From NCBI RefSeq assembly GCF_003609605.1, contig NZ_MCHY01000007.1, positions 62,001 through 126,000 on the forward strand: a DNA stretch of 64,000 nt, in the 5' to 3' direction. This stretch comes from Ammoniphilus oxalaticus (GTDB lineage: Bacteria; Bacillota; Bacilli; Aneurinibacillales; RAOX-1). Below the pieces are notes generated by a model. That model did no database searches. It was given only the letters and a program-made list of their open reading frames with translations, and was not told the DNA's origin. Positions 1 to 64,000 of this stretch are shown here, piece by piece. Within the stretch, counting starts at the first letter, position 1, and each line of letters starts with the position of its first letter. A program made the position numbers and the translations under genes.

Positions 1-331
1 AAACATTTATATGGCGGTAATGATGGATCAGCCCAAGATGCCAGCCGACGGCTAAAGCGGTCGAACCGTCGCCGCGCGCCAATCGCTCTTGGACTAATAC
101 CAGTTGATACAAAGAAAGTTCATCGCCGCCATAGCAACGTGGCGTTGTTAATTTTAAGTAACCCGCCTCGCGTAACTCTTTAAAATTTTGGAATGGGAAG
201 GAAGTTTCTTCCGACAAATCATAACCCGCTGCGCGCTCGTAGAAGCGTTCCGCTAAGGAATCCGCAAGCGTAACGAGCTTTTCTTCCGTTTGATTGCGGA
301 CAAAATAATCAATGTTCATTGCTGTTGACAT
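1..331 (-). CDS. Acyl-CoA dehydrogenase-like protein, N-terminal part (cut by window edge)
   Basis: Only the first 110 codons lie in the window; the rest continues past base 1. ATG at 331 follows a GGAGGA site at good spacing. The visible part has the all-alpha N-terminal layout of acyl-CoA dehydrogenases, with a GGDELSLYQ stretch and ARGDGSTAL near residue 85, as in the YdbM/DszC-like branch. Such enzymes are flavoproteins that oxidise acyl-CoA thioesters or, in the DszC branch, act as flavin-dependent monooxygenases. The catalytic and C-terminal FAD parts are outside the window, so the substrate is unknown. It is transcribed away from the neighbouring aldo/keto reductase. Confidence 0.75.
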   Translation of the reverse strand, partial: MSTAMNIDYFVRNQTEEKLVTLADSLAERFYERAAGYDLSEETSFPFQNFKELREAGYLKLTTPRCYGGDELSLYQLVLVQERLARGDGSTALAVGWHLGLIHHYRHINV

Positions 332-406
332 GCTCGTCCTCCGATTTTTACTTGAAATAGTTGATTAAAAATGCGCTATTAGTATACCACAAATGGAAAA
401 TTACCA

Positions 407-436
407 TTGGTTGATAATGGAAGGACGTGCTATAAT
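407..436 (+). promoter_or_regulatory. Putative sigma-A promoter of the aldo/keto reductase gene
   Basis: TTGGTT (407-412), an 18-base spacer and a consensus TATAAT (431-436) stand just upstream of the AAGGAGGG site of the next gene. The -35 match is only partial, so this call rests mostly on the -10 box. Confidence 0.45.
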
Positions 437-465
437 AAACGTGGGCTCGTCAAGGAGGGATGATC

Positions 466-1377
466 ATGCGTAAAAATCGATTAGGTTCATCGGATCTGTT
501 CGTGAGTGAGATCGGTATGGGCTGTATGTCGCTCGGCGTTGAGGTAGAGCATGGGATACGAATGATCCACCAGGCGTTAGCGAGCGGCATTAATTTTTTG
601 GACACGGCTGATTTATACGATTATGGTCGAAATGAAGAAATTGTTGGTAAGGCGATTAAAGGAAGACGAGATGAAGTGATCTTGGCTACGAAAGTGGGCA
701 ATCGCTGGAATGAACAACAAGATGGGTGGCGTTGGGACCCATCGAAAGCATACATAAAAGAAGCGGTGAAACAGAGTTTACGTCGACTTTCTACTGATTA
801 CATCGATCTATATCAACTACATGGGGGAACAATCGATGACCCGTTTGAGGAAACGATTGAGGCATTTGAGGAATTAAAGCAAGAAGGCTTGATTCGAGCC
901 TACGGCATTTCTTCGCTTCGTCCAAACGTGATCCGTTCATTTGTCGCGCAGGCTAATATCGTCAGTGTGATGCTGCCATATAGCATTCTAGATCGACGTC
1001 CTGAAGAAGAATTGTTAGCTTTGTTGGAAAGGCATGAGATCAGTGTGATTGCTAGAGGTCCGTTAGCGAAGGGATATTTATCGGAACGGGTTTTGCAAGA
1101 GGCGGACGGAACAGGTTTTTTGGATTATACATATGAAGAAATACGTCAGCTGATTACGCGGATGAAGGGCTTGTCAAATAACGAGCGAAGCCTTTCACAA
1201 CTTGCTTTGCGCTACCCATTGGGACACGGGGCTGTAGCTACCGTGATTCCGGGCGCTAGCCAGCCGACTCAATTAGCGTCCAACGCGGCAGCGGCTCAAC
1301 TTTGTTTATCTGACGATGAACGAGTGAAATTGCAAACATGGTCAAAACGAAACCGCTATCAACACCATCGAGGGTAA
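466..1377 (+). CDS. Aldo/keto reductase
   Basis: NADPH-dependent oxidoreductase of the aldo/keto reductase family, a cytosolic TIM barrel that reduces aldehydes or ketones. The tetrad is visible: Asp46 in DTAD, Tyr51, Lys76 in ATKVG and His119 in YQLHG. Length (303 aa) is usual for the shorter family members. ATG at 466 is preferred to the ATG at 460, which directly abuts the AAGGAGGG site; 466 gives six bases of spacing. The gene probably stands alone, 65 bases before a LacI-family regulator gene in the same direction, so co-transcription is possible. The natural substrate cannot be told. Confidence 0.85.
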   Translation: MRKNRLGSSDLFVSEIGMGCMSLGVEVEHGIRMIHQALASGINFLDTADLYDYGRNEEIVGKAIKGRRDEVILATKVGNRWNEQQDGWRWDPSKAYIKEAVKQSLRRLSTDYIDLYQLHGGTIDDPFEETIEAFEELKQEGLIRAYGISSLRPNVIRSFVAQANIVSVMLPYSILDRRPEEELLALLERHEISVIARGPLAKGYLSERVLQEADGTGFLDYTYEEIRQLITRMKGLSNNERSLSQLALRYPLGHGAVATVIPGASQPTQLASNAAAAQLCLSDDERVKLQTWSKRNRYQHHRG

Positions 1378-1442
1378 CTGCAAATCAACAAGCAAACGAT
1401 GCGGCAGCGCAATGATAAAAAAGGAGTTGAAGCATTCGATCG

Positions 1443-2423
1443 ATGTTGACAATAAAAGAAATTGCAGAGATGGCTAAAGTTTCACGAACAACGGTTTCAC
1501 GTGTCATCAATAATTCAGGGTATGTCAGCGAAGAAGTGCGTAAACGTGTACTAGAAGTGATCGACAAGACGGGGTACGTCCCCAGTTTACAGGCGAAGTC
1601 GCTACGAACAGGGCGGACAAAGGTGATCGGTGTCATCTTCCCTAAAACAACGATGGAAACAGTGGGATCGATCGTCGATGGGATGGATGAGGTTTTTCGA
1701 ATTCACGGCTTTCAGATTTTATTGACTAGCGCCAATTTCGAAAATGAGACAGAATTGGGCTACTTACGCCTGTTAAAAAGCAGACAAGTGGATGGAATCA
1801 TCGTTTTAGCCCCAAACGAAAATATGGCCTTAACCGAGAAAATGCAACGAATGAAGATGCCGTTTGTCGTGATTGGACTAGATATCGAAGACATTACGAG
1901 GGTCATTCACGCAGAACGTCGAGCGGCGCAAGCGATGACTGAGCTGCTCATTAGTCAAGGCAATCGAAATATCGCCTTTGTTGGAACAGAGCAAGCGGAT
2001 TATCCGACGAGCGGGATGCGCCGAAAAGGCTTCATGGATGCGATGCAAGCGCATCAGCTACCAATTTTATGGATGAAACAGGCAGAGCCTACGGTTGCGG
2101 CTGGGTATCGGGTCGCGCAAGAGATGTTCTCGTTAGAGGCGGCGCCTGACGCTGTTTTGTGCGCAACAGATCGATTGGCAATTGGCGTCATGCGACGCAG
2201 CAAGGAAATCGGTTTAAAAATTCCTGAGCAGATCGCGATCGCGGGGATGGGCGCGGAGGAACTTTCAAAATATGTCGAGCCCGCTTTAACGACGGTCGAA
2301 TTCCGACATACGCAAGCAGGGAAAGAAGCGGCGTTGCTGCTTTTAGAGCAAATAAAAGGAAGAAAAAATAGTCATAAAAGGGTGGAGTTGAATTATAGAC
2401 TAATTGTTCGGGATAGTGTATAG
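1443..2423 (+). CDS. LacI-family transcriptional regulator
   Basis: 326-aa LacI/GalR-type DNA-binding protein. Residues 1-48 form the helix-turn-helix and hinge start (TIKEIAEMAKVSRTTVSRVI), followed by a periplasmic-binding-like sensor domain from about residue 60 (VIGVIFPK). AAGGAG about 18 bases upstream is a moderate ribosome site. Just downstream lie two copies of the palindrome AATCGATT and then nagB, so control of nagB, or of the regulator itself, is a reasonable inference. Members of this family usually sense a sugar or sugar phosphate. In Bacillus subtilis nagB is governed by a GntR-type regulator instead, so this pairing is a different arrangement if real. Confidence 0.88.
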   Translation: MLTIKEIAEMAKVSRTTVSRVINNSGYVSEEVRKRVLEVIDKTGYVPSLQAKSLRTGRTKVIGVIFPKTTMETVGSIVDGMDEVFRIHGFQILLTSANFENETELGYLRLLKSRQVDGIIVLAPNENMALTEKMQRMKMPFVVIGLDIEDITRVIHAERRAAQAMTELLISQGNRNIAFVGTEQADYPTSGMRRKGFMDAMQAHQLPILWMKQAEPTVAAGYRVAQEMFSLEAAPDAVLCATDRLAIGVMRRSKEIGLKIPEQIAIAGMGAEELSKYVEPALTTVEFRHTQAGKEAALLLLEQIKGRKNSHKRVELNYRLIVRDSV

Positions 2424-2429
2424 TTTTCC

Positions 2430-2463
2430 TGGAATCGATTACATATGCCGTAGAATCGATTGC
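2430..2463. promoter_or_regulatory. Tandem AATCGATT operator-like sites upstream of nagB (in a 321-base gap)
   Basis: The gap 2424-2744 holds two exact copies of the 8-base palindrome AATCGATT, at 2433-2440 and 2454-2461, 21 bases apart and so on the same DNA face. The first copy sits in TGGAATCGATTACA, which fits the catabolite-response (cre) consensus with one mismatch. Both are consistent with a LacI-family operator with a central CG. No gene is seen in the rest of the gap; I could not define the nagB promoter with confidence. Confidence 0.5.
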
Positions 2464-2744
2464 CGATGGACCTGAGATGGGTCGGAATTGAGATTCGATA
2501 TTAAAGGGGGAGTAAGGCCCATGGACCCGATGGGATAAGCGAAAAGTATGGATTTTAAAAAAACTTCGCGATGTATCGAAAGTTATGTTATGATCGTGAT
2601 CGAATTTAAATAGGATGTAACTGTATACACATAGAAATCAAGAGGAGGGTCCTTCCTCCGTATGATTCAATCGAATGCATGGGAGCGGCAAGGATCATCG
2701 GTGGGGAGCGCCACTTTGCTGTTTGTAACAAGGGGGAGAAAGAA

Positions 2745-3470
2745 ATGAGGATCATTCGTGTAAAAGACGATCAAGAAATGAGTCAAAAAGCGGCGGAGAT
2801 GGTCATTGCCAAAATGCGGAAAAACCCAAGTTTAACACTTGGTTTAGCAACAGGGGAAACGCCGATTGGTACGTATCGCCTAATGATTGAAGATCATCAA
2901 CGAAACGGCGCTTCGTATCAACAAGCCACAACTTTTAATCTGGATGAATATGTTGGGCTGCCAGGCGAGAATGACCAAAGCTACCGTTATTTTATGAACA
3001 AATATTTATTGGATCATATTGATATTAAGAAAGAGCGCACCCATATCCCAGACGGCAATGCAGCTGATGTTCAACAAGAGTGCGTGACTTACGAGCGGTT
3101 AATCGCTGAACACGGTGGGATTGACCTGCAAATTGTCGGCATTGGGCGCAACGGTCACATCGGATTTAATGAACCCGGTACGCCGTTTGACACGAAAACT
3201 CATATCATTGAGTTAACGCCATCGACACGGGAAGCGAACGCTAAGTTTTTTGGTCGAATAGAAGATGTGCCGACGCATGCGATCACGATGGGGATCGCGA
3301 CGATCTACGCAAGCAAAGAGATCATTATGCTCATTACGGGTGAGAGTAAAAGAGAGGCTTTGAACAATTTAATTCATCGTGATATCAATGAAGCGTTTCC
3401 AGCCTCAGCTTTAAAACGGCACCCTAACTTCATAATCATCGCCGATGAAGCTGCGTTAGGTGAAAATTAA
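2745..3470 (+). CDS. nagB: Glucosamine-6-phosphate deaminase
   Basis: Converts glucosamine 6-phosphate to fructose 6-phosphate and ammonia, the step that feeds amino sugars into glycolysis. The protein shows the family motifs LATGETPIGTYR, FNLDEY and GIGRNGHIGFNEPG. ATG at 2745 follows AGGGGGAG at good spacing and gives 241 aa, the normal length for bacilli; a longer upstream reading would add 22 residues without family support. nagA is not adjacent, unlike in many relatives. A LacI-family gene and its putative operators lie directly upstream, and a clear terminator follows. Confidence 0.95.
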   Translation: MRIIRVKDDQEMSQKAAEMVIAKMRKNPSLTLGLATGETPIGTYRLMIEDHQRNGASYQQATTFNLDEYVGLPGENDQSYRYFMNKYLLDHIDIKKERTHIPDGNAADVQQECVTYERLIAEHGGIDLQIVGIGRNGHIGFNEPGTPFDTKTHIIELTPSTREANAKFFGRIEDVPTHAITMGIATIYASKEIIMLITGESKREALNNLIHRDINEAFPASALKRHPNFIIIADEAALGEN

Positions 3471-3503
3471 AGATAATGACAGCTTTGCGCTGCAGATGCA
3501 GAG

Positions 3504-3537
3504 AACCTCAATGGAACTAAGATCATTGGGGTTTTTT
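3504..3537 (+). terminator. Rho-independent terminator of nagB
   Basis: AACCTCAATG (3504-3513) pairs with CATTGGGGTT (3524-3533), one G-U pair, followed by a run of T. Confidence 0.8.
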
Positions 3538-3575
3538 CATATGTTTATGTCTGAAACGATTCGATCGTCTCGCAG

Positions 3576-3902
3576 CTAAAATAGGAATCGAAGAGCCATC
3601 AACGAAAGGATGCCGACCAGCACGGCCCCGAGCAAGCTGCGCGTGAGAATGGCCACAATAAAAGTTGGAAGAGCAGCCCATAACTCCATATTTTGTGAAA
3701 TGGGGGTGAACTGTCCGTCGTTTAGCAGCAATTCTTGTCCGACTAACGCGGCCATGACAGAAATCGGCACGTATTTTAACCATCGCATTCCCCACTCTGG
3801 GATTTGGATGCGACTTAACACAACGAGCGGAAGCGCTCTCGGGATAAAGGTGACGAGCGCAGCCCCCAGAATGATGAACAATATTTCTCCTCTTACTTCC
3901 AC
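3576..3902 (-). CDS. azlD: Branched-chain amino acid exporter, small subunit AzlD
   Basis: 108-aa hydrophobic protein with four predicted membrane segments, including ALVTFIPRALPLV, the conserved signature of AzlD. With AzlC it forms a branched-chain amino acid (azaleucine) efflux system in the plasma membrane. GTG at 3902 is chosen because the frame overlaps the end of azlC by 10 bases, as expected for translational coupling; no ATG lies nearby. A longer upstream reading in this frame would be an out-of-frame overlap with azlC and is rejected. Confidence 0.85.
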   Translation of the reverse strand: MEVRGEILFIILGAALVTFIPRALPLVVLSRIQIPEWGMRWLKYVPISVMAALVGQELLLNDGQFTPISQNMELWAALPTFIVAILTRSLLGAVLVGILSLMALRFLF

Positions 3903-4624
3903 TTTTCCACCACCATTCCAAATGTTGAAGCGATTACTGTCGCTAAGATCACGCCAGCGTTTCCTGATAATTGCATTGTAAGGAACACAACGAGGACAAC
4001 GGCCCAGCAAGCGACAAAGATGTCCGTTTTTATGTTGGCTCTGCTCACCATCTGCAGCACGAGTAAGCCGATGAACATCGCGGGTAACGCAAAGTCCAAG
4101 CCGAATTTTTCCGGTTGCGTAATCCATTGTCCGAGGAATGCGCCGCACAAATTGGCGATGATCCAGTTGAGGTAGGCGGTCAGATTCAGCCCATGCATCC
4201 ACTTTTCGCTAATCTTTTTCTTTTTGGCGTTTTCACTTATGGCCACTCCGAATGTTTCATCAGTGACAAGCGCGCCAATTAACGTATTTTTTAATGGGGT
4301 TAAGTGACGAAAGAAAGGGGACAAGGCGGCGCTGAGCAGTAAATGGCGTAAATTGATAAAGAAAATCGTGAGTGTAATGGCGCCGAAGGAGCCGTGAGCA
4401 GCAATCATGCCCGTCATAATAAATTGAGCTGAACCGGCATAGACGAGCGCGCTCATCAATACGATTTCAATCGCGCTTAGGCCGGATGTGACACCTAATA
4501 CACCCGCGGCAAAACCGATACTCCAATATCCCAGCAAGGTTGGGACGCAGTCTTTTACCCCCTGCAGAAACGTTTCTTCTTCGTGGTTCTCCTCTTCGCT
4601 GTATAATTCGACTTGTTCTTGCAT
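3893..4624 (-). CDS. azlC: Branched-chain amino acid exporter, large subunit AzlC
   Basis: 243-aa membrane protein with an acidic cytosolic N-terminus and about six membrane segments. The motif GVTSGLSAIEIVLMSALVYAG is typical of AzlC. It is thought to export branched-chain amino acids together with AzlD, whose start overlaps its last codons. A GGAGAG site precedes ATG 4624. It diverges from pncB, sharing the 160-base upstream region. In B. subtilis the azl genes are controlled by an Lrp-like AzlB; no such gene is seen here. Confidence 0.9.
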   Translation of the reverse strand: MQEQVELYSEEENHEEETFLQGVKDCVPTLLGYWSIGFAAGVLGVTSGLSAIEIVLMSALVYAGSAQFIMTGMIAAHGSFGAITLTIFFINLRHLLLSAALSPFFRHLTPLKNTLIGALVTDETFGVAISENAKKKKISEKWMHGLNLTAYLNWIIANLCGAFLGQWITQPEKFGLDFALPAMFIGLLVLQMVSRANIKTDIFVACWAVVLVVFLTMQLSGNAGVILATVIASTFGMVVEKWK

Positions 4625-4687
4625 GATCGTGTCTCTCCATTTCGCTAGTCTGTCAATTAAGTCTTCGTGTAACGATGCAATTCAGTG

Positions 4688-4756
4688 TATAATATATAAT
4701 ACAGGGGGGTTGGCCAAACGTCTACAAAACATCTTTAATCTTAAGGAAGGGCCAAC
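4688..4756 (+). promoter_or_regulatory. pncB upstream region: overlapping -10 boxes and a leader inverted repeat
   Basis: Two TATAAT hexamers occur at 4688-4693 and 4695-4700; no good -35 is visible. GTTGGCC (4709-4715) and GGCCAAC (4750-4756) form a 7-base inverted repeat in the probable leader just upstream of pncB. Its role is unknown. Confidence 0.4.
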
Positions 4757-4784
4757 TCTAATAAATCGAATGGAGGCATCATAG

Positions 4785-6242
4785 ATGAGTCGTTATCCAG
4801 ATGATAGCTATGCATTACATACAGACCTCTATCAAATTAATATGGCGGAAACGTATTGGGAGGATGGGGTCCACGAGAAGAAGGCCGTGTTCGACCTTTA
4901 TTTTCGTCGCTTGCCATTTGGGAACGGATACGCAATTTTTGCCGGCTTGGAGCGAATTATCGAATATTTACAATCCTTTCGCTTCAGTGAAAGCGATATC
5001 GAATATTTACGTGATTTAGGGTACCGCGAGGATTTTTTGAGTTACTTGAAAACGATTCGTTTTACAGGGAATGTTCGTTCTGTGCAAGAAGGTGAATTGG
5101 TGTTCGCTGAAACGCCGATCATGCGTGTGGAAGCGAATTTAGCCGAGGCTCAGTTAATTGAGACCGCACTTTTAAATATTGTTAATTACCAGACGTTGAT
5201 CGCGACAAAAGCATCAAGGGTAAAACAAGTTATTGGAGACGGAACGGCATTGGAGTTCGGGACACGTCGCGCGCATGAATTTGATGCGGCATTATGGGGA
5301 ACGAGAGCCGCTTATATTGCCGGATTTGCGGGAACGAGTAACGTGCGGGCCGGTAAAAAATTTGGCATTCCTGTTGCGGGGACACACGCGCATTCGATGG
5401 TTCAAGCTTATCAAGACGACTATAAGGCATTTAAGAAGTATGCGCGTCGTCATCGTGACTGCATCTTTTTAGTCGATACGTACGATACATTAAAATCAGG
5501 AGTTCCGAATGCGATTCGCGTCGCTAAAGAGTTGGGCGATCAAATTAATTTTGTCGGAATCCGTTTGGACAGTGGAGACTTAGCCTTCTTAGCGAAAGAA
5601 GCGCGGAAAATGTTGGATGAAGCAGGCTTCCCGGACGCGAAAATTGTCGCTTCCAATGATCTCGATGAATACACGATTTCGAGTTTGAAAGCGCAAGATG
5701 CTCCGATTGACAGTTGGGGAATCGGAACGAAATTGATTACCGGTTATGACCAACCTGCTCTCGGCGCTGTTTACAAAATATCTGCGATTGAAGACAAACA
5801 AGGCGAGATGGTCGATACGATTAAGATTTCTTCTAATCCTGAGAAGACGACCACACCCGGTATTAAGAACGTCTTCCGTATCATTAATAAAGAAACAAAG
5901 CGCTCTGAGGGGGACTATATTGCTCTCCACGGAGAAGAACCGCAAAAAGAAGACCGGTTGCACATGTTCCATCCCGTTCATACGTATTTGAGTAAACATG
6001 TTACCAACTTTGAAGCGATCGAATTGCAACGGGACATCTTCAAAGATGGAGAACTAATTTATACGTTGCCGAAATTAGATGAGATTCGAGTATTTGTTCA
6101 AGATAATCTGAATGTGTTGTGGGACGAATACAAACGGACGAACAATCCACATCAATATCCGGTCGATTTAAGCAAAGCATGTTGGGAAAATAAACGAGAT
6201 TATATTGAAAAAGCGTTAAGATTGGCAAGAAAAGAGAAGTAA
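4785..6242 (+). CDS. pncB: Nicotinate phosphoribosyltransferase
   Basis: Joins nicotinate to PRPP to give nicotinate mononucleotide, the entry of the NAD salvage pathway; a cytosolic enzyme. The 485-aa length and the stretches HTDLYQINMAETYW, EFGTRRAHEFDAALWGTRAA, GTHAHSMVQAY and VGIRLDSGDL match the family. A GGAGG site lies 8 bases before ATG 4785. The gene appears monocistronic, with an AT-rich double -10 region upstream and a strong terminator downstream. Confidence 0.95.
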   Translation: MSRYPDDSYALHTDLYQINMAETYWEDGVHEKKAVFDLYFRRLPFGNGYAIFAGLERIIEYLQSFRFSESDIEYLRDLGYREDFLSYLKTIRFTGNVRSVQEGELVFAETPIMRVEANLAEAQLIETALLNIVNYQTLIATKASRVKQVIGDGTALEFGTRRAHEFDAALWGTRAAYIAGFAGTSNVRAGKKFGIPVAGTHAHSMVQAYQDDYKAFKKYARRHRDCIFLVDTYDTLKSGVPNAIRVAKELGDQINFVGIRLDSGDLAFLAKEARKMLDEAGFPDAKIVASNDLDEYTISSLKAQDAPIDSWGIGTKLITGYDQPALGAVYKISAIEDKQGEMVDTIKISSNPEKTTTPGIKNVFRIINKETKRSEGDYIALHGEEPQKEDRLHMFHPVHTYLSKHVTNFEAIELQRDIFKDGELIYTLPKLDEIRVFVQDNLNVLWDEYKRTNNPHQYPVDLSKACWENKRDYIEKALRLARKEK

Positions 6243-6268
6243 GCTTATGCTTCTATTCTTCTTTTGAA

Positions 6269-6300
6269 AGAAAAGGACCTAAAAAGGTCCTTTTCTTATT
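6269..6300. terminator. Bidirectional terminator between pncB and the DUF3892 gene
   Basis: AGAAAAGGACCT (6269-6280) pairs perfectly with AGGTCCTTTTCT (6285-6296). The A- and T-rich arms serve both converging genes. Confidence 0.85.
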
Positions 6301-6605
6301 TAAAATTTTGGCAACTGATCGAGGTTGTTTTCTTTAATCCCATCGGGTTCAGAACGAAGGATATCGCGGCCATATCTTTGAAACACATCGATGCGAGCTA
6401 ATTGCCCGGCTTTAGCTTCGGCAAGAGCGGTAGGGTAATCGAGTTCCCGACCTGTCGCTGTTTTAAACGCAATTAAATCTCCGTCCTCATTTTTTCGAAC
6501 AGCTACAATTTCATCTCGTCCGAGCGCAATGTCGCTTTGTTGTTGAGCCGATTTTTGCTCGGCTTCATCGCGGTATTGTTTGTAGGCTTGTTCAAAACGA
6601 TCCAT
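6300..6605 (-). CDS. DUF3892 family small protein
   Basis: 101-aa protein. The C-terminal half (from about residue 33) has the DUF3892 pattern: IVAVRKNEDGDLIAFK, GRELDYPTALAEAKAG, then LRSEPDG and a closing NNLDQLP. The N-terminal third is charged and probably helical. The function of this domain is not known. ATG at 6605 is preferred over an upstream GTG because a GGAGG site lies 9 bases before it, overlapping that GTG. It sits downstream of a TraR/DksA-type gene on the same strand with a 110-base gap. Confidence 0.75.
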   Translation of the reverse strand: MDRFEQAYKQYRDEAEQKSAQQQSDIALGRDEIVAVRKNEDGDLIAFKTATGRELDYPTALAEAKAGQLARIDVFQRYGRDILRSEPDGIKENNLDQLPKF

Positions 6606-6716
6606 CAAAACCACCTCCGTTTATTTAGTGTTGGCTCGAAGGATTGATTTTTATGCTTATTTATTATGTAAACGATCCCGACCGGCGCCGAGCATAGGTC
6701 GGGATCCCATTCCATT

Positions 6717-7463
6717 TTATTGTTGATCGTAATCCCACATTGGGTGACCAAACCCGCCTGTAATCGATATGATCCCCTCATCGTCCAGTTCATCTTCATA
6801 GGCGTCATGCACAGGACTTTGAGCAATTCCGATAAAATTACCTTCCAAATCAGCCATTAGGAATTCTTCTACCGCTTCCGTAAAGCCAATCGGTTCATCG
6901 GATTCGAGAAACATTTCGTTATAGTCCGTTTTCTTTTGATCAAAAAAGTCAGATGGCGTATCTGATGAGCCATAGCGAGCGACATCTTGCCACGCATCCT
7001 CCGCGTCATACATTGTTGTATCCTGTTCATCAAAATCAAATTGGCCAAAAGGCGGGTCCAGGACTTCCTCTTCTATGGGCCGATCTTGTGAAACTGTCTT
7101 GTTTGGCGAATGCTCCATACATCGCGTCGCTGTCGGCAAAGCTTGCAGCCTTTCATAGGGGATCGCTTTGGAACAAATCTCACAACTTCCATACGCGCCT
7201 TGCTCAATTGCGTTTAAAGCAGCTTGGACGTCTTGTAAGTGTTCCTCGGCGTGTTCATTAAGGGCAATGTCTTTTTGCCTTTCGAACAACTCCGAACCAT
7301 GATCGGCTGGATGGTTATCGTAGCTAGATAATTCACCAAGCGATTCCTTAATCATCGCCTTGTCTAGATCATAATGATTGTTTTCCTCCATACGTTCCCG
7401 CAAATCCTGCTCTTCACGCAACAACTCGGTTCGTAAACTGGATAATTGTTCGGGAGAAAGCAT
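6717..7463 (-). CDS. TraR/DksA-type zinc-finger protein, YteA-like
   Basis: 248-aa protein. Residues 1-95 form a charged coiled coil, followed by a TraR/DksA-type zinc finger, CEIC about residue 98 and CMEH about 17 residues later, so the fourth ligand is His rather than Cys as in the YteA group. An acidic C-terminal tail rich in Asp and Glu follows. DksA proteins bind RNA polymerase through the secondary channel; the YteA branch is common in sporulating bacilli, with unclear role. ATG 7463 follows AAAGGGG. The longer upstream reading has no ribosome site. Confidence 0.8.
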   Translation of the reverse strand: MLSPEQLSSLRTELLREEQDLRERMEENNHYDLDKAMIKESLGELSSYDNHPADHGSELFERQKDIALNEHAEEHLQDVQAALNAIEQGAYGSCEICSKAIPYERLQALPTATRCMEHSPNKTVSQDRPIEEEVLDPPFGQFDFDEQDTTMYDAEDAWQDVARYGSSDTPSDFFDQKKTDYNEMFLESDEPIGFTEAVEEFLMADLEGNFIGIAQSPVHDAYEDELDDEGIISITGGFGHPMWDYDQQ

Positions 7464-7661
7464 GTTATTTTCCCCTTTCCTAAGATCGGGACTACAGTCA
7501 TTAGTTTGCTTAAATCGCGTTATATCATAATCGGAGATTGCTGGGTACAAATCTTACAAAAATTAGGGAGAAGATTGTTGGAATAAAGCGGACGACCCTT
7601 TAATAATGTAATCAATAGACTTAGGTGCCCGATTATCTTACAGAAAGATGTGGTAATAACG

Positions 7662-8795
7662 ATGTTGATTGTCCAATTAGCGATTATTTTAATCGCGTCT
7701 AAAATTGCGGGGGATATCAGTGTTCGTTTGAACCAGCCGTCCGTGCTCGGAAAGTTGTTGGTTGGTATTCTGTTAGGTCCGACGGTGTTAGGACTTATTG
7801 AAAATACCCAAATTTTGCATGAAATCAGTCAATTAGGTGTTATTTTATTGATGTTTATTGCCGGGCTTGAGACGAGTTTGGGCCAATTCAGACAGACGGG
7901 TAAAGCGGCTGTCTATGTTGGATTAGCGGGGATAATTGCCCCGGTTGCGCTCGGTTTCGCGATGGGTGAACTGCTAGGCTTAAGCGGCGGAGAGGCGCTC
8001 TTTATTGGACTATTGTTGGCTGCGACAAGCGTGAGTATTTCGGTGCAAGCATTACGCGAACTTGGCATGTTACAGTCGAAAGAAGGGACAACCATTCTAG
8101 GCGCCGCAGTGATTGATGATGTTGTTGTGATTGTATTGTTAGCTTTCTTAATGAGTACGATCGGTGGCGATGTTGCGCTCGCGCCCGTCTTGCTGAGGAT
8201 CGTCGCATTCTTTTTCATTGTTACAATCTTATCGTTTTGCGTTCCATTTTTTGTGAAAAGGTTTTCGCGCTTGCGCGTGACCGAGGCCACACTCACAGCC
8301 GGTGTGATCGTCTGCTTCCTGTTCGCAGCTTTAGCGGAATATTCCGGGGTGGCGGCTATTATTGGGGCGTATGTCGCGGGTATTGCGATTAATGTGACGC
8401 GATATGGTCGAGAACTCACTAAAAAGGTGGAAACGATCAGCTACTCGCTATTTGTGCCCGTCTTCTTTGCCTCGATCGGTTTATCCGTCGATTTTTCGGG
8501 CATCGGGGAGTACTTCTACATCATTGTGTTATTTTCAGCTCTCGCGATTGTTTCTAAGTTAGTGGGTGGAGCCCTTGGAGCTAAAGCGGCTGGATTTACG
8601 TGGGGTCAATCAATGGGAATTGGTTCAGCGATGGTCTCGCGTGGAGAGGTAGCGTTAATCATTGCCGGGATTGGCTTACAGGCGGGGTTTTTAAACGAAA
8701 CATTGTTTTCTGTGATGATTATTGTCGTGTTGGTCACGACGCTTGTCACACCGCCGCTGATGAAGTGGTTCTTTGCTCGGAACCAGACAAGTTAA
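7662..8795 (+). CDS. Cation:proton antiporter (CPA2, Kef/NapA type)
   Basis: 377-aa integral membrane protein of about 11-12 segments. Typical CPA2 stretches are seen: QPSVLGKLLVGILLGPTVLG near the N-terminus, LMFIAGLET and AAVIDDVVVIVLLAF, whose paired Asp residues match the ion-binding site of electrogenic antiporters. It likely exchanges Na+ or K+ for H+. No cytosolic TrkA-N domain is present, unlike KefB/KefC. The start is unsure: ATG 7662 or GTG 7650, neither with a strong ribosome site. Confidence 0.85.
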   Translation: MLIVQLAIILIASKIAGDISVRLNQPSVLGKLLVGILLGPTVLGLIENTQILHEISQLGVILLMFIAGLETSLGQFRQTGKAAVYVGLAGIIAPVALGFAMGELLGLSGGEALFIGLLLAATSVSISVQALRELGMLQSKEGTTILGAAVIDDVVVIVLLAFLMSTIGGDVALAPVLLRIVAFFFIVTILSFCVPFFVKRFSRLRVTEATLTAGVIVCFLFAALAEYSGVAAIIGAYVAGIAINVTRYGRELTKKVETISYSLFVPVFFASIGLSVDFSGIGEYFYIIVLFSALAIVSKLVGGALGAKAAGFTWGQSMGIGSAMVSRGEVALIIAGIGLQAGFLNETLFSVMIIVVLVTTLVTPPLMKWFFARNQTS

Positions 8796-8804
8796 AATGA
8801 AGAA

Positions 8805-8846
8805 ACATAAAGGGTGGTATCACAAACTGGATGCCGCCCTTTATGT
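8805..8846. terminator. Terminator between the antiporter and nitroreductase genes
   Basis: ACATAAAGGGTGG (8805-8817) pairs with CCGCCCTTTATGT (8834-8846), one G-U pair, between two converging genes. The T-rich tail is weak on the plus side and better on the minus side. Confidence 0.7.
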
Positions 8847-8848
8847 GT

Positions 8849-9496
8849 TTAAGGAATCACCTTTAAAATTTCACTAACCTCTTTACGAGGCAGCTTGCGT
8901 GGCTGTTCCTCGGGATATCCTAAAGCGATGACCATATTGATCTGCTTAAATGGCTCGATATTCAAATAAGCTCTTAATTGTTCCTCCGCAGCCAATACGG
9001 GTCCTGTCATCGGGCAGGTGCCCAGTCCCATTGCATGGGCGGCTAGCATCAAATTTTGAATCGCTAGGCAGCTGCTTTTGATGCCCTCCTCATTCCAAAC
9101 ATCATCTCCGACAAATCCAATCGGGTCAAAAATTCGGTCCCTAAATTTTGATTCATAAGGTGTAGCCAAACAGACGATTAGGGCCGGCGCGTTTTCAAAA
9201 GCAGTAGCATACGGTCCAAATGAGCGGACAAGTAGGCGCGCTTCTCGCTCTAAGCCACGTTTTTTTGATTCATCGGCAAAGGCGTGTAATCGGGTCCAGG
9301 TCATATCTGAAATTTCTTTGATCATGTCCTCATTAAGTACGGCGATAAATTCCCATGTTTGGGAATTGGTGTCGCTAGGGGCATATCGAGCGCAATCAAT
9401 CAATTCTTCGACAATTTCAACACTTACCTTTTGATCTGAAAAATTTCGAACGCTTCTTCTTCCGTGGATGATTTCTTTAAATTGTTGATAGTCCAT
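8849..9496 (-). CDS. Nitroreductase family protein
   Basis: 215-aa FMN-dependent oxidoreductase. The N-terminal GRRSVRNFSDQKV and the CARYAPSDTNSQTWEF stretch are the FMN-binding hallmarks, and ALGYPEEQP near residue 192 is the usual C-terminal signature. Enzymes of this family reduce nitroaromatics, quinones or flavins with NAD(P)H; the true substrate is not evident. The gene stands alone, converging with the antiporter gene and diverging from the germination operon. Confidence 0.85.
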   Translation of the reverse strand: MDYQQFKEIIHGRRSVRNFSDQKVSVEIVEELIDCARYAPSDTNSQTWEFIAVLNEDMIKEISDMTWTRLHAFADESKKRGLEREARLLVRSFGPYATAFENAPALIVCLATPYESKFRDRIFDPIGFVGDDVWNEEGIKSSCLAIQNLMLAAHAMGLGTCPMTGPVLAAEEQLRAYLNIEPFKQINMVIALGYPEEQPRKLPRKEVSEILKVIP

Positions 9497-9623
9497 TCTC
9501 TCACCTTCTTCTGCAATCTAAACGTAATCATAACAAATTGGTAGATTTTTTAAAAGAAGGTAATATTTTTTTTGTTTATTGACAAAATAGGGAAAGACCA
9601 ACCAGATTGGGAGGGGCTTACTT

Positions 9624-11222
9624 ATGGGAAGGCGCAGTTCAAAGAAAAAAGAGATTGTCAACCAGTTGCAATTTCAGTTTGTGGAGCAATTTAAGGCTGT
9701 GCCAATCAGCGGGCGACTGAAGGAAAATCTCGCTCAAGTTCAAGCCTTCGCAACGGATAATTCGGATTATGTGATTCGAGAATTTCGCCTAAAGGACAGC
9801 GTGGCTGCTTTTGTGTTTTATGTTGATGGCCTTGTATCAGGAGAACAAGTCGATTTTGCGCTGAAGGAAATGATGTTGTTAGAAGGCGGCTTTTCACAGT
9901 TAAATTCACTGGAGTCGCGTGTGGTCGCCGTTTCTCAAATGGGACAGGCCCATCAATTTGCGGACGTCTTACTAGGGGTACTGAGCGGAGATACCGCTTT
10001 ATTTGTGGAAGGCAATCAAAAAGCTTCTTTGTTAGGACTGCGCGGGCCGCAGATGCGTTCGGTTAGCGAACCGGAGTTAGAGACGGCTGTGCGTGGACCA
10101 CGTGAAGGTTTTATCGAAAATATACGAATTAATACGTCGTTATTGCGGCGGAAGTTGAAGACTCCCTTTCTCAAGATGAAGCCGATGATTGTCGGCAAGC
10201 AAAGCAATACAGATGTCATTATTACGTACATGGAAGGTGTTGTTGATCCCGCGTTGGTGGAGGAAGTGACGAAGCGAATCGAGAAAATTGATATTGATGC
10301 GGTCTTCGAATCAGGCTATATAGAGGAATTTATTCAAGACAATGCCCACTCTCCCTTTCCCCAATTGCAATATACAGAACGTCCGGACACGTTAGCCGCT
10401 TCGTTATTAGAAGGACGCGTTGGAATTATGGTTGATGGAACTCCAATGGTTTTGATAGCCCCGATTACATTTTGGACGTTATTGCAGGCGAATGAAGATT
10501 ACTACGAACGTTTTAAACTTGGAACATTGATCCGTTGGATGCGATACGTCTTTTTTTTAATGGGGCTGCTCGGTTCTTCTATTTACATTGCGGTCACAAC
10601 GTATCACCAGGCATTGTTGCCTACCTCATTATTGCTCAGCGTTGCCGCAAGTCGGGAGCAAGTTCCCTTTCCCGCGGTAATTGAAGCGTTTATATTGGAA
10701 ATTTCTTTCGAAGCGTTGCGCGAGGCGGGAGTCCGTTTACCAAAAGCGGTCGGGCAAGCCGTTTCTATTCTGGGCGGGCTTGTCGTTGGACAGGCTGCGG
10801 TTGAAGCGGGGATCGTCTCAGCCGCGATGGTGATCGTCGTCGCGGGCGCGGGGATCGCTTCGTTTACAATTCCGCGTTACAATATGACAATTTCGATTCG
10901 TTTGCTACGCTTTATATTTATGATTCTTGCGTCTTTGTTTGGCATTTATGGCATTTTAGTCGGTTTGATTATTTTGATCGGGCATCTAGCTAATTTACGT
11001 TCGTTTGGGGTCCCCTATCTGTCGCCGATCAGTCCGCTTTCGACGCCTGACTTAAAAGATGTGTTGTGGAGGGCTCCTTGGTGGATGCAAAAAGAGCGGC
11101 CTTCTTTTATGTCCTTGCGCGATACGCAACGGATGGGCGATGAATTGGTCGATGAAATTAAGCGCGATGGAGGGCAAACCGGCAAAGATATTGACCATGA
11201 TGAACCAAAGAAAGGGGAATAA
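9624..11222 (+). CDS. Spore germination receptor, A subunit (GerAA/GerKA family)
   Basis: 532-aa germinant-receptor A subunit of the spore inner membrane. It has the large N-terminal cytosolic domain (residues about 25-285, with GEQVDFALKEMML and EGRVGIMVDGTP), then four to five membrane segments between about 305 and 455, including YHQALLPTSLLLSVAASREQVPFP, here split by convention, and a hydrophilic tail. GGGAGGGG precedes ATG 9624. It opens a four-gene operon A-C-D-B. Receptors of this family sense amino acids, sugars or nucleosides in the dormant spore; the ligand is not predictable. Confidence 0.93.
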   Translation: MGRRSSKKKEIVNQLQFQFVEQFKAVPISGRLKENLAQVQAFATDNSDYVIREFRLKDSVAAFVFYVDGLVSGEQVDFALKEMMLLEGGFSQLNSLESRVVAVSQMGQAHQFADVLLGVLSGDTALFVEGNQKASLLGLRGPQMRSVSEPELETAVRGPREGFIENIRINTSLLRRKLKTPFLKMKPMIVGKQSNTDVIITYMEGVVDPALVEEVTKRIEKIDIDAVFESGYIEEFIQDNAHSPFPQLQYTERPDTLAASLLEGRVGIMVDGTPMVLIAPITFWTLLQANEDYYERFKLGTLIRWMRYVFFLMGLLGSSIYIAVTTYHQALLPTSLLLSVAASREQVPFPAVIEAFILEISFEALREAGVRLPKAVGQAVSILGGLVVGQAAVEAGIVSAAMVIVVAGAGIASFTIPRYNMTISIRLLRFIFMILASLFGIYGILVGLIILIGHLANLRSFGVPYLSPISPLSTPDLKDVLWRAPWWMQKERPSFMSLRDTQRMGDELVDEIKRDGGQTGKDIDHDEPKKGE

Positions 11223-12371
11223 ATGAGAATGAGACTAGGGCTATGTCGATTGCCGATCTGCTTATTCGTTTGTTCCTTGCTGTTAACAGGGTGCTGGGAT
11301 CGGGTTGAAGTAAATGATATTGCGGTCGTCGTAGCGACGGGAGTTGATTTAGAAGAGGATGGACTTTACCGCATTAGCGTCCAGCTCCCGCTCGTAACAG
11401 GCAACGGCGGGGAATCTTCGTTCTATGTGGATTCAGAGCGGGGACGAACGATTCGCGAAGCGATTGGTAAAATGCAACGTCGCATGGCTCGTCAATTGAT
11501 ATTTTCGCATCGCCGCATCCTCGTGGTAGGAGAAGATGTCGCTAAAGATGGGATTTATGAATTTTTCGATGAACTTGCTCGGTTGCCAGACAATCGTTTG
11601 ACCGTGAGGATGGTAATCGCAGAAGGGAAAGCGATGGATATGCTGCAAGCCAATCCAAACTTTGAACCGTTTTCCTCGGAAGCGATGCGTGAGATTACGA
11701 AGTTACCGTTTGTTATTCCGATTAATCTGCAAGATATTGCCCATGCCTTAAATATTGGAGCTGATCCGATCACGCCTTATCTGGGTCGAGTTGAGACGGA
11801 ACCAGACAGCGGCAATCAAGAAGTCGAATTTATAGGTTATGCCCAATTTAAAAAAGATCGCATGGTTGACGTATTTAAAAATGAGGCGGCAAATGGGGCC
11901 CATTGGTTCGCTGTTAACTTTATGCCCTATACAATTACCTTTGACATCAAAGAAGCGGGTAAGAGCGAAGCAATCACAGTCAAAATATACGAGGCGCATC
12001 GGAGAATTCGATCCCGAATGAATGATCGAGGTGAAATGGAAATTCAGCTCAAAGTGAATCTACGCGGCGCGGTGCAAGAAAGTCATTTAACAGCAGATCT
12101 CCGATTTCCATCGAATCGCGAGAAGTTGGATGAAAAATTTCTTAGTGAAGTTCGCGAACAAATCGAAGCGTTCATTGATCAAGCGAAGCGCCAAAAAACA
12201 GATTCAGGGGAGTGGGGATTTTTAATTAACCAACGCTATCCAAAAGAGTGGCAAGATCGGTATGCGCAAGATTGGCATACAAAACTAGAGGAGCTCAAGT
12301 TTGACATTCAAATTAAAGGTGAGATCGACCGTCTGGGTCAAATCTCCGAAAATATAGCAAAGGAGCGCTGA
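11223..12371 (+). CDS. Spore germination receptor, C subunit lipoprotein (GerAC family)
   Basis: 382-aa lipoprotein subunit of the germinant receptor. A signal peptide with lipobox LLTGC puts the lipidated Cys at residue 24, followed directly by the family motif WDRVEVND. The rest matches the Ger(x)C fold, with EFIGYAQFKKDRMV and a C-terminal QRYPKEWQDRY. It starts one base after the A-subunit stop and overlaps the small downstream gene (TGATG), so the genes are translationally coupled. Confidence 0.93.
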   Translation: MRMRLGLCRLPICLFVCSLLLTGCWDRVEVNDIAVVVATGVDLEEDGLYRISVQLPLVTGNGGESSFYVDSERGRTIREAIGKMQRRMARQLIFSHRRILVVGEDVAKDGIYEFFDELARLPDNRLTVRMVIAEGKAMDMLQANPNFEPFSSEAMREITKLPFVIPINLQDIAHALNIGADPITPYLGRVETEPDSGNQEVEFIGYAQFKKDRMVDVFKNEAANGAHWFAVNFMPYTITFDIKEAGKSEAITVKIYEAHRRIRSRMNDRGEMEIQLKVNLRGAVQESHLTADLRFPSNREKLDEKFLSEVREQIEAFIDQAKRQKTDSGEWGFLINQRYPKEWQDRYAQDWHTKLEELKFDIQIKGEIDRLGQISENIAKER

Positions 12372-12613
12372 TGACGATGTTGACAGCAACCTTTGGACTC
12401 GTGTGCGCGGGACTTGGCTTGGCTTGGTTCACAGATGCGGGGCTTCGTCAGGAAGCGAAGCCATCGGAACAACGAACGGTAGTAGTCTTGTTAAGCCTCA
12501 CGTTCCTGCTTGCAGCAGTAAGGAAATTAGACTTATTTAATTTCATGCTTTCCGATTGGATGTATCAATGGCTGATTCCCTGGATGCAAGGGTATTTAAC
12601 AGGGGGGAGTTAA
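12371..12613 (+). CDS. Small two-helix membrane protein, candidate receptor D subunit
   Basis: 80-aa protein with two hydrophobic segments (about residues 3-20 and 38-70) and a short charged linker. It lies between the C and B subunit genes, starting inside the C stop codon with AAAGGAG upstream. Small two-pass proteins encoded in or near ger operons are known in bacilli as D subunits that modulate receptor response. That assignment here comes from size, topology and position, not from sequence signature. Confidence 0.7.
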   Translation: MTMLTATFGLVCAGLGLAWFTDAGLRQEAKPSEQRTVVVLLSLTFLLAAVRKLDLFNFMLSDWMYQWLIPWMQGYLTGGS

Positions 12614-12614
12614 A

Positions 12615-13955
12615 TTGAGCGCGATACAACAGATCAACCATCGACAGATGAGCTGGCTCACGGCTAGTTTAATTTTGACGGGTTCTTTAATTGGACTGCC
12701 AAATATGATTATGAACGTATCGCAAATGGACGCATTGTTTTCTCAGTTCATGCCGCTTTTATACGGGCTGTTCATCTGTCTTATTATGTACGAGTTAGCG
12801 AAACAATTTCCAGATAAGCACTTGTTTGAGATTACGTTTATTGTAGCTGGCAAGTGGGTCGGCGGGTTTATTAACGGAACCGTTCTGATCTTTATGTTCA
12901 TCAGGCTTTCCGCTGAAATGCATGCGATTACGGGGTTTATTAACACAACATTGTTAACGCGAACCCCACCCGAAATCATTGCCTTTGTGTTTACGATCAT
13001 TCTCATTTACTATGGGCGAACGAGTGTTGAGGTGATCGCCCGCGTAACCGACTTCTTTTTCCCTGTCTTAATTCTTGGAATCCTGCTTGTCTTTGTTGCG
13101 ACGATCAATGAGTTTTATCTTAGTCGAGTTGGTCCCTTTTTATCAGAAGGGATCTCACCTGTTTTGAAAGGTAATATCATTTCTTTAACCTCTTACGGCG
13201 AAATTTATATTATGGGCGCTTTCTTGCATATGATTCCGAAAGCGAAGGTGTTAATAACGTCGATCCGTCATGGCGTATTGCTCGCGGCGCTTGGGTTTAG
13301 TTTGGTAATTTTGTTAAGCATCGGTGTGCTAGGATCGGTTATTTCCGGGCGGATGATGTACCCGCCTTATATGGTTGTGGAACAGATTCACATCACAGAT
13401 TTTCTAGATCGTGTCGAAATTTTCTTTTTTAGTATTTGGTTTCCCGCCTTGGCGATTAAAGTCGTCATCATTTTCTTGGCGATTTTGATGGTGTTATCTA
13501 GCTTTTTGGGTACGCGCGAATATAAATTATACAGTATGCCAGTTGGGCTCTTTGTTTTTGTTGCTTCTTTCTTTACATTCCAAAGTCCAATCGGTGTGCT
13601 TGATTTCAAGTCCTATGCATTCCCGTTGCTCATCCCGACGATTCAACTTCCGGTCTATTTAGTCGTGCTTGGTCTTGCCAAGTGGCGGAAGCGGCAACAG
13701 CAGCAACGGCAAAAAATATCGGATACTGTAAATATTCCAAAGCGTATTGTCCGTTGGGGCATTTGGGCCCACGTTTTCTTATTGGCGTGTTTTGCATCGA
13801 TTGTAACAGGTTTGCTTCTAGGGAGCGCTAACGGATACATCGGACGAGCGGCAACCGCGCTGTACATGATTTTTTTGTTTGGATCTTATTATTGTTCGAG
13901 AACCCAACTAAACAAGTTAAATCAATTTACGCTAGAACAAGAACAGGAAGGATGA
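12615..13955 (+). CDS. Spore germination receptor, B subunit (endospore germination permease, GerAB family)
   Basis: 446-aa membrane protein with about ten segments, related to the APC amino acid transporters; B subunits carry the germinant-binding site. TASLILTGSLIGLPN at the start and LTSYGEIYIMGAFLHMIPKAK mid-protein fit the family (second motif spans about residues 195-215). TTG 12615 is used, 5 bases after a GGGGGGAG site. The stop is followed after only seven bases by the xanthine dehydrogenase large-subunit gene, with no terminator between them. Confidence 0.92.
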   Translation: MSAIQQINHRQMSWLTASLILTGSLIGLPNMIMNVSQMDALFSQFMPLLYGLFICLIMYELAKQFPDKHLFEITFIVAGKWVGGFINGTVLIFMFIRLSAEMHAITGFINTTLLTRTPPEIIAFVFTIILIYYGRTSVEVIARVTDFFFPVLILGILLVFVATINEFYLSRVGPFLSEGISPVLKGNIISLTSYGEIYIMGAFLHMIPKAKVLITSIRHGVLLAALGFSLVILLSIGVLGSVISGRMMYPPYMVVEQIHITDFLDRVEIFFFSIWFPALAIKVVIIFLAILMVLSSFLGTREYKLYSMPVGLFVFVASFFTFQSPIGVLDFKSYAFPLLIPTIQLPVYLVVLGLAKWRKRQQQQRQKISDTVNIPKRIVRWGIWAHVFLLACFASIVTGLLLGSANGYIGRAATALYMIFLFGSYYCSRTQLNKLNQFTLEQEQEG

Positions 13956-13962
13956 ATGAGAA

Positions 13963-16308
13963 ATGGAGTATGGCCCATGGACAGCGGTAGGTCAATCGAA
14001 ACAAAGAATTGATGTGGTTGAAAAAGCAGCGGGGACGGTTCGGTATGTCAGTGACTTCGTCGTCCCAGGCATGTTATACGCAAAATTAGCAACAAGTAAA
14101 CAGGCTCACGCTCAAATCGTGTCAATTAACACAACAGAGGCCTGGAAAATACCCGGTGTGCGCGCGATTGTGACAGGTGACACATTCCCTTATCATATCG
14201 GTCCTATTTTGGCGGATAGACCGCCGCTTGCCTTCGATAAAGTTCGTTACTTTGGGGAACCATTGGCGATTGTTGTCGCCGATCATGAACATCAAGCGAA
14301 GCTAGCGGCAAGTAAAATTAAAGTTGAATACGAGCCATTGCCTGTCGTTAATTCGGTCCGACAAGCATTTGAAACCGGAGCGCCGCTTGTTCATGAAAAT
14401 GCGGGTCAATATATGAAGTTAATTAGTAATGTTTACCCGATCTCAGGAACGAACATAGGTAGCCATGTAAAAATTCGAAAAGGTGATTTTGAGACCGCAT
14501 GGGCTGAATGCCAAACGACGATTGAGGCGACTTACTCTTTTAATTTATCGGATCATGCCGCTTTGGAAACGCGCGGCGCTCGAGTAGAAATCACTCCTGC
14601 CGGAAAAGTCGTTGTCCATTCTTGCACGCAATCTCCGTTTACGATTAAAAAGGTATTGAATCAATTTTTTAATATTGAGGTTGGAAATGTGATCGTTCAC
14701 GGGACGATGGTAGGCGGGGCTTTTGGCGGAAAGGGAACGGTGCAATTGGAACCGCTCGCTTATCTGGCTTCAAAAGCGGTCGGCGGTAAACTCGTAAAAT
14801 TGGATTATGAACGTGAAGAGGATATGATCACGGCCCCGGGTCACATCGGCTTGGAAGCGACGATTAAGCTCGGCGTCGATGAAACTGGGAAGTTGCTTGC
14901 GGGTCAGTATACGTTCTTGATTGACTCTGGCGCTTATACCGATCAAGCGGCGGGAATTGCGCGGGCTGCGGCGCTCGATTGCACGGGGCCCTATCATGTG
15001 CCGCATGTATGGTGTGATTCGTATTGCATGTATACGAACCATCCTTTCGCGACTTCGTTCCGCGGCTATGCTCATCCTGAACTCACTTTCGCGGTGGAAC
15101 GGACGATCGATCAACTGGCTGTAAAGTTAAAGATAGACCCAACAGAGTTACGGAAGTTGAATCTAATAAAACCCGCGCATACTTCACCGACGCAAGCGGT
15201 GATTACAGCGAACAATATTGGCGATGTCGCGAAGTGTCTTGATCGAGCTAAAGAACTGATTCTTTGGGATGAAGGGCAGCGGATTGAGGTGGGGAACAAC
15301 AAGGTGCGGGCAAAGGGAATTTGTACCTTTTGGAAAACATCGACGACCGCAACCAACGCCCAGGCAGGAGCAGTGCTTACTTTTGAAGCGGATGGAAGCG
15401 TTAATTTAAACTGCGCTGCGATTGAACTCGGTCAAGGAACGAAAACAGCGCTCGCTCAAATTTTAGCTGAAAAATTGAAAATGAAGATGGACAAAATTCA
15501 CGTCACAATGGAACTTAATACACAATATGATCCGCATCAATGGCGTACAGTGGCCAGTAGTAGCACGTTTCTAGCGGGAAGAGCGGTTTTAGCTGCGGCA
15601 GAGGATGCCATTAAACAGCTTAGACGAACCGCGTCAATTGCGATGCAATGTTCGGAAGAGGATTTAGAGGTCGGCGGAGGTCGTGTATATCTAAAGCCAA
15701 ATCCCGAATATGGAATCGATATCAAGGAGCTTGCTTTAGGTTATAAATTTCCAAACGGTCACGCTGTGGAAGGACAAATCATTGGTCGCGGACGTTACAT
15801 TCAGCGTCACTTAACACCAATGGACCAAGAAACTGGTTTTGGTAAGCCGGGGCCATGGTGGTCGGTAGGGGCCCAGGCCGTTGAAGTAGAATGGGATGAG
15901 CGAGATTATACGTATAAAATATTGAAAGCGGTTACGGTGTTGGATGCGGGCAAGATCATCAATCCGGCAACGGCGACTCAGCAAATGCGTGGGGGCATGT
16001 ACTTGGGATTGAGCTTTGCGAGTAGCGAATCTTTTGTGTTTGATGACAAAGGGATTACGCAAAATCCTGATTTAAGAACGTATAAAATGCTTCGGTTTGG
16101 AGAACAACCTGATGAATACTTGGTTGATTTCATCGAAACGCCGAGCGTTGATGGACCATATGGGGCTCGCGGAATTGGTGAATATGGGGTGATTGGAATG
16201 CCGGCCTCGTTAGCGAACAGCCTGTCTAAAGCAGCGGAAGTCGAATTGAACCATCTTCCGCTAATCCCAGAACTAATATGGCGAACAAAAAAGGAGAGTG
16301 GCCAATGA
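13963..16308 (+). CDS. Xanthine dehydrogenase, molybdenum-binding subunit (PucD/XdhA type)
   Basis: 781-aa molybdopterin subunit of a xanthine dehydrogenase-family hydroxylase, which oxidises hypoxanthine and xanthine to urate. The N-terminal a/b hammerhead domain covers about residues 15-130; the cofactor-binding part includes GTMVGGAFGGKG and FRGYAHPE. The catalytic glutamate lies in GARGIGEYG at about residue 740. Related enzymes can act on nicotinate or other purines, so xanthine is inferred from family and from the companion genes. The downstream FAD and iron-sulfur genes overlap by ATGA. It begins 7 bases after gerB. Confidence 0.88.
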   Translation: MEYGPWTAVGQSKQRIDVVEKAAGTVRYVSDFVVPGMLYAKLATSKQAHAQIVSINTTEAWKIPGVRAIVTGDTFPYHIGPILADRPPLAFDKVRYFGEPLAIVVADHEHQAKLAASKIKVEYEPLPVVNSVRQAFETGAPLVHENAGQYMKLISNVYPISGTNIGSHVKIRKGDFETAWAECQTTIEATYSFNLSDHAALETRGARVEITPAGKVVVHSCTQSPFTIKKVLNQFFNIEVGNVIVHGTMVGGAFGGKGTVQLEPLAYLASKAVGGKLVKLDYEREEDMITAPGHIGLEATIKLGVDETGKLLAGQYTFLIDSGAYTDQAAGIARAAALDCTGPYHVPHVWCDSYCMYTNHPFATSFRGYAHPELTFAVERTIDQLAVKLKIDPTELRKLNLIKPAHTSPTQAVITANNIGDVAKCLDRAKELILWDEGQRIEVGNNKVRAKGICTFWKTSTTATNAQAGAVLTFEADGSVNLNCAAIELGQGTKTALAQILAEKLKMKMDKIHVTMELNTQYDPHQWRTVASSSTFLAGRAVLAAAEDAIKQLRRTASIAMQCSEEDLEVGGGRVYLKPNPEYGIDIKELALGYKFPNGHAVEGQIIGRGRYIQRHLTPMDQETGFGKPGPWWSVGAQAVEVEWDERDYTYKILKAVTVLDAGKIINPATATQQMRGGMYLGLSFASSESFVFDDKGITQNPDLRTYKMLRFGEQPDEYLVDFIETPSVDGPYGARGIGEYGVIGMPASLANSLSKAAEVELNHLPLIPELIWRTKKESGQ

Positions 16309-17144
16309 TTGCGTTTGATTTTGCCTATTATAGACCCGAATCGATCGAACAGGCGGTGCAGACGTTTCAGAATTATCATGAGCGAGGGAAAGAAGTCGTT
16401 TACTATAACGGGGGCACGGAATTTATTACGTTTGCTCGAAAAAATAAAATCAAGGCCGACGTGATCGTTGACCTGAAAGGTATCTCTGCTTGTCATGTAA
16501 TGGGGCAACAAGGAGATCAATTGACGTTTGGCTCCTCGATTCCATTGAATCAGCTTGTGGAATCGAATCATTTTCCATTGTTAGCGAAGACGGCTCAAAA
16601 AATTGCTGATCACACGTCACGCAATAAAATCACGCTAGGCGGCAACCTCAACAGCCGATTGATGTATCGGGAAGCGATTTTGCCGTTATTGTTAGCGGAG
16701 GCTCAACTGAAAGTGGCGGGAAGAGAAGGGGAAGTGGATCTACCGATCCAGGAAGTTTTCGATCAAAAACTGAACTTGAATCCGTGTCAATTTATTATTC
16801 AAGCAAGCGTCGATCGATCATTCGCTAAACTCCCTTTTGTAAGTATCAAGAGAACGATGCGTTCTAAGGTGGATTATCCGTTGGTCTCTGTCGCTGCAGT
16901 CGTCAAACAGAAAAAGATCCGCGCGGCATTCAGTGGGATTTGCGCTTATCCTTTCCGTTGCTCAAAAATTGAGGACATCCTTAACGACTCGGCCCAATCG
17001 GTTGAGCAAAAAATTGAGCAGACGATTATGAAGCTGCCGACCCCGATTGTAGACGATTTGCGGGGCTCATCGGATTATCGCGCGTTTGTGTTTAAACATG
17101 TGTTGACAGATATGTTGGAAACATTGGAGTGGGCTAAAAAATGA
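16305..17144 (+). CDS. Xanthine dehydrogenase, FAD-binding subunit (PucC type)
   Basis: 279-aa FAD subunit that carries electrons between the iron-sulfur subunit and NAD+. YYNGGTEFI near residue 33 and TLGGNLNSRLMYREAI near residue 105 are the two FAD-contact regions of the CoxM/PucC family. ATG 16305 overlaps the stop of the upstream gene (ATGA) and has AAGGAGAG before it; an earlier in-frame start would only overlap the previous gene. Its own stop again overlaps the next start by ATGA. Confidence 0.9.
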   Translation: MIAFDFAYYRPESIEQAVQTFQNYHERGKEVVYYNGGTEFITFARKNKIKADVIVDLKGISACHVMGQQGDQLTFGSSIPLNQLVESNHFPLLAKTAQKIADHTSRNKITLGGNLNSRLMYREAILPLLLAEAQLKVAGREGEVDLPIQEVFDQKLNLNPCQFIIQASVDRSFAKLPFVSIKRTMRSKVDYPLVSVAAVVKQKKIRAAFSGICAYPFRCSKIEDILNDSAQSVEQKIEQTIMKLPTPIVDDLRGSSDYRAFVFKHVLTDMLETLEWAKK

Positions 17145-17620
17145 GGGCGCATGACACAGCTAAATCAGTCGTTCAGTTTCACGTAAATGGGGAAACGCAT
17201 GAAGCGGTGATCCGCTCAGCCGATACGCTACTACATACGTTACGTGTTCAGCTAGGCTTAACTGGGGCTAAAAAAAGTTGCGAAAATGGCGATTGCGGCG
17301 CTTGTACCGTATTAGTTAATGACCAACCGATGCACGCTTGCCTATCTTTGGCGATCGAGACGATTGGTCAACCGATTAAGACGATAGAAGGGTTGATGGG
17401 TTCCCCGATTCAAGAGACGTTTGTTGATCATTGGGCAATTCAGTGCGGATATTGCACACCTGGTTTCATAGTAAACTGTCACGCCCTGGCTGAGCAACAC
17501 CCACAAGCGGATGATAATACAATTGAGGATTGGATGCAATCGAACCTCTGTCGTTGCACGGGGTATCAAGAGATTAAAGAGGCGGTAAAAGCGGTTTTAA
17601 ATCAAAAAAATCAATCTTAA
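17141..17620 (+). CDS. Xanthine dehydrogenase, 2Fe-2S subunit (PucE type)
   Basis: 159-aa electron-transfer subunit with two [2Fe-2S] clusters. The plant-ferredoxin-type cluster uses Cys47, Cys52, Cys55 and Cys67 (SCENGDCGAC...HAC); the second, all-helical domain uses Cys102, Cys105, Cys137 and Cys139 (QCGYC...NLCRC). All eight ligands are present, so the enzyme should be functional. It ends the three-gene set, followed by a long perfect hairpin. Confidence 0.94.
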   Translation: MRAHDTAKSVVQFHVNGETHEAVIRSADTLLHTLRVQLGLTGAKKSCENGDCGACTVLVNDQPMHACLSLAIETIGQPIKTIEGLMGSPIQETFVDHWAIQCGYCTPGFIVNCHALAEQHPQADDNTIEDWMQSNLCRCTGYQEIKEAVKAVLNQKNQS

Positions 17621-17628
17621 TAATAGAG

Positions 17629-17680
17629 GGTGTCCGTAATAAGGTCAGACTTTGCCGACCTTATCATGGACACCTTCTTT
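17629..17680. terminator. Bidirectional terminator after the xanthine dehydrogenase genes
   Basis: Bases 17629-17646 pair with 17657-17674 over nearly their whole length (GGTGTCC ... GGACACC outer, AAGGTC ... GACCTT inner), separating two converging genes. Confidence 0.8.
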
Positions 17681-17685
17681 TCAAT

Positions 17686-18048
17686 TTATCCTTTCTTAAA
17701 GCTGTTGTTGCCTTGATTTAAACTTTCAACTAAGCTCAGCGTTTGCGCGGCTTGTTCAATCTGTTGTTGGACCTGCTCCAATTGCTGTTGTTGAGCGGTT
17801 GTGGTTTGGGTTACGGCGAATCCTTGCAATTGAGACAGTTGCTGTGTCGCCTGCCCGATCTGTTGTTGGGCTTGCTGCAACGTTTGTTGACCGCTGCTGA
17901 TAGTTGCTTGCTGCAGGGTTTGTTGGGCTTGAAGTAATGTTTGTAGCGCATGTTGTTTTTGTTGCTCGAACTGCTGTAATTGCATCTGTTGTTGCGTATC
18001 ATTCTCAGCTTGTGTCGATGCTTTCGATTGTTTAGTCTGTTTCGACAT
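17686..18048 (-). CDS. Glutamine-rich low-complexity protein
   Basis: 120-aa protein in which about 40% of residues are Gln, in repeats such as LQQAQQ and QQQLEQVQQQIEQA; no membrane segment or signal peptide. It should be a long helix or coiled coil. ATG 18048 follows TTGGGAGG. I do not recognise a family; the composition recalls small spore proteins, but their known cleavage motifs are not seen. It lies on the opposite strand between the xanthine dehydrogenase subunits and their maturation genes. Confidence 0.65.
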   Translation of the reverse strand: MSKQTKQSKASTQAENDTQQQMQLQQFEQQKQHALQTLLQAQQTLQQATISSGQQTLQQAQQQIGQATQQLSQLQGFAVTQTTTAQQQQLEQVQQQIEQAAQTLSLVESLNQGNNSFKKG

Positions 18049-18219
18049 ATAATCGCCTCCCAATGATATAACGAGCCCCGTTATTTTTCCCGTTTCACGA
18101 CCATTTATCATCGTTAAGAAATTCAGTAATTGTAAAGTTGTACTAAAGCAAGGTTACAGTCCATAAAAATGGAAGGAATTATTAATTTCTTTTGCGTTGG
18201 AGAGTAGGAGGGGAGAGCG

Positions 18220-18852
18220 CTGACTTGCGCGCGGATTTATGGGATCATTTTAGCCAATGGGAAATCGAGACGGATGGGAGTAAATAAACTGTGGCTACCT
18301 TATCGGGGTAAGCCGATCATTGAGGCCGTGATAGCAAAAGCTAAAGAAGCAAATTTGCAGGGCGTGTACGTTGTGATTTCGGAAGTGGATCATGCTTTAA
18401 ATCGTCTGGTGAAGCGATACGGTTGTCAGGCCGTCACCCTTAATTGTTCTAGGAAAGGAATTGGATACAGCCTAGCGTCAGCGATCCGACGGTTGCCTAT
18501 GCAGGCTCAAGCGGCGATGGTGTTGCTCGCTGATCAACCGCAAATACATGTTCAAGATATGAGCGGTATTAAACAGCAGTTTAAAACGTGGCGCATGCGG
18601 ATCACTGAAGATGAGCCTTGTATTATCCAGACTCGCTATCGTAGGGGGGAAGAGGGGCACCCAACGCTTTTTTCAAGTCACTTTTTTAGCGAATTAGCCA
18701 TGTTAAAAGGGGATATAGGGGCAAAAAAACTGATCGGACAATACTCATGTCATGTTCAACTACATATTAGCAATCACCTTTATCCTCCCGACGTCGATAC
18801 AACAACCGATTACCTGCGCCTTATCACTGATATAGGAGGGATGAAGCCGTGA
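18220..18852 (+). CDS. MobA-like nucleotidyltransferase for the molybdenum cofactor (PucB/MocA type), start uncertain
   Basis: Nucleotidyltransferase that probably attaches a nucleotide to molybdopterin for xanthine dehydrogenase. The signature IILANGKSRRMGVNKLWLPYRGKP is at the N-terminus (spanning about codons 9-32), and LADQPQ is the metal-binding stretch. The first in-frame ATG (18274) falls inside this signature, so the true start is upstream: CTG 18220, 5-6 bases after GGAGGGGA, is the only near-cognate start in frame with a ribosome site. A TTG at 18225 would fit better but is one base out of frame. The next gene starts inside its stop. Confidence 0.75.
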   Translation: MTCARIYGIILANGKSRRMGVNKLWLPYRGKPIIEAVIAKAKEANLQGVYVVISEVDHALNRLVKRYGCQAVTLNCSRKGIGYSLASAIRRLPMQAQAAMVLLADQPQIHVQDMSGIKQQFKTWRMRITEDEPCIIQTRYRRGEEGHPTLFSSHFFSELAMLKGDIGAKKLIGQYSCHVQLHISNHLYPPDVDTTTDYLRLITDIGGMKP

Positions 18853-19880
18853 CAGATATGACCATTACGCTACAAACTGTAAAAGAAAATCCACATCAGA
18901 CTTTTGCTTTAGTGACAATCATCGGTGTTATCGGCTCCGCATATCGTCGCGAAGGAGCTAAAATGTTAATCAGTGGAGATGGCCAGTTGTATGGGATGGT
19001 TTCTAGTGGTTGTTTGGAAGAAGACCTGCGCGCTCACGCTGAAGATACGTTGAAATCGAATCAGACGAAAATCGTTATGTATGATTTGCGACATGAAGAT
19101 GATTTATCGTGGGGCCGCGGAATCGGTTGCAACGGTTCGATTAAAACGCTAGTCGAACCGATTAAGTGGGACGCAAGCTGGACGCAAGTCGATCAATGGT
19201 TACAACAGGGGAAATCAGTCGTTTCCATAACGCCGCTCCATGGGGATATGGCCCGACCGCGGGTGTTTTGGACGGATGAGGAACAGCTCTGTTTGGGAGA
19301 CATAGACGGATCATTGCTGGCTTTAAAGCCTGAAACCGAAACGTTGATCGAGCGCGGCATCAAACTTGACTTATTAGGTGATGTTTTATTTGAGGTGTAT
19401 CATCCTAAAGATCCTCTTTATATTTTTGGGGCGGGTGTGGACGTCGAACCGCTTGTTTGCTTACTTTCCTCTTTACATTTTGAGATCACATTGATTGATC
19501 CGAGGGAAAATCGTTGTAATGTGACCCATTTCCCTAAGGCAAATCGACATGTTGTTCAACATCCCGTCACCTTCCTGGATGAATATTCGTTGTCCGAACG
19601 GAGTTATGTTATTGTGATGACTCATTCCTTCGAATGGGATCAACAGATTATCCAACGTTTATTTCATGTTCCGTTGGGGTATGTTGGAGTATTAGGACCG
19701 AGACAAAGAACAACGCGATTGTTGAGCGGAAAATTAATACCGAGTTGGTTACACACCCCGATTGGCTTGCCGCTGCAAGCGGAAGGAGCCGAAGAAATCA
19801 GTGTGAGCATCGCCGCCGAATTATTGAAGATAAGAAATCATAGACGGAAAAGCAGATCGGGGCGTAGCTCCTCTGTTTAG
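18849..19880 (+). CDS. XdhC/CoxI-family molybdenum-enzyme maturation factor (PucA type)
   Basis: 343-aa protein that inserts or sulfurates the molybdenum cofactor of xanthine dehydrogenase-type enzymes. The N-terminal XdhC_CoxI domain shows GSAYRREGAKMLI and SSGCLEEDL; the C-terminal Rossmann part begins with PLYIFGAGVDVEPLV near residue 193. GTG 18849 has GGAGGG eight bases upstream and overlaps the preceding stop (GTGA). Its position directly after the MobA-like gene fits the puc arrangement of B. subtilis, where pucA and pucB precede pucCDE. Confidence 0.85.
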   Translation: MTDMTITLQTVKENPHQTFALVTIIGVIGSAYRREGAKMLISGDGQLYGMVSSGCLEEDLRAHAEDTLKSNQTKIVMYDLRHEDDLSWGRGIGCNGSIKTLVEPIKWDASWTQVDQWLQQGKSVVSITPLHGDMARPRVFWTDEEQLCLGDIDGSLLALKPETETLIERGIKLDLLGDVLFEVYHPKDPLYIFGAGVDVEPLVCLLSSLHFEITLIDPRENRCNVTHFPKANRHVVQHPVTFLDEYSLSERSYVIVMTHSFEWDQQIIQRLFHVPLGYVGVLGPRQRTTRLLSGKLIPSWLHTPIGLPLQAEGAEEISVSIAAELLKIRNHRRKSRSGRSSSV

Positions 19881-19997
19881 CAAAAATGGGCAAGCTGCCC
19901 GCTAATGTCACTCGCCGCCACTTAAGCATACTTTCCTAACGAACATATTATGGCAACGATTTGGTTATTCTACAGCTAAGATGTAGCATAGGGGTGA

Positions 19998-20888
19998 GTG
20001 ACAATCGGAAAATACCTTATTCCCGTGTTAATCGGGATTGCGTTTGGTTATATTGCTCGTACCGCTTTATTGCGCACGGATTTTCGCCAGTATCCCACTT
20101 ATCCGCAGGGGAGAATCATCCACCTTTCGTTTGGCTTTATAGCCGCTTTTATTGGGGCGGTCGCTGTTCCTTCTTTATTGGAATCGGATTGGACCGCGGT
20201 TACCTTTTTAGGACTGGCCGCTACCCAATTTCGGGAAGTGCGGAAAATGGAAAGAGATACATTGGAAAAGATTGATGAACAGGAATTAGTGAAGCGAGGC
20301 ACCCCTTTTATTGAAGGGATGGCCCAAGCGTTTGAAAGTCGTAACTACTTGGTTATGTTTACAGCGATAGTCGCCACTTTGTTTTCTGTTTTCAATGCTT
20401 GGCTTGGTGTGGTTAGCGGATTCGTGATGTTGGTTGTTGTTAAATTATTGAACAATGCTTCAAAATCTCTGGCTGATGTCGCTGAAATTAAAGAGGGTCA
20501 AATCCGCTTTGAAGGTCCAACAATGTTTGTCGATGACATTTTGATTAAAAATGTGGGATTGGCTTCGACCCGGAAAACGATTGAAGAGAAAGCGGTCGGT
20601 ATTATCGTCATCCCGAAAAGCGAGGATGCGATTGTCACCTTGTCGCACCCGGGGCAACGGCAAGCAATGATTCATCACATTTGTAATATTTTGGGGGCGT
20701 ATATCGACACAGGCGAAGCTGATTTTGTGCCGCTTTCAAAACGTGATTTAGATGATGGACGGATTGGTATCTTTGTGATGCCGCGTGAACGGGAATTTAA
20801 GCAAGTGTATGCTGTGTTGAAAAAGGTTCCAATCTTAGATAGCGCGATTCGCTTGCCGAGTGAGGCGCATAAAGGAAAGGGGTCGTAA
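19998..20888 (+). CDS. YIEGIA-family membrane protein (SeaA/YphB-like)
   Basis: 296-aa protein with four hydrophobic segments in the first 160 residues and a soluble C-terminal part. The family motif appears as FIEGMAQAFESRNYLVM near residue 103. YIEGIA proteins occur in spore formers; the B. subtilis member is linked to spore envelope assembly. GTG 19998 immediately follows an in-frame stop, and AGGGG lies just upstream with short spacing, so the start is the earliest possible. A 63-aa gene follows after 4 bases and probably encodes its partner. Confidence 0.82.
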   Translation: MTIGKYLIPVLIGIAFGYIARTALLRTDFRQYPTYPQGRIIHLSFGFIAAFIGAVAVPSLLESDWTAVTFLGLAATQFREVRKMERDTLEKIDEQELVKRGTPFIEGMAQAFESRNYLVMFTAIVATLFSVFNAWLGVVSGFVMLVVVKLLNNASKSLADVAEIKEGQIRFEGPTMFVDDILIKNVGLASTRKTIEEKAVGIIVIPKSEDAIVTLSHPGQRQAMIHHICNILGAYIDTGEADFVPLSKRDLDDGRIGIFVMPREREFKQVYAVLKKVPILDSAIRLPSEAHKGKGS

Positions 20889-20892
20889 ACGA

Positions 20893-21084
20893 ATGGCGGA
20901 ACATCAAACAGGGATCGTCGCGGTTGTTACGACAGATATGCAAAAAGCGCAAAGCGGAGGTTCCCCCGTATTTTTCGCGAATAATCCCACGGAGTTAGAG
21001 ATGATCAGCGCTTCATTAAGCAATATTTTAGATGCGGCTGCGCATGAAATAACGTCCGAACTTATGATTATCGTTAGACATTAA
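20893..21084 (+). CDS. Small partner protein of the YIEGIA family (capping-complex-like)
   Basis: 63-aa soluble protein starting at ATG 20893 with AAAGGGG upstream, 4 bases after the YIEGIA gene stop. It has the sequence TGIVAVVTTD, a Gly-rich GGSPVFF and a closing ELMIIVRH. Genes of this size beside YIEGIA genes are annotated in spore formers as a capping-complex subunit; I assign it mainly by position and length. An upstream overlapping ATG (20860) would give a longer N-terminus inside the previous gene and is less likely. Confidence 0.7.
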   Translation: MAEHQTGIVAVVTTDMQKAQSGGSPVFFANNPTELEMISASLSNILDAAAHEITSELMIIVRH

Positions 21085-21105
21085 ATAATTTAACTTGAAA
21101 AGCGC

Positions 21106-21140
21106 GCCAACGGTAAAAAGCCCGTTGGCTTTTCGTGTTT
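21106..21140 (+). terminator. Terminator after the YIEGIA pair
   Basis: GCCAACGG (21106-21113) pairs with CCGTTGGC (21122-21129), followed by TTTTCGTGTTT. Confidence 0.75.
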
Positions 21141-21212
21141 CTTGATCGAATCTTAACAATCGAATGTTACAATTGTATCAATTAAAAAGCAAAACATGTG
21201 GGAGGAAAAAGG

Positions 21213-21902
21213 ATGTTAACCAAAGGCAAGTCGATCCTCGTCGTGGAGGATGATCATAAAATTCGTGAGCTTGTCCGCATTTACTTAGAAAAGGAAGGCT
21301 ATGAAGTATATGAAGCGAGTGATGGGGAAGAGGCGATTGATCTATTTAAAAGCGTGGATCCTTGCTTTGTCATTTTAGATTTAATGTTGCCGAACATGTC
21401 GGGAGAGGAAGTGTGCCAGAAAATTCGCGGGGAATTTAAAGCCCAAGCGCCGATTATTATGTTAACTGCAAAGGTAGCGGAGGTTGATCGAATCAAAGGA
21501 TTGAAAATGGGCGCGGACGATTACGTGACCAAACCGTTTAGTCCCGCCGAATTGATTGCCAGGGTAGAGTCAGTGCTTAGGAGAACGGGGCATCGATGCG
21601 GAAAAATTACATACCGTGGGTTAACGGTTAAACCGATCCGAGGCGAGGCGCATTTTCGGGGTGAATCTCTGTTGCTCACTCAACATGAATTTAAGCTACT
21701 TTACTTTTTAATGCGGCATCCAAACCATATTTTATCGCGGGAACAAATGATCGATGAACTGTACCCTCAACAGGAAAAGATCGTATCGGAGCGAACAATT
21801 GATGTTCACGTCGCGAATTTGCGAGAAAAGTTAACGAAATTTGAACAACAAGAATGGATTGAAACGGTTCGTGGAATGGGGTATCGCTTTGTCGCCTATT
21901 AA
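21213..21902 (+). CDS. Response regulator, OmpR/PhoB family
   Basis: 229-aa two-domain regulator: receiver (residues about 7-120) with the acidic pair in VEDD and phospho-acceptor Asp56 in VILDLMLP, then a winged-helix DNA-binding domain (about 130-228) ending in IETVRGMGYRFVAY. ATG 21213 is placed 9 bases after GGGAGGA. The sensor kinase gene overlaps its last codons, so the two form one system. Its targets cannot be told from sequence; no sensor-specific operon lies beside it. Confidence 0.92.
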   Translation: MLTKGKSILVVEDDHKIRELVRIYLEKEGYEVYEASDGEEAIDLFKSVDPCFVILDLMLPNMSGEEVCQKIRGEFKAQAPIIMLTAKVAEVDRIKGLKMGADDYVTKPFSPAELIARVESVLRRTGHRCGKITYRGLTVKPIRGEAHFRGESLLLTQHEFKLLYFLMRHPNHILSREQMIDELYPQQEKIVSERTIDVHVANLREKLTKFEQQEWIETVRGMGYRFVAY

Positions 21903-22962
21903 AACTCGATCTTGGATGCGTAGTATTTTATGGAAGTTGATCGTGATTAATGGCTTGGTCATTGGGATTGCGATTTGGCTTGCGGGTGTCTCTGTCAAAG
22001 ATTATGCCTGTCTGTTAGTCAACCAGTATCCCTTTGTTAGTCAGCAACAAAGCGCCCATTTTAATGAAACGATGCAACAGTATTTGTTTAAAGCGAGTTT
22101 GATCGCAGTGTTGATCGCCGCCTTCATTCACTATTTTTTTGTAAAAAAGCTGTTGACTCCACTGCAAAAATTAAGTGAAGCCACTCAGCAACTAGCAACA
22201 GGGCAGTATCCATTAGCATTGCCTGTCTCCTCACATGATGAGGTAGGGCAACTAACCGCAGATTTTAACTATTTGAGCGCCAAACTTAAACAAACCGAAC
22301 AGTTACGCCAAAAGATGGTGACGGACATCGCCCATGAATTACGCACGCCGCTCACGAACATTAACGGTTATCTGGAAGCGTTGGGCGCGGGGGTGATGGA
22401 GGGGAATAAGACATTATATCAATCATTGCATGAAGAATCGCAGCGGATGACACGGCTCGTGGATCAACTGCATCAATTAAATGTGTGGGAATCGCGCTGT
22501 TTAACAGAAAATAGAACCGCTCTTGTTTCTCTTAAAGAACTATTGGATGACTGTTTAGCTAGTTTCTCCTTGGCCTTTGAAAATCAGGGGATGACTGCGC
22601 GTTCCGAGATGACCGAATGTCGGCTGATCGTGGACCCTGATGGAATAAAACAGGTTATCAGTAATTTACTGAAGAACGCGCTGCAATACGACCAAGCAGG
22701 GTGGGTGAAAATCGTTGGAAAAAAAGAACAGGCCTTTTATCGTATTATGATAACGAACGAGGGCGTCCCCATTCCGCAAGCAGAGGCTGAATTACTATTT
22801 GATCGATTTTATCGATTAGATCCTTCGCGTAGCCGCGATTCAGGAGGAGCTGGACTGGGCCTTGCTATCGTGAAAGAAATTATCGATCAACATCAAGGAG
22901 AAGTTGGGTTGCTGACGAATGGAAAAGAACATACTTTTTGGTTTACTTTACCGCTTAATTAA
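21889..22962 (+). CDS. Sensor histidine kinase
   Basis: About 357 aa. Two membrane segments (about residues 13-33 and 68-86) enclose a short loop of roughly 35 residues, then HAMP (to about 137), HisKA with His149 in DIAHELRTP, and an ATPase domain with the N box (NLLKNAL), GAGLGLAIV and a phenylalanine box. TTG 21889 lies inside the end of the regulator gene with GGGG upstream; ATG 21916 is the alternative. The short external loop suggests sensing inside or near the membrane. The last 8 bases overlap a small gene on the other strand. Confidence 0.88.
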   Translation: MSPIKTRSWMRSILWKLIVINGLVIGIAIWLAGVSVKDYACLLVNQYPFVSQQQSAHFNETMQQYLFKASLIAVLIAAFIHYFFVKKLLTPLQKLSEATQQLATGQYPLALPVSSHDEVGQLTADFNYLSAKLKQTEQLRQKMVTDIAHELRTPLTNINGYLEALGAGVMEGNKTLYQSLHEESQRMTRLVDQLHQLNVWESRCLTENRTALVSLKELLDDCLASFSLAFENQGMTARSEMTECRLIVDPDGIKQVISNLLKNALQYDQAGWVKIVGKKEQAFYRIMITNEGVPIPQAEAELLFDRFYRLDPSRSRDSGGAGLGLAIVKEIIDQHQGEVGLLTNGKEHTFWFTLPLN

Positions 22963-23131
22963 TTTGATTTTGTTCGTAAATGACCGAAACACCCAAAGAG
23001 TGAAATGTTTCTTCTTTGTAATGCCCTTGCGGGCACATTCGCGCGCATGAAAAAGGGGTGTACTCGCACGTTAAAGGTTGTTCACAGTGTGGGCAGCGTT
23101 GACTGAAAAGTTTTTTAAGAATCGTTAACAT
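22955..23131 (-). CDS. Small zinc-ribbon-like protein (58 aa)
   Basis: A 58-codon gene below the usual size cut-off. ATG 23131 has GGAGGGG upstream at 5-7 bases. The product begins MLTILKKLFSQRCPHCEQ and has cysteines in a CPHC pair, then C about six residues on, and CARMC, which together look like a zinc ribbon; HY and EET follow. The function is unknown. It fills what would otherwise be a 368-base gap and converges with the kinase gene, overlapping it by 8 bases. Bases 23132-23330 hold no other gene that I can see. Confidence 0.65.
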   Translation of the reverse strand: MLTILKKLFSQRCPHCEQPLTCEYTPFSCARMCPQGHYKEETFHSLGVSVIYEQNQIN

Positions 23132-23330
23132 AGGATCCCCTCCATCGTGTCATATCTATCTTAGTATCGGGATAAATTTTAAGAAATATGCCGCAGCTGA
23201 TCTTTGTTCTACTGTATGTCGATAACAGGTAGAGGGGCGCTGAAGGACGCGCCTAATAAAATAAATTTTTTTCTTGGTCAAATCTTAACAATTGAGGGAT
23301 ATGCTGTTCATAGTAAAGGGGATGAGCAAG

Positions 23331-24008
23331 ATGTACGAGGCGATCCGTTTGGGGCCTTTCGTCATCAAATTACATTTGGTTGCGCTCTTTGGAGCGGGGG
23401 TCATCGGTTATTGGTTTATGAAACGTTTCATAAACCAAACAATGAGCAAACAACAGGCGCAGCTTCATTTAACGCCGATCGGAAACGCTGTTTTTTACAG
23501 CTTTATCATTTGGAAGTTTAGCTATTTTATCTTCCATCCGTTCGCTGTCATAAACTATCCGCCGACGCTACTCTATTTTTCGGGTGGTTACAAAGGGTGG
23601 ATTTTGGCGGTAATGATTGCGTTCTTCTATCTACGCTATCAGGCGAAAAAGCGAGAGGTTTCCGATTACCTCTATTTTCAGTGGGTCGGTCTTTGGTTTA
23701 CGGCGGCAAATGGTAGCTATCACCTGTTCTATCTCCTCATGGAACAAACGAATGTGTTGTTCGGGCTTGGTCAAATCGGCTTTTCAGCTATCATGTACCT
23801 TACTTTTTATAAAGGGATTAGCGATCGTATTTTTCAAGGATGGATTTGGTTTGGGATCGGACAAATCGCGCTTTATTTTTTAATAGGAGGGAAATTGAGC
23901 GTTTTAATTGGCTTATCTCCCAAGCAAACCATCTATTTTTTCGTTAGTTTACTCGGTTTTGTAGCTCTTGCCTTACAAAAACAGCGGGTTTCTGCAGTCG
24001 AATCGTAA
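23331..24008 (+). CDS. Integral membrane protein next to thiol-redox genes
   Basis: 225-aa protein with about seven hydrophobic segments. ATG 23331 lies 9 bases after AAAGGGG; earlier ATGs overlap that site. I do not recognise a family for certain; FHPFAVINYPP followed by a Gly-Gly loop (FSGGYKGW) faintly recalls prolipoprotein diacylglyceryl transferase topology. It is 16 bases before a CcdA-like gene and shares strand with a ResA-like gene, so a part in membrane thiol-disulfide chemistry is an inference from context. Confidence 0.7.
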   Translation: MYEAIRLGPFVIKLHLVALFGAGVIGYWFMKRFINQTMSKQQAQLHLTPIGNAVFYSFIIWKFSYFIFHPFAVINYPPTLLYFSGGYKGWILAVMIAFFYLRYQAKKREVSDYLYFQWVGLWFTAANGSYHLFYLLMEQTNVLFGLGQIGFSAIMYLTFYKGISDRIFQGWIWFGIGQIALYFLIGGKLSVLIGLSPKQTIYFFVSLLGFVALALQKQRVSAVES

Positions 24009-24024
24009 AGGAGGTTGAATCCTA

Positions 24025-24741
24025 GTGAGCAATATTTCTCTGTTCTTTGCTTTTACAGCAGGTTTGTTTTCATTTTTTTCCCCGTGTATCTTCCCATTAA
24101 TCCCAGCTTATGTCGCTAATTTGACGGGCTCGCAAATTGAAGGAGGAAAAGTGATCGTCTCTAGACGAGTGCTTATGATCCGCTCGCTCTATTTCATCCT
24201 TGGTTTTAGCGCTATTTTCATGCTGATGGGGGCGTCTGCGAGCGCTTTAGGACAACTATTTGCCGCGTATCGCGATCTATTGGCAAAAATAAGCGGTTTT
24301 TTAATCATTGTGTTTGGGATGCAAATGGCGGGTTTGCTTACGCTTCGCTTTTTGATGATGGAGAAACGATTTCAGGTTAATTCGGATCGAAAGAAAAACA
24401 ATTGGACTTCGTTTGCGCTTGGCCTCGCCTTTGGAACAGGTTGGACGCCATGCGTTGGATTGGCTTTGTCGTCAATTCTATTGCTGGCTGGTTCATCAGA
24501 CACGTTATATAACGGCTTGTTTTTATTGACGATCTATTCACTTGGCCTTGGTTTGCCCTTTTTAATGATTTCTTGGCTTGTCACGTATTCGCTTGGCGTT
24601 GTGCGGAAAGTAAACCAGTGGTTACCACGCTTATCGATTGTCAACGGCTGGATTTTAATTGCGATGGGATTCCTGTTATTTACAGGTCAATTGCAAAAAC
24701 TTAGCGCATGGTTAGCGACATTTACACCATTTGTTTACTAG
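24025..24741 (+). CDS. CcdA-like thiol-disulfide transmembrane transporter
   Basis: 238-aa protein of the CcdA/DsbD family with six membrane segments that moves reducing power from cytosolic thioredoxin to the outside of the membrane. Both redox cysteines are visible in conserved settings: FFSPCIFPLIPAYV near residue 19 and GTGWTPCVGLALSS near residue 142. GTG 24025 follows AAAGGAGG. The next gene encodes a ResA-like thioredoxin, the natural partner in cytochrome c maturation or spore cortex synthesis. Confidence 0.92.
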   Translation: MSNISLFFAFTAGLFSFFSPCIFPLIPAYVANLTGSQIEGGKVIVSRRVLMIRSLYFILGFSAIFMLMGASASALGQLFAAYRDLLAKISGFLIIVFGMQMAGLLTLRFLMMEKRFQVNSDRKKNNWTSFALGLAFGTGWTPCVGLALSSILLLAGSSDTLYNGLFLLTIYSLGLGLPFLMISWLVTYSLGVVRKVNQWLPRLSIVNGWILIAMGFLLFTGQLQKLSAWLATFTPFVY

Positions 24742-24753
24742 GAGGAATATCAG

Positions 24754-25308
24754 ATGAATAAGAATATGATTGCCATCCTCGCGTTGCTTGGCCTTGTAGC
24801 TTGGGGCATTTTTGATATGGGAAAAAGCAACAGCGGGTCTGAAGAATTAAGCGTTCAGGAAGAGAGCCAAGCGCCGATTGGACTTGCCCAAGGGTATCTT
24901 GCGCCTGATTTTGAATTGGAAACGATCGATGGGAACAAAGTGAAACTATCAGATTATCGCGGTAAAAAAGTGCTGCTCAACATGTGGGCGAGCTGGTGTC
25001 CGCCATGTCGCGCTGAAATACCGGACATGCAACAATTTTATGAGCAGAATGTGGACCAAAATGTAGTTGTTTTAGGTGTGAATTTAACATCAGCGGAAAG
25101 GCAACCCGAAAGAATTCCACGTTTTATTGAAGAATTCGGGATGACTTTTCCAATCGTTCTTGATGAACAAAGCAATGTCTCTGATCGGTATCAGGTTTCT
25201 TCCATCCCCACGAGCTTTATTCTTGACTCGCAAGGCGTAATCCAACAAAAAATCGTTGGACCGATGGACCGCGAAATGATGGAACAATTAATGTTTAGCA
25301 TTGATTAA
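24754..25308 (+). CDS. ResA-like membrane-anchored thiol-disulfide oxidoreductase
   Basis: 184-aa thioredoxin-like protein with an N-terminal anchor (residues about 4-20) facing outward. Active site WCPPC holds Cys82 and Cys85, and SSIPTSFILD supplies the cis-proline. Length and motifs fit ResA/StoA. It lies 12 bases after the CcdA-like gene with its own GGAGG site, so the pair likely form a reducing pathway. Whether it serves c-type cytochromes or spore cortex cannot be told; no cytochrome genes are in the window. Confidence 0.9.
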   Translation: MNKNMIAILALLGLVAWGIFDMGKSNSGSEELSVQEESQAPIGLAQGYLAPDFELETIDGNKVKLSDYRGKKVLLNMWASWCPPCRAEIPDMQQFYEQNVDQNVVVLGVNLTSAERQPERIPRFIEEFGMTFPIVLDEQSNVSDRYQVSSIPTSFILDSQGVIQQKIVGPMDREMMEQLMFSID

Positions 25309-25315
25309 ATAAAAG

Positions 25316-25347
25316 GGAAAGTGAAATTAATTCGCTTTCCTCTTCTT
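25316..25347 (+). terminator. Terminator after the ResA-like gene
   Basis: GGAAAGTGAA (25316-25325) pairs with TTCGCTTTCC (25331-25340), then TCTTCTT. Confidence 0.7.
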
Positions 25348-25434
25348 AACCTTTAAATTCTTCTTTTGTTTTTCAGAAAAATATGCTTTAATAAGAATAG
25401 GTGCCTCTCCTTTTCGTATAGGAATGTGTACAAT

Positions 25435-25463
25435 TTGACGGAAATAATGTTTCAACGTATAAT
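25435..25463 (+). promoter_or_regulatory. Strong sigma-A-type promoter, distal, upstream of the spoVK-like gene
   Basis: TTGACG (25435-25440), spacer of 17, TATAAT (25458-25463). It lies 227 bases before the ATPase start, in a gene-free stretch of 381 bases (25309-25689) that also holds interlocking inverted repeats and a second promoter. Confidence 0.6.
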
Positions 25464-25617
25464 AAGGTACTTTAAAATACAAATTAGTTAGTCATCATTT
25501 TGTTGGCTTATTTTTGTGGTTATAAAACCTATGTAGACGGGCATGTAACCGCTTACGGAAATTTAAGGAAATTTAAGATTCCAACAAAACACTTCACCTA
25601 ATCGTAATCAAAAGCGG

Positions 25618-25646
25618 TTGGGAAGCGCTGTGCGACATGGTATAAT
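25618..25646 (+). promoter_or_regulatory. Proximal sigma-A-type promoter of the spoVK-like gene
   Basis: TTGGGA (25618-25623), spacer of 17, TATAAT (25641-25646), 44 bases before the start codon. spoVK of B. subtilis is sporulation-controlled, so a vegetative-looking promoter here is unexpected. Confidence 0.5.
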
Positions 25647-25689
25647 CAGGGTATGAGTTTATGAGGACGAATTGTGGAGGGGAGATATT

Positions 25690-27006
25690 ATGGCAGACAA
25701 CATGGCGGATATCGACACGCATAATGAGATTATTGAGTATAAATTCTCAAGTATACTAGCGGAATTACCAGGAATTAATCAAGAAGCTAAAGATAATATG
25801 ATGAAGGAATTTTCATCTCTTAGCATGTACTATAAGAACACATTGTTAGATCAACTTGAAAAGTTTGAATCTACGAGAGCGAAGTTTATTGATAGCTTCT
25901 TATTTGATAGTAATCAAATGGATATGGAGCAAATTGAGCAAGAACACTGGGGAAGCCTAGGTGAGGTGCTTAAGGCGAAAGCAGACGCGCGCGCAACAGC
26001 GGTTAAAACAGCTAACGCAGTGCGAGCAGCCGAGAAGCAGAAAGAACAAGTTGTCACACCTCCGAAATTCAGTAAAAAGATAGAAAAGAAAAATTACGCG
26101 TCGATGCAAAATCTTGACGATTTAATTGGACTTGAAAAAGTCAAGGTGAAGATCAGGGAGTTAGTTGCTTTAACGGAGATGTCTAAATATCGTCAACAAT
26201 ACAACTTAAAACCCCAAACACAAGCGCTTCATATGATTTTTAAAGGAAATCCAGGAACAGGTAAGACGACGGTCGCTCGTTTATTAGGACAAATTTTACA
26301 TGAAATCGGCGTATTAAGTAAAGGTCATGTTATCGAACTGGATCGTTCCCATCTTGTGTCCCGTTACCAAGGGGATATTGAGCAACGAATCGTCCAATAC
26401 GCGGAAGAAGCTAAAGGCGGCATCTTGTTTATTGATGAAGTGTACAGCTTACATCAACCAGGTGATCATAATGACCAAGGAAAACAAGGGATTGAAGTGT
26501 TGCTTAAAGTTATTGAGGATAAGCGTGATGATTTCATTTGTATCGGAGCGGGTTATGTCGATCGAGTGAATCAATTCCTAGGTAGTAACCCAGGTCTGTT
26601 GTCACGTTTCCCGATTCACATTGATTTCGATGATTATTCAAATGAAGAGTTGCATGACATTGCGATTAGCATGTTTGAGGAACGGGATTATAAGATTGAT
26701 GACTCTTTCACAGACCAATTTATGGAATGTCTAGAGGAAGAAAGAAAGAAAGACAACTTTGCGAACGGCCGAATCGTTAGAAATATTGTGGAAGCTGCAA
26801 TCCGTGAACAGTCGTTGCGTCTGTTTGATATGGATCGAGAGATCACAGAAAAAGAATTGATCGAAATTTGCGGAACAGATTTCAAATACGAACCTGTCGT
26901 TTTAGAAAGTGAAAATAAAAAGACATCGAAGGATGAATCAAAAGCCAAAGCTGACGAAGGTGAATCGGTCGAGCAAGCGAAAGAAACCGAAACTGCAAAT
27001 GCTTAG
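25690..27006 (+). CDS. SpoVK-like AAA+ ATPase (CbxX/CfqX family)
   Basis: 438-aa ATPase. Residues about 1-130 are a charged helical region; the AAA module runs from about 140 with Walker A GNPGTGKTT, Walker B ILFIDEVY, and a sensor with LLSRFP. CbxX-type ATPases include the sporulation protein SpoVK and Rubisco activases. The C-terminal tail is Lys/Glu-rich. ATG 25690 sits 7 bases after GGAGGGG. The N-terminal extension makes it longer than B. subtilis SpoVK (about 320 aa), so it may be a paralogue with a different job. Confidence 0.82.
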   Translation: MADNMADIDTHNEIIEYKFSSILAELPGINQEAKDNMMKEFSSLSMYYKNTLLDQLEKFESTRAKFIDSFLFDSNQMDMEQIEQEHWGSLGEVLKAKADARATAVKTANAVRAAEKQKEQVVTPPKFSKKIEKKNYASMQNLDDLIGLEKVKVKIRELVALTEMSKYRQQYNLKPQTQALHMIFKGNPGTGKTTVARLLGQILHEIGVLSKGHVIELDRSHLVSRYQGDIEQRIVQYAEEAKGGILFIDEVYSLHQPGDHNDQGKQGIEVLLKVIEDKRDDFICIGAGYVDRVNQFLGSNPGLLSRFPIHIDFDDYSNEELHDIAISMFEERDYKIDDSFTDQFMECLEEERKKDNFANGRIVRNIVEAAIREQSLRLFDMDREITEKELIEICGTDFKYEPVVLESENKKTSKDESKAKADEGESVEQAKETETANA

Positions 27007-27030
27007 TAATCGTTAATAGGATCAATTTAA

Positions 27031-27065
27031 AAGACTGTTCCGTTGATATCGAGCGGAACAGTCTT
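27031..27065. terminator. Terminator after the SpoVK-like gene
   Basis: AAGACTGTTCCG (27031-27042) pairs perfectly with CGGAACAGTCTT (27054-27065) between converging genes; the T-tract is poor on the plus strand. Confidence 0.7.
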
Positions 27066-27094
27066 CGTTGATTTGATAGAAGTCAGAATATAGG

Positions 27095-27460
27095 CTAGCG
27101 TTCAGCAAATCGTTTGTGCAAGTTGGGATTTTGTCTATCCCAAATAACATTAAAGTCTTTGTAGAGTCCTTTGTATTCTAGGATCTCGTTCTTTTTTGAG
27201 TATAGATAAAGTGAGTCCTGCTCCCCATCAATCACAACTCCATTGTCTTCATTAAGTTTTTCAATTAGAAAAGCCATCCCTTTGCTAGGGAAAACGACGT
27301 ACTCACCTTGACAATCTGTATTATCTTCATATAAATTTAATTCACTTTCTTGTTTTTCCAAAACATGAAACGCTCGGTTCGAAGAATCATGGAAAAGTTG
27401 AATGACTATCTTTTTACCTGAATCAGATTGATAAACAATCGGTTCACCTTGTTTTAACAT
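27095..27460 (-). CDS. Hypothetical protein, 121 aa
   Basis: A soluble 121-residue protein with mixed strands and acidic stretches (LNLYEDNTDCQGEY). ATG 27460 follows AAAGGATGG at good spacing, so it looks like a true gene. I do not recognise a family. There is no signal peptide or membrane segment. It converges with the ATPase gene and diverges from the FAD oxidoreductase gene, and its codon use looks more AT-rich than its neighbours, which would fit an acquired gene. Confidence 0.6.
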   Translation of the reverse strand: MLKQGEPIVYQSDSGKKIVIQLFHDSSNRAFHVLEKQESELNLYEDNTDCQGEYVVFPSKGMAFLIEKLNEDNGVVIDGEQDSLYLYSKKNEILEYKGLYKDFNVIWDRQNPNLHKRFAER

Positions 27461-27641
27461 GCAACCATCCTTTCTCTATCGTAATCATATAAGCGATATT
27501 AGTTCGAACGGTATGTAGATTTAACGCTTTTGCATTATACTTAAAATATATCATACGATTTATTGTTTATCAATCTACTCAAAGCTAGATTTAAGTAGAA
27601 ATTGTGAAGGACATCACAAAGATAAAGGAATTTCAAATAAT

Positions 27642-28787
27642 ATGTTGAATAAAACCATTGTTATCGGAGCTGGAATTCTCGGCGCTTCAACCGCATATCA
27701 TTTAAGTAAACTTGGAGCTGGACAAGTAATTATTGTTGATCGGCAAGATGAAGGACAAGCTACCGATGCGGCGGCAGGTATTATTTGTCCTTGGATCTCG
27801 CAGCGCAGAAATCAAGCTTGGTACGAATTAGCCAAAAATGGGGCAAAATATTACCCGCATTTGATCGCTGAATTGGAACAAGTCGGGCAAGGGGAGACAG
27901 GTTACGCCTCAGTTGGAGCGCTTCGTCTGCATACAGAAAGGGAGAAAATTATTCAAATTGAACAACGGGCCTTAACCAGAAAGGAAAGCGCGCCTGAAAT
28001 GGGAAGTCTAACCGTGTTAAATCCAGCAGAAACATCTCAATTATTTCCGATATTGGATCACGGGTACCATTCATTGCAAGTTTCTGGAGCGGCTCGAATC
28101 GATGGACGCGCTTTGCGAGAAGCTTTACTCCATGCTGCGAAACAGAACGGCGCTTCATTTATAAAAGGGGATGCGCATTTACGTTGGGATCATCTTACTG
28201 GAGGTTCAGGTAAAAAACGAATTATCGGTGTAAAAGTGAATGGCCATTCGATTGACGCTTCGCAAGTCATTGTTTGCGCGGGCGCGTGGGCTCGCTCTAT
28301 TTTTCAACCGTTAGGAATTGATCTGCGTGTTCAATTCCAAAAAGCGCAAATTGTTCACCTCCACCTGCCGAATTATCAAACGAAACGGTGGCCGGTGATT
28401 ATGCCTCCGGGTAATCAATATTTATTGTCTTTTAAAGGTGGTCGAGTTGTTGTTGGAACTACCTATGAAGAAACGACTGATCATTCTGATACGCGGGCGA
28501 CGGCCGGCGGGATTCATGAGATCCTAACGAAAGCAATTGAGATAGCTCCAGGATTAATGTCAAGCGCTTATCTTGAAACGCGTGTTGGATTTAGACCGTA
28601 CACACCTGGTTTTTTACCGATTATTGGGTCTATACCTGGTTGGGATGGCGTATTGTTAGCAAATGGGTTAGGCGCATCAGGTCTAACAGTCGGTCCTTAC
28701 CTCGGTTTTGAATTAGCGAAACTCGCATTAGGTCTTAATATCGATATAGATTTAAAATTATATGATATAAAAGGGGCGTTAGGTTGA
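27642..28787 (+). CDS. FAD-dependent oxidoreductase, DAO family
   Basis: 381-aa flavoprotein of the D-amino acid oxidase / glycine oxidase group. The N-terminal FAD-binding motif is IGAGILGASTAYHL, with an acidic residue closing the nucleotide site at IIVDR, and the C-terminal signature GFRPYTPGFLPIIG ... NGLGASGLTVGP is present. Such enzymes oxidise amino acids or sarcosine-like amines. The ribosome site is weak (AAAGGA, 13 bases from ATG), so the start is less certain. Substrate is unknown. Confidence 0.82.
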   Translation: MLNKTIVIGAGILGASTAYHLSKLGAGQVIIVDRQDEGQATDAAAGIICPWISQRRNQAWYELAKNGAKYYPHLIAELEQVGQGETGYASVGALRLHTEREKIIQIEQRALTRKESAPEMGSLTVLNPAETSQLFPILDHGYHSLQVSGAARIDGRALREALLHAAKQNGASFIKGDAHLRWDHLTGGSGKKRIIGVKVNGHSIDASQVIVCAGAWARSIFQPLGIDLRVQFQKAQIVHLHLPNYQTKRWPVIMPPGNQYLLSFKGGRVVVGTTYEETTDHSDTRATAGGIHEILTKAIEIAPGLMSSAYLETRVGFRPYTPGFLPIIGSIPGWDGVLLANGLGASGLTVGPYLGFELAKLALGLNIDIDLKLYDIKGALG

Positions 28788-28836
28788 CGCGAAAAGGCGT
28801 AAGTTCACGTATAATTAGTATTGGGAGGTGACTTTT

Positions 28837-29214
28837 GTGTCAAGTAGAAAACACTTCACCCTTGCAGAAGCGCGGCGGGTTCTCCCCATTGTTACAGAGG
28901 AACTTATTCGCTTACAAAAGTTACAAAAAGAATTTCATCAAAAATTGCTTCTGTTACGCACCTTGAACGCAGATGAACGTTTTAAATTAGAATGTAATTT
29001 AGAGTTTTTAAATATTCAAGCGAAACTTCACGCTCGCAACATTACATCCCAAGGGGCGTTGTTAAAAGATGTCGACCTTGGTTTAGTGGATTTTCCATCA
29101 TCGTTGGATGGAGAAGAAATTTTACTTTGTTGGAAACTAGGGGAGAAGGATATTGAATACTATCATGGTCTTCAAGAAGGTTTTCGCGGTCGAAAGAAAA
29201 TTAAACCGGATTAG
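28837..29214 (+). CDS. DUF2203 family protein
   Basis: 125-aa soluble helical protein. FTLAEARRVLPIVTEE at the N-terminus and the closing EEILLCWKLGEKDIEYYHGLQEGFRGR are the two conserved blocks of DUF2203. The function is unknown. GTG 28837 lies 7 bases after GGGAGGTGA; the upstream GTG at 28828 is part of that site. A terminator follows and overlaps the end of the convergent DMT gene. Confidence 0.8.
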   Translation: MSSRKHFTLAEARRVLPIVTEELIRLQKLQKEFHQKLLLLRTLNADERFKLECNLEFLNIQAKLHARNITSQGALLKDVDLGLVDFPSSLDGEEILLCWKLGEKDIEYYHGLQEGFRGRKKIKPD

Positions 29215-29241
29215 ATCTTTTTGCTCAGATGGGAAAGTGAA

Positions 29242-29289
29242 AACCAATCGCTCAGTTCGAAAGTTGGACTTAAGCGATTGGTTTTTTCT
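29242..29289 (+). terminator. Terminator after the DUF2203 gene
   Basis: AACCAATCGCT (29242-29252) pairs with AGCGATTGGTT (29273-29283), then a long T run. The 3' arm lies inside the end of the opposite-strand DMT gene. Confidence 0.8.
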
Positions 29290-30178
29290 TTTTGAATAAA
29301 TCCGCGCTAATATAAACGCCGAGCACAACAAATAAACCACCAATTCCAAGATAAATATGCAGTGGTTCTTTCAGCAACCACACAGATAATAATTAAGCGG
29401 AGAGTGGCATGAAGTTAATAAAAATAGAAGCTTTTGCTGCGCCGAGTTCACGTATCCCTTGGTAATACATAATGAAGCTAACGACACTGACCAAAACGGC
29501 AGTGTCTAAAACTGAAATCCAAGCCACCCAAGTTGCTTGTTGAAACTCTTGCCAATTAAAGGTGACTATTGCGGCCGGAATGAGAAAAAATGTACCAAAT
29601 AAACAAGCATATGTAGTCGATACGACAGGCGAAAATTTTTTGAGCACAACTTTTCCTACGACGCTATATGTTGCCCAGCAGACAACTGCGCCTAATAAAA
29701 TAGCGTCGATCGGTTCGAAACGAAGAGCGATGAGATCGTTGATACTGCCCTTTGCAATAATGATGACAACGCCGATTGTTGCAACAATTGAACCAAGTAT
29801 ATGAGAACGGGTAATTGTCTCTTTTAAAAATAGTCCAGCAAAAATTGAAATTAAGATCGGATTCCAGGCAATGACTAAAGCGCTTTTAATAATTGGCGCT
29901 TTCTGAGTGGCGATGAAAAAAAAGACATTGTAAAGCGAACATCCGGATAAACCGAGAATTGCAAACAGCGCCCAGTCATTCCGTGTGATGGAAGGTGGAT
30001 TTGGTTCTTTCCATTTCATATATGGGTAGAGTAGGAGGGATGCCCCAAAAAAGCGTAAAAAAGCAACCATATAAGGATGCCAAACTTCTGTTGCGAATTT
30101 CCCAGCAATAAATGCGGTCCCCCAACATGCGGTTGCAAACCCAAGCATTAAATACAATTTCCAATTTGACTGTGACAT
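29270..30178 (-). pseudogene. DMT-superfamily (EamA) transporter with an internal stop codon
   Basis: A 302-codon drug/metabolite transporter frame interrupted at codon 262 by TAA (29393-29395). Before it are two EamA repeats with about nine membrane segments (MLGFATACWGTAFIAGKFA at the start). After it the same frame continues for 40 codons with the expected last helix and loop (LLSVWLLKEPLHIYLG, then a Gly-rich helix and KKKK) to a stop at 29270. The remnant is intact otherwise, so the lesion is recent or a sequencing error. Such carriers export amino acids or small metabolites. A truncated nine-helix product is possible. Confidence 0.8.
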
Positions 30179-30252
30179 ATCAGGTCCACCTTCTTTGATC
30201 TAGTTGAACGATTATACCATAGATGCAACAGGGGAGGGGAGGGAACAGCCAG

Positions 30253-30309
30253 ATGTCAATATTAGTAAGTAATCCTAAAGAAAAAATAACGAATTTCGCA
30301 GAATTCTAA
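30253..30309 (+). other. Very short ORF with strong ribosome site in a 376-base gap
   Basis: The 30179-30554 gap holds an 18-codon frame (MSILVSNPKEK ... AEF) whose ATG follows a purine-rich GGGGAGGGGAGGG track. No terminator or known leader signature is seen. It may be a leader peptide, the stub of a lost gene, or chance. A TATAAT at 30514-30519 probably belongs to the GntR-type gene; the rest of the gap is AT-rich and featureless. Confidence 0.3.
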
Positions 30310-30554
30310 AGAAATAAAAAAATAGATCATTAGGGAAATGACCATCTGTATGCTAGCCAAACATAACAATAGATGCCTACTTGAATGGTACTAAATAATT
30401 GCATATGTAAATATATAAATAGTTAATAATCAGTAAGTAAGGGGTTGCGCTTGTGGACTGATAAGAGTTTTAGTCAGAATTAGGAATTAGTGGTAAAACA
30501 CTTGGAATTAAGTTATAATATAGATACCTATTATTCTATGTAAAGGTGGTAGCG

Positions 30555-31541
30555 ATGAAGGGTAATTTTTCTTTTAAAATAGACGAAAACTTTCCATTAC
30601 CGATCAATGTCCAATTACAAGAACAAATTAAATGGTTAATAGCAATGAGTGTGATTATGCCAGGTGATTTTTTACCTCCTACGAATTTTTTAGCCGAGCA
30701 GTTGCAATTAAACCGAAACACGATCAATCGAGTCTATACACAGCTTCGAGATGAAGGTCTTGTTTCCTTACAAAAGGGACGGGGGACTCAGGTGACGGAT
30801 TCTGAAGAAACGCGTCAATTAATTGCGAATAGGCAGCCTTTATTCCCAAAAATTCAAGGGGTTCTAGAAAAAACAACCGAGCAAGGGCTGGCTTTAAGAG
30901 ATTTACTAATTCCGACCTTTGCGTATTTACAACTCTTTCAAACAGATGTAGACTTATCCACAGCGGAGTTTTGTTTAGTTGTTTCCAGAGAGGATGACTA
31001 CTATTTCTATGAATCAGAGATTATTCGATACGCAGGCGGCAAAGTTCACACGATCTTTATAGAGGATTTGAGAAACGATGTTAATCTAAATATAGAAGAA
31101 ATATTTAGAACGATGAAGTGTCTGATTACAACGTGGCAATATATGCGGGAGCTCGAACTATTACCAACTACTGTGAACAAACAGATGTTAGCAATCGGAT
31201 TTATTGCTGAGTTGTCTATGTTAATAGACATATCTAAGCTTAATTTAGGGAGCAAAGTTGCTTTTATAAGTCCAGTAGGCTCGGGGGCGCAGTGGATGGC
31301 AGATCAAGCGCGTGGCGCTGGCATCTCACATATAGAAATTATTCCAATAGGAATGGATTCGTTAAATGAATTGCTCTATACGATCGAAAAAGTAGACAAA
31401 ATCTACACATCTTCAGTTATTTACAAACAAATTCATAAATTGGCTCCTGATAAAACATATGTATTTGGCATGCAGTTGGAGCAAAGTAGTCAAACTTTAC
31501 TCAGTGAACTCGGCCGACGAACAAAGGAGGGATCTATATAA
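30555..31541 (+). CDS. GntR-family regulator with an unrecognised sensor domain
   Basis: 328-aa regulator. Residues about 10-80 are a GntR winged helix (PTNFLAEQLQLNRNTINRVYTQL, whose core is residues about 43-60), then a sensor of about 230 residues that is neither FCD nor UTRA by eye; it has alternating strands such as CLVVSRED and VAFISPVGSG that suggest a Rossmann-like fold. ATG 30555 follows AAAGGTGG. It stands 82 bases before an M20 amidohydrolase gene in the same direction and may regulate it. Confidence 0.78.
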   Translation: MKGNFSFKIDENFPLPINVQLQEQIKWLIAMSVIMPGDFLPPTNFLAEQLQLNRNTINRVYTQLRDEGLVSLQKGRGTQVTDSEETRQLIANRQPLFPKIQGVLEKTTEQGLALRDLLIPTFAYLQLFQTDVDLSTAEFCLVVSREDDYYFYESEIIRYAGGKVHTIFIEDLRNDVNLNIEEIFRTMKCLITTWQYMRELELLPTTVNKQMLAIGFIAELSMLIDISKLNLGSKVAFISPVGSGAQWMADQARGAGISHIEIIPIGMDSLNELLYTIEKVDKIYTSSVIYKQIHKLAPDKTYVFGMQLEQSSQTLLSELGRRTKEGSI

Positions 31542-31623
31542 CTAGGCCATCAACGACACTCGCCAGACGCATTATACCTAAATGACTATACATCTAATCA
31601 TGCACTGAAATGGAGTGATACAA

Positions 31624-32850
31624 TTGATTAATCAGGAACGATTGTGGCATAGAATTATGGCCTTAAGTAAGATCGGACGTCAACCATCAGGCGGAATTAC
31701 ACGTCTATCTTTTTCGACTGAGGAACGTCAAGCAAAAGACTTAATAATCTCTTATATGAAAGAAGCGGGTCTTTCTGTTCGTGAGGATGCTGTTGGTAAT
31801 TTAATCGGAAAAAAAACAGGCAAAAATCCAGAAGCTCCGATCGTGTTAACAGGTTCTCACGTAGACTCTGTTTATAACGGCGGGAATTTTGATGGGCCAT
31901 TAGGCGTGATCGCCGCTGTTGAGGCGTTGCAAACGATGGCTGAACAAGAAATCGTACTAGAACATTCGATTGAAGTTGTGGCCTTCACAGATGAAGAAGG
32001 AGCGCGATTTAGTTTTGGGATGATGGGGAGTCGTGGGATGGCTGGTACGCTTAAAATTGAAGATTTGCATAACAATACAGATGTTGATGGGATTACGATT
32101 GCGGAGGCGATGGGCAAAGCCGGGTTTAATCCGGATAAAATCGGTCAAGCAGTTCGTCATAAAGATGAACTTAAAGCATATGTTGAGCTACATATTGAGC
32201 AAGGAAAATTGTTGGAAAATGCTGACCTATCTGTTGGTGTTGTGACAGGGATCGCGGGCCCCTTATGGAAGAAATTCATCATCGAGGGTGAAGCAGGGCA
32301 TGCGGGCACAACCCCGATGACGCTCCGGCATGACGCATTAACGGCAGCCGCTCAAATCATTCAAATCATTGAAACGGAAGCAGCTCAAACAGGATCAACG
32401 GTTGGCACTGTCGGTCAATTGCAACTTACTCCTGGGGGTATCAATATTATTCCGGGACGCGTTGAATTCACATTAGACCTGCGTGATATTGATGAAACTG
32501 TTCGTGATCGAGTTGAACAAGCGATTACAAGCAAATCACATCAAATTTGCGAGGAGCGCCAACTGACGCTAACGATTGAAGAATTCCAACGGATCCCCCC
32601 AGTAGCTTGTTCGCCAATTGTGCAGGATGCCGCTAAAAAAGCTTGTGAAAAACTAGGTTTTGGTATTCTAACATTGCCGAGCGGCGCGGGGCATGATGGT
32701 ATGCAATTGGCTGAACTATGTGACATTGGCATGATCTTTGCTCGTTCTAAAGATGGCATTAGCCATACGCCAGCTGAGTGGAGTTCTAAAGAGGATTGCG
32801 CCAATGCGACCAATGTGCTTTACCATACGTTGATTCAGCTAGCCGAGTAA
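31624..32850 (+). CDS. M20-family amidohydrolase (allantoate amidohydrolase / N-carbamoyl-L-amino acid hydrolase type)
   Basis: 408-aa metal-dependent amidase. Metal-ligand regions are visible: [19 protein letters not shown] (ending at about residue 95), the acidic TDEEGARF near residue 123, ELHIEQG near 190, and GAGHDGMQ near 355. AGHAGTTPM marks the lid domain. Enzymes of this clade cleave allantoate, ureidoglycolate or N-carbamoyl amino acids to release ammonia. TTG 31624 lies 8 bases after TGGAG. With the allantoinase-like gene at 55.8 kb an allantoin route is possible, though the substrate cannot be set by sequence. Confidence 0.87.
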
Positions 32851-32856
32851 TATTGG

Positions 32857-32899
32857 AAAAAAAGATCGTTTTGCGCGCGTGCGCGAAATGGTCTTTTTT
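32857..32899 (+). terminator. Terminator after the M20 amidohydrolase gene
   Basis: AAAAAAGATC pairs with GGTCTTTTTT around a GC-rich core (TTGCGCGC / GCGCGAA), ending in T6. Confidence 0.8.
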
Positions 32900-32928
32900 A
32901 CATTTGTTCAATATTTGTTCACATTTGT

Positions 32929-32944
32929 TGTGATTGATCTCACC
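32929..32944 (+). promoter_or_regulatory. Fnr-like site upstream of hmp
   Basis: TGTGA-N6-TCACC (32929-32944) differs from the Bacillus Fnr consensus TGTGA-N6-TCACA at one base. Upstream are repeats of ATTTGTT (32902-32929). hmp is induced without oxygen or by nitric oxide in bacilli. Confidence 0.5.
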
Positions 32945-33005
32945 GTCTCTTATTCCGTTACCTACTATTATGATGTTAATAAACATTGAAAGGCGGAATA
33001 TTAAA

Positions 33006-34238
33006 ATGTTAGATGCAAAAACGATTGAAATTATTAAATCCACGGTTCCTGTCTTGGAAGTACATGGGCAAGCAATCACAACCCGCTTTTATGAGTTGCT
33101 ATTTACTTCCCATCCAGAATTATTACATATTTTTAACCACGCTAATCAGAAGCAAGGCAGACAGCAAGCAGCCTTGGCAAACGCTGTGTATGCGGCAGCG
33201 GCCCACATTGATCAACTGGAAACGATTGTCCCTGTTGTCAAACAAATTGCTCATAAACACCGGAGTTTAGGGGTCAAGGCTGAACACTATCCGATTGTTG
33301 GCGAGAATCTCTTACAAGCGATTAAAGATGTACTCGGGGACGCGGCAACCGATGAAATTATTGGCGCTTGGGGAACAGCCTATGGTGTAATCGCAGATGT
33401 GTTCATTTCAGTTGAAGCGGGAATGTATACGGAAGCGGAGGAACAAGCGGGCGGCTGGGCTGATTTTCGCTCATTTAGAGTGACCAACAAAGTAAAAGAA
33501 AGTGAAGTAATCACTTCCTTTTATCTAAAACCGATTGACGGAGGCGCGCTTCCGAGTTTCGAACCGGGTCAGTACGTGAGCGTAAAAGTTCAACCGATAG
33601 GAGAAGAATATACACATATTCGTCAATATAGCCTATCTGAAGCTCCTGGGAAAGACTATTTCCGACTTTCCGTTAGAAGAGAAGATGCAAAAGACGATCA
33701 GCCGCAAGGGATTGTGTCCACGTATCTGCACAACCATATTGAAGAAGGGGATCAATTGCAATTGAGCGCCCCCGCTGGCGATTTTTTCCTTGATACAACC
33801 AAGAAGACACCCGTTGTACTGTTAAGCGCAGGGGTTGGATTGACTCCATTAGTAAGCATGTTAAATACGCTGGTCGATTATCCAGACCGTCAGGTTATTT
33901 TTATTCATTCGACCCAAAGTGGAAACTACCATGCGATGAAGGAACATGTTCAAAACGTTGTGTTAGAAAACAACCACATTCGTTCCTTCTTTTGCTATCA
34001 AAACCCTACCCAAGCCGACCGCGTTACGAATCAGTTCGACAAAGAAGGTTATATCGATTTAGGGTGGCTGCAATCTGTTTTACCATCCAATCAAGCAGAC
34101 TTTTACTTCTGCGGGCCTGTTTCCTTTATGAAAGGGATTTACAGCGCGCTTAAAGAGTGGGGCGTACCAACTGAAAATATCCACTTTGAATTTTTTGGTC
34201 CTGCAGCAGATTTAGAGGAATTGGTCGCGACCAATTAA
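33006..34238 (+). CDS. hmp: Flavohemoglobin (nitric oxide dioxygenase)
   Basis: 410-aa protein that converts nitric oxide to nitrate with O2 and NAD(P)H. Globin domain about 1-140 with proximal His85 (AHKHRSLGV), distal Tyr29 and Gln53; FAD domain with RQYSLS near 205; NAD domain with GVGLTPLVSM near 280 and the terminal FEFFGP. ATG 33006 follows AGGCGG. An Fnr-like site lies 62 bases before the start. Confidence 0.95.
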   Translation: MLDAKTIEIIKSTVPVLEVHGQAITTRFYELLFTSHPELLHIFNHANQKQGRQQAALANAVYAAAAHIDQLETIVPVVKQIAHKHRSLGVKAEHYPIVGENLLQAIKDVLGDAATDEIIGAWGTAYGVIADVFISVEAGMYTEAEEQAGGWADFRSFRVTNKVKESEVITSFYLKPIDGGALPSFEPGQYVSVKVQPIGEEYTHIRQYSLSEAPGKDYFRLSVRREDAKDDQPQGIVSTYLHNHIEEGDQLQLSAPAGDFFLDTTKKTPVVLLSAGVGLTPLVSMLNTLVDYPDRQVIFIHSTQSGNYHAMKEHVQNVVLENNHIRSFFCYQNPTQADRVTNQFDKEGYIDLGWLQSVLPSNQADFYFCGPVSFMKGIYSALKEWGVPTENIHFEFFGPAADLEELVATN

Positions 34239-34247
34239 TAAACAACG

Positions 34248-34282
34248 AAAAAGCGCCTATTTTATGTAAGGCGCTTTTTTAT
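34248..34282 (+). terminator. Terminator after hmp
   Basis: AAAAAGCGCCT (34248-34258) pairs with AGGCGCTTTTT (34269-34279), with T run. Confidence 0.85.
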
Positions 34283-34387
34283 ATGTTAAATAAAGACCGT
34301 TTGAAAGGGGATACCTTCCAGAACAGGTTCATGATATGATACGAACGTAGTATTTTGAAAAGTTACAGAGGGAAGGGGTTTAGCCAG

Positions 34388-35128
34388 ATGAATTTAAAAG
34401 GGAAGACCGCATTAGTCACAGGGGGCGGAACAGGAATTGGGAAAGCAACCGCGTTAAATTTAGCAAAGTTAGGCGCTAACATTGTAATTAACTACTCTCG
34501 TTCAGCTAAGGATGCGGAGGAAACGCTAAAAGAAGTCGAGGCGCTCGGCGTCAAGGGCACTATTTTTCAAGCGGATGTATCCAATGATGCGGATGTTCAA
34601 AAAATGGTGAAACACACCGTCAACACTTTTGGCAGCGTCGATATTCTGATCAATAATGCGGGGACAACAAAATTTGTTGAGTTTCACGATTTGGACGGAT
34701 TGCAGAGCGAAGATTTTGACCAAATGTTTGGCGTCAATGCAAAAGGGATCTTTTTTACGACACGCGCCTGCGCTCACGAGTTGAAGCGGAACAAAGGAAG
34801 CGTCGTCAATGTGGCTTCGATCGCCGGATTATACGCAGGCGGTAGTTCGATCGCTTATTGCGCTTCTAAAGCGGCAGCGATCAGTATTACGAAGACATTA
34901 GCGAAAACGTTAGCTCCAGAAGTGAGGGTCAATGCTGTCGCCCCTGGCATTGTTATGACGCGTTGGGTTGAAGGAAAAGAAGATCACATCCGTCGCTTAG
35001 CCGAAGATACGCCACTTGGCCGCTGCGCCACGCCTGAAGATGTAGCGGAAGTGATCGTGTCGTTAGTCGCTCAAGCCGGCTTTGTAACTGGACAAGTTGT
35101 TGTGATTGATGGGGGAGCGAATCTTTAA
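34388..35128 (+). CDS. Short-chain dehydrogenase/reductase (SDR, FabG-like)
   Basis: 246-aa classical SDR. Cofactor motif TGGGTGIG at residues 11-18, NNAG at 89-92, catalytic Ser144, Tyr157 and Lys161 (YCASK), and the C-terminal ending VVVIDGGANL. The family reduces 3-ketoacyl-ACP, ketones or sugars. ATG 34388 follows GGAAGGGG; the upstream TTG in the same frame adds residues without support. It stands alone, so the substrate is unknown; FabG-like activity is only one option. Confidence 0.88.
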   Translation: MNLKGKTALVTGGGTGIGKATALNLAKLGANIVINYSRSAKDAEETLKEVEALGVKGTIFQADVSNDADVQKMVKHTVNTFGSVDILINNAGTTKFVEFHDLDGLQSEDFDQMFGVNAKGIFFTTRACAHELKRNKGSVVNVASIAGLYAGGSSIAYCASKAAAISITKTLAKTLAPEVRVNAVAPGIVMTRWVEGKEDHIRRLAEDTPLGRCATPEDVAEVIVSLVAQAGFVTGQVVVIDGGANL

Positions 35129-35131
35129 AAC

Positions 35132-35154
35132 AGGGACAAAACTGTCCCTCTTTT
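35132..35154 (+). terminator. Terminator after the SDR gene
   Basis: AGGGACA (35132-35138) pairs with TGTCCCT (35143-35149), then CTTTT. Confidence 0.75.
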
Positions 35155-35261
35155 CGATTCATTTACAGCTGACCCAAAACTAACCTTTGCTTATCGGAGC
35201 GGAACATACTATAATCATAATTGTTACAAGGAAATCACAACATATTTCCAACAAAAAACTA

Positions 35262-35291
35262 TTTACTTTGTACAAGCTAATGTGGTATATT
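35262..35291 (+). promoter_or_regulatory. Putative promoter of the tRNA cluster
   Basis: TTTACT (35262-35267), spacer 18, TATATT (35286-35291), 20 bases before the first tRNA. Confidence 0.45.
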
Positions 35292-35310
35292 ATTACTTGT
35301 GATTGTTTAC

Positions 35311-35387
35311 GCGCTCGTAGCTCAGTTGGATAGAGCAACGGCCTTCGAAGCCGTGTGTCGGGAGTTCGAGTCTCTCCGGGCGCGCCA
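35311..35387 (+). tRNA. tRNA-Arg (anticodon TCG)
   Basis: 77 bases with CCA encoded. Acceptor GCGCTCG pairs with CGGGCGC; anticodon stem ACGGC/GCCGT around CTTCGAA; A20 identity base in GGATAG is present. Reads CGA. Confidence 0.9.
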
Positions 35388-35405
35388 TTTATATTTTTGT
35401 GTTAC

Positions 35406-35482
35406 GGCGATCGTGGCGAAGGGGTTAACGCACCGGATTGTGGCTCCGGCACTCGTGGGTTCAAATCCCATCGGTCGCCCCA
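35406..35482 (+). tRNA. tRNA-His (anticodon GTG)
   Basis: Includes the extra G-1 (35406) facing C73, as expected for tRNA-His. Acceptor GCGATCG pairs with CGGTCGC; anticodon stem CCGGA/TCCGG around TTGTGGC; CCA encoded. Confidence 0.93.
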
Positions 35483-35495
35483 TTTTATACAACTA

Positions 35496-35572
35496 GTCCC
35501 AGTAGCTCAGCTGGATAGAGCAACGGCCTTCGAAGCCGTGTGCCGGGAGTTCGAATCTCTCCTGGGGCGCCA
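35496..35572 (+). tRNA. tRNA-Arg (anticodon TCG), second copy
   Basis: 77 bases, same anticodon arm as the first Arg tRNA but a different acceptor stem (GTCCCAG/CTGGGGC), so it is a diverged paralogue rather than an exact copy. CCA encoded. Confidence 0.9.
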
Positions 35573-35595
35573 TTTTATCTTATATCCTTCACTAT

Positions 35596-35686
35596 AGAGA
35601 GGTGTCCGAGCTGGCCGAAGGAGCACGATTGGAAATCGTGTATACGTGTGAGCGTATCGAGGGTTCAAATCCCTTCCTCTCTGCCA
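35596..35686 (+). tRNA. tRNA-Ser (anticodon GGA)
   Basis: 91 bases with the long variable arm of class II tRNAs. Acceptor AGAGAGG/CCTCTCT; anticodon loop TTGGAAA; CCA encoded. Confidence 0.92.
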
Positions 35687-35695
35687 TTTACTTTT

Positions 35696-35786
35696 GGAGG
35701 CGTACCCAAGAGGCTGAAGGGGGCTGACTCGAAATCAGCTAGGCGTCGCAAGGCGCGCGGGGGTTCAAATCCTCTCGCCTCCGCCA
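35696..35786 (+). tRNA. tRNA-Ser (anticodon CGA)
   Basis: 91 bases, class II. Acceptor GGAGGCG/CGCCTCC; anticodon stem GCTGA/TCAGC around CTCGAAA; long variable arm; CCA encoded. Confidence 0.92.
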
Positions 35787-35805
35787 TACATACGATTAAA
35801 ATCTC

Positions 35806-35851
35806 AAGGCTTTCTCACGTGATCGATACACGGTAGGAAGCCTTTTATCAT
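35806..35851 (+). terminator. Terminator of the tRNA cluster
   Basis: AAGGCTTTCT (35806-35815) pairs with AGGAAGCCTT (35835-35844), then TTATCATTTTT. Confidence 0.8.
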
Positions 35852-35869
35852 TTTTGGGAAAGGATATCG

Positions 35870-36324
35870 ATGAAACAACGTTTGTTTTTACCGTTTATTT
35901 TATTCCTAATTGCTTTAGTAGGATGCGTTGCTGATCCACCCCAAATTTTAATCCTTAAGGGCGGAGCGCAATCGTAACTTTAGGGTTAACCGAAGGGCGC
36001 CATCAAATTGAAGACGGGAATGAGGAACAAGGAATCGACAAAAAAATTACGCTCATGCCAAACGAAGAGATAGAGCTTCAACGTTTATTGCACGTCACCT
36101 CATTTAATCTTAATGAACTAGGTTACTTCGAGTCTAATGTAGTCGCTGAGAAGAATGAAACGCTTAATGAGAAGAAATATGGAGCGAGCGAGCATAGCAG
36201 GTTGAATCTAACTTGGAGCTACGATGAGCTTCAAAAACATGTCAAGCACGCTAAAATTGAAGTGAAATGGGTACAAAATGAGGAAACATACAAGGAAACA
36301 ATCATTGCAAGATTTAATAATTAA
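35870..36324 (+). pseudogene. Frameshifted lipoprotein gene
   Basis: ATG 35870 follows AAAGGATATCG and starts a lipoprotein signal peptide (FLIALVGC, Cys19). The frame stops at TAA 35975, but a second frame, open from 35959, continues through VTLGLTEGRH and the 36055-36324 reading to a proper stop. One missing base, most likely a G in the run at 35959-35961, would join them into a protein of about 151 aa. The family is not recognised. It precedes another lipoprotein gene by 18 bases, so the two were probably one operon. Confidence 0.7.
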
Positions 36325-36342
36325 ATAGGGGGGAGGTTCCTT

Positions 36343-36870
36343 TTGAAAAGACTTAGAAATTTAGGATTCGTCATGTTGGTTATGTATTGTGTCGCTTGTT
36401 CCAATCAAACGGGACAAACCACAGTCGAAAAAGAGATTAGACCATTAAAAGAAAATCAGAGTGGTCTCGTGAACTCTCTGTTATTACAGGGTGAGGGCGA
36501 ACATTGGGAAGTTACCTATGATCTTCGCGATGAAACATTAGTGGATCCAAAAACGATCGAAAGCAATCTGCATGCTGATTTAGCTCTAACCTCTAAGGAA
36601 ATGAAGATTGACCAGATGGAGGCAATTCATTTCTCCTTAAAAATGAAGGATGGAAGCGTGGAAAAGGGATCAATATACCCCCAACAATCTGGACTACAAA
36701 TAAAAGAGCGAGATGGGCAACTCAATTTAAAAAACCTATTGACAAATGACATTCCACACCCTATGTCACGAATTGTTTCGGTAACGATTGAATGGGACGG
36801 ACAAATGGAAACATTTGATATCGTTCCTCCAAAAAGTATTGAGATAAAGATGGATAGGAGAGGGGACTAA
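36343..36870 (+). CDS. Putative lipoprotein, 175 aa
   Basis: TTG 36343 lies 8 bases after GGGGGGAGG. The N-terminus has two Arg/Lys, a hydrophobic core and YCVACSN, so Cys20 is the likely lipidated residue, though Cys at -3 is unusual. The mature part is hydrophilic with probable beta strands (HWEVTYDLRDETLV, VSVTIEWDGQMETFDIVPP). I do not recognise it. Its partner upstream is frameshifted. Both lie between the tRNA cluster and a methyltransferase gene in what looks like an accessory patch. Confidence 0.65.
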   Translation: MKRLRNLGFVMLVMYCVACSNQTGQTTVEKEIRPLKENQSGLVNSLLLQGEGEHWEVTYDLRDETLVDPKTIESNLHADLALTSKEMKIDQMEAIHFSLKMKDGSVEKGSIYPQQSGLQIKERDGQLNLKNLLTNDIPHPMSRIVSVTIEWDGQMETFDIVPPKSIEIKMDRRGD

Positions 36871-37190
36871 GCGCCGTCAGATCATTGACTGTGCGCCATC
36901 ACTCTAGATCGATCCGCATGTTAGTGGACATTCGACAACTAAGCTATGGAATCAGATCGGGGGGGGCCTCCTCCTCTTGAAATGGCAAATATTACATATG
37001 TAATAGACGTATTGACCTATAGAGAGCGAGTCGAGCTCCGTTTGGGTTACGACGCCGTCCACCCTTCTCGGATTCGCTCATTCATCGACGGCGCGCAAGC
37101 CTCTTTGCACTCTCCATCCCATCTAGCTTTCTTCATTTGTCTCCCGCGACTCTAATTTTTTAATCGTGTCCTGATCCCCGCCCACGACGG
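36871..37190 (+). other. Gene-free stretch of 320 bases
   Basis: No ribosome site or protein-like frame is seen; the longest frame (36946-37155) has a composition unlike its neighbours. GCGCCGTC occurs at 36871 and GACGCCGTC, with an inverted GACGGCGC, near 37050-37100, which might be chance. It follows the lipoprotein gene and precedes the end of the convergent methyltransferase gene; no terminator is clear. Confidence 0.5.
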
Positions 37191-37748
37191 CTATCGTTTT
37201 TGACAAAAAATTGTCTGTATCCCTGATCGTTCATCCTCTTCATAAAAAAGAATCTTCCATCCAGCAAATTCATTTAATAATTCTTGTGTTTCTAACTTGA
37301 ATTGACTAGGGATCTTCTCGTTTTTTTCCTCATCCGACTGATAGAATGTTTCCATAAAAAAATAGCCGCCTTTTTTAATCAGTGTTTTGACGATTGGGAA
37401 AAGGGCGCGGTCTAAGTATTTTGTAATGACGATGAGATCAACAGGTTGTAGCGAATGAAGCTCGTCCAAATTTGTTATATCCGCGACGGCGGCTGTGATC
37501 GGAAGATTCTCCTTACTCGCTTGTTCTTTTAAAAAATCAATGGCCACTTCCGAAATGTCGATAGCTTGCACCTCATAGTTTTGACGAGCGAGAAACAGGC
37601 TGTTTTTGCCAAGCCCACAGGCCAGATCAAGCGCAGTTCCTCCGCGCAAATAATCAGATTGTTTTTCTAAGCGGGGAGTGGGCGTTAATTCGGATTCGCG
37701 TTGAAGTTGATCTGTGTACTTTTGATTCCATCTATCTTTTCTTTCCAT
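37191..37748 (-). CDS. Class I SAM-dependent methyltransferase (TehB-like)
   Basis: 185-aa enzyme with the SAM-binding motif ALDLACGLGKNSLFLA near residue 40 and the acidic VQAIDIS at motif II, then VDLIVITKYLDR for motif IV. The overall pattern fits TehB/UbiE-like small-molecule methyltransferases. ATG 37748 is preferred because GGCGG lies just before it; ATG 37781 lacks a good site. Substrate unknown. Confidence 0.8.
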   Translation of the reverse strand: MERKDRWNQKYTDQLQRESELTPTPRLEKQSDYLRGGTALDLACGLGKNSLFLARQNYEVQAIDISEVAIDFLKEQASKENLPITAAVADITNLDELHSLQPVDLIVITKYLDRALFPIVKTLIKKGGYFFMETFYQSDEEKNEKIPSQFKLETQELLNEFAGWKILFYEEDERSGIQTIFCQKR

Positions 37749-37877
37749 TCCTACCGCCAACTTTCCTTCTGTATACTTCATTCATATTCTACCATAGAAC
37801 ATCAACCATCTATCACGTCGACCAATGATTCCAACATAAATCGACAACAATTCCCATTCCGCTACCGACTGTCAACA

Positions 37878-38168
37878 ATGCTGGGCAAACGATTGGTGGT
37901 TTTAAATGGATATTCTTGGTGTGAGAAGCCGCTGAACCCAGCATTAACGAAATGTGTCATTGCGGATAGTCCGAGCGCGGAAGAGATCGTTAAAACAAAT
38001 AGGATTAAGCCAGTCGTTGTAGAACCTGAGGCACTTATTGATGTTGAATTTGACAAAAAGTATAATGGTTCTTTGCGCTCATTTGAGATCACTAGTTATC
38101 ATACACAAGAGGAAAAAGGAATCTTAATCTACAACATCCATACTGAATGGGCAGCGGAACAAGGATGA
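37878..38168 (+). pseudogene. Protein-coding remnant without a start signal
   Basis: A 96-codon open stretch (MLGKRLVVLNG ... WAAEQG) reads like the mature part of a small exported protein, with VEFDKKYNGSLRSFEI and YNIHTEW, but has no ribosome site and no signal peptide upstream; the same frame is open further back only as low-quality sequence. It may be a truncated gene whose 5' end was lost near the methyltransferase gene. The family is not known. Confidence 0.35.
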
Positions 38169-38410
38169 TAACGCTATTTCTTTTTGATTGAGATAAAATT
38201 AGGATTCCAATTTTCGGTTGCGAAGCGAGCGCTATCTCGACAAGAATTCATTTTTATGAAAGGCGCTCGACAACAAATGTGTTAAACAGCCAAATTTCCC
38301 TTTTTTTCCTAAGGAAGATTCAGTATAATAGGAGTGATTTAATACCTATGTTAGGGGGTTAAGGATGAACTACTTCATGTAAAATGAAAACGTTTTATAA
38401 AGGAGATATC

Positions 38411-40111
38411 ATGAAATTAACGGTACAAAAAAAATTGATGGGGAGTTTTTTTATCGTCATCTTACTGCTGGTCGTTACGAGTACAATCTCGATTTTAAGA
38501 ATGTCGGGAATGGGTGAGGAAATAACAAAGACAACGACTGACTGGATGCCGAGCGTTGTTCTAACGGGCGCTCTTAAGGCGAGTACAACGGATGTGGAGC
38601 GGTTGGTTTTGAGAACCACCTTAGAGCCAGATCCGAAGGAAAAAGAACGTCTGACTGGTGATTTGTATGAAGCGATAGATATAGTAAATGAGCAATTAGT
38701 CAAATTCGAGTCGATTACGATGAATGCGCAAGAACGAGAATATTATTCGAATATTGTCGCTAATTGGGGAAATTTCACAAGCGATGTTCCGTCGATCGTT
38801 GAATTGGTAAAAAACAATCAATTGGATCAAGCGCTCGTCATCTTTAATCAGATTCATCCTTTCTACCTAAGTATTGAGGAAACGCTGAATCACGCAGTCG
38901 ATTATTATGAAGATGGGGAAAGGCAATCAAGCGCGCTATCGCTACAACTGTATCAATCTGGGAAATTATTTGTAATCATATTCTCGGGCATTGCTGTAGT
39001 GGTAGGCATTATTCTTTCTTTCTTAGCATCACGGAGTATTTATATCCCAATACAGTTACTAACTGAACAGGTAGATGAAATCTCGAGTGGGAACCTGACT
39101 GTCCCTAAACTGAGTATAAAAAATAGGGATGAGATCGGCACCCTGGCCACATCATTTAATCAGATGACAGAAAATTTACATAATTTAATTCACCAGGTTG
39201 GGATGACGACTCAACAAGTGGCGGCAGCGGCCGAAGAATTGACAGCGAGCGCGGAACAAACTGGGCAAGCGACAGAAAACATTACGATTGCCTTCCAAGA
39301 GATTTCCACTGGATCAGATAGACAAGTTTCTACGACAAGTGAAGCAAATACGGTGCTTACCGATATTTCTAATGGGATGGATCGTGTTCTTCAATCGATT
39401 CAGCTTGTCACAGATTCATCGGCTACAGCAAATGATAAAGCGACAATTGGGGCTAAGACGGTTTCAGAAACGATGGAACAGATGAACCTCGTGCAACAAA
39501 CGGTTGGTGAAACCGCTCAAGTGATTCATACGCTTGGTAATAAATCGGATGAAATTGGTAAAATTGTAGAAGTAATTACCCAAATTGCAAACCAGACCAA
39601 TTTACTCGCGTTAAATGCTGCGATTGAAGCAGCGCGGGCGGGAGAGCATGGGCGAGGATTTGCGGTTGTTGCCGATGAGGTAAAGAAGCTGGCGGAACAA
39701 TCAGGAGAGGCAGCTGGCGAGATCAGCGAATTGATCAATGAAATTCAAGCGGAATCAATGAAAGCGGTTAAATCAATGGATCAGGGCACGAAAGTTGTGC
39801 AAGATGGGATTTCGCATGTGTTTGAAACAGGCAGCGCCTTTGATGAAATCGTAAATGCCATTGAGATAATTCTCGCGCAGTCTAAAGAGGTGGATCAAAT
39901 TGTAGTCCAAGTCGATGATCTCTCCCATGAAATGGTGTCAGCGATGGAAGAGGTGACCGGGATTTCCCAACAGTCTTCAAGTAATACGCAAAATGTTGCA
40001 GCCGCTGCGGAAGAACAGAATGCTTCAATGGAGGAGATTAAATCATCAGCTACTTCACTTAGTCACATGGCTGAGGAGTTGGCGAGTTTGATAACCAAGT
40101 TTAAAGTATAG
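38411..40111 (+). CDS. Methyl-accepting chemotaxis protein
   Basis: 566-aa chemoreceptor. Membrane segment 1 (about residues 11-29), an extracellular four-helix sensor of about 150 residues, membrane segment 2 (about 185-208), HAMP, then the cytosolic signalling domain with the hairpin tip centred on [24 protein letters not shown] near residue 410. The ligand is unknown. ATG 38411 follows AAAGGAGA. No che genes are adjacent, so it works through the distant core system. It converges with the molybdate operon. Confidence 0.92.
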
Positions 40112-40133
40112 TCCACGACTGAAAAAGAAAAAT

Positions 40134-40179
40134 AAAAAGAACAGTAATCGGAATTTAAGCCGGGCTGTTCTTTTTATTT
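40134..40179. terminator. Bidirectional terminator between chemoreceptor and modC-like genes
   Basis: AAAAAGAACAG (40134-40144) pairs with CTGTTCTTTTT (40165-40175), with A and T flanks on both sides. Confidence 0.85.
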
Positions 40180-40190
40180 TATGAATGCGA

Positions 40191-40877
40191 TTAACATTGT
40201 ACTGCGAAATGTCTTTTTGAGGAATGCTCTGTCTCTTTTGTAACATCCTCAATAATTTCGCCTCTTTTTAGAAACAAAATTCGATCGCCAAGTTTTTCCG
40301 CTTCTTGCTTGTCATGCGTTACAATAATAAACGGGATCTGCCAAATTTGATGCAATCTGAGCAACTCATCTTGACACTCGACACGCGTTTTTTCATCTAA
40401 AGCAGATAGGGGTTCGTCCAGCAGTAAAATAGAAGGTTCTGTTGCAAGCGCGCGCGCTAGCGCGACGCGTTGTTTTTCCCCTCCTGAAATCTGGCGGGGA
40501 TATTTTTTTAGGAGATGTTCAATGCCTAATACATCGAGGATTTGATTAATCAAATTAACTTGCCTAGAATCCTTTTTCCTAACCCCGTAATGAATGTTTT
40601 TCTCCACCGACATATGCGGAAATAGGGCGTAATCTTGAAACAAGTAACCGATATTTCGTTGTTGTGTCGGTAGAGGGGGCTGGTGATCATGAAAGAAAAT
40701 TTGCTCATTCAATCGAATTTCGCCAGTATCTGGCTTTTCAAGACCCGCGATACAATTGAGGATCGTTGTTTTCCCTGAACCGGAAGGGCCAAACAACACA
40801 ACAATTTCATTATTCATCGTCCAACCTGTTTCAAGCGTAAAATGAGATAGCTTCTTTTTAATATAAACCTCTAACAT
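40191..40877 (-). CDS. modC: Molybdate ABC transporter, ATP-binding protein ModC (short form)
   Basis: 228-aa ATPase with Walker A GPSGSGKTT, signature ISGGEKQRVALARAL, Walker B ILLLDEPLSALD and the switch His in IVTHD. It ends soon after the ATPase core and lacks the C-terminal MOP domain of E. coli ModC, so molybdate feedback through that domain is absent. AAGAGGAGGG precedes ATG 40877; the gap to modB is 17 bases. It drives molybdate uptake with ModA and ModB. Other oxyanion substrates such as tungstate are possible. Confidence 0.85.
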   Translation of the reverse strand: MLEVYIKKKLSHFTLETGWTMNNEIVVLFGPSGSGKTTILNCIAGLEKPDTGEIRLNEQIFFHDHQPPLPTQQRNIGYLFQDYALFPHMSVEKNIHYGVRKKDSRQVNLINQILDVLGIEHLLKKYPRQISGGEKQRVALARALATEPSILLLDEPLSALDEKTRVECQDELLRLHQIWQIPFIIVTHDKQEAEKLGDRILFLKRGEIIEDVTKETEHSSKRHFAVQC

Positions 40878-40894
40878 ACGCGATGGCCCTCCTC

Positions 40895-41587
40895 TTAATT
40901 GTTTTCCGCATATTTCCGTATTCTACTTTTCGTCCACCAATTTAACCACGTAATCGTACTGAATCCCAAAGCGACGATTATAATCACCCAAAAAGAAGCT
41001 TTCTCCATATGTCCACCTTCGACCGCAAAGTAAATCGCTACAGGAATCGTATCAGTTTTTCCTGGAATATAGCCGGCCAACATTAAGGTGGCTCCAAACT
41101 CGCCCAATGCTCTTGCGAAGGAGAGCACGAATCCTGATAGTAGGCCTGGCCAGGCGAGCGGAAAAGCAACGGTCCAAAATACGCGCCACTCTGAGGCGCC
41201 CATCGTGCGCGCCGCATTTTCTAATTTTATATCTAAATTTTCGAAAGAAGCAACCGCGCTTTGATACATGAGTGGGAAAGAAACGACAATGGAGGCGATG
41301 ACAGCTCCAACCCAAGTAAAGACGATTTGATAGTCAAACCAGACAAGCAGCCACTTACCGATTAGTCCGTTCTTTCCAAATAAAATAAGTAAACCAAAGC
41401 CGACGACCGTCGGGGGCAACACAAGGGGAAGCAAGAAAAACGATTCTAGCATACTTTTTCCAAAAAATGTCCTGCGAGCCAACATGCGCGCAATAAATAC
41501 TCCGCTAATAAACACAACGATAACAGAGATGCCCGCCACTTTTAACGATAATAACAGCGGTGTGTAGTCAATATTATCTGGGATCAT
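40895..41587 (-). CDS. modB: Molybdate ABC transporter, permease ModB
   Basis: 230-aa permease with five to six membrane segments and the binding-protein-dependent loop ARALGEFGATLMLAGYIPGKT, diagnostic of ModB (about 20 residues from position 160). LPLVLPPTVVGFGLL is also conserved. The start could be ATG 41587 or the ATG 12 bases earlier, which abuts GAGGAG. A 14-base perfect hairpin lies between modA and this gene. Confidence 0.9.
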   Translation of the reverse strand: MIPDNIDYTPLLLSLKVAGISVIVVFISGVFIARMLARRTFFGKSMLESFFLLPLVLPPTVVGFGLLILFGKNGLIGKWLLVWFDYQIVFTWVGAVIASIVVSFPLMYQSAVASFENLDIKLENAARTMGASEWRVFWTVAFPLAWPGLLSGFVLSFARALGEFGATLMLAGYIPGKTDTIPVAIYFAVEGGHMEKASFWVIIIVALGFSTITWLNWWTKSRIRKYAENN

Positions 41588-41642
41588 CTTTTTTCGCATC
41601 TCCTCTTCATTTTGAAACTTTTATGTATGGGTCCAATAGGTT

Positions 41643-41678
41643 GATTTAACGGAACGGGTTTAGACGTTCCGTTAAATC
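41643..41678 (-). other. Perfect 14-base inverted repeat between modA and modB
   Basis: GATTTAACGGAACG (41643-41656) pairs exactly with 41665-41678 around an 8-base loop. There is no U-tract on the minus strand after it, so it is more like an mRNA stability or partial-attenuation element than a full terminator. Confidence 0.6.
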
Positions 41679-41726
41679 GTCTAATCAATTTGATTAAATC
41701 TATAGTAAAAGGGGATTTACCTCGAT

Positions 41727-42530
41727 TTATTTAAATCCGTATTTATTCAATACTTCTTTTCCTGCATCGCTTGTCAGATAGTCCAAAAATGCTTTTGCCA
41801 GTTCATCGTGGGATGTGTCCGCAAGTACCGCGCCAGGGTAAACGATGGGCGCATGCCATTCAGGATTCGATTCAGCAATGATAGTTACTTTGTCAGAGAT
41901 GGAAGCGTCACTGGAGTAAACGACGCCGAGTTCCGCGTTTCCAGACTCAACATATGTAAGTACTTGACGCACATCGGACGCTAAAACGAGCTTGTCCTGC
42001 ATCGGTTCCCATAAGTTCAAATGTTCAAATACTTCTTTTGTATAACGACCCGCAGGCACACTTTCAGGTTCGCCGATTGCAAAATCGCCAATCATAGCGG
42101 GATCAATTTCTTCAAAAGAACTGAGGTTCGACGGATTTTCCTTGTTTGTGATTAATACTAACACATTGTTTGTGAAATCGACACGTGTGTCCTTATCGAT
42201 CAAACCTTGCTCTTCTAATCGATCCATATCCTTTTTACTTGCAGATAAAAACACGTCAGATGGCGCCCCTTGTTCAATCTGTGTCGCTAACTTTCCTGAA
42301 CTTCCAGGGTTAATCGTTAACGTTGAACCAGGATGCTCACTCTCAAACACAGATTTGATCTCATTTAAAGCATCGGTCAAACTAGCTGCGGCGGAAATCA
42401 TTAATTCGATGTTTTCAGCCGGAGCATCGGCGCCATCATTTCCTGCATCAGTTGATTGACCGCCGGAGCAACCGATCGGTACAAGCAACAAACCGAGTAA
42501 TAGAAAATAAAGACTAAACTTTCTAAACAT
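41727..42530 (-). CDS. modA: Molybdate ABC transporter, substrate-binding lipoprotein ModA
   Basis: 267-aa binding protein anchored by a lipobox (VPIGC, Cys21). ISAAASLTDALNEIK near residue 46 and NPGSSGKLATQIEQGAPSDVFLSA near 80-100 (split motif) are the oxyanion-binding segments, and DVRQVLTYVESGNAELGVVY completes the site. ATG 42530 has AGGAGG upstream. The promoter carries three phased repeats. It supplies molybdate, probably for the xanthine dehydrogenase encoded at 14-17.6 kb. Confidence 0.92.
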   Translation of the reverse strand: MFRKFSLYFLLLGLLLVPIGCSGGQSTDAGNDGADAPAENIELMISAAASLTDALNEIKSVFESEHPGSTLTINPGSSGKLATQIEQGAPSDVFLSASKKDMDRLEEQGLIDKDTRVDFTNNVLVLITNKENPSNLSSFEEIDPAMIGDFAIGEPESVPAGRYTKEVFEHLNLWEPMQDKLVLASDVRQVLTYVESGNAELGVVYSSDASISDKVTIIAESNPEWHAPIVYPGAVLADTSHDELAKAFLDYLTSDAGKEVLNKYGFK

Positions 42531-42557
42531 GATAACCTCCTTAAATTAGTATGGAAT

Positions 42558-42602
42558 ATAACTAGACATAACTAATTATAACTAGATCCATCTAATTGTA
42601 AA
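42558..42602 (-). promoter_or_regulatory. modA promoter with three tandem ATAACTA repeats
   Basis: On the minus strand TTTACA (42602-42597), spacer 16, TATAAT (42580-42575). On the plus strand ATAACTA occurs at 42558, 42568 and 42578, exactly 10 bases apart, covering the -10 and start region. This looks like an operator array for the divergent regulator. Confidence 0.65.
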
Positions 42603-42684
42603 GTGTTTATTTTACGAAAAGTATTGTGAAGTATCGTAAAAAAGGGGACAATAGATGAAGCGTTAATTTTATGGAGGCTACTAA

Positions 42685-43647
42685 ATGACTGAACATATTT
42701 CATATACGACAGAAGAGCTTGCCCAAATTTTAAAAGTATCTAAATTAACGGTCTATGATTTAATCAAAAAGGGAGAGTTGCCCTCCTATCGGGTTGGCAG
42801 ACAGATGCGCGTAGATGCGCGTGATTTAGAAGCCTATATCGAAGCGGCCAAAACAGTTAAAAAAATTAAGACGGTTGGGCCATCGGTTACCACAGCTGCA
42901 GCCCCTACTTCGCAACCTACAAGGCAAGGCGTTCCATCTACCGCGAGACAGTTGATTATAAGTGGACAAGATATAAGTTTAGATATTCTAGCCAATCATC
43001 TGGAAAAGCAAAGCGGTTCGTTTCGCCCGTTGCGTTCTTATGTTGGCAGTCTGAATAGTTTAATAGCGATGTATTTAGGCGAGGCGGACATTGTGAGTAC
43101 ACATCTATTTGATGGGGATACAGGGGAATACAACGTTCCCTACGTAAAACGAATTCTTGTAGGTCACTCTTACACCGTTGTCAATTTGTTGTCGCGGTGG
43201 GCTGGTTTTTATGTAAAGCAAGGGAATCCTAAGAACATTCAGACATGGTCAGATTTGACAAAAGCGAATGCGCGGATCGTCAATCGTGAAAAGGGATCTG
43301 GGGTTCGAATTCTTTTGGATGAAAAATTGCGGATAGAGGGAATTTCTCCCGATCGGATTAAAGGATATGATATGGAAGAAACAAATCACGTTGGTGTGGC
43401 GACGCGAATCGCGAACGATCATGCGGATGTCGGAATTGGAATTGAGAAAACGGCGCAAATGGTTGGCATTGATTTTATTCCAATGATCGAAGAACGTTAT
43501 GATTTGGTTATCTTAAAAACAGCAGAAAATCAACCGTTTATTCGCGCATTATTGGAAGTAATTCGTTCCGACGCTTTTCAGCAGGAAATTAACGCGCTTG
43601 GCGGCTACAACTTATCGCAAACTGGAAAAATCATCTACGAAACGTAA
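42685..43647 (+). CDS. Molybdate-responsive type regulator: excisionase-like HTH plus ModA-like domain (YvgK-like)
   Basis: 320-aa protein. Residues about 1-55 are a MerR/excisionase-type helix-turn-helix (YTTEELAQILKVSKLTVYDLI), a short linker rich in Thr/Pro, then a periplasmic-binding-like domain (about 90-320) with HLFDGDTGEYNVPYV and NREKGSGVRILLDE. This layout is that of B. subtilis YvgK, encoded beside its molybdate transporter genes. Divergent placement from modABC and the phased repeats between them make repression or activation of modA by bound molybdate a fair inference. GGAGG lies 9 bases before ATG 42685. Confidence 0.82.
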   Translation: MTEHISYTTEELAQILKVSKLTVYDLIKKGELPSYRVGRQMRVDARDLEAYIEAAKTVKKIKTVGPSVTTAAAPTSQPTRQGVPSTARQLIISGQDISLDILANHLEKQSGSFRPLRSYVGSLNSLIAMYLGEADIVSTHLFDGDTGEYNVPYVKRILVGHSYTVVNLLSRWAGFYVKQGNPKNIQTWSDLTKANARIVNREKGSGVRILLDEKLRIEGISPDRIKGYDMEETNHVGVATRIANDHADVGIGIEKTAQMVGIDFIPMIEERYDLVILKTAENQPFIRALLEVIRSDAFQQEINALGGYNLSQTGKIIYET

Positions 43648-43648
43648 A

Positions 43649-43672
43649 GAGCCACTAGGAAGTGGCCTTTTT
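43649..43672 (+). terminator. Terminator after the YvgK-like gene
   Basis: GCCACT (43651-43656) pairs with AGTGGC (43661-43666), then CTTTTTA. Confidence 0.7.
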
Positions 43673-43799
43673 ACTTGATTTAATAAATTGTTAATCTTTT
43701 ATTTAGATCGATTCAAGAGCCGTTCATTATAATCAAGTTAGAGTAAGAGAGCCATTACAGCTTCTCAAGAGGAAAATATAAAAAAGAAGGAGCATTAAG

Positions 43800-45065
43800 A
43801 TGAAACGTAGCAAAAAAAGAATGACAGCGCTCGCATTTACGGTCGGAGCCAGTTTGTTTATTTCCACGGCCTTTGCCGATGCGTTGCTCGGGTCCGGCTA
43901 TGATCGACTGAAAACTTCCGTGAAAACGACGGCGGCGCAAATGGAAGAGGGTATGGACAACTATACGGTGGAGATGTTGGTATCGATCAAAGACAACGAT
44001 CGAACGCTCGTTCAAATGTCGAATGTGATGAAAGAGGACCAAACGAAGCGGATGACCGAAAACGAATCTGTTACACAATATGGTAGCGGAAAGAGCGAGA
44101 GCCATTATATTTACAGCGATGTAAAACAAAGTATTTCGAAACATGGTTCCGAGAACAAATATTATGTCACTGATTATTCCGATGATCCAGAGCGGGAAAT
44201 GTATCACATGTTCGACAACCCTTTTAAACAACAAGGGGCTCAAGAAATGGAGAAGATTATTGACGCGATGATTGGCAATTTAAAAGAACATGTCCAAGCT
44301 GAAGAGCGCGCGGAAGGCGGTAAATTGTACTCGGGTAGTTTATCTGCCACACAAGTGCCTGCGATCGTTAACGCTGTGTCTTCGTTTGGTGTGAAGCAAT
44401 TTATACGCGATCAAAACCGTCATGGCGGGCCTGATATGAAAGTAGAAGAAATCGAGAGTGATATCTTCGTTAAAAAGGTGACAGGAACCGCGATTGAAAA
44501 CAAGGCGGGTTTATTGGAACACCTGACGGGTGAAATCATATTGTCTGGAAAAGACAAAAATGGAGCGCAGCGCGAATTTTCCTTGCAAGTTGTGTTTAAT
44601 TTATCGCAAATCGGAAGCACAAAGATTGCCGCGCCGAATTTAGCCGGGTCGGATGTTGAAACGGTCAGTAGTTACAATGGATTAAGCGCAAAGCATATTG
44701 GTACTTATAAAAATAACATCGTGATCGAAAAGGACGGGCAAATCGTGAAGATTGGTGAAAGATCGTTGCAAATTTCGAAAATAGAAGATAAAAACGTATC
44801 TGGAACCTATAAAGAAACGATCAAACCTGGTTTTGAAGCTGACTACGATGATCCTTATGAGTTTAGTTTCCAATATAAACATTCAGGTTCCATGCCGCTA
44901 TTTACGTACACAACACCAACAGGAAAACAAGAGAATGGACAAATTCATATTAGCAGTGGGAAGCTCTATTTAGATCTAGGCGTAGAAAAAATGGATGAGC
45001 ATTCCTACCGTTCCAACCAACGACAAAACTACGATCAGGAATTTAATCGCGTATTTGAAGAGTAA
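43800..45065 (+). CDS. Secreted protein of unknown function, 421 aa
   Basis: A clear signal peptide (KRSKKR, hydrophobic core, cleavage after TAFA near residue 26) leads a hydrophilic protein with no Cys and no membrane segment. The first third has MEEGMDNYTVEMLVSI and the middle has SATQVPAIVNAVSSF, which looks like a lipoprotein-sorting-type beta fold. AGAAGGAG precedes ATG 43800. It begins a run with an ABC exporter and a two-component system on the same strand, so it may be a sensed or exported partner. Not recognised. Confidence 0.72.
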   Translation: MKRSKKRMTALAFTVGASLFISTAFADALLGSGYDRLKTSVKTTAAQMEEGMDNYTVEMLVSIKDNDRTLVQMSNVMKEDQTKRMTENESVTQYGSGKSESHYIYSDVKQSISKHGSENKYYVTDYSDDPEREMYHMFDNPFKQQGAQEMEKIIDAMIGNLKEHVQAEERAEGGKLYSGSLSATQVPAIVNAVSSFGVKQFIRDQNRHGGPDMKVEEIESDIFVKKVTGTAIENKAGLLEHLTGEIILSGKDKNGAQREFSLQVVFNLSQIGSTKIAAPNLAGSDVETVSSYNGLSAKHIGTYKNNIVIEKDGQIVKIGERSLQISKIEDKNVSGTYKETIKPGFEADYDDPYEFSFQYKHSGSMPLFTYTTPTGKQENGQIHISSGKLYLDLGVEKMDEHSYRSNQRQNYDQEFNRVFEE

Positions 45066-45075
45066 TAAAACAACA

Positions 45076-45104
45076 GGCCCTCAGGTGATCATTCGCTTGA
45101 GGGC
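45076..45104 (+). other. Intergenic hairpin before the ABC genes
   Basis: GCCCTCA (45076-45082) pairs with TGAGGGC (45098-45104). No T run follows, so this may reduce but not stop transcription into the ABC genes. Confidence 0.5.
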
Positions 45105-45139
45105 AAATCATGTAACAAAGAGAAAGGGGAGAGGTAGAG

Positions 45140-45874
45140 TTGGAATCGGATGTGAAAGCATTGGAGATTGTCGGATTGACGAAGATGTACAAAAACGGAC
45201 GGGGAATTCAGGATTTGAACCTTTCTGTTGATCCAGGTGATGTATTTGGCTTCCTGGGACCAAACGGAGCGGGTAAAACGACCGCGATGAAAATGATGAC
45301 GGGTTTAATCAAACCCGATCAAGGCGATGTGAAAATTTTCGGAACGAGTATTCTTGAAGATTATGTGGGGGCGATGCAACATGTTGGCTGCATGATCGAG
45401 ACAGCAGAATCTTTCCCCTATTTGACGGCCTATGATAATTTGAAGCTGTTTGCAAATTTTTATCCGAACGTCGATCCGCAAAGAATCGATGAATGTTTGC
45501 AGCTGACAGGATTAATCCAGTATAAACAAGAAAAGGCGAGAGGGTTCTCGCTTGGTATGAAACAACGATTAGGGATTGCCGCCGCGATTTTATCGAAACC
45601 GAAATTGTTGATTTTAGATGAGCCGTTAAATGGGCTCGATGTTGAGGGTATGTTGGACATGAGAAAACTAATTAAGCGGCTGGCTGAAGAGGAAGGGACG
45701 ACTTTTTTCATTTCTAGCCACTTGATTCACGATGTCGAGTTGACGTGTACGCGAATTGGTGTTGTTTATAGCGGACAGCTAATCAATATTGATTATACAA
45801 AAAACATCCTCGCGAACTATGCTTCATTAGAAAATTATTTTGTGAGCGAGGTGGACAGAAATGCCCGGGTTTAA
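45140..45874 (+). CDS. ABC transporter ATP-binding protein (ABC-2 export type)
   Basis: 244-aa ATPase: Walker A GPNGAGKTTA, Walker B LLILDEPLNGLD, switch His in ISSHLIHD. The signature is FSLGMKQRLG, the common variant in bacitracin-type and YhcG-like exporters. TTG 45140 lies 8 bases after GGGGAGAGG. The permease gene overlaps its last 14 bases. Such systems move peptides, antibiotics or lipids; the substrate is unknown. Confidence 0.9.
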   Translation: MESDVKALEIVGLTKMYKNGRGIQDLNLSVDPGDVFGFLGPNGAGKTTAMKMMTGLIKPDQGDVKIFGTSILEDYVGAMQHVGCMIETAESFPYLTAYDNLKLFANFYPNVDPQRIDECLQLTGLIQYKQEKARGFSLGMKQRLGIAAAILSKPKLLILDEPLNGLDVEGMLDMRKLIKRLAEEEGTTFFISSHLIHDVELTCTRIGVVYSGQLINIDYTKNILANYASLENYFVSEVDRNARV

Positions 45875-46613
45875 AGCCGCCTTTTTAATTGAACTTGTCA
45901 AACTATCGAAAAAGAAGAAAATTATCGCGGCTGCGATCTTATCCATTCTTGCTGTCACCGTCGGTCAAGTTGCGGTCACGGTTATTAAACATGGCTTTGG
46001 TTTGCGCATTGTCGGCAGCGCTGAATTTCCTTTAGTGGTCTTATCCATTCTGATTTATACAATTTTACCTCTGTTTTCAACGTTTGTGGCGATTGACATG
46101 TTTAATGGCGAGTTTGCTTCGAACACGATGAAAATCTCATTAACGCGACCGGTTTCCCGATTTGGGGTCTTTAGCGCTAAAGTTTCAACACTCGCTTTGT
46201 TTATTCTTGCCAATCTTTTGTTTGTGATGATTATATCGGTTATTGCAGGATTACTGTTCAATCCATCAACAGCAGATTTGCTTGGTTTGACACGGGTCCT
46301 CTTTGCTTATCTGTCATCGTTTTTACCTGTTTTTATATTTTCTTTACTCGTTGTGTTTTTATCGAATTTACTGCGCGGCGGTTTGGCCGTTTTTTTCCTT
46401 TCTATTATTGTGTTCATTTTGTTTAACGCGCTCGGCATCGTTTTCGCCTCGTATTCCAGCTTTTTTATTACGAGTATGTTTGATTGGTATTCGCTGTGGA
46501 TTTCGGAAACGATCAATGGTTTTAAAATTTTTAGACAGATTTTAATCATGTTGGGAAGTGGTATAATGTTTTTTACAGCAGGTTTCTATCTCTTTGATCG
46601 CAAAGAGATATAG
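45861..46613 (+). CDS. ABC-2 type permease
   Basis: 250-aa membrane protein with six segments and a short cytosolic N-terminus rich in Lys (KLSKKKKI). MFNGEFASNTMKISLTRPVSR near residue 75 is the coupling region of ABC-2 permeases. The start overlaps the ATPase gene and the stop is 15 bases before the kinase gene, so the four genes are likely one transcript. Confidence 0.88.
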   Translation: MPGFKAAFLIELVKLSKKKKIIAAAILSILAVTVGQVAVTVIKHGFGLRIVGSAEFPLVVLSILIYTILPLFSTFVAIDMFNGEFASNTMKISLTRPVSRFGVFSAKVSTLALFILANLLFVMIISVIAGLLFNPSTADLLGLTRVLFAYLSSFLPVFIFSLLVVFLSNLLRGGLAVFFLSIIVFILFNALGIVFASYSSFFITSMFDWYSLWISETINGFKIFRQILIMLGSGIMFFTAGFYLFDRKEI

Positions 46614-46628
46614 AAAGGTAGTTTCTCT

Positions 46629-48062
46629 ATGCAATTAACGAAGCGATTCTTTACGATGAATGTTTTGGCGGTGTTGATCTCTGTTGTGGCCACGGCACTG
46701 GCTGTGATAGTGTTTATTGCGGTATATACACGGGCGGTTGGTCCTGAAGCCATCGGGGGACAAGATCTGAAACGAATTTTGGAAGTTCGAGCGGAGCTTG
46801 CCAAATTAAAAAATGCCGCTTCAGGGCTTGAGTTTGAACAACTGTTAGAGCCGCAGCTGCAACACGAGTTGTCTGAACAAGTCAGAAATTCAGAGATCGA
46901 TACCGTGATTTTTGAAAATCGGAAGTTAGTGTTTGCGAGCGGAAAATTCAATTCAATTGATCTGGAAAAAGCCTTGTTGTTATCAGACCACGCTTCTGAG
47001 TTCGAGACGATTGAAGTAGGTTCTAAAACGCGACTATTTGCTCGAACCGACTATGCGTTACCATCAGGCGATAAAGGAACCGCGCTGTTCCTAGCACCAG
47101 TCCAATTGGAAACAAAATTCTACCTTTATGTCGGTATTTTCACTGTTAGTTTCTTTTTACTCACCTTTTTTATCACTAATTTCATCGTTTCCTATCGTTT
47201 CGCCCGTGGATTTATTGGGCCTGTCGCTCGATTAAAAGATGCCGCCGTCAACATGAGTGAAGGAGACTTAAGCGGTGGGATTGCCGAGGAGGGCGAAGGT
47301 GAGGTCAGGGAATTATGCCGCTCACTGGAATCGATGAGAATTAGATTAAAAGAGTCGCTCTATCTACAGGAAAAATACGATGACAACAGGCGTTTTTTAA
47401 TCTCTAGTATTTCACATGATCTAAAGACCCCCGTCACATCGATCCTTGGTTATATTGAGGGGATTATGGACGGCGTTGCTTCGACGCCAGAGAAAAGGAA
47501 TGAATACTTGGCAACGGTTTGTTCAAAAGCGATGCTCGTCAATGCAATGATCGATGATTTGTTGCTGTATTCTAAATTGGATATGAATCAACTTCCATAC
47601 CATTTTGAACAAACTGATCTTGCCGCTTATTTTGATGATTGCGTTGCCGATCATCGTTACGAATTCGAACAAGCGGGGCTTCGTTTGACGCTGGCCAATA
47701 AGTTGCAACAGCCGCTTACCATTCGAATAGATCGCGAAAGAATGAAGCGCGTTATTCAAAACATTTTAGACAATGCGAGGCGATACGCGGATCAAGAATG
47801 TGGAAAAGTGGAAATTAAGTTGCGAGAAACGAGGACTTCAGCAATTATTGAGATTAAAGACAATGGAAAAGGGATTCCTGAACAAGACTTGCCGCACATA
47901 TTCGAGCGATTTTATCGGGCTGATTCCTCACGGCAAGGGGACGCCGGCAGTGGTTTAGGATTGGCGATCGCCAAACAAATTGTGGAAGGTCATGAGGGCA
48001 AGATTTGGGTGACGAGTCAAGCGGGGGAAGGAACGCGGATGTTAATTTCGTTGAAAAAGTGA
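46629..48062 (+). CDS. Sensor histidine kinase
   Basis: 477-aa kinase: membrane segments about 12-33 and 164-187 enclose an outside sensor of about 130 residues, then HAMP, HisKA with His263 in SISHDLKTPVTS and an ATPase domain with GSGLGLAIA. It should signal to the response regulator encoded 21 bases downstream. Linked to an ABC-2 exporter, it may respond to the exported compound or to membrane damage; this is inferred from context. Confidence 0.92.
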   Translation: MQLTKRFFTMNVLAVLISVVATALAVIVFIAVYTRAVGPEAIGGQDLKRILEVRAELAKLKNAASGLEFEQLLEPQLQHELSEQVRNSEIDTVIFENRKLVFASGKFNSIDLEKALLLSDHASEFETIEVGSKTRLFARTDYALPSGDKGTALFLAPVQLETKFYLYVGIFTVSFFLLTFFITNFIVSYRFARGFIGPVARLKDAAVNMSEGDLSGGIAEEGEGEVRELCRSLESMRIRLKESLYLQEKYDDNRRFLISSISHDLKTPVTSILGYIEGIMDGVASTPEKRNEYLATVCSKAMLVNAMIDDLLLYSKLDMNQLPYHFEQTDLAAYFDDCVADHRYEFEQAGLRLTLANKLQQPLTIRIDRERMKRVIQNILDNARRYADQECGKVEIKLRETRTSAIIEIKDNGKGIPEQDLPHIFERFYRADSSRQGDAGSGLGLAIAKQIVEGHEGKIWVTSQAGEGTRMLISLKK

Positions 48063-48083
48063 TAGTAAGGGTCGGGGATACGT

Positions 48084-48779
48084 ATGAAAAAGATCTTAAT
48101 CGTAGAAGATGATCATAGCATCGCTCAACTTCAAAAGGATTACCTGGAATTAAGCGGGTATGCTGTGACGCTAGCCCATACAGGTATAGAAGGGTTACAG
48201 ATCATCAACGATGAATCGTTTCAACTTGTCATTTTGGATATCATGTTGCCGGAAGTCGATGGTTTTGAATTGTTGCAAACCATTCGCGCTAAAGAGGATA
48301 TACCCGTTTTGCTCGTATCTGCTAGAGCTGAAGAGATTTATAAGATCAAAGGCTTTGGGCTTGGAGCCGATGATTATATTACGAAACCGTTCAGCTCAGG
48401 AGAGCTAGTCGCTCGCGCGCAGGCTCACATAAATAAATTTGAAAGAATGAAACAACGATTCGGAGGCAGACAAGATGGCGAGGGAATCTCGATAAGGGGC
48501 TTAGAAATTCAAAAAGAAGCGCGTAAAGTTCTCTTGAATGGGGAAGAAGTAACGATGGCGCATAAAGAGTTCGACGTGCTCTTTTTTTTGATCCAAAACG
48601 CGAATCGCGTGTATAGTAAGGAAGAACTTTTTGAACGAATTTGGGGGATGGATGCGTTAGGGGATGCCTCTACCGTGACCGTGCATATTGCGCGCATTCG
48701 TGAAAAGATAGAAGAGAACCCATCGAAGCCACAATATATTCGGACGATTTGGGGAGCAGGGTATAAATTTATCGTGTAA
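48084..48779 (+). CDS. Response regulator, OmpR/PhoB family
   Basis: 231-aa regulator: receiver with VEDD and phospho-acceptor Asp52 (VILDIMLP), then a winged-helix domain ending IRTIWGAGYKFIV. It follows its kinase gene, an order (kinase before regulator) opposite to the system at 21.2 kb. It probably controls the upstream ABC genes and the secreted protein gene. A start with GGTCGGGG upstream fits ATG 48084. Confidence 0.92.
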   Translation: MKKILIVEDDHSIAQLQKDYLELSGYAVTLAHTGIEGLQIINDESFQLVILDIMLPEVDGFELLQTIRAKEDIPVLLVSARAEEIYKIKGFGLGADDYITKPFSSGELVARAQAHINKFERMKQRFGGRQDGEGISIRGLEIQKEARKVLLNGEEVTMAHKEFDVLFFLIQNANRVYSKEELFERIWGMDALGDASTVTVHIARIREKIEENPSKPQYIRTIWGAGYKFIV

Positions 48780-48788
48780 AATGAAGAG

Positions 48789-48823
48789 GGAGGACCTTTT
48801 GCTAAAAGGGACTTCCATTTTTT
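48789..48823 (+). terminator. Terminator-like hairpin after the response regulator
   Basis: GGAGG-A-CCTTTT pairs with AAAAGG-GA-CTTCC around GCT, followed by ATTTTTT. It separates the regulator from the MFS gene. Confidence 0.6.
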
Positions 48824-48850
48824 ATTTCTATGAAGAGAGAAGGATCATCT

Positions 48851-50083
48851 ATGAGAAATCAGGCAACGCGATCCATTTCGGATGTTCAAAAGACAGCCGG
48901 TTGGATGATGATCGCGGGAATTATTTTTATCGCCATGAATTTACGCTCTCCCTTAACCTCTGTGGGACCTTTAATTGGTTTTATAAAGCAGGACTTGGGC
49001 ATCTCCAATACATTAGCAGGTATGATTACGACGTTACCACTGCTCGCGTTTGCCTTCTTTTCCCCGTTTGTGCCTCGCTTAAGTCAAAAATACGGCCTTG
49101 AGCGGATTATTTTCGTATCGACGTTTTTTTTGACGCTTGGCATTGTCCTGCGTTCCTTGTCAGGGATTACGGCGCTTTACGTTGGAACGGTAATCCTAGG
49201 GTTGGCGATCTCAGTTTCAAATGTGCTGTTACCAAGTCTCATTAAACGGGAATTTTCGGGAAAAATTGGTATGATGACAGGTGTCTACTCGATTTCGATG
49301 AATGTGCTTGGAGCGATTGCATCGGGTTTAAGCGTTCCTCTGGCGATTGGCGTCGGCCTCGGTTGGCGTGGAGCGTTAAGTGTGTGGGGGATGTTGAGTT
49401 TTGTTGCCTTATTCGTTTGGGGGGCTCCTCTTTTTTTTCGGAACCGAACACGCCGACAAAAGACAGGGCAAGCGGCGATTCATTCTGAGATTGATAAATC
49501 GAATGTGAATGTGTGGCGATCCAGATTAGCTTGGCAAGTAACGTTTTTTATGGGGCTGCAATCGATGGTTTTTTACATCCTGATCGCTTGGTTACCTGAG
49601 ATTTTGAAAGTACGTGGGCTGAGCCCGGATCAATCTGGTTGGTTGTTGTCGCTAATGCAGTTATTTTTATTGCCATTTACGTTCATCGTTCCTATTGTCG
49701 CTGGAAGGATGGTCAATCAGCGGTTGCTCGTCATGATTAGCTTCGTATTGACTTTGAGCGGAACACTGGGCATTATGCTTGGGAGTATGCGGGTCACGGT
49801 TATCTCCATTCTCATTTTAGGGGTCGGGGCTGGTTTCTCATTTAGTTTAGCGATGATGTTTTTTGGATTGCGGGCCCGAAATGCGCAACAATCGGCTGAA
49901 CTTTCAGGAATGGCTCAAGCGTTCGGCTACTTGTTAGCCGCGTCAGGTCCCGCTCTGTTTGGCTATGCTCGCGATGTAACAAACAGTTGGACAGCCCCTC
50001 TTATGATTTTAGTTGTTGCCTCGATCTTGCTTTTTATATTTGGGATGGGGGCGGGAAGAAATCGATATATAGACGATGTTTGA
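48851..50083 (+). CDS. MFS transporter, CynX/NimT family
   Basis: 410-aa carrier with twelve membrane segments. The N-terminal MNLRSPLTSVGPLIG is the signature of the cyanate/nitroimidazole (CynX/NimT) family. ATG 48851 has GAGAAGGA seven bases upstream; an earlier ATG at 48830 overlaps the terminator region. The family exports a range of small molecules, and substrate is not predictable. It lies downstream of, but is probably separate from, the two-component operon. Confidence 0.87.
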   Translation: MRNQATRSISDVQKTAGWMMIAGIIFIAMNLRSPLTSVGPLIGFIKQDLGISNTLAGMITTLPLLAFAFFSPFVPRLSQKYGLERIIFVSTFFLTLGIVLRSLSGITALYVGTVILGLAISVSNVLLPSLIKREFSGKIGMMTGVYSISMNVLGAIASGLSVPLAIGVGLGWRGALSVWGMLSFVALFVWGAPLFFRNRTRRQKTGQAAIHSEIDKSNVNVWRSRLAWQVTFFMGLQSMVFYILIAWLPEILKVRGLSPDQSGWLLSLMQLFLLPFTFIVPIVAGRMVNQRLLVMISFVLTLSGTLGIMLGSMRVTVISILILGVGAGFSFSLAMMFFGLRARNAQQSAELSGMAQAFGYLLAASGPALFGYARDVTNSWTAPLMILVVASILLFIFGMGAGRNRYIDDV

Positions 50084-50093
50084 ACGAAAAGTG

Positions 50094-50127
50094 CGCTTTA
50101 TAATTTACAATAAAGCGTATTTTTTTC
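50094..50127 (+). terminator. Terminator after the MFS gene
   Basis: CGCTTTAT (50094-50101) pairs with ATAAAGCG (50110-50117), then a T7 run. Confidence 0.8.
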
Positions 50128-50147
50128 TCTTTTTCTACATTTTACGC

Positions 50148-50204
50148 TTGAAGGTCAGAGATAGTCAGTGTATAATAGAATCCATAAGGTCAAAGATGGT
50201 CAAG
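50148..50204 (+). promoter_or_regulatory. clpE promoter with two CtsR boxes
   Basis: TTGAAG (50148-50153), spacer 17, TATAAT (50171-50176). CtsR heptad repeats of the GGTCAAA-type lie at 50153-50169 (GGTCAGAGATAGTCAGT) and 50188-50204 (GGTCAAAGATGGTCAAG). The first fills the spacer, the second the transcribed start. This fits tight CtsR repression of clpE, as known in B. subtilis. Confidence 0.92.
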
Positions 50205-50211
50205 GACAAGG

Positions 50212-50264
50212 TTGAATGATCTGTTAAACGAGCCCGTTTTGTTACTTCTTGTACAGTCATTCAA
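50212..50264 (+). other. Long-range stem in the clpE 5' leader
   Basis: TTGAATGA-T-CTGT (50212-50224) pairs with ACAGTCATTCAA (50253-50264) around a 28-base loop in the roughly 190-base leader. No terminator U-tract follows; role unknown. Confidence 0.45.
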
Positions 50265-50374
50265 GCTTGCTTGACGGAAAAGAAACTGCGCTGTCTGAAG
50301 ACCTGTGAATTGATAGCGAAGTAAGATTGTAATTTATTTTTAAAAATAACAAATAACCAAGGAGGTCAGCAAAT

Positions 50375-52510
50375 ATGAAATGTCAACGATGTCAACAACG
50401 TGAAGCTCAAATTTATTTAAATGTTCAACTTAACCACCAACAACAAAAACTCCACATTTGCCAAACATGCTACGTTCAACTTCGGAATCAAGCGGGAGCT
50501 GGCCTAGGAAAAAATTCTCTCTCCAGCATGAATGATTTGTTTAAATCATTTGGATTATCTCCAATGAACATGAAGGGCAACTCTTCCGTCGCTGCGCCGA
50601 GCGCGTCTGTTGAACAAGCGGGGGGAATCTTAGATGAGCTTGGTAACAATCTAACCGATCGAGCAAAGGCAGGGCTGATAGACCCTGTAATCGGTCGCGA
50701 AGAGGAAATTGAGCGTGTGATTGAAGTTTTAAATCGACGCAATAAAAACAATCCCGTCCTTATCGGTGAGCCAGGGGTTGGGAAAACTGCGATTGCAGAA
50801 GGACTAGCCCTGCAAATTGTAGAAGGGAATGTTCCATCTAAATTAATTGGCAAGATCGTTTATACACTGGATGTTGCCTCGCTTGTGGCCGGAACAGGAA
50901 TTCGTGGTCAGTTTGAAGAAAAAATGAAAGAAGTCATTAACGAACTGCAAGCGCGCCAAGATGTGATCCTGTTTATCGATGAACTTCATCTATTGGTTGG
51001 AGCCGGTAAAGCGGAAGGTTCGATGGATGCAGGCAATATTTTAAAGCCGGCATTAGCGCGGGGTGAATTGCAGGTCGTCGGAGCGACAACCCTTGACGAA
51101 TATCGTCAGATTGAAAAAGATGGGGCTCTGGAGCGTCGTTTCCAACCTGTCATTGTGAGTGAACCAACAATTGATGAAACAGTAGAGATTTTGAAAGGAC
51201 TCCGTTCGAGATATGAGGATTACCACCAGGTGTCATACTCGGATGATGTGTTGCGGGCTTGCGTTGAATTGTCTGATCGATACATTCAGGATCGTTTTTT
51301 GCCAGACAAGGCGATTGATCTCGTCGATGAAGCAGGTTCTAAATTAAATTTACAGGTAGTAAAGCCAAATAGTGATGAAACACGAATTAAGCTTAATGCT
51401 GTAATAAAAGAGAAGGAAGCGGCGATCGAACAAGAAGATTTCGAAAAAGCGGCTCGTTTACGTGACGAAGAGACCCGGCTGTTGGATAATTTAAATCAAA
51501 CCGATGTAGAGACGCCGAAAGCAGCTGTTCAAATCGAACATATTCAGGACTTAATTGAACGAAAAACTGGGATTCCTGTTAAAAAACTGCAACAAGATGA
51601 ACAATCTAAAATGAAAAATCTTGCTGAATCTCTAGGTGGGAAGGTAATTGGTCAAATGGAGGCGGTTGATCATGTGGCGAGAGCTATCCGTCGCAGTCGG
51701 GCAGGTTTTAAACCAAAGCATCGCCCAATCGCATCCTTCCTTTTCATCGGACCGACTGGGGTGGGTAAAACCGAATTAAGTAAATCATTGGCGGTAGAAC
51801 TATTCGGCTCGAAGGATGCGATGATTCGATTAGATATGAGCGAATATATGGAGAAGCATTCTGTCTCTAAATTAATCGGTTCGCCTCCTGGTTATATTGG
51901 ACATGAGGAAGCTGGACAGCTGACCGAGCAAGTGCGTCGTAATCCCTACAGCATCATCTTATTAGATGAGATTGAAAAAGCCCATCCTGATGTACAAAAT
52001 ATGTTTTTGCAAATCTTAGATGATGGTCGTCTGACAGACAGTCAAGGCAGAACGGTTAATTTTAAAGAAACCGTAATTATTGCGACGAGTAACGCAGGTT
52101 CAAGCGAGAGACAAGTAACGGTCGGCTTTGGAGCGGATGAAGAACAAAATCAAACATTCATTTCTAGCCTAGATCGTTACTTTAGACCCGAATTTTTAAA
52201 CCGCTTTGATGGAATTATTCGTTTCCGTCACCTTGATCAAGAAGACCTTGTGGAGATCGTTGATATCATGCTTAAAGAAGTCATGGCTAATATGAAGCAA
52301 CAAAACATTGCATGTCAGATTACGCAACGGGCAAAAGAGAAATTAGCCGAGCTTGGCTACGATCCTCGATTCGGAGCTCGTCCATTGCGTCGAGCGATTC
52401 AACAACACATTGAAGACAGCGTGACCGATCTAATACTTGATCAAGACAATGTTCAATCAATTGAAATCGATGTTATCAATGATCAGCTACAAGTAAAAAA
52501 AATAGAATAG
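50375..52510 (+). CDS. clpE: ATP-dependent Clp protease ATP-binding subunit ClpE
   Basis: 711-aa HSP100 unfoldase that feeds ClpP. The ClpE-specific N-terminal zinc finger is present (Cys3, Cys6, Cys29, Cys32), then AAA+ module 1 with GEPGVGKTA, a UVR-type linker ([20 protein letters not shown]), and module 2 with GPTGVGKTE. It lacks the Clp-N repeat, as expected for ClpE. AAGGAGG precedes ATG 50375. It handles heat-damaged protein and helps turn over CtsR in bacilli. Confidence 0.96.
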
Positions 52511-52522
52511 TTAGTGTAACGA

Positions 52523-52552
52523 GCAGATGAGTAAAAACTCATCTGCTTTTTT
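52523..52552 (+). terminator. Terminator of clpE
   Basis: GCAGATGAGT (52523-52532) pairs with ACTCATCTGC (52537-52546), then T6. Confidence 0.9.
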
Positions 52553-52676
52553 AAAAGGGAAATTAACGGTCATTGGGACCCAGACACAAATTGTTAATGG
52601 CCCCTATATTCTGTAGAATGATGGTGTGGTCTCAGCTGAAGAAAGGAGATTTTCGTTGGGCGATCAGCCCCTAATA

Positions 52677-52743
52677 TTGACCTACGCGATAAAATATGGT
52701 ATTAAATATACAGGGGTTAGCGCTCGAGTATCTAGAGTGCTAA
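52677..52743 (+). promoter_or_regulatory. htpG promoter with a CIRCE element
   Basis: TTGACC (52677-52682), spacer 17, TATTAA (52700-52705). The CIRCE inverted repeat TTAGCGCTC-N9-GAGTGCTAA is at 52717-52743, one base from consensus, just past the expected start site. It implies HrcA repression, whereas htpG of B. subtilis lacks CIRCE. Confidence 0.9.
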
Positions 52744-52774
52744 CAATATACATAAACTGAAAGGAGTACATAAG

Positions 52775-54655
52775 ATGACTGTGAAACAACAATTTCAAGC
52801 AGAATCAAAACGATTGTTAGAAATGATGATTCACTCGATCTACTCGAACAAGGAGATATTTTTGCGGGAATTAATTTCCAATGCGAGTGACGCGATTGAT
52901 AAAATCTACTATAGAGCATTGACCGATGATTCGCTCATGTTTAATAAAGATGACTATTTTATTCGAATTGAAGCGGATCAAGCAAACAAAACATTGAAAA
53001 TTACCGATACTGGGATTGGGATGACCAAGGAAGAGTTGGAAAACAATCTTGGTGTGATCGCAAAAAGTGGCTCGCGCGCATTTAAAAGTGAAAATGAGTT
53101 AAAAGATGGCTACGATATAATCGGTCAATTTGGGGTTGGGTTTTATTCCGCATTCATGGTTGCCGATGAAGTGACGGTGATCAGTAAAGCGTTGGGAGCA
53201 GAGACCGCCTATAAATGGCACTCCGATGGAGCGGATGGATTTACAATTGAACCGGCTGAAAAAGCGGAAGTCGGCACGGAAATTACATTAAAAATCAAAG
53301 AAAATACGGAAGACGAGCAGTACGAGGAATATCTCGATGAATATCGGGTGCAATCGATCATTAAAAAATACTCTGATTTCATACGTTACCCGATTAAAAT
53401 GGATGTAACAACCAGTCGATTAAAAGAAGGCACTGAAGATGAGTTTGAAGAGGTTACTGAAGAGCAGATCATTAACAGTATGGTTCCGATCTGGCGCAAA
53501 AATAGAAACGAACTGACCGATGAGGATTATGAAAATTTTTACACGGAAAAACACTACGGGTTTGATAAGCCTTTAGCGCATGCGCACATTAGCGTGGATG
53601 GGGCGATCCGCTATAATGCGATTCTTTATATTCCTGAGAAAATGCCATTTGACTTTTACACGAAGGAATATGAAAAAGGTTTGGAACTGTATTCTAGCGG
53701 TGTCTTAATTATGGACAAATGCGCGGAATTGCTTCCAGACTACTATAGTTTTGTAAAAGGGATGGTCGACTCTGAGGATTTATCTCTGAACATTTCGCGT
53801 GAAATATTGCAACAAGATCGTCAATTAAAAGCAATCGCGCGTAATATTGAAACGAGAATTACGAACGTATTGAAGAGCTTGTTAAAGGATGATCGCGAGA
53901 AATATGAAACATTCTTTGAAGCATTCGGTAGACAGCTTAAATTTGGCATTTACAATGAATATGGCGCAAACAAAGATAAGTTGCAAGATTTACTTTTGTT
54001 CCATTCCTCCAACGAGAAGAAATTGGTTTCTCTTGATGAATACGTTGAGCGGATGCCGGATGAGCAAAAATATATTTACTATGCATCAGGCGATTCCATA
54101 GATCGAATTGAAAAAATGCCTCAAACAGAACTCGTTGCCGATAAAGGGTACGAAATCTTCTATTTCACCGATGAAATCGATGAATTTACGATTCGTATGC
54201 TAATGAACTATAAAGAAAAAGAGTTCCGATCAGTATCAAGCGGCGATCTCGGAATTGAGACGGATGACACAGACCAAACAGAGACAGATGATCAGGAAAA
54301 TAAAGAGTTGTTTGAATCAATGAAAGAGATCTTAGCAAGCAAAGTGAAAGATGTTCGTCTTTCGAAACGACTGCGTAGTCATCCTGTCTGCATAGCGACA
54401 GAAGGGGAGATGTCGATTGAGATGGAAAAGATCCTAAATTCATTGCCGAATAACCAACAAGTCCAAGCCGACAAAATTTTAGAAATCAATCCAAACCATG
54501 AAGTTTTCGCGGCGTTGAAAACAGCCTATGAAAATGATCAAGATAAATTTAATTTATATACAAACGTGTTGTACAATCAGGCGCTATTAATTGAAGGGCT
54601 GCCTGTGGAAGACCCTCTTGAATTTACGAACAACATTTGCAAAATTATGGTTTAA
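52775..54655 (+). CDS. htpG: Molecular chaperone HtpG (Hsp90)
   Basis: 626-aa Hsp90. The GHKL ATP-binding domain (about 1-215) has [23 protein letters not shown] and [13 protein letters not shown]; the middle domain includes [10 protein letters not shown] and GVLIMDKC; the C-terminal dimer domain has [18 protein letters not shown] lies 9 bases before ATG 52775. It is monocistronic with a terminator on each side. Confidence 0.97.
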
Positions 54656-54661
54656 ATTGAA

Positions 54662-54697
54662 AAGTCATTCCTTCTGTCTTAGAGGGATGGCTTTTTT
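54662..54697 (+). terminator. Terminator of htpG
   Basis: AAGTCATTCC (54662-54671) pairs with GGGATGGCTT (54684-54693) with G-U pairs, then T6. Confidence 0.75.
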
Positions 54698-54699
54698 AA

Positions 54700-54757
54700 T
54701 TGACAATAATTATCAATTAGGCTATCCTTCTAATTATGATAATGATAACTATTATCA
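54700..54757 (+). promoter_or_regulatory. Iron-controlled promoter with two Fur boxes
   Basis: TTGACA (54700-54705), spacer 17, TATCCT (54723-54728). TGACAATAATTATCA (54701-54715) and TGATAACTATTATCA (54743-54757) each match the 7-1-7 Fur consensus TGATAATNATTATCA but for one base; the second sits in a 19-base box 54738-54756 with 17 matches. One box covers the -35, the other the start region. Confidence 0.85.
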
Positions 54758-54794
54758 CTTGTAGCGCATAAGATTTAGAAGGAGTTGATGCAGC

Positions 54795-55415
54795 ATGTCG
54801 TCACAGAATTTATTCACGTTTCGCGTTTATGATGAAATGATTCATCGGAAAATTTCATTTCGGGTTGCTAATTTACAACAAGATACCCAAAGACTTCATC
54901 TTTGGCATCAACAAAGTCATCTGATTCCATTTTGGGGACAAAATTTCTGCTTTTTAAAATATAGACAACATTTCCAAATGCTACTTGCAGACCTTCATCG
55001 CGCGTTATGGATCGGCTACTTAGACAATGAAGCGATGAGTTATTGGGAAACGTATTGCGCCCAAGTGGATCTTATAGGTGAACATTATGAAGTGGAGTCG
55101 GGGGATCGAGGGATCCGGGTTTTGTTCGGACCGCAAAAATTTTTAGGAAAGGGATATGCTCTTCCGTTGTTAAGGGCGATGATTGCTTTTCAATTCCACC
55201 GTCACTCGAGCGCAAATAAGATCGTGACAGAGCCAGATATTCGAAATGAAAGGGAGATTCAACTTTTTGAACAATGTGGATTTGAACCGCAACAAGAAAT
55301 CGTGTTACCAGGTAAACGAGCTCTCTTGATGTTCTGTCGACGCGATTCATTTTTCTATAGGTGGAGGGGGATCGACTATCTTCAAGACCTTTTCAAGCAT
55401 GAACAGCAGGTATGA
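54795..55415 (+). CDS. GNAT-type siderophore N-acyltransferase (IucB/MbtK family)
   Basis: 206-aa acetyltransferase whose core, YWETYCAQVDLIG, VESGDRGIRVLFGP, FLGKGYALPLLRAM and EPDIRNEREIQLFEQCGFE, matches the lysine/hydroxylamine N-acyltransferases of aerobactin-type siderophores. Two Fur boxes upstream support an iron role. No other siderophore gene is adjacent, so it may supply a distant pathway or act alone on a related amine. GAAGGAG precedes ATG 54795. Confidence 0.85.
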   Translation: MSSQNLFTFRVYDEMIHRKISFRVANLQQDTQRLHLWHQQSHLIPFWGQNFCFLKYRQHFQMLLADLHRALWIGYLDNEAMSYWETYCAQVDLIGEHYEVESGDRGIRVLFGPQKFLGKGYALPLLRAMIAFQFHRHSSANKIVTEPDIRNEREIQLFEQCGFEPQQEIVLPGKRALLMFCRRDSFFYRWRGIDYLQDLFKHEQQV

Positions 55416-55540
55416 TTGTATCGTTAGCTTTCATTCCTTAACTGAACAGGTTATTACGTTATAACTAATGGGAAATTTGACAAAAGCTGCTCTTTGTCAA
55501 AGAATCAATTCTAATCATATGGTAACCTTCTGCCAATAAT

Positions 55541-55690
55541 AAAAAAGTCCGAGAGAAGGTTTTCAACGCAACCAAATAGGTTAAACCTTTCCCCTCGGAC
55601 CATTTGTGCCAACAAGCGCCGTTACATATCGTAAAAGATGAAGACCTCAGTCACGGACCTATTATAATAACGGAGCCCTAGCTACAATTT
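55541..55690 (-). ncRNA. Candidate structured RNA with strong terminator in a 362-base gap
   Basis: The 55416-55777 gap has no protein gene. Read on the minus strand, TAGCTAGGGCTCCG (55684-55671) is followed by GGTCCGTGACTG, and then a long terminator: GTCCGAG (55600-55594) with CTCGGAC (55553-55547), nested AAAGGTTT/AAACCTT and AACC/GGTT, and a run of six T and ATTATT at 55546-55535. A TATAAT (55666-55661) lies inside. The 5' part recalls the ykkC-type aptamers from memory. No minus-strand gene follows, so its target is unclear; it also works as a terminator between converging genes. Confidence 0.5.
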
Positions 55691-55777
55691 TCTAGTTCAT
55701 TTTTAAAACATTAAAAAGCAAAAAACGTGGATACATCAAAAAAGAACGAGCAGACCCTACTTTGTTAAGTAGTCCTC

Positions 55778-57187
55778 TTAATCTTTTCTTTTTATTGAAG
55801 GAGATAGGACAACTTGTCCAATCGGAGCAGAGATAATCTCGCCATCTTTCATGACGGTATGTCCGCGCACAATCGTAGCGACAGGATAACCTTTGATTTC
55901 CATGCCATGATAACCACTGTTCTTTGATTTACTGTGTAATTTTTGGCGGTCGATGACGCCCGTTTTGTTCATATCAACGATGGTGAAGTCGGCGTCAGTG
56001 CCAATGACAAACGACCCTTTTTGCGGATAAATTCCGTACTGCTTCGCCGGGTTTTCGGAACATAAGGCAACGATCTGCTGTAATGTTAATCGACCTTCAG
56101 AGACAGCGTTAAGTAGAAGAGGGATGATCGTTTCCACGCCAGCCATTCCCGCAGGGATTGACCACAAGTCACCTGTTTTCTCTTCAATTGTATGTGGGGC
56201 ATGGTCCGAACAAACAATGGTTAATACCCCGTCTTGCAGTCCTTGCCAAATACGTTCTTGGTCCGCGCGGTATTTAATGGGAGGGTAAATTTTCATCATC
56301 GGGCCGATCCGTTCGTAATCCTCATTGGTCAGGAATAAATATTGAGGACATGTTTCCGCGGTGATTGGCAATCCTTGTTGTTGCGCCTGTTCGATCAAAT
56401 CAACCGAATCTCCCGCGCTAACATGTAATATATGTAATCTGGCCCCTGTTGCTTCAGCAAAGGAAATTCCCGTGGCCACCGTTACTTTCTCCGCCAACGG
56501 AGGTCTACCTTCTAGAAACGCATCATAGTCGGTTCGCCCGCTATTGGCCACATTTTCAGTGAGCGACTGCATTAAATCATTATTCTCCGCATGAATTGCA
56601 AACACTTTGCCTGTTTTAGCAACTTCATCAAAGATCATATACACTTGTCCATCATGTAGGGGAGGGATGACGTCAGGCATACCTGGCGTGTAATTGTATT
56701 CTAACTGATAGGTCTTACTGTTAATGGCATAGCCCCAAAAAAACTTAAAACCAATCACGCCCGCTTCATTTAGTCCCTGCAATTCCTTATTATTCAGATC
56801 CCCTAAACAAATGGCCCATAACCCAAAGTCAACATGGGCTTTCGGCGTTAAGTTGTCGACTTGGGCGTGGAAGCTTTCAGCGCTGTTAATGGTGCGCTGC
56901 GTATTCGGCATATCAAATACGGTCGTAATCCCGCCGGCCGCTGCTGCCTGTGTGGAAGTAAAGAAATCTTCTTTGTGCGTCGGACCTGGATCGCGAGAGT
57001 GAATATGGGTATCCATTAGTCCTGGGAGGACGTAATATCCCGTTGCATCTATTTCTTCATTGGCGCCACCTTCCAATAGTTCTTGCGAAATCGCCGCTAT
57101 TTTTCCATCTTTAATGTAAATATTAGCAGTAAATTCGCTTTGTGAAGTAACAAGCGTTCCGCCTCGTATAATCTGATCCCATTTCAT
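55778..57187 (-). CDS. Allantoinase / cyclic amidohydrolase (dihydropyrimidinase family)
   Basis: 469-aa metal-dependent amidohydrolase of the allantoinase-dihydroorotase group. Metal ligands are visible: DTHIHSRDPG near residue 58, Lys in GFKFFWGY near 150 (carboxylated lysine), His in FAIHAEN, LHILHVS, and Asp in CSDHAPH. The DMPNT stretch and the general length fit allantoinase best, but hydantoinases are close. AAAGGCGG lies 8 bases before ATG 57187. An allantoate-type amidohydrolase is at 31.6 kb, which supports but does not prove the assignment. Confidence 0.85.
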   Translation of the reverse strand: MKWDQIIRGGTLVTSQSEFTANIYIKDGKIAAISQELLEGGANEEIDATGYYVLPGLMDTHIHSRDPGPTHKEDFFTSTQAAAAGGITTVFDMPNTQRTINSAESFHAQVDNLTPKAHVDFGLWAICLGDLNNKELQGLNEAGVIGFKFFWGYAINSKTYQLEYNYTPGMPDVIPPLHDGQVYMIFDEVAKTGKVFAIHAENNDLMQSLTENVANSGRTDYDAFLEGRPPLAEKVTVATGISFAEATGARLHILHVSAGDSVDLIEQAQQQGLPITAETCPQYLFLTNEDYERIGPMMKIYPPIKYRADQERIWQGLQDGVLTIVCSDHAPHTIEEKTGDLWSIPAGMAGVETIIPLLLNAVSEGRLTLQQIVALCSENPAKQYGIYPQKGSFVIGTDADFTIVDMNKTGVIDRQKLHSKSKNSGYHGMEIKGYPVATIVRGHTVMKDGEIISAPIGQVVLSPSIKRKD

Positions 57188-57270
57188 TTGAAATCCGCCT
57201 TTCTCACCAATTCCAATCATTGTTTTTTGTTCCTCTTATTATACAACAATCCAACTTGTTCCGCTTCAGC

Positions 57271-57303
57271 TAAAAGAGGGAAGGCTCCTGTGAACCTTCC
57301 CTC
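57271..57303 (-). terminator. Terminator after the 105-aa hypothetical gene
   Basis: GAGGGAAGG (57276-57284) pairs with CCTTCCCTC (57295-57303); TTTT follows on the minus strand. Confidence 0.75.
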
Positions 57304-57309
57304 CGTTAA

Positions 57310-57627
57310 TTATTCTTTATCCTTCACGGTGGATGCTTTGAATGACGGAATTATCATGTTGTCGGCTGGTTCGCCATCATCCAATACGAGTTGATCATCT
57401 TCTTCGAAGAAGGAGAAGAGTTGATTTGTCATCAGTTCCAAATCCAAATTTTGCAACGCGAACCCCATCTGACCAGATAGTTCTTCGATTGATTTCTGCA
57501 TCGATATATGATGCTCAATTGCCAATGAACACCATTCCTCAATCGTGATTCCCATCTCCAAAGCTAATGCTTCTAATTCAAATTTTGATTGTTTATTTAA
57601 TTCTATTGTCACTTTCATTGTACTCAT
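57310..57627 (-). CDS. Hypothetical protein, 105 aa
   Basis: Starts at ATG 57627 after GAGGAGGT. The N-terminal third (VTIELNKQSKFELEALALEMG) resembles a ribbon-helix-helix or antitoxin-like dimer domain; the middle is helical and acidic and the C-terminus is EEDDQLVLDDGEP. No partner toxin is adjacent. Function unknown. It stands upstream of the allantoinase-like gene on the same strand, but a terminator lies between them. Confidence 0.65.
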   Translation of the reverse strand: MSTMKVTIELNKQSKFELEALALEMGITIEEWCSLAIEHHISMQKSIEELSGQMGFALQNLDLELMTNQLFSFFEEDDQLVLDDGEPADNMIIPSFKASTVKDKE

Positions 57628-58155
57628 CTGAATACCTCCTCATTTAGCTCATGATCAGTTTATTCTGGGCGGGTTAGTCCTGTTAATAAATTGTTTCCGT
57701 TATAAGAATTGAGCAGAAGAAACCTATCAACGAAGACAATTTCAAGATTAAAAAAGCTGAGCGCTGTCGAATGGTGGAAGGAGTTAGTTAATCGACTGTT
57801 TAAATTATTTTCAAATTCGACAAAATGAGGCAGTGAATAAAACGCTTCATATTTTTTGAAATGATAAATTCCTAATGGAACGAGTGAAGAGAAGGAAAAG
57901 CTTGATTTTATAAGATGGAATCTGATAGACCCGTTGGAGTAGAGTTGGTTGATGAAGCTGGAAATCCTCCAGTTTATAGGTGTTCTAGCGTTGTTTTCAA
58001 TAAAAAAGTCGAAATAAGGCACGAGTTAGTTAATCGACTAATTAAAAATAACAAACTTTCGACATACCGTTTATGGGTTGAATTATACCGAGTGTACCTG
58101 TATGATAATACCTAGGATACCGATGCCTAGATATTCGATGTATAGGAGGGAAAAG
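57628..58155 (+). other. Gene-poor 528-base stretch with a 17-base direct repeat
   Basis: No frame here has a good ribosome site. GAGTTAGTTAATCGACT occurs exactly at 57781-57797 and 58023-58039. In one plus frame (57915-58115, MESDRPVGVELVDEAGN) the sequence looks protein-like, and both repeats encode a similar ELVNRL, so it may be the decayed remains of a gene with an internal repeat. A long minus-strand frame across the same region looks like its shadow. Confidence 0.4.
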
Positions 58156-58491
58156 ATGAAAATTAATAAAGAGCTCCTGAAAGGAAGTACGGTGATTCTG
58201 ATTTTAACCCTTTTAAATGAGCGACCAATGTATGGTTATGAGATGATTAAAGAGATCGAAAAAAGTTCGGGTGGGATTTTTTCATTTAAAGAAGGAACGC
58301 TGTATCCAATCTTACACGGGTTGGAGACGGACCAGTATGCCGAATCGTTTTGGAGTGAACAAGAAGGGACCCGCAGAAGAAAATACTATCGGATTACAGA
58401 TAAAGGGAAACGACAACTCAAAGAAAAGAAACAGGAATGGGTGACATTTCGAACAGCGCTAGATCATGTCATTGGAGGTGGTCATGCGTGA
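58156..58491 (+). CDS. PadR-family transcriptional regulator
   Basis: 111-aa winged-helix repressor. GSTVILILTLLNERPMYGYEM, EKSSGGIFSFKEGTLYPILHGLE (20-residue parts of this span) and YYRITDKGKRQL are characteristic. GGAGGG lies before ATG 58156, and its end overlaps the next start (GTGA). PadR proteins usually repress their own operon and respond to lipophilic or aromatic compounds; here the operon is the SEDS-like gene. Confidence 0.9.
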   Translation: MKINKELLKGSTVILILTLLNERPMYGYEMIKEIEKSSGGIFSFKEGTLYPILHGLETDQYAESFWSEQEGTRRRKYYRITDKGKRQLKEKKQEWVTFRTALDHVIGGGHA

Positions 58492-59759
58492 GTTACTCGG
58501 ATCCGAAATTGACTCATTACATCCAAGACGTTTGTAACCAAATAAAATGCAAAGAAGTTCATGCTGAGATACAAGAGGAATTGCGAAGTCATATTGATGA
58601 AATGGTCGATGATCTCATTGAAGAAGGAATGCCCCAAGCGAAAGCGATCGATAAAGCGATTGAGCAAATGGGTGATGCGAGCCTGATTGGCAAGCAATTT
58701 CACCAAAGATACAAACCGAGAATGGACTGGTCTTTATTAGGGATGGCGCTCGCTTTGATCGGGGTTGGATTGCTGGTAATGTACTCAATCGAGCATAGTC
58801 AATCGAGCGGGATTCATCAAACTTCGTTAGTTTTAAACAAAGCAGTTGCGGCCGCTATTGGGATCGGTATCGCAGCATGTATATTCTTTTTTGATTATCG
58901 AAAGCTGCAGAAATATTCCTATTACCTTTATTTTGGTTCACTTTTCATTCTTTTTCTATCCTTCGTTTTTAGAGGAGGCTATATTAATGGAGTACCGAGG
59001 TGGGATATCGGTATTGCAAAAATAAACGCAATACATTTGAGCCCTTATTTATTCGTCATTGCATTATCTGGAATTTTGGTCCAATGGGATTGGGGAAAGC
59101 TGGACTCTGTTTTTAAGATATTACTACTCATGTTTACGCCCTCGATCATCTACTTATCTACAAGGGATCTTAATTCTTTGTTTCTTTGGACTGCTTGTTC
59201 TTTAATTGTTTTCTTTGCATCTTTAGCCACTCGAAAACAGAAGTGTATAGTAGTATCATCCCTCATTGTAGGATTGGGATTAATTGTTGCTTATATTGTT
59301 GCAGAGCAATCTTATCCTAGCAAAGATCCATCAAACTGGATTTACATTCAAATTAAAGAAGCGTTTTCATCTGCGGGGTGGTGGGGACACGGGCTTACTT
59401 CCGCCCATGAACAATTACCTTATGCCCATACGGATTTTACTTTTACATATTTTGTTTACGCATTTGGTTGGGTGGGCGGAATTTTGCTTTGCGGATTGGT
59501 GACTCTATTTTTGTTAAGAATGGTTCGCATTACTAAGCAAGTTCGTGATCCGTTTGGTCAAATCTTGACTAAGGGATTGATTGTGATTTTCGTCGTAAAA
59601 TTTATGCGCACAATTTTAATGTCACTTGGATTGTTGCCTGAATTCGGGAATGGTCTGCCATTCATTAGCCACGGCGGTACCGAATTTTTATTGCAAATGA
59701 TGGCGGTGGGGTTGATTTTGAGCATTTATCGCAGAAAAGATTGGGTTTTAGCTGATTGA
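58488..59759 (+). CDS. SEDS-family (FtsW/RodA/SpoVE) protein with N-terminal HAAS-like domain
   Basis: 423 aa. Residues about 1-75 form a helical domain (EIQEELRSHIDEMVDDLIEEG ... AIEQMGDASLIG) typical of HAAS/DUF1700-like domains found after PadR genes; then about nine or ten membrane segments of the SEDS fold. GVPRWDIGI, AHTDFTFTYFVYAFGW and PFISHGGTEFLLQM match the SEDS glycosyltransferase core, and the conserved Asp is present in HTDF, although the usual EELG that follows is YAFG. GTG 58488 follows GGAGGT. Polymerase activity is not assured. Confidence 0.85.
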   Translation: MSYSDPKLTHYIQDVCNQIKCKEVHAEIQEELRSHIDEMVDDLIEEGMPQAKAIDKAIEQMGDASLIGKQFHQRYKPRMDWSLLGMALALIGVGLLVMYSIEHSQSSGIHQTSLVLNKAVAAAIGIGIAACIFFFDYRKLQKYSYYLYFGSLFILFLSFVFRGGYINGVPRWDIGIAKINAIHLSPYLFVIALSGILVQWDWGKLDSVFKILLLMFTPSIIYLSTRDLNSLFLWTACSLIVFFASLATRKQKCIVVSSLIVGLGLIVAYIVAEQSYPSKDPSNWIYIQIKEAFSSAGWWGHGLTSAHEQLPYAHTDFTFTYFVYAFGWVGGILLCGLVTLFLLRMVRITKQVRDPFGQILTKGLIVIFVVKFMRTILMSLGLLPEFGNGLPFISHGGTEFLLQMMAVGLILSIYRRKDWVLAD

Positions 59760-59762
59760 AAT

Positions 59763-59801
59763 AGCCGATATTTTATACATTTTGTAGGGAATCGGCTCTT
59801 C
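59763..59801 (+). terminator. Terminator-like hairpin after the SEDS gene
   Basis: AGCCGAT (59763-59769) pairs with ATCGGCT (59791-59797), with a short CTTC tail; weak. Confidence 0.4.
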
Positions 59802-59913
59802 ATGTTTACATTGTAGCCCTCTTTCCATTAGTGAATTTCCTAAAAATAGATAATAATCATCTTACAAGCGCACAATAGGATAAATCTTAGCTACAGAATG
59901 AATGGAGGATTAC

Positions 59914-60405
59914 ATGATTAAAAAAGTGGGACTTCTCTTTTTGGTCATTCCTATTGTTGTATTTAATTTAACTATGACAGCTTTTTCAGAAGATATTCCT
60001 AGTCAGGACATTGAAAAGCCTTCGGTAAATGGCGATTCTGAAGTCGATGAGATTCGTAAAAAAATGAACTTTAAAACATTTACACCTCAACTTGAGTCTA
60101 AATGGCTATCCAATGTTAAGGTGGAAAGTCGAAACATTGATGAAATTCCGGATACTTTTATCCTCACCTATCAGGATCACCAGCAATCAGAACTGTTACA
60201 CATCCGTCAAAGAGAAGCGCCTGAAAGTATGAGCTACATTCAAGATCAGGGGGAAATAGTTAATATAAGTGGAAACGATGGACGCTTGTTATCGGACGGA
60301 AAGTTCTACTGGTTGCAATGGATTCAAGACGGTACTTTATTGTACATGTACAGCGAACGATTGACAAAAGACGACATGTTAAATACCGCCCGTTCGATGC
60401 AGTAA
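59914..60405 (+). CDS. Secreted protein with DUF4367-like C-terminal domain
   Basis: 163 aa. A signal peptide or anchor (residues about 5-25, cleavage near AFS) precedes an acidic linker, then SNVKVESRNIDEIPDTFILTYQ and a DUF4367-like repeat (LLHIRQREAPE ... NGNDGR ... WIQDGTLLYMYSER). DUF4367 domains occur in anti-sigma factors and membrane-stress sensors. ATG 59914 follows GGAGG. It lies 154 bases after the SEDS gene on the same strand with a weak hairpin between; linkage is inferred. Confidence 0.68.
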   Translation: MIKKVGLLFLVIPIVVFNLTMTAFSEDIPSQDIEKPSVNGDSEVDEIRKKMNFKTFTPQLESKWLSNVKVESRNIDEIPDTFILTYQDHQQSELLHIRQREAPESMSYIQDQGEIVNISGNDGRLLSDGKFYWLQWIQDGTLLYMYSERLTKDDMLNTARSMQ

Positions 60406-60418
60406 CGCGCATCTGAAG

Positions 60419-60449
60419 TCGGCCTCTTCATATAGAGGTCGATTTTTTT
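60419..60449 (+). terminator. Terminator after the DUF4367-like gene
   Basis: TCGGCCTCT (60419-60427) pairs with AGAGGTCGA (60434-60442), then T7. Confidence 0.85.
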
Positions 60450-60628
60450 GATTCAACAACGTAATAAATCCGCTAAAATTCGACTTTAGCAATACTTATG
60501 AAATAAACATTGATCTGCCTAGTTGAAACAATGTTAATCGATCTTTATAACATTGTAAGGTAATTGCGAAAAATTCCTGAAATAAAATGGATTTAATCCG
60601 CTTACAATGCAGAATTTTCAAAAAACGG

Positions 60629-60657
60629 TTGACAGATGTTTCTGTGCGCTTTACATT
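60629..60657 (+). promoter_or_regulatory. Putative formamidase promoter in a 401-base gap
   Basis: TTGACA (60629-60634), spacer 17, TACATT (60652-60657). Between 60406 and 60806 there is otherwise no gene: a purine-rich GGAGG (60702-60706) precedes an 18-codon TTG frame (60719-60772) with a 12-base spacer, too long to trust, and GCGATT/AATCGC forms a small hairpin at 60734-60751. Confidence 0.5.
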
Positions 60658-60806
60658 GGATATAGACAACGAGTTCCTAAACATACTAAAAATTGTAAAA
60701 AGGAGGAAGATATTCTAGTTGGTTTTGGTTAAAGCGATTGAGCCAAATCGCCGTGGTGTTAGAGAACTTTAGGGATACGAATACAAAAATTGGGAGGGGT
60801 CAAATC

Positions 60807-61886
60807 ATGTTAACACTTGATAAGAAAAATCTAAAAGCAGCGATTGGTAAGGATACAAAATTACATTATCTACCGGCTAATCCAGCAACCGTACACTGGG
60901 GATACTTCTCAAAAGATTTACCACCTGTTTTAGAAATCAACTCAGGCGACCTCGTTTACGCGGAAACGATTACGCACCATGCGGGTTATGCTCCTGATCT
61001 TTTGTTAGATGATGTGAGCAGAGAGATTTACGAATCAATTCCATATGAGGATAGAAATCCGGGTTCACACTTGTTAACAGGGCCTATTTACGTGAAAGAC
61101 GCTAAACCAGGCGATACGTTACAAGTTGAAATTTTGAAATTAAAACCGAGAATGCCGTACGGTTCCAACGTACTAGCGCCGTGGGGATACTTATTTAAAG
61201 AATTTAATGAGGAAACGCGTGTCGTGATCTATGAACTAGATGAAGAAGAGCAATGGCTCACAGCAAAATTTGCTTACGATTACCCAGGGGCCTATACAGT
61301 GCGCGGGAAAATTATCGAGCCAGATACGGTTGAGCGTGTGCCTGCGTTAGAAAACATGCAAATTCCAGCCCGCCCACATATCGGTACACTCGGTGTTTGT
61401 CCAGCGGAAGAGGGCAAAATTAGCACGGTTCCTCCAGGTTTGCACGGCGGTAATGTGGACAACTGGCGGATTGCGGAAGGAACAACGATGTACTATCCGG
61501 TATTCAATGATGGCGCTCTATTATCGATCGGAGACTGTCACTTGGCGCAAGGGGATAGTGAAATCGGCGGAACTGCGGTAGAGGCTTCGATGGACTGCTT
61601 AATTCGCGTGACATTGCGCAAAGATTTCAGCGCGAAATCTCCTGTTTTGGAAACGGCTTCAACATGGGTGGCGCACGGGTTTGATGTAGATTTGAACGTG
61701 GCCATGCGTAATGCTTCTAACGAAATGCTAAACTTTGTTCAAAATTACTATGGTCTATCCCGTTTTGACGCGTATTCGTTCATGAGTGTTGCGGCTGACT
61801 TCGGGGTGACACAAGTGGTTGACCACAAGTTAGGGGTCCATGTTACGATCCCAAAACAAGCTTTAAAACCAACTAGAAGATCTTAG
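60807..61886 (+). CDS. Acetamidase/formamidase family protein
   Basis: 359-aa amidase of the FmdA/AmdA family, releasing ammonia from formamide or acetamide. The N-terminal SGDLVYAETITHHAGY, LTGPIYVKDAKPGDTLQVEI and GLHGGNVDNWRI are family landmarks. ATG 60807 is placed 7 bases after GGGAGGGG; an earlier ATG (60738) gives an unsupported extension. It fits the nitrogen-release theme of the window; the substrate could be any short amide. A perfect terminator follows. Confidence 0.9.
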   Translation: MLTLDKKNLKAAIGKDTKLHYLPANPATVHWGYFSKDLPPVLEINSGDLVYAETITHHAGYAPDLLLDDVSREIYESIPYEDRNPGSHLLTGPIYVKDAKPGDTLQVEILKLKPRMPYGSNVLAPWGYLFKEFNEETRVVIYELDEEEQWLTAKFAYDYPGAYTVRGKIIEPDTVERVPALENMQIPARPHIGTLGVCPAEEGKISTVPPGLHGGNVDNWRIAEGTTMYYPVFNDGALLSIGDCHLAQGDSEIGGTAVEASMDCLIRVTLRKDFSAKSPVLETASTWVAHGFDVDLNVAMRNASNEMLNFVQNYYGLSRFDAYSFMSVAADFGVTQVVDHKLGVHVTIPKQALKPTRRS

Positions 61887-61911
61887 TTAACCAACTAACT
61901 CTGATGATATA

Positions 61912-61952
61912 AAGAACCCCTCCTGTTACGATCTCCGAAAGGAGGGGTTCTT
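61912..61952 (+). terminator. Terminator after the formamidase gene
   Basis: AAGAACCCCTCCT (61912-61924) pairs perfectly with AGGAGGGGTTCTT (61940-61952). There is little T run, so termination may be partial. Confidence 0.7.
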
Positions 61953-62061
61953 ACACATTACAAACTTGACACAATGGCGAGAGAGTCGTCTGCCTATTAT
62001 TTTCAGAAAGTTATAAAGAGTGGGAATATTAAATGTGGGTAAGGGAAATGAGGAGGAGTTT

Positions 62062-63669
62062 ATGGGTATTGATATGACGCAAGTCGGTCTTCCGGATTTG
62101 TCGATCCTCACATGGGGACTGGCTGCTCTCCCGGTTATTGTTGTACTGACGTTAATGATGGGTTTCAAAATGAGCGGCGCTCGCGCCGGTGTGATTGCTT
62201 GGTTGGTGGCGTTAGCGGTTGCGTACTTTACGTTTGGCGGTGGAATTGAAGTTGTTGCAAGTGGCACAGCGAAAGGGCTTTGGACGACCATCTTTGTCCT
62301 GTTTATCATTTGGTCTTCGATGTATATGTATAACATTGTTGACTTAACGGGCAGTTTCAAAGTGATTGCCGCCACGTTTACAAAATTAACAAACGGAAAT
62401 AAAATGTTGCAATTGTTGATTTTGGGATGGGCCTTCCCCACGTTTGTTCAAGGAGTATGTGGATTCGGTGTTCCGGTTGCGGTTGCGACGCCGTTGTTGA
62501 TTGGTCTTGGCTTTAGCCCGATTACAGCGGTGGTAACGACCTTGCTCGGACACTCCTGGGGAATCACGTTTGGTTCGCTTGGAGCATCTTACTCGGTTTT
62601 ACTATCTTTAAGTCCGGTTGAAGCGGCTCCGATGGCGTTTTGGGGCTCGATCTTTATCGCTTTCGGCGGTGTGATTACAGGATTCTGTATTTTACACAAC
62701 TATGGTAAAGGCGCGGCGCTTCGAGAAGGAACAGTAGCTGTTCTTTTCTTATCCATTGTAATGGGACTTGCGCTGATTGCCACTTGTTTCGTTTCACCAA
62801 ACGTTGGTTGTTTTGTTGCGGGAGGCGTCGGGTTGATCGCGGGAAGCTTTGTCTTGCCGAAATTTAAAGCCTACCGTCCTGCAGCGGATGCTCCGCCATT
62901 GAAAGAGGACCCCGAAGTTGCGGGGAAGTCTTTTATAGACGCATTCTCGGCTTATATCATTTTGATTGTCGTCGTGTTTGCTGTTTACTTAATCGCCCCA
63001 GTCAAAACATTTTTGGATCAGTTTCAGTTGGGTCTCCCGTTTATGGAAACAGTTACCTCCTTTGGTTACGCTCAAGAGGCGGCGGCTAAATACTCCGCTC
63101 TTAAAATTTTAACAACACCAGGCACCTTGATCGTCGTCTCTTGTATTCTTGCTGCTGCATACTACAAATCAAAGGGTTTCCTACCGCAAGGGGCATTTAA
63201 AACAGCCTGGGAAAGAACATTGAATCAGTCTTTGGGAGCAACAGCTACGATCATTTCGATGACGATGATGGCCGTATTGATGACGGCAAGCGGGTTGACC
63301 ACATATTTAGCTTACGGAATTGCCGTAGCAACGGGCTCGCTGTTTCCATTGTTATCTCCGTTCATTGGTATTTTGGGAGGATTCGTGACAAGCTCGGGGA
63401 CGTCTTCCAACATCTTATTTACCGGATTGCAATATGAGGTGGCAACGATCTTGAGCATCTCAGCAACGATTATTTTAGCTGCTCAGACAACGGGCTCATC
63501 GCTTTCTAACTCGTTTTCTCCAGGTAATGCGGCCTTAGGAGCTGGTGTTTCTGGCTTGTCGGGTCAAGAAGGCGAAATATTAAAAGTAACGCTCGTCTAT
63601 AACATTGTACAGGGCTTACTCGTTGGTATTCTCGCGTTTGCTCTGATCGGACTCGGAATGGGTCTCTAG
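62062..63669 (+). CDS. L-lactate permease family transporter (LctP/GlcA type)
   Basis: 535-aa carrier with 12-14 membrane segments that imports lactate or glycolate with protons. TFVQGVCGFGVPVAVATPLLIG, GHSWGITFGSLGASYSVL (two parts) and FVTSSGTSSNILFTGLQ are the conserved blocks of the family. ATG 62062 has GAGGAGGAG five to seven bases upstream; the longer GTG reading is unsupported. It lies 175 bases after the formamidase gene, with a terminator between. Confidence 0.9.
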   Translation: MGIDMTQVGLPDLSILTWGLAALPVIVVLTLMMGFKMSGARAGVIAWLVALAVAYFTFGGGIEVVASGTAKGLWTTIFVLFIIWSSMYMYNIVDLTGSFKVIAATFTKLTNGNKMLQLLILGWAFPTFVQGVCGFGVPVAVATPLLIGLGFSPITAVVTTLLGHSWGITFGSLGASYSVLLSLSPVEAAPMAFWGSIFIAFGGVITGFCILHNYGKGAALREGTVAVLFLSIVMGLALIATCFVSPNVGCFVAGGVGLIAGSFVLPKFKAYRPAADAPPLKEDPEVAGKSFIDAFSAYIILIVVVFAVYLIAPVKTFLDQFQLGLPFMETVTSFGYAQEAAAKYSALKILTTPGTLIVVSCILAAAYYKSKGFLPQGAFKTAWERTLNQSLGATATIISMTMMAVLMTASGLTTYLAYGIAVATGSLFPLLSPFIGILGGFVTSSGTSSNILFTGLQYEVATILSISATIILAAQTTGSSLSNSFSPGNAALGAGVSGLSGQEGEILKVTLVYNIVQGLLVGILAFALIGLGMGL

Positions 63670-63678
63670 GGCAGATGG

Positions 63679-63727
63679 CTTGCGCTTTCAATTGTTGCAG
63701 CATACAGTTGGAAGCGCAAGTTTTTTT
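63679..63727 (+). terminator. Terminator after the permease gene
   Basis: CTTGCGCTT (63679-63687) pairs with AAGCGCAAG (63712-63720), with further inner pairs and a T7 tail. Confidence 0.9.
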
Positions 63728-63928
63728 GCATGAGAATTGATAGGTTAGGAAATTTCTTTTTATGAAAAGGGGGCTTAGAGGAGCCTCTTTTTGCGATGGT
63801 TGGGTCAAACAGTCACGGGTAAAATCGCCCTGCACCTTTTTTGCTCACTAGGATTTAACATAGATAAACAATATATCAGTAGAGATACACTTTTCCCTCG
63901 TGTCCAGTTGACGGTCCCTGATGCCGAT

Positions 63929-64000
63929 TCAAAACTCAGGAAATCCTTTAATAAAGTCACGAAAAGCGCCACTATTCTCACGAACTCCCGCGCTAAACTC
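63929..64000 (-). CDS. Possible 3' end of a gene cut by the window edge
   Basis: On the minus strand a frame enters from beyond base 64000 and reads EFSAGVRENSGAFRDFIKG to a stop at 63929. It is too short to identify. Bases 63728-63928 show no other gene. A transposase or other mobile element is possible but unproven. Confidence 0.3.
   Translation of the reverse strand, partial: EFSAGVRENSGAFRDFIKGFPEF

Follow-up and report, generated by a model that had tools for sequence, protein, structure and literature searches.

The genome of Ammoniphilus oxalaticus encodes a protein in which a HAAS domain is fused to a SEDS domain, directly behind the gene for a PadR repressor. The question raised by this locus is whether the fusion protein is a cell wall polymerase or whether the SEDS fold has been put to a different use. 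The locus lies in a 64,000-nucleotide stretch of contig NZ_MCHY01000007.1 (positions 62,001–126,000), which is referred to here as the window. An earlier note, made from the sequence alone, suggested that the fusion protein could be an inducible polymerase for cell wall repair or for the evasion of antibiotics. The observation made in that note is confirmed, and its interpretation is partly supported. The HAAS-SEDS/PadR module is real and widespread, and it is a member of a kind that has already been published (Hauf 2019, PMC6624303; Ravi 2024, PMC11237479). The putative operator and the losses of residues described below are added here; no description of either of them was found in the accessible parts of the open-licence literature. 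The preferred explanation, which is given slightly less than an even chance, is that the locus represents a two-gene self-regulating envelope-stress module, the SEDS part of which would be a degenerate ligand-binding sensor and effector and not an ordinary polymerase.

Gene organization of the locus

The genes for PadR, the HAAS-SEDS protein, and a DUF4367 protein are located where they had been reported, as verified by open reading frames and by matches to Pfam and NCBIfam profiles (Table 1). The end of padR, including its stop codon, overlaps the beginning of the HAAS-SEDS gene by four base pairs (58488–58491), and 142 base pairs separate the HAAS-SEDS gene from that of the DUF4367 protein. 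The inverted repeat in this spacer is absent from the list of the terminator scan. The scanned stretch contains two terminator-like hairpins, compared with 2.1 in shuffled sequences, which is no excess.

Table 1 Features of the padR-HAAS-SEDS locus in window coordinates.
Feature	Position	Strand	Evidence
Sigma-A-like promoter, TTGAAT-17-TATGAT	58078–58106	+	Consensus scan, 9 of 12
Putative operator, copy 1, abuts the -10 box	58107–58130	+	19.0 bits, matrix trained without the window
Putative operator, copy 2, overlaps copy 1	58122–58145	+	29.6 bits, best in the window on both strands
padR, repressor of 111 residues	58156–58491	+	PF03551, E 2.2e-27
HAAS-SEDS gene, 423 residues, GTG start	58488–59759	+	PF01098, E 2.9e-39
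HAAS (permease-prefix) domain, residues 17–72	58536–58703	+	NF038403, 57.6 bits, cut-off 30
SEDS domain, residues 86–416	58743–59735	+	PF01098, E 2.9e-39; model Z 31.4–36.9 to seven FtsW/RodA chains
D316 codon, at the alignment position of the catalytic Asp of SEDS proteins	59433–59435	+	Alignment to the HTDF motif in RodA (E. coli) and FtsW (P. aeruginosa)
Inverted repeat, 10-nt arms 21 nt apart, 3' of the SEDS gene	59760–59800	+	Inverted-repeat search
DUF4367 protein, signal-peptide-like start (by eye)	59902–60405	+	PF14285, 31.7 bits, cut-off 22.1, E 2.3e-07
Terminator-like hairpin 3' of the DUF4367 gene	60415–60446	+	13-pair stem with a T run

No ECF sigma factor gene was found upstream of padR in the list of open reading frames or by Pfam searches. 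All the open reading frames of at least 100 codons before padR are on the opposite strand, those listed on the plus strand are only 66–68 codons long, and the 105-residue product of one of the minus-strand frames has no match in Pfam. The module is flanked by a gene for an allantoinase/hydantoinase-like amidohydrolase on the minus strand (55778–57220) and by a plus-strand gene of the acetamidase/formamidase family (60807–61886), beyond which there is a lactate-permease-family gene.

Fold, distribution, and phylogeny of HAAS-SEDS proteins

The N-terminal part of the fusion protein is recognized above the cut-off by the NCBIfam profile NF038403, named "permease prefix domain 1"; the Pfam HAAS profile PF22564 scores 21.5 bits, which is under its cut-off of 27. 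Together with the 135.5-bit match of the remaining part to PF01098, this upholds the fusion of HAAS to SEDS. The protein scores far below the cut-offs of the equivalogs for FtsW, RodA, and SpoVE (TIGR02210, 142.6 of 336.7 bits; TIGR02614, 125 of 337.5 bits; TIGR02615, 92.4 of 448.8 bits). Its predicted structure (pLDDT 82, pTM 0.79) can be superimposed on the FtsW and RodA chains over 297–339 residues and is also similar to that of the O-antigen ligase WaaL (Z 14.1). The protein retains the SEDS fold but has lost several cavity motifs. The genome of A. oxalaticus contains four further SEDS genes. The products of three of them pass the FtsW cut-off, and two of these also pass that of SpoVE; the fourth is RodA-like, with a score of 329.9 bits that is just below the cut-off of TIGR02210 but above that of NF037961.

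Relatives of the HAAS-SEDS protein with E-values of 1e-30 or better are encoded in 63 of 398 genomes from the same class, including that of A. oxalaticus, whereas the canonical SEDS proteins of its own family match the query at about 1e-20 or weaker. The relatives that could be named (20 loci) belong to Brevibacillus, Paenibacillus, Pelotomaculum, Desulforamulus, Tissierella, and Clostridium; none were found in viral contigs. A Pfam-verified PadR is encoded directly upstream of the HAAS-SEDS gene in 84 of 89 distinct loci, including that of the window. The upstream open reading frame was chosen according to its place, strand, and size (95–190 residues), with preference given to blast hits of PadR, and in loci L068 and L123 it was set to the PadR frame by hand. 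Two of the five exceptions are at contig starts; one of these is in genome G077, which has a PadR gene and the operator at the end of another contig. Two others are broken SEDS genes, one of which is preceded by padR at a distance of 183 base pairs, and the fifth, L075, is an intact HAAS-SEDS gene without PadR. PadR also precedes the gene in 28 of 29 loci of another set, drawn from the phylum, in which two loci come from genomes already counted in the first set.

At eleven loci, not including that of the window, the genes are preceded by one for an ECF sigma factor, which is also the arrangement in Listeria; the PadRs of these loci are 23–30% identical to that of the window. Among 24 proteins encoded before padR, 11 are sigma factors and a further 11 match PF13798 (PCYCGC motif); by exclusion, the PF13798 proteins belong mostly to loci of the Brevibacillus group. 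Contig 8 of genome G064 carries two HAAS-SEDS genes (L138 and L100) on opposite strands at a distance of about 3 kb. One is of the ECF type and the other has only PadR, and genomes G183 and G201 likewise contain one of each.

A tree of the SEDS parts of 66 HAAS-SEDS and 19 canonical SEDS proteins was calculated by a quick method without bootstrap, with the column of the catalytic Asp left out. A single branch (SH-aLRT 95) separates all of the HAAS-SEDS proteins from the canonical ones. The relatives thus carry HAAS domains and fall outside FtsW, RodA, and SpoVE, in agreement with what the earlier note required of the phylogeny. The eight ECF-type proteins in the tree group together with L191 (SH-aLRT 99).

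Three loci, L073, L075, and L204, have neither PadR nor the operator. In L073 (genome G003, 4037–4846), which belongs to a close relative, the HAAS-SEDS gene is broken, with its N-terminal part missing and its frame interrupted, and the entire switch seems, from the sequence, to have decayed. In L204 (genome G627, 2950–4182), a CsoR-like open reading frame, identified by eye, is located 111 base pairs upstream of the HAAS-SEDS gene on the same strand; it is possibly the result of a regulator swap.

Related systems in other bacteria

In the sigC-lstR-lmo0421 operon of Listeria, the PadR strongly represses its own operon. This operon includes an ECF sigma factor gene, which was not found at the window locus. 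Lmo0421 would be placed among the ECF-type proteins, with its HAAS domain taken from the listing in PMC11237479. According to the accessible part of PMC6624303, deletion of lstR raised mainly the expression of its own operon, no FtsW or RodA activity of Lmo0421 was found, and the protein could not substitute for FtsW1 or the RodAs. It had no effect on the sensitivity to six wall antibiotics, the sensitivity to moenomycin was unchanged, and overproduction of Lmo0421 was without a phenotype in wall tests. A function of Lmo0421 as a back-up polymerase is one of the ideas in the discussion of the same paper. The gene lmo0421 is also mutated in a stable L-form of Listeria, as one of 206 non-silent mutations (PMC4858229, accessible part).

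The HAAS domain was defined by Ravi et al. 2024, who cited Hauf, listed fusions with FtsW/RodA/SpoVE domains (CAC98500.1), and proposed that HAAS-PadR pairs are an alternative to two-component signaling (PMC11237479, accessible part). The contact of HAAS with PadR and the signal passing from one to the other are a published proposal. The window locus is like these systems in having a HAAS domain N-terminal to a multi-transmembrane domain and an adjoining standalone PadR. The word "operator" does not occur in the main text of PMC11237479, and its accessible portion does not analyze individual residues of the SEDS domain. The operon BC4206-BC4207 of Bacillus cereus likewise encodes a PadR and a membrane protein and is induced by enterocin AS-48, a peptide that acts on the envelope; however, BC4207 is described as having four transmembrane segments, unlike the HAAS-SEDS protein, and "FtsW" is absent from the available text (PMC2774856).

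Residues of the catalytic site and cavity

HAAS-SEDS proteins share with canonical FtsW, RodA, and SpoVE the fold, several structural glycine and proline positions, and, in the window protein, D316 in the Asp column. By contrast, they differ from the canonical proteins in the motifs QPSExxK, QPDLG (except D227 in the window protein), and EELG, in the additional HAAS domain, and in forming a separate clade. Residues were counted in 112 HAAS-SEDS and 26 canonical SEDS proteins, the latter drawn only from the A. oxalaticus genome, its family, and 10 genomes of the phylum (11 loci). The partial proteins L070, L073, L136, and L142 were excluded, and the truncated L068 and the short L196 and L197 were retained. 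In the counts L138 is represented by its second copy and the A. oxalaticus RodA-like protein L004 is included, neither of which applies to the tree.

The structural residues Gly327 and Pro391 are each present in all 112 HAAS-SEDS proteins. The catalytic Asp of HTDF is found in 80 of them (71%), compared with 26 of 26 canonical proteins, and in 55 of the 78 that are left when the set is thinned at 70% identity. The column contains Asp or Glu in 91 of the 112 and otherwise Asn (14), Thr (2), and single other residues, and at least 16 changes between Asp and not-Asp are required on the tree. The first and second Glu of EELG do not occur in any HAAS-SEDS protein, versus 26 and 25 of the 26 canonical ones. 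The Gln and Pro of QPSExxK are equally absent (25/26 and 26/26 canonical), and its Glu and Lys are preserved in 10 and one of 112 proteins (26/26 each). The corresponding numbers for QPDLG are 0/112 versus 24/26 for Gln, 20/112 versus 25/26 for Asp, and 4/112 versus 26/26 for Gly. Other residues of the loop near the catalytic Asp are fairly well preserved: the loop Arg in 97 of the 112 proteins, P311 in 83, P277 in 80, and D280 in 77.

In the window protein, N180, A181, H183, and P186 replace the Q, P, E, and K of QPSExxK, and Y324 and A325 replace both Glu residues of EELG. The absence of EELG after the conserved Asp had been singled out before; D316 is indeed followed by "YAFG", but the change is family-wide and not special to this protein. 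The window protein retains D316, D227, P311, and possibly W172, but the part of the loop that follows residue 276 and contains the Arg, present in 97 of the 112 rows, is missing from it. The functional Trp (Trp102 in E. coli) was at first considered lost; this was dropped, because W172 is correctly spaced and the alignment of the family is locally one residue short; 27 of 112 rows have a Trp within one residue of the position.

Residues of E. coli RodA were matched to the HAAS-SEDS columns through alignments. According to the accessible part of PMC10449877, the Asp262Ala change abolishes the activity of RodA, changes of Gln111, Trp102, and Asp159 lower it, and changes of Glu114 and Lys117 have modest effects in vitro, whereas the equivalents of the latter two in SpoVE severely affect sporulation. 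Since Asp is still present in 80 of 112 proteins and the loop residues are fairly well kept, the site is subject to some constraint, possibly a catalytic one, and a catalytic role is conceivable.

It is unlikely, however, that the HAAS-SEDS protein is an inducible back-up peptidoglycan polymerase, which would be switched on when the housekeeping SEDS proteins are blocked and would evade the inhibitor by means of its changed active site. The close structural similarity to FtsW and RodA, the catalytic Asp in the window protein and most of its relatives, the retained D227, P311, and family loop residues, and the mutation in the L-form of Listeria are in favor of such an enzyme. The losses of the Glu and Lys of QPSExxK and of both Glu of EELG, together with the effects of changes in RodA and SpoVE described above, speak against it, as do the repeated replacement of the Asp and the failure of Lmo0421 to substitute for FtsW1 or the RodAs or to alter the sensitivity to moenomycin. 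The repair or antibiotic-evading polymerase of the earlier note is weakened because cavity residues have been lost, the Asp has been replaced repeatedly, and the Listeria relative showed neither FtsW/RodA function nor an effect on the sensitivity to wall antibiotics. A nearby class B PBP partner, for which the earlier note had advised to look, was not found: the genome has eight transpeptidase matches, and the nearest one on this contig is about 102 kb away.

Putative operator and promoter

Comparison of 71 non-redundant upstream regions, from which the window was left out, by an expectation-maximization search identified a 24-base-pair candidate operator with the consensus tATACaTAGATaTaCgATGcATaG (28 bits). 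The log-likelihood of the solution is 919, versus 71–84 in three shuffled sets. The site scores more than 8 bits in 60 of the 71 regions, and in eight of the remaining 11 loci a site of more than 20 bits is present elsewhere. It is common to Clostridia and Brevibacillus and adjoins the -10 box of padR. The best score of the matrix in 22 canonical SEDS loci is 2.6 bits, and in the ECF group, whose 12 loci comprise L191 and the 11 of the ECF type, no site exceeds 9.6 bits. In the padR promoter region of the window no inverted repeats with 7-nucleotide arms were found, and the operator emerged only from the comparison of relatives. The next best site of the window after the two copies in Table 1 is weak (63855–63878, 12.2 bits) and is located downstream of the lactate-permease-family gene.

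The promoter upstream of padR is weak evidence on its own, because the scanned stretch contains 11 such sigma-A-like sites versus 9.8 expected. In the relatives the -10 box tends to be in the same place, just upstream of the operator, and a -10/-35 pair with a score of at least 9 precedes the operator in 34 of 55 loci (62%) versus 4.9% of shuffled sequences. The window scores only 5 in this comparison, because the scan was anchored on operator copy 2 and the promoter pair precedes copy 1. The control by PadR that had been proposed earlier is thus made plausible by the adjacent gene, the candidate operator, and the geometry of the promoter.

A search of 368 genomes, in which one mismatch at most was allowed, gave 39 matches in 34 genomes. 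Matches occur in 31 of the 58 genomes with HAAS-SEDS versus three of the 310 without it (Fisher 1e-25), and the reversed control pattern matched six genomes once each. The figure of 31 of 58 is partly circular, since many of these loci had served to derive the pattern, but the scarcity of matches outside HAAS-SEDS loci is not; the other 27 HAAS-SEDS genomes have no match at this threshold. When positions were compared by eye, 34 of the 39 matches were within about 1.1 kb of a HAAS-SEDS gene. The remaining five include two at the contig end of genome G077 and three elsewhere, so that 36 of the 39 are at HAAS-SEDS loci. In the genome of A. oxalaticus, operator copy 2 is the sole match. The match in genome G117, in which no HAAS-SEDS was scored, is at a broken HAAS-SEDS gene with PadR. 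In genome G288 (L253, 3919–5150), the operator precedes a PadR gene and a gene whose product combines HAAS with a different membrane part. This is a second type of target for the putative operator, and it indicates that the membrane part is swappable. The match in genome G306 is at a HAAS gene with another membrane part, and PadR was not found within 7 kb.

The DUF4367 gene is most likely a chance neighbor outside the module. The earlier note was correct that it adjoins the HAAS-SEDS gene; however, the inverted repeat lies between the two, and none of the best operator sites in the window precedes it. The conserved three-gene unit was rejected, since DUF4367 follows HAAS-SEDS in this genome only (one of 48 downstream proteins scanned, from 85 collected). 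The DUF4367 protein had no blastp match in the other 93 loci examined. Another DUF4367 protein is encoded elsewhere in the genome, as found by a search that did not list the copy in the window, although that copy matches PF14285.

The distribution of the operator also bears on whether the HAAS-SEDS protein is purely a sensor, whose SEDS bundle would read a signal for PadR while the useful output comes from a different gene or operon that this PadR also controls. Such a division of roles is rather improbable. It would fit the place of SEDS, which is that of the sensor domain in other HAAS-PadR systems (PMC11237479, PMC12419801, accessible parts), and the swappable membrane part in G288. However, the A. 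oxalaticus genome has no second match with up to one mismatch, and loss of LstR in Listeria affected mainly its own operon. The padR-HAAS-SEDS operon seems to be the only target, as judged from the pattern with at most one mismatch in 368 genomes, a pattern derived in part from the same loci. Since the operator is found almost only at its own operon, the HAAS-SEDS protein should also be the effector; overproduction of Lmo0421, however, produced no phenotype in the wall tests of PMC6624303.

Proposed function of the module

That the protein acts on another undecaprenyl-linked glycan, as a glycosyltransferase or ligase with a re-shaped active site, is very improbable, because the similarity of the model to WaaL and the Asp or Glu in 91 of 112 proteins are set against the other residues in the same column and against the 25 most frequent of 64 downstream families (48 proteins), which include no recurrent neighbor for glycan synthesis and, as sugar-related families, GHL10 and ROK only once each.

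The preferred reading is a regulatory module with a ligand-binding remnant of a SEDS protein. It is based on the conserved operator, on the stronger conservation of the HAAS than of the SEDS part (mean share of the most frequent residue 0.53 and 0.41, versus 0.54 in canonical SEDS proteins), on the swappable membrane part, and on the lost cavity motifs. The overlap of padR with the HAAS-SEDS gene and the position of the conserved operator directly after the -10 box support it at the level of sequence. In the proposed mechanism, PadR would bind to the operator after the -10 box and block the transcription of padR and the HAAS-SEDS gene, and the HAAS domain would dock PadR at the membrane. The bundle with the SEDS fold would bind a lipid-linked wall precursor, such as lipid II or another undecaprenyl-linked molecule, or a compound directed at the SEDS site. 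Binding of the ligand would alter the contact between HAAS and PadR, free the operator, and increase the expression of the operon. The HAAS-SEDS protein would thus be both sensor and effector, and might shield, buffer, or decoy the ligand without polymerizing glycans in the manner of FtsW or RodA.

It is possible, although doubtful, that these proteins constitute a large, Bacillota-wide clade with a degenerate cavity, in which a polymerase was turned into the ligand-binding half of a stress switch with a single repressor and an operator common to Clostridia and Bacilli, a "pseudo-SEDS" that senses or decoys lipid II or SEDS-directed antibiotics. There is a demand for natural inhibitors of SEDS proteins and for sensors of the lipid II cycle. 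If the HAAS-SEDS proteins bind SEDS ligands without polymerizing them, the conserved operator would provide a ready reporter for finding the inducer, and the pattern of residues would mark those SEDS-like proteins for which annotation as polymerases is inappropriate. Such binding would also offer an explanation for the failure of the Listeria homologue to replace FtsW or RodA.
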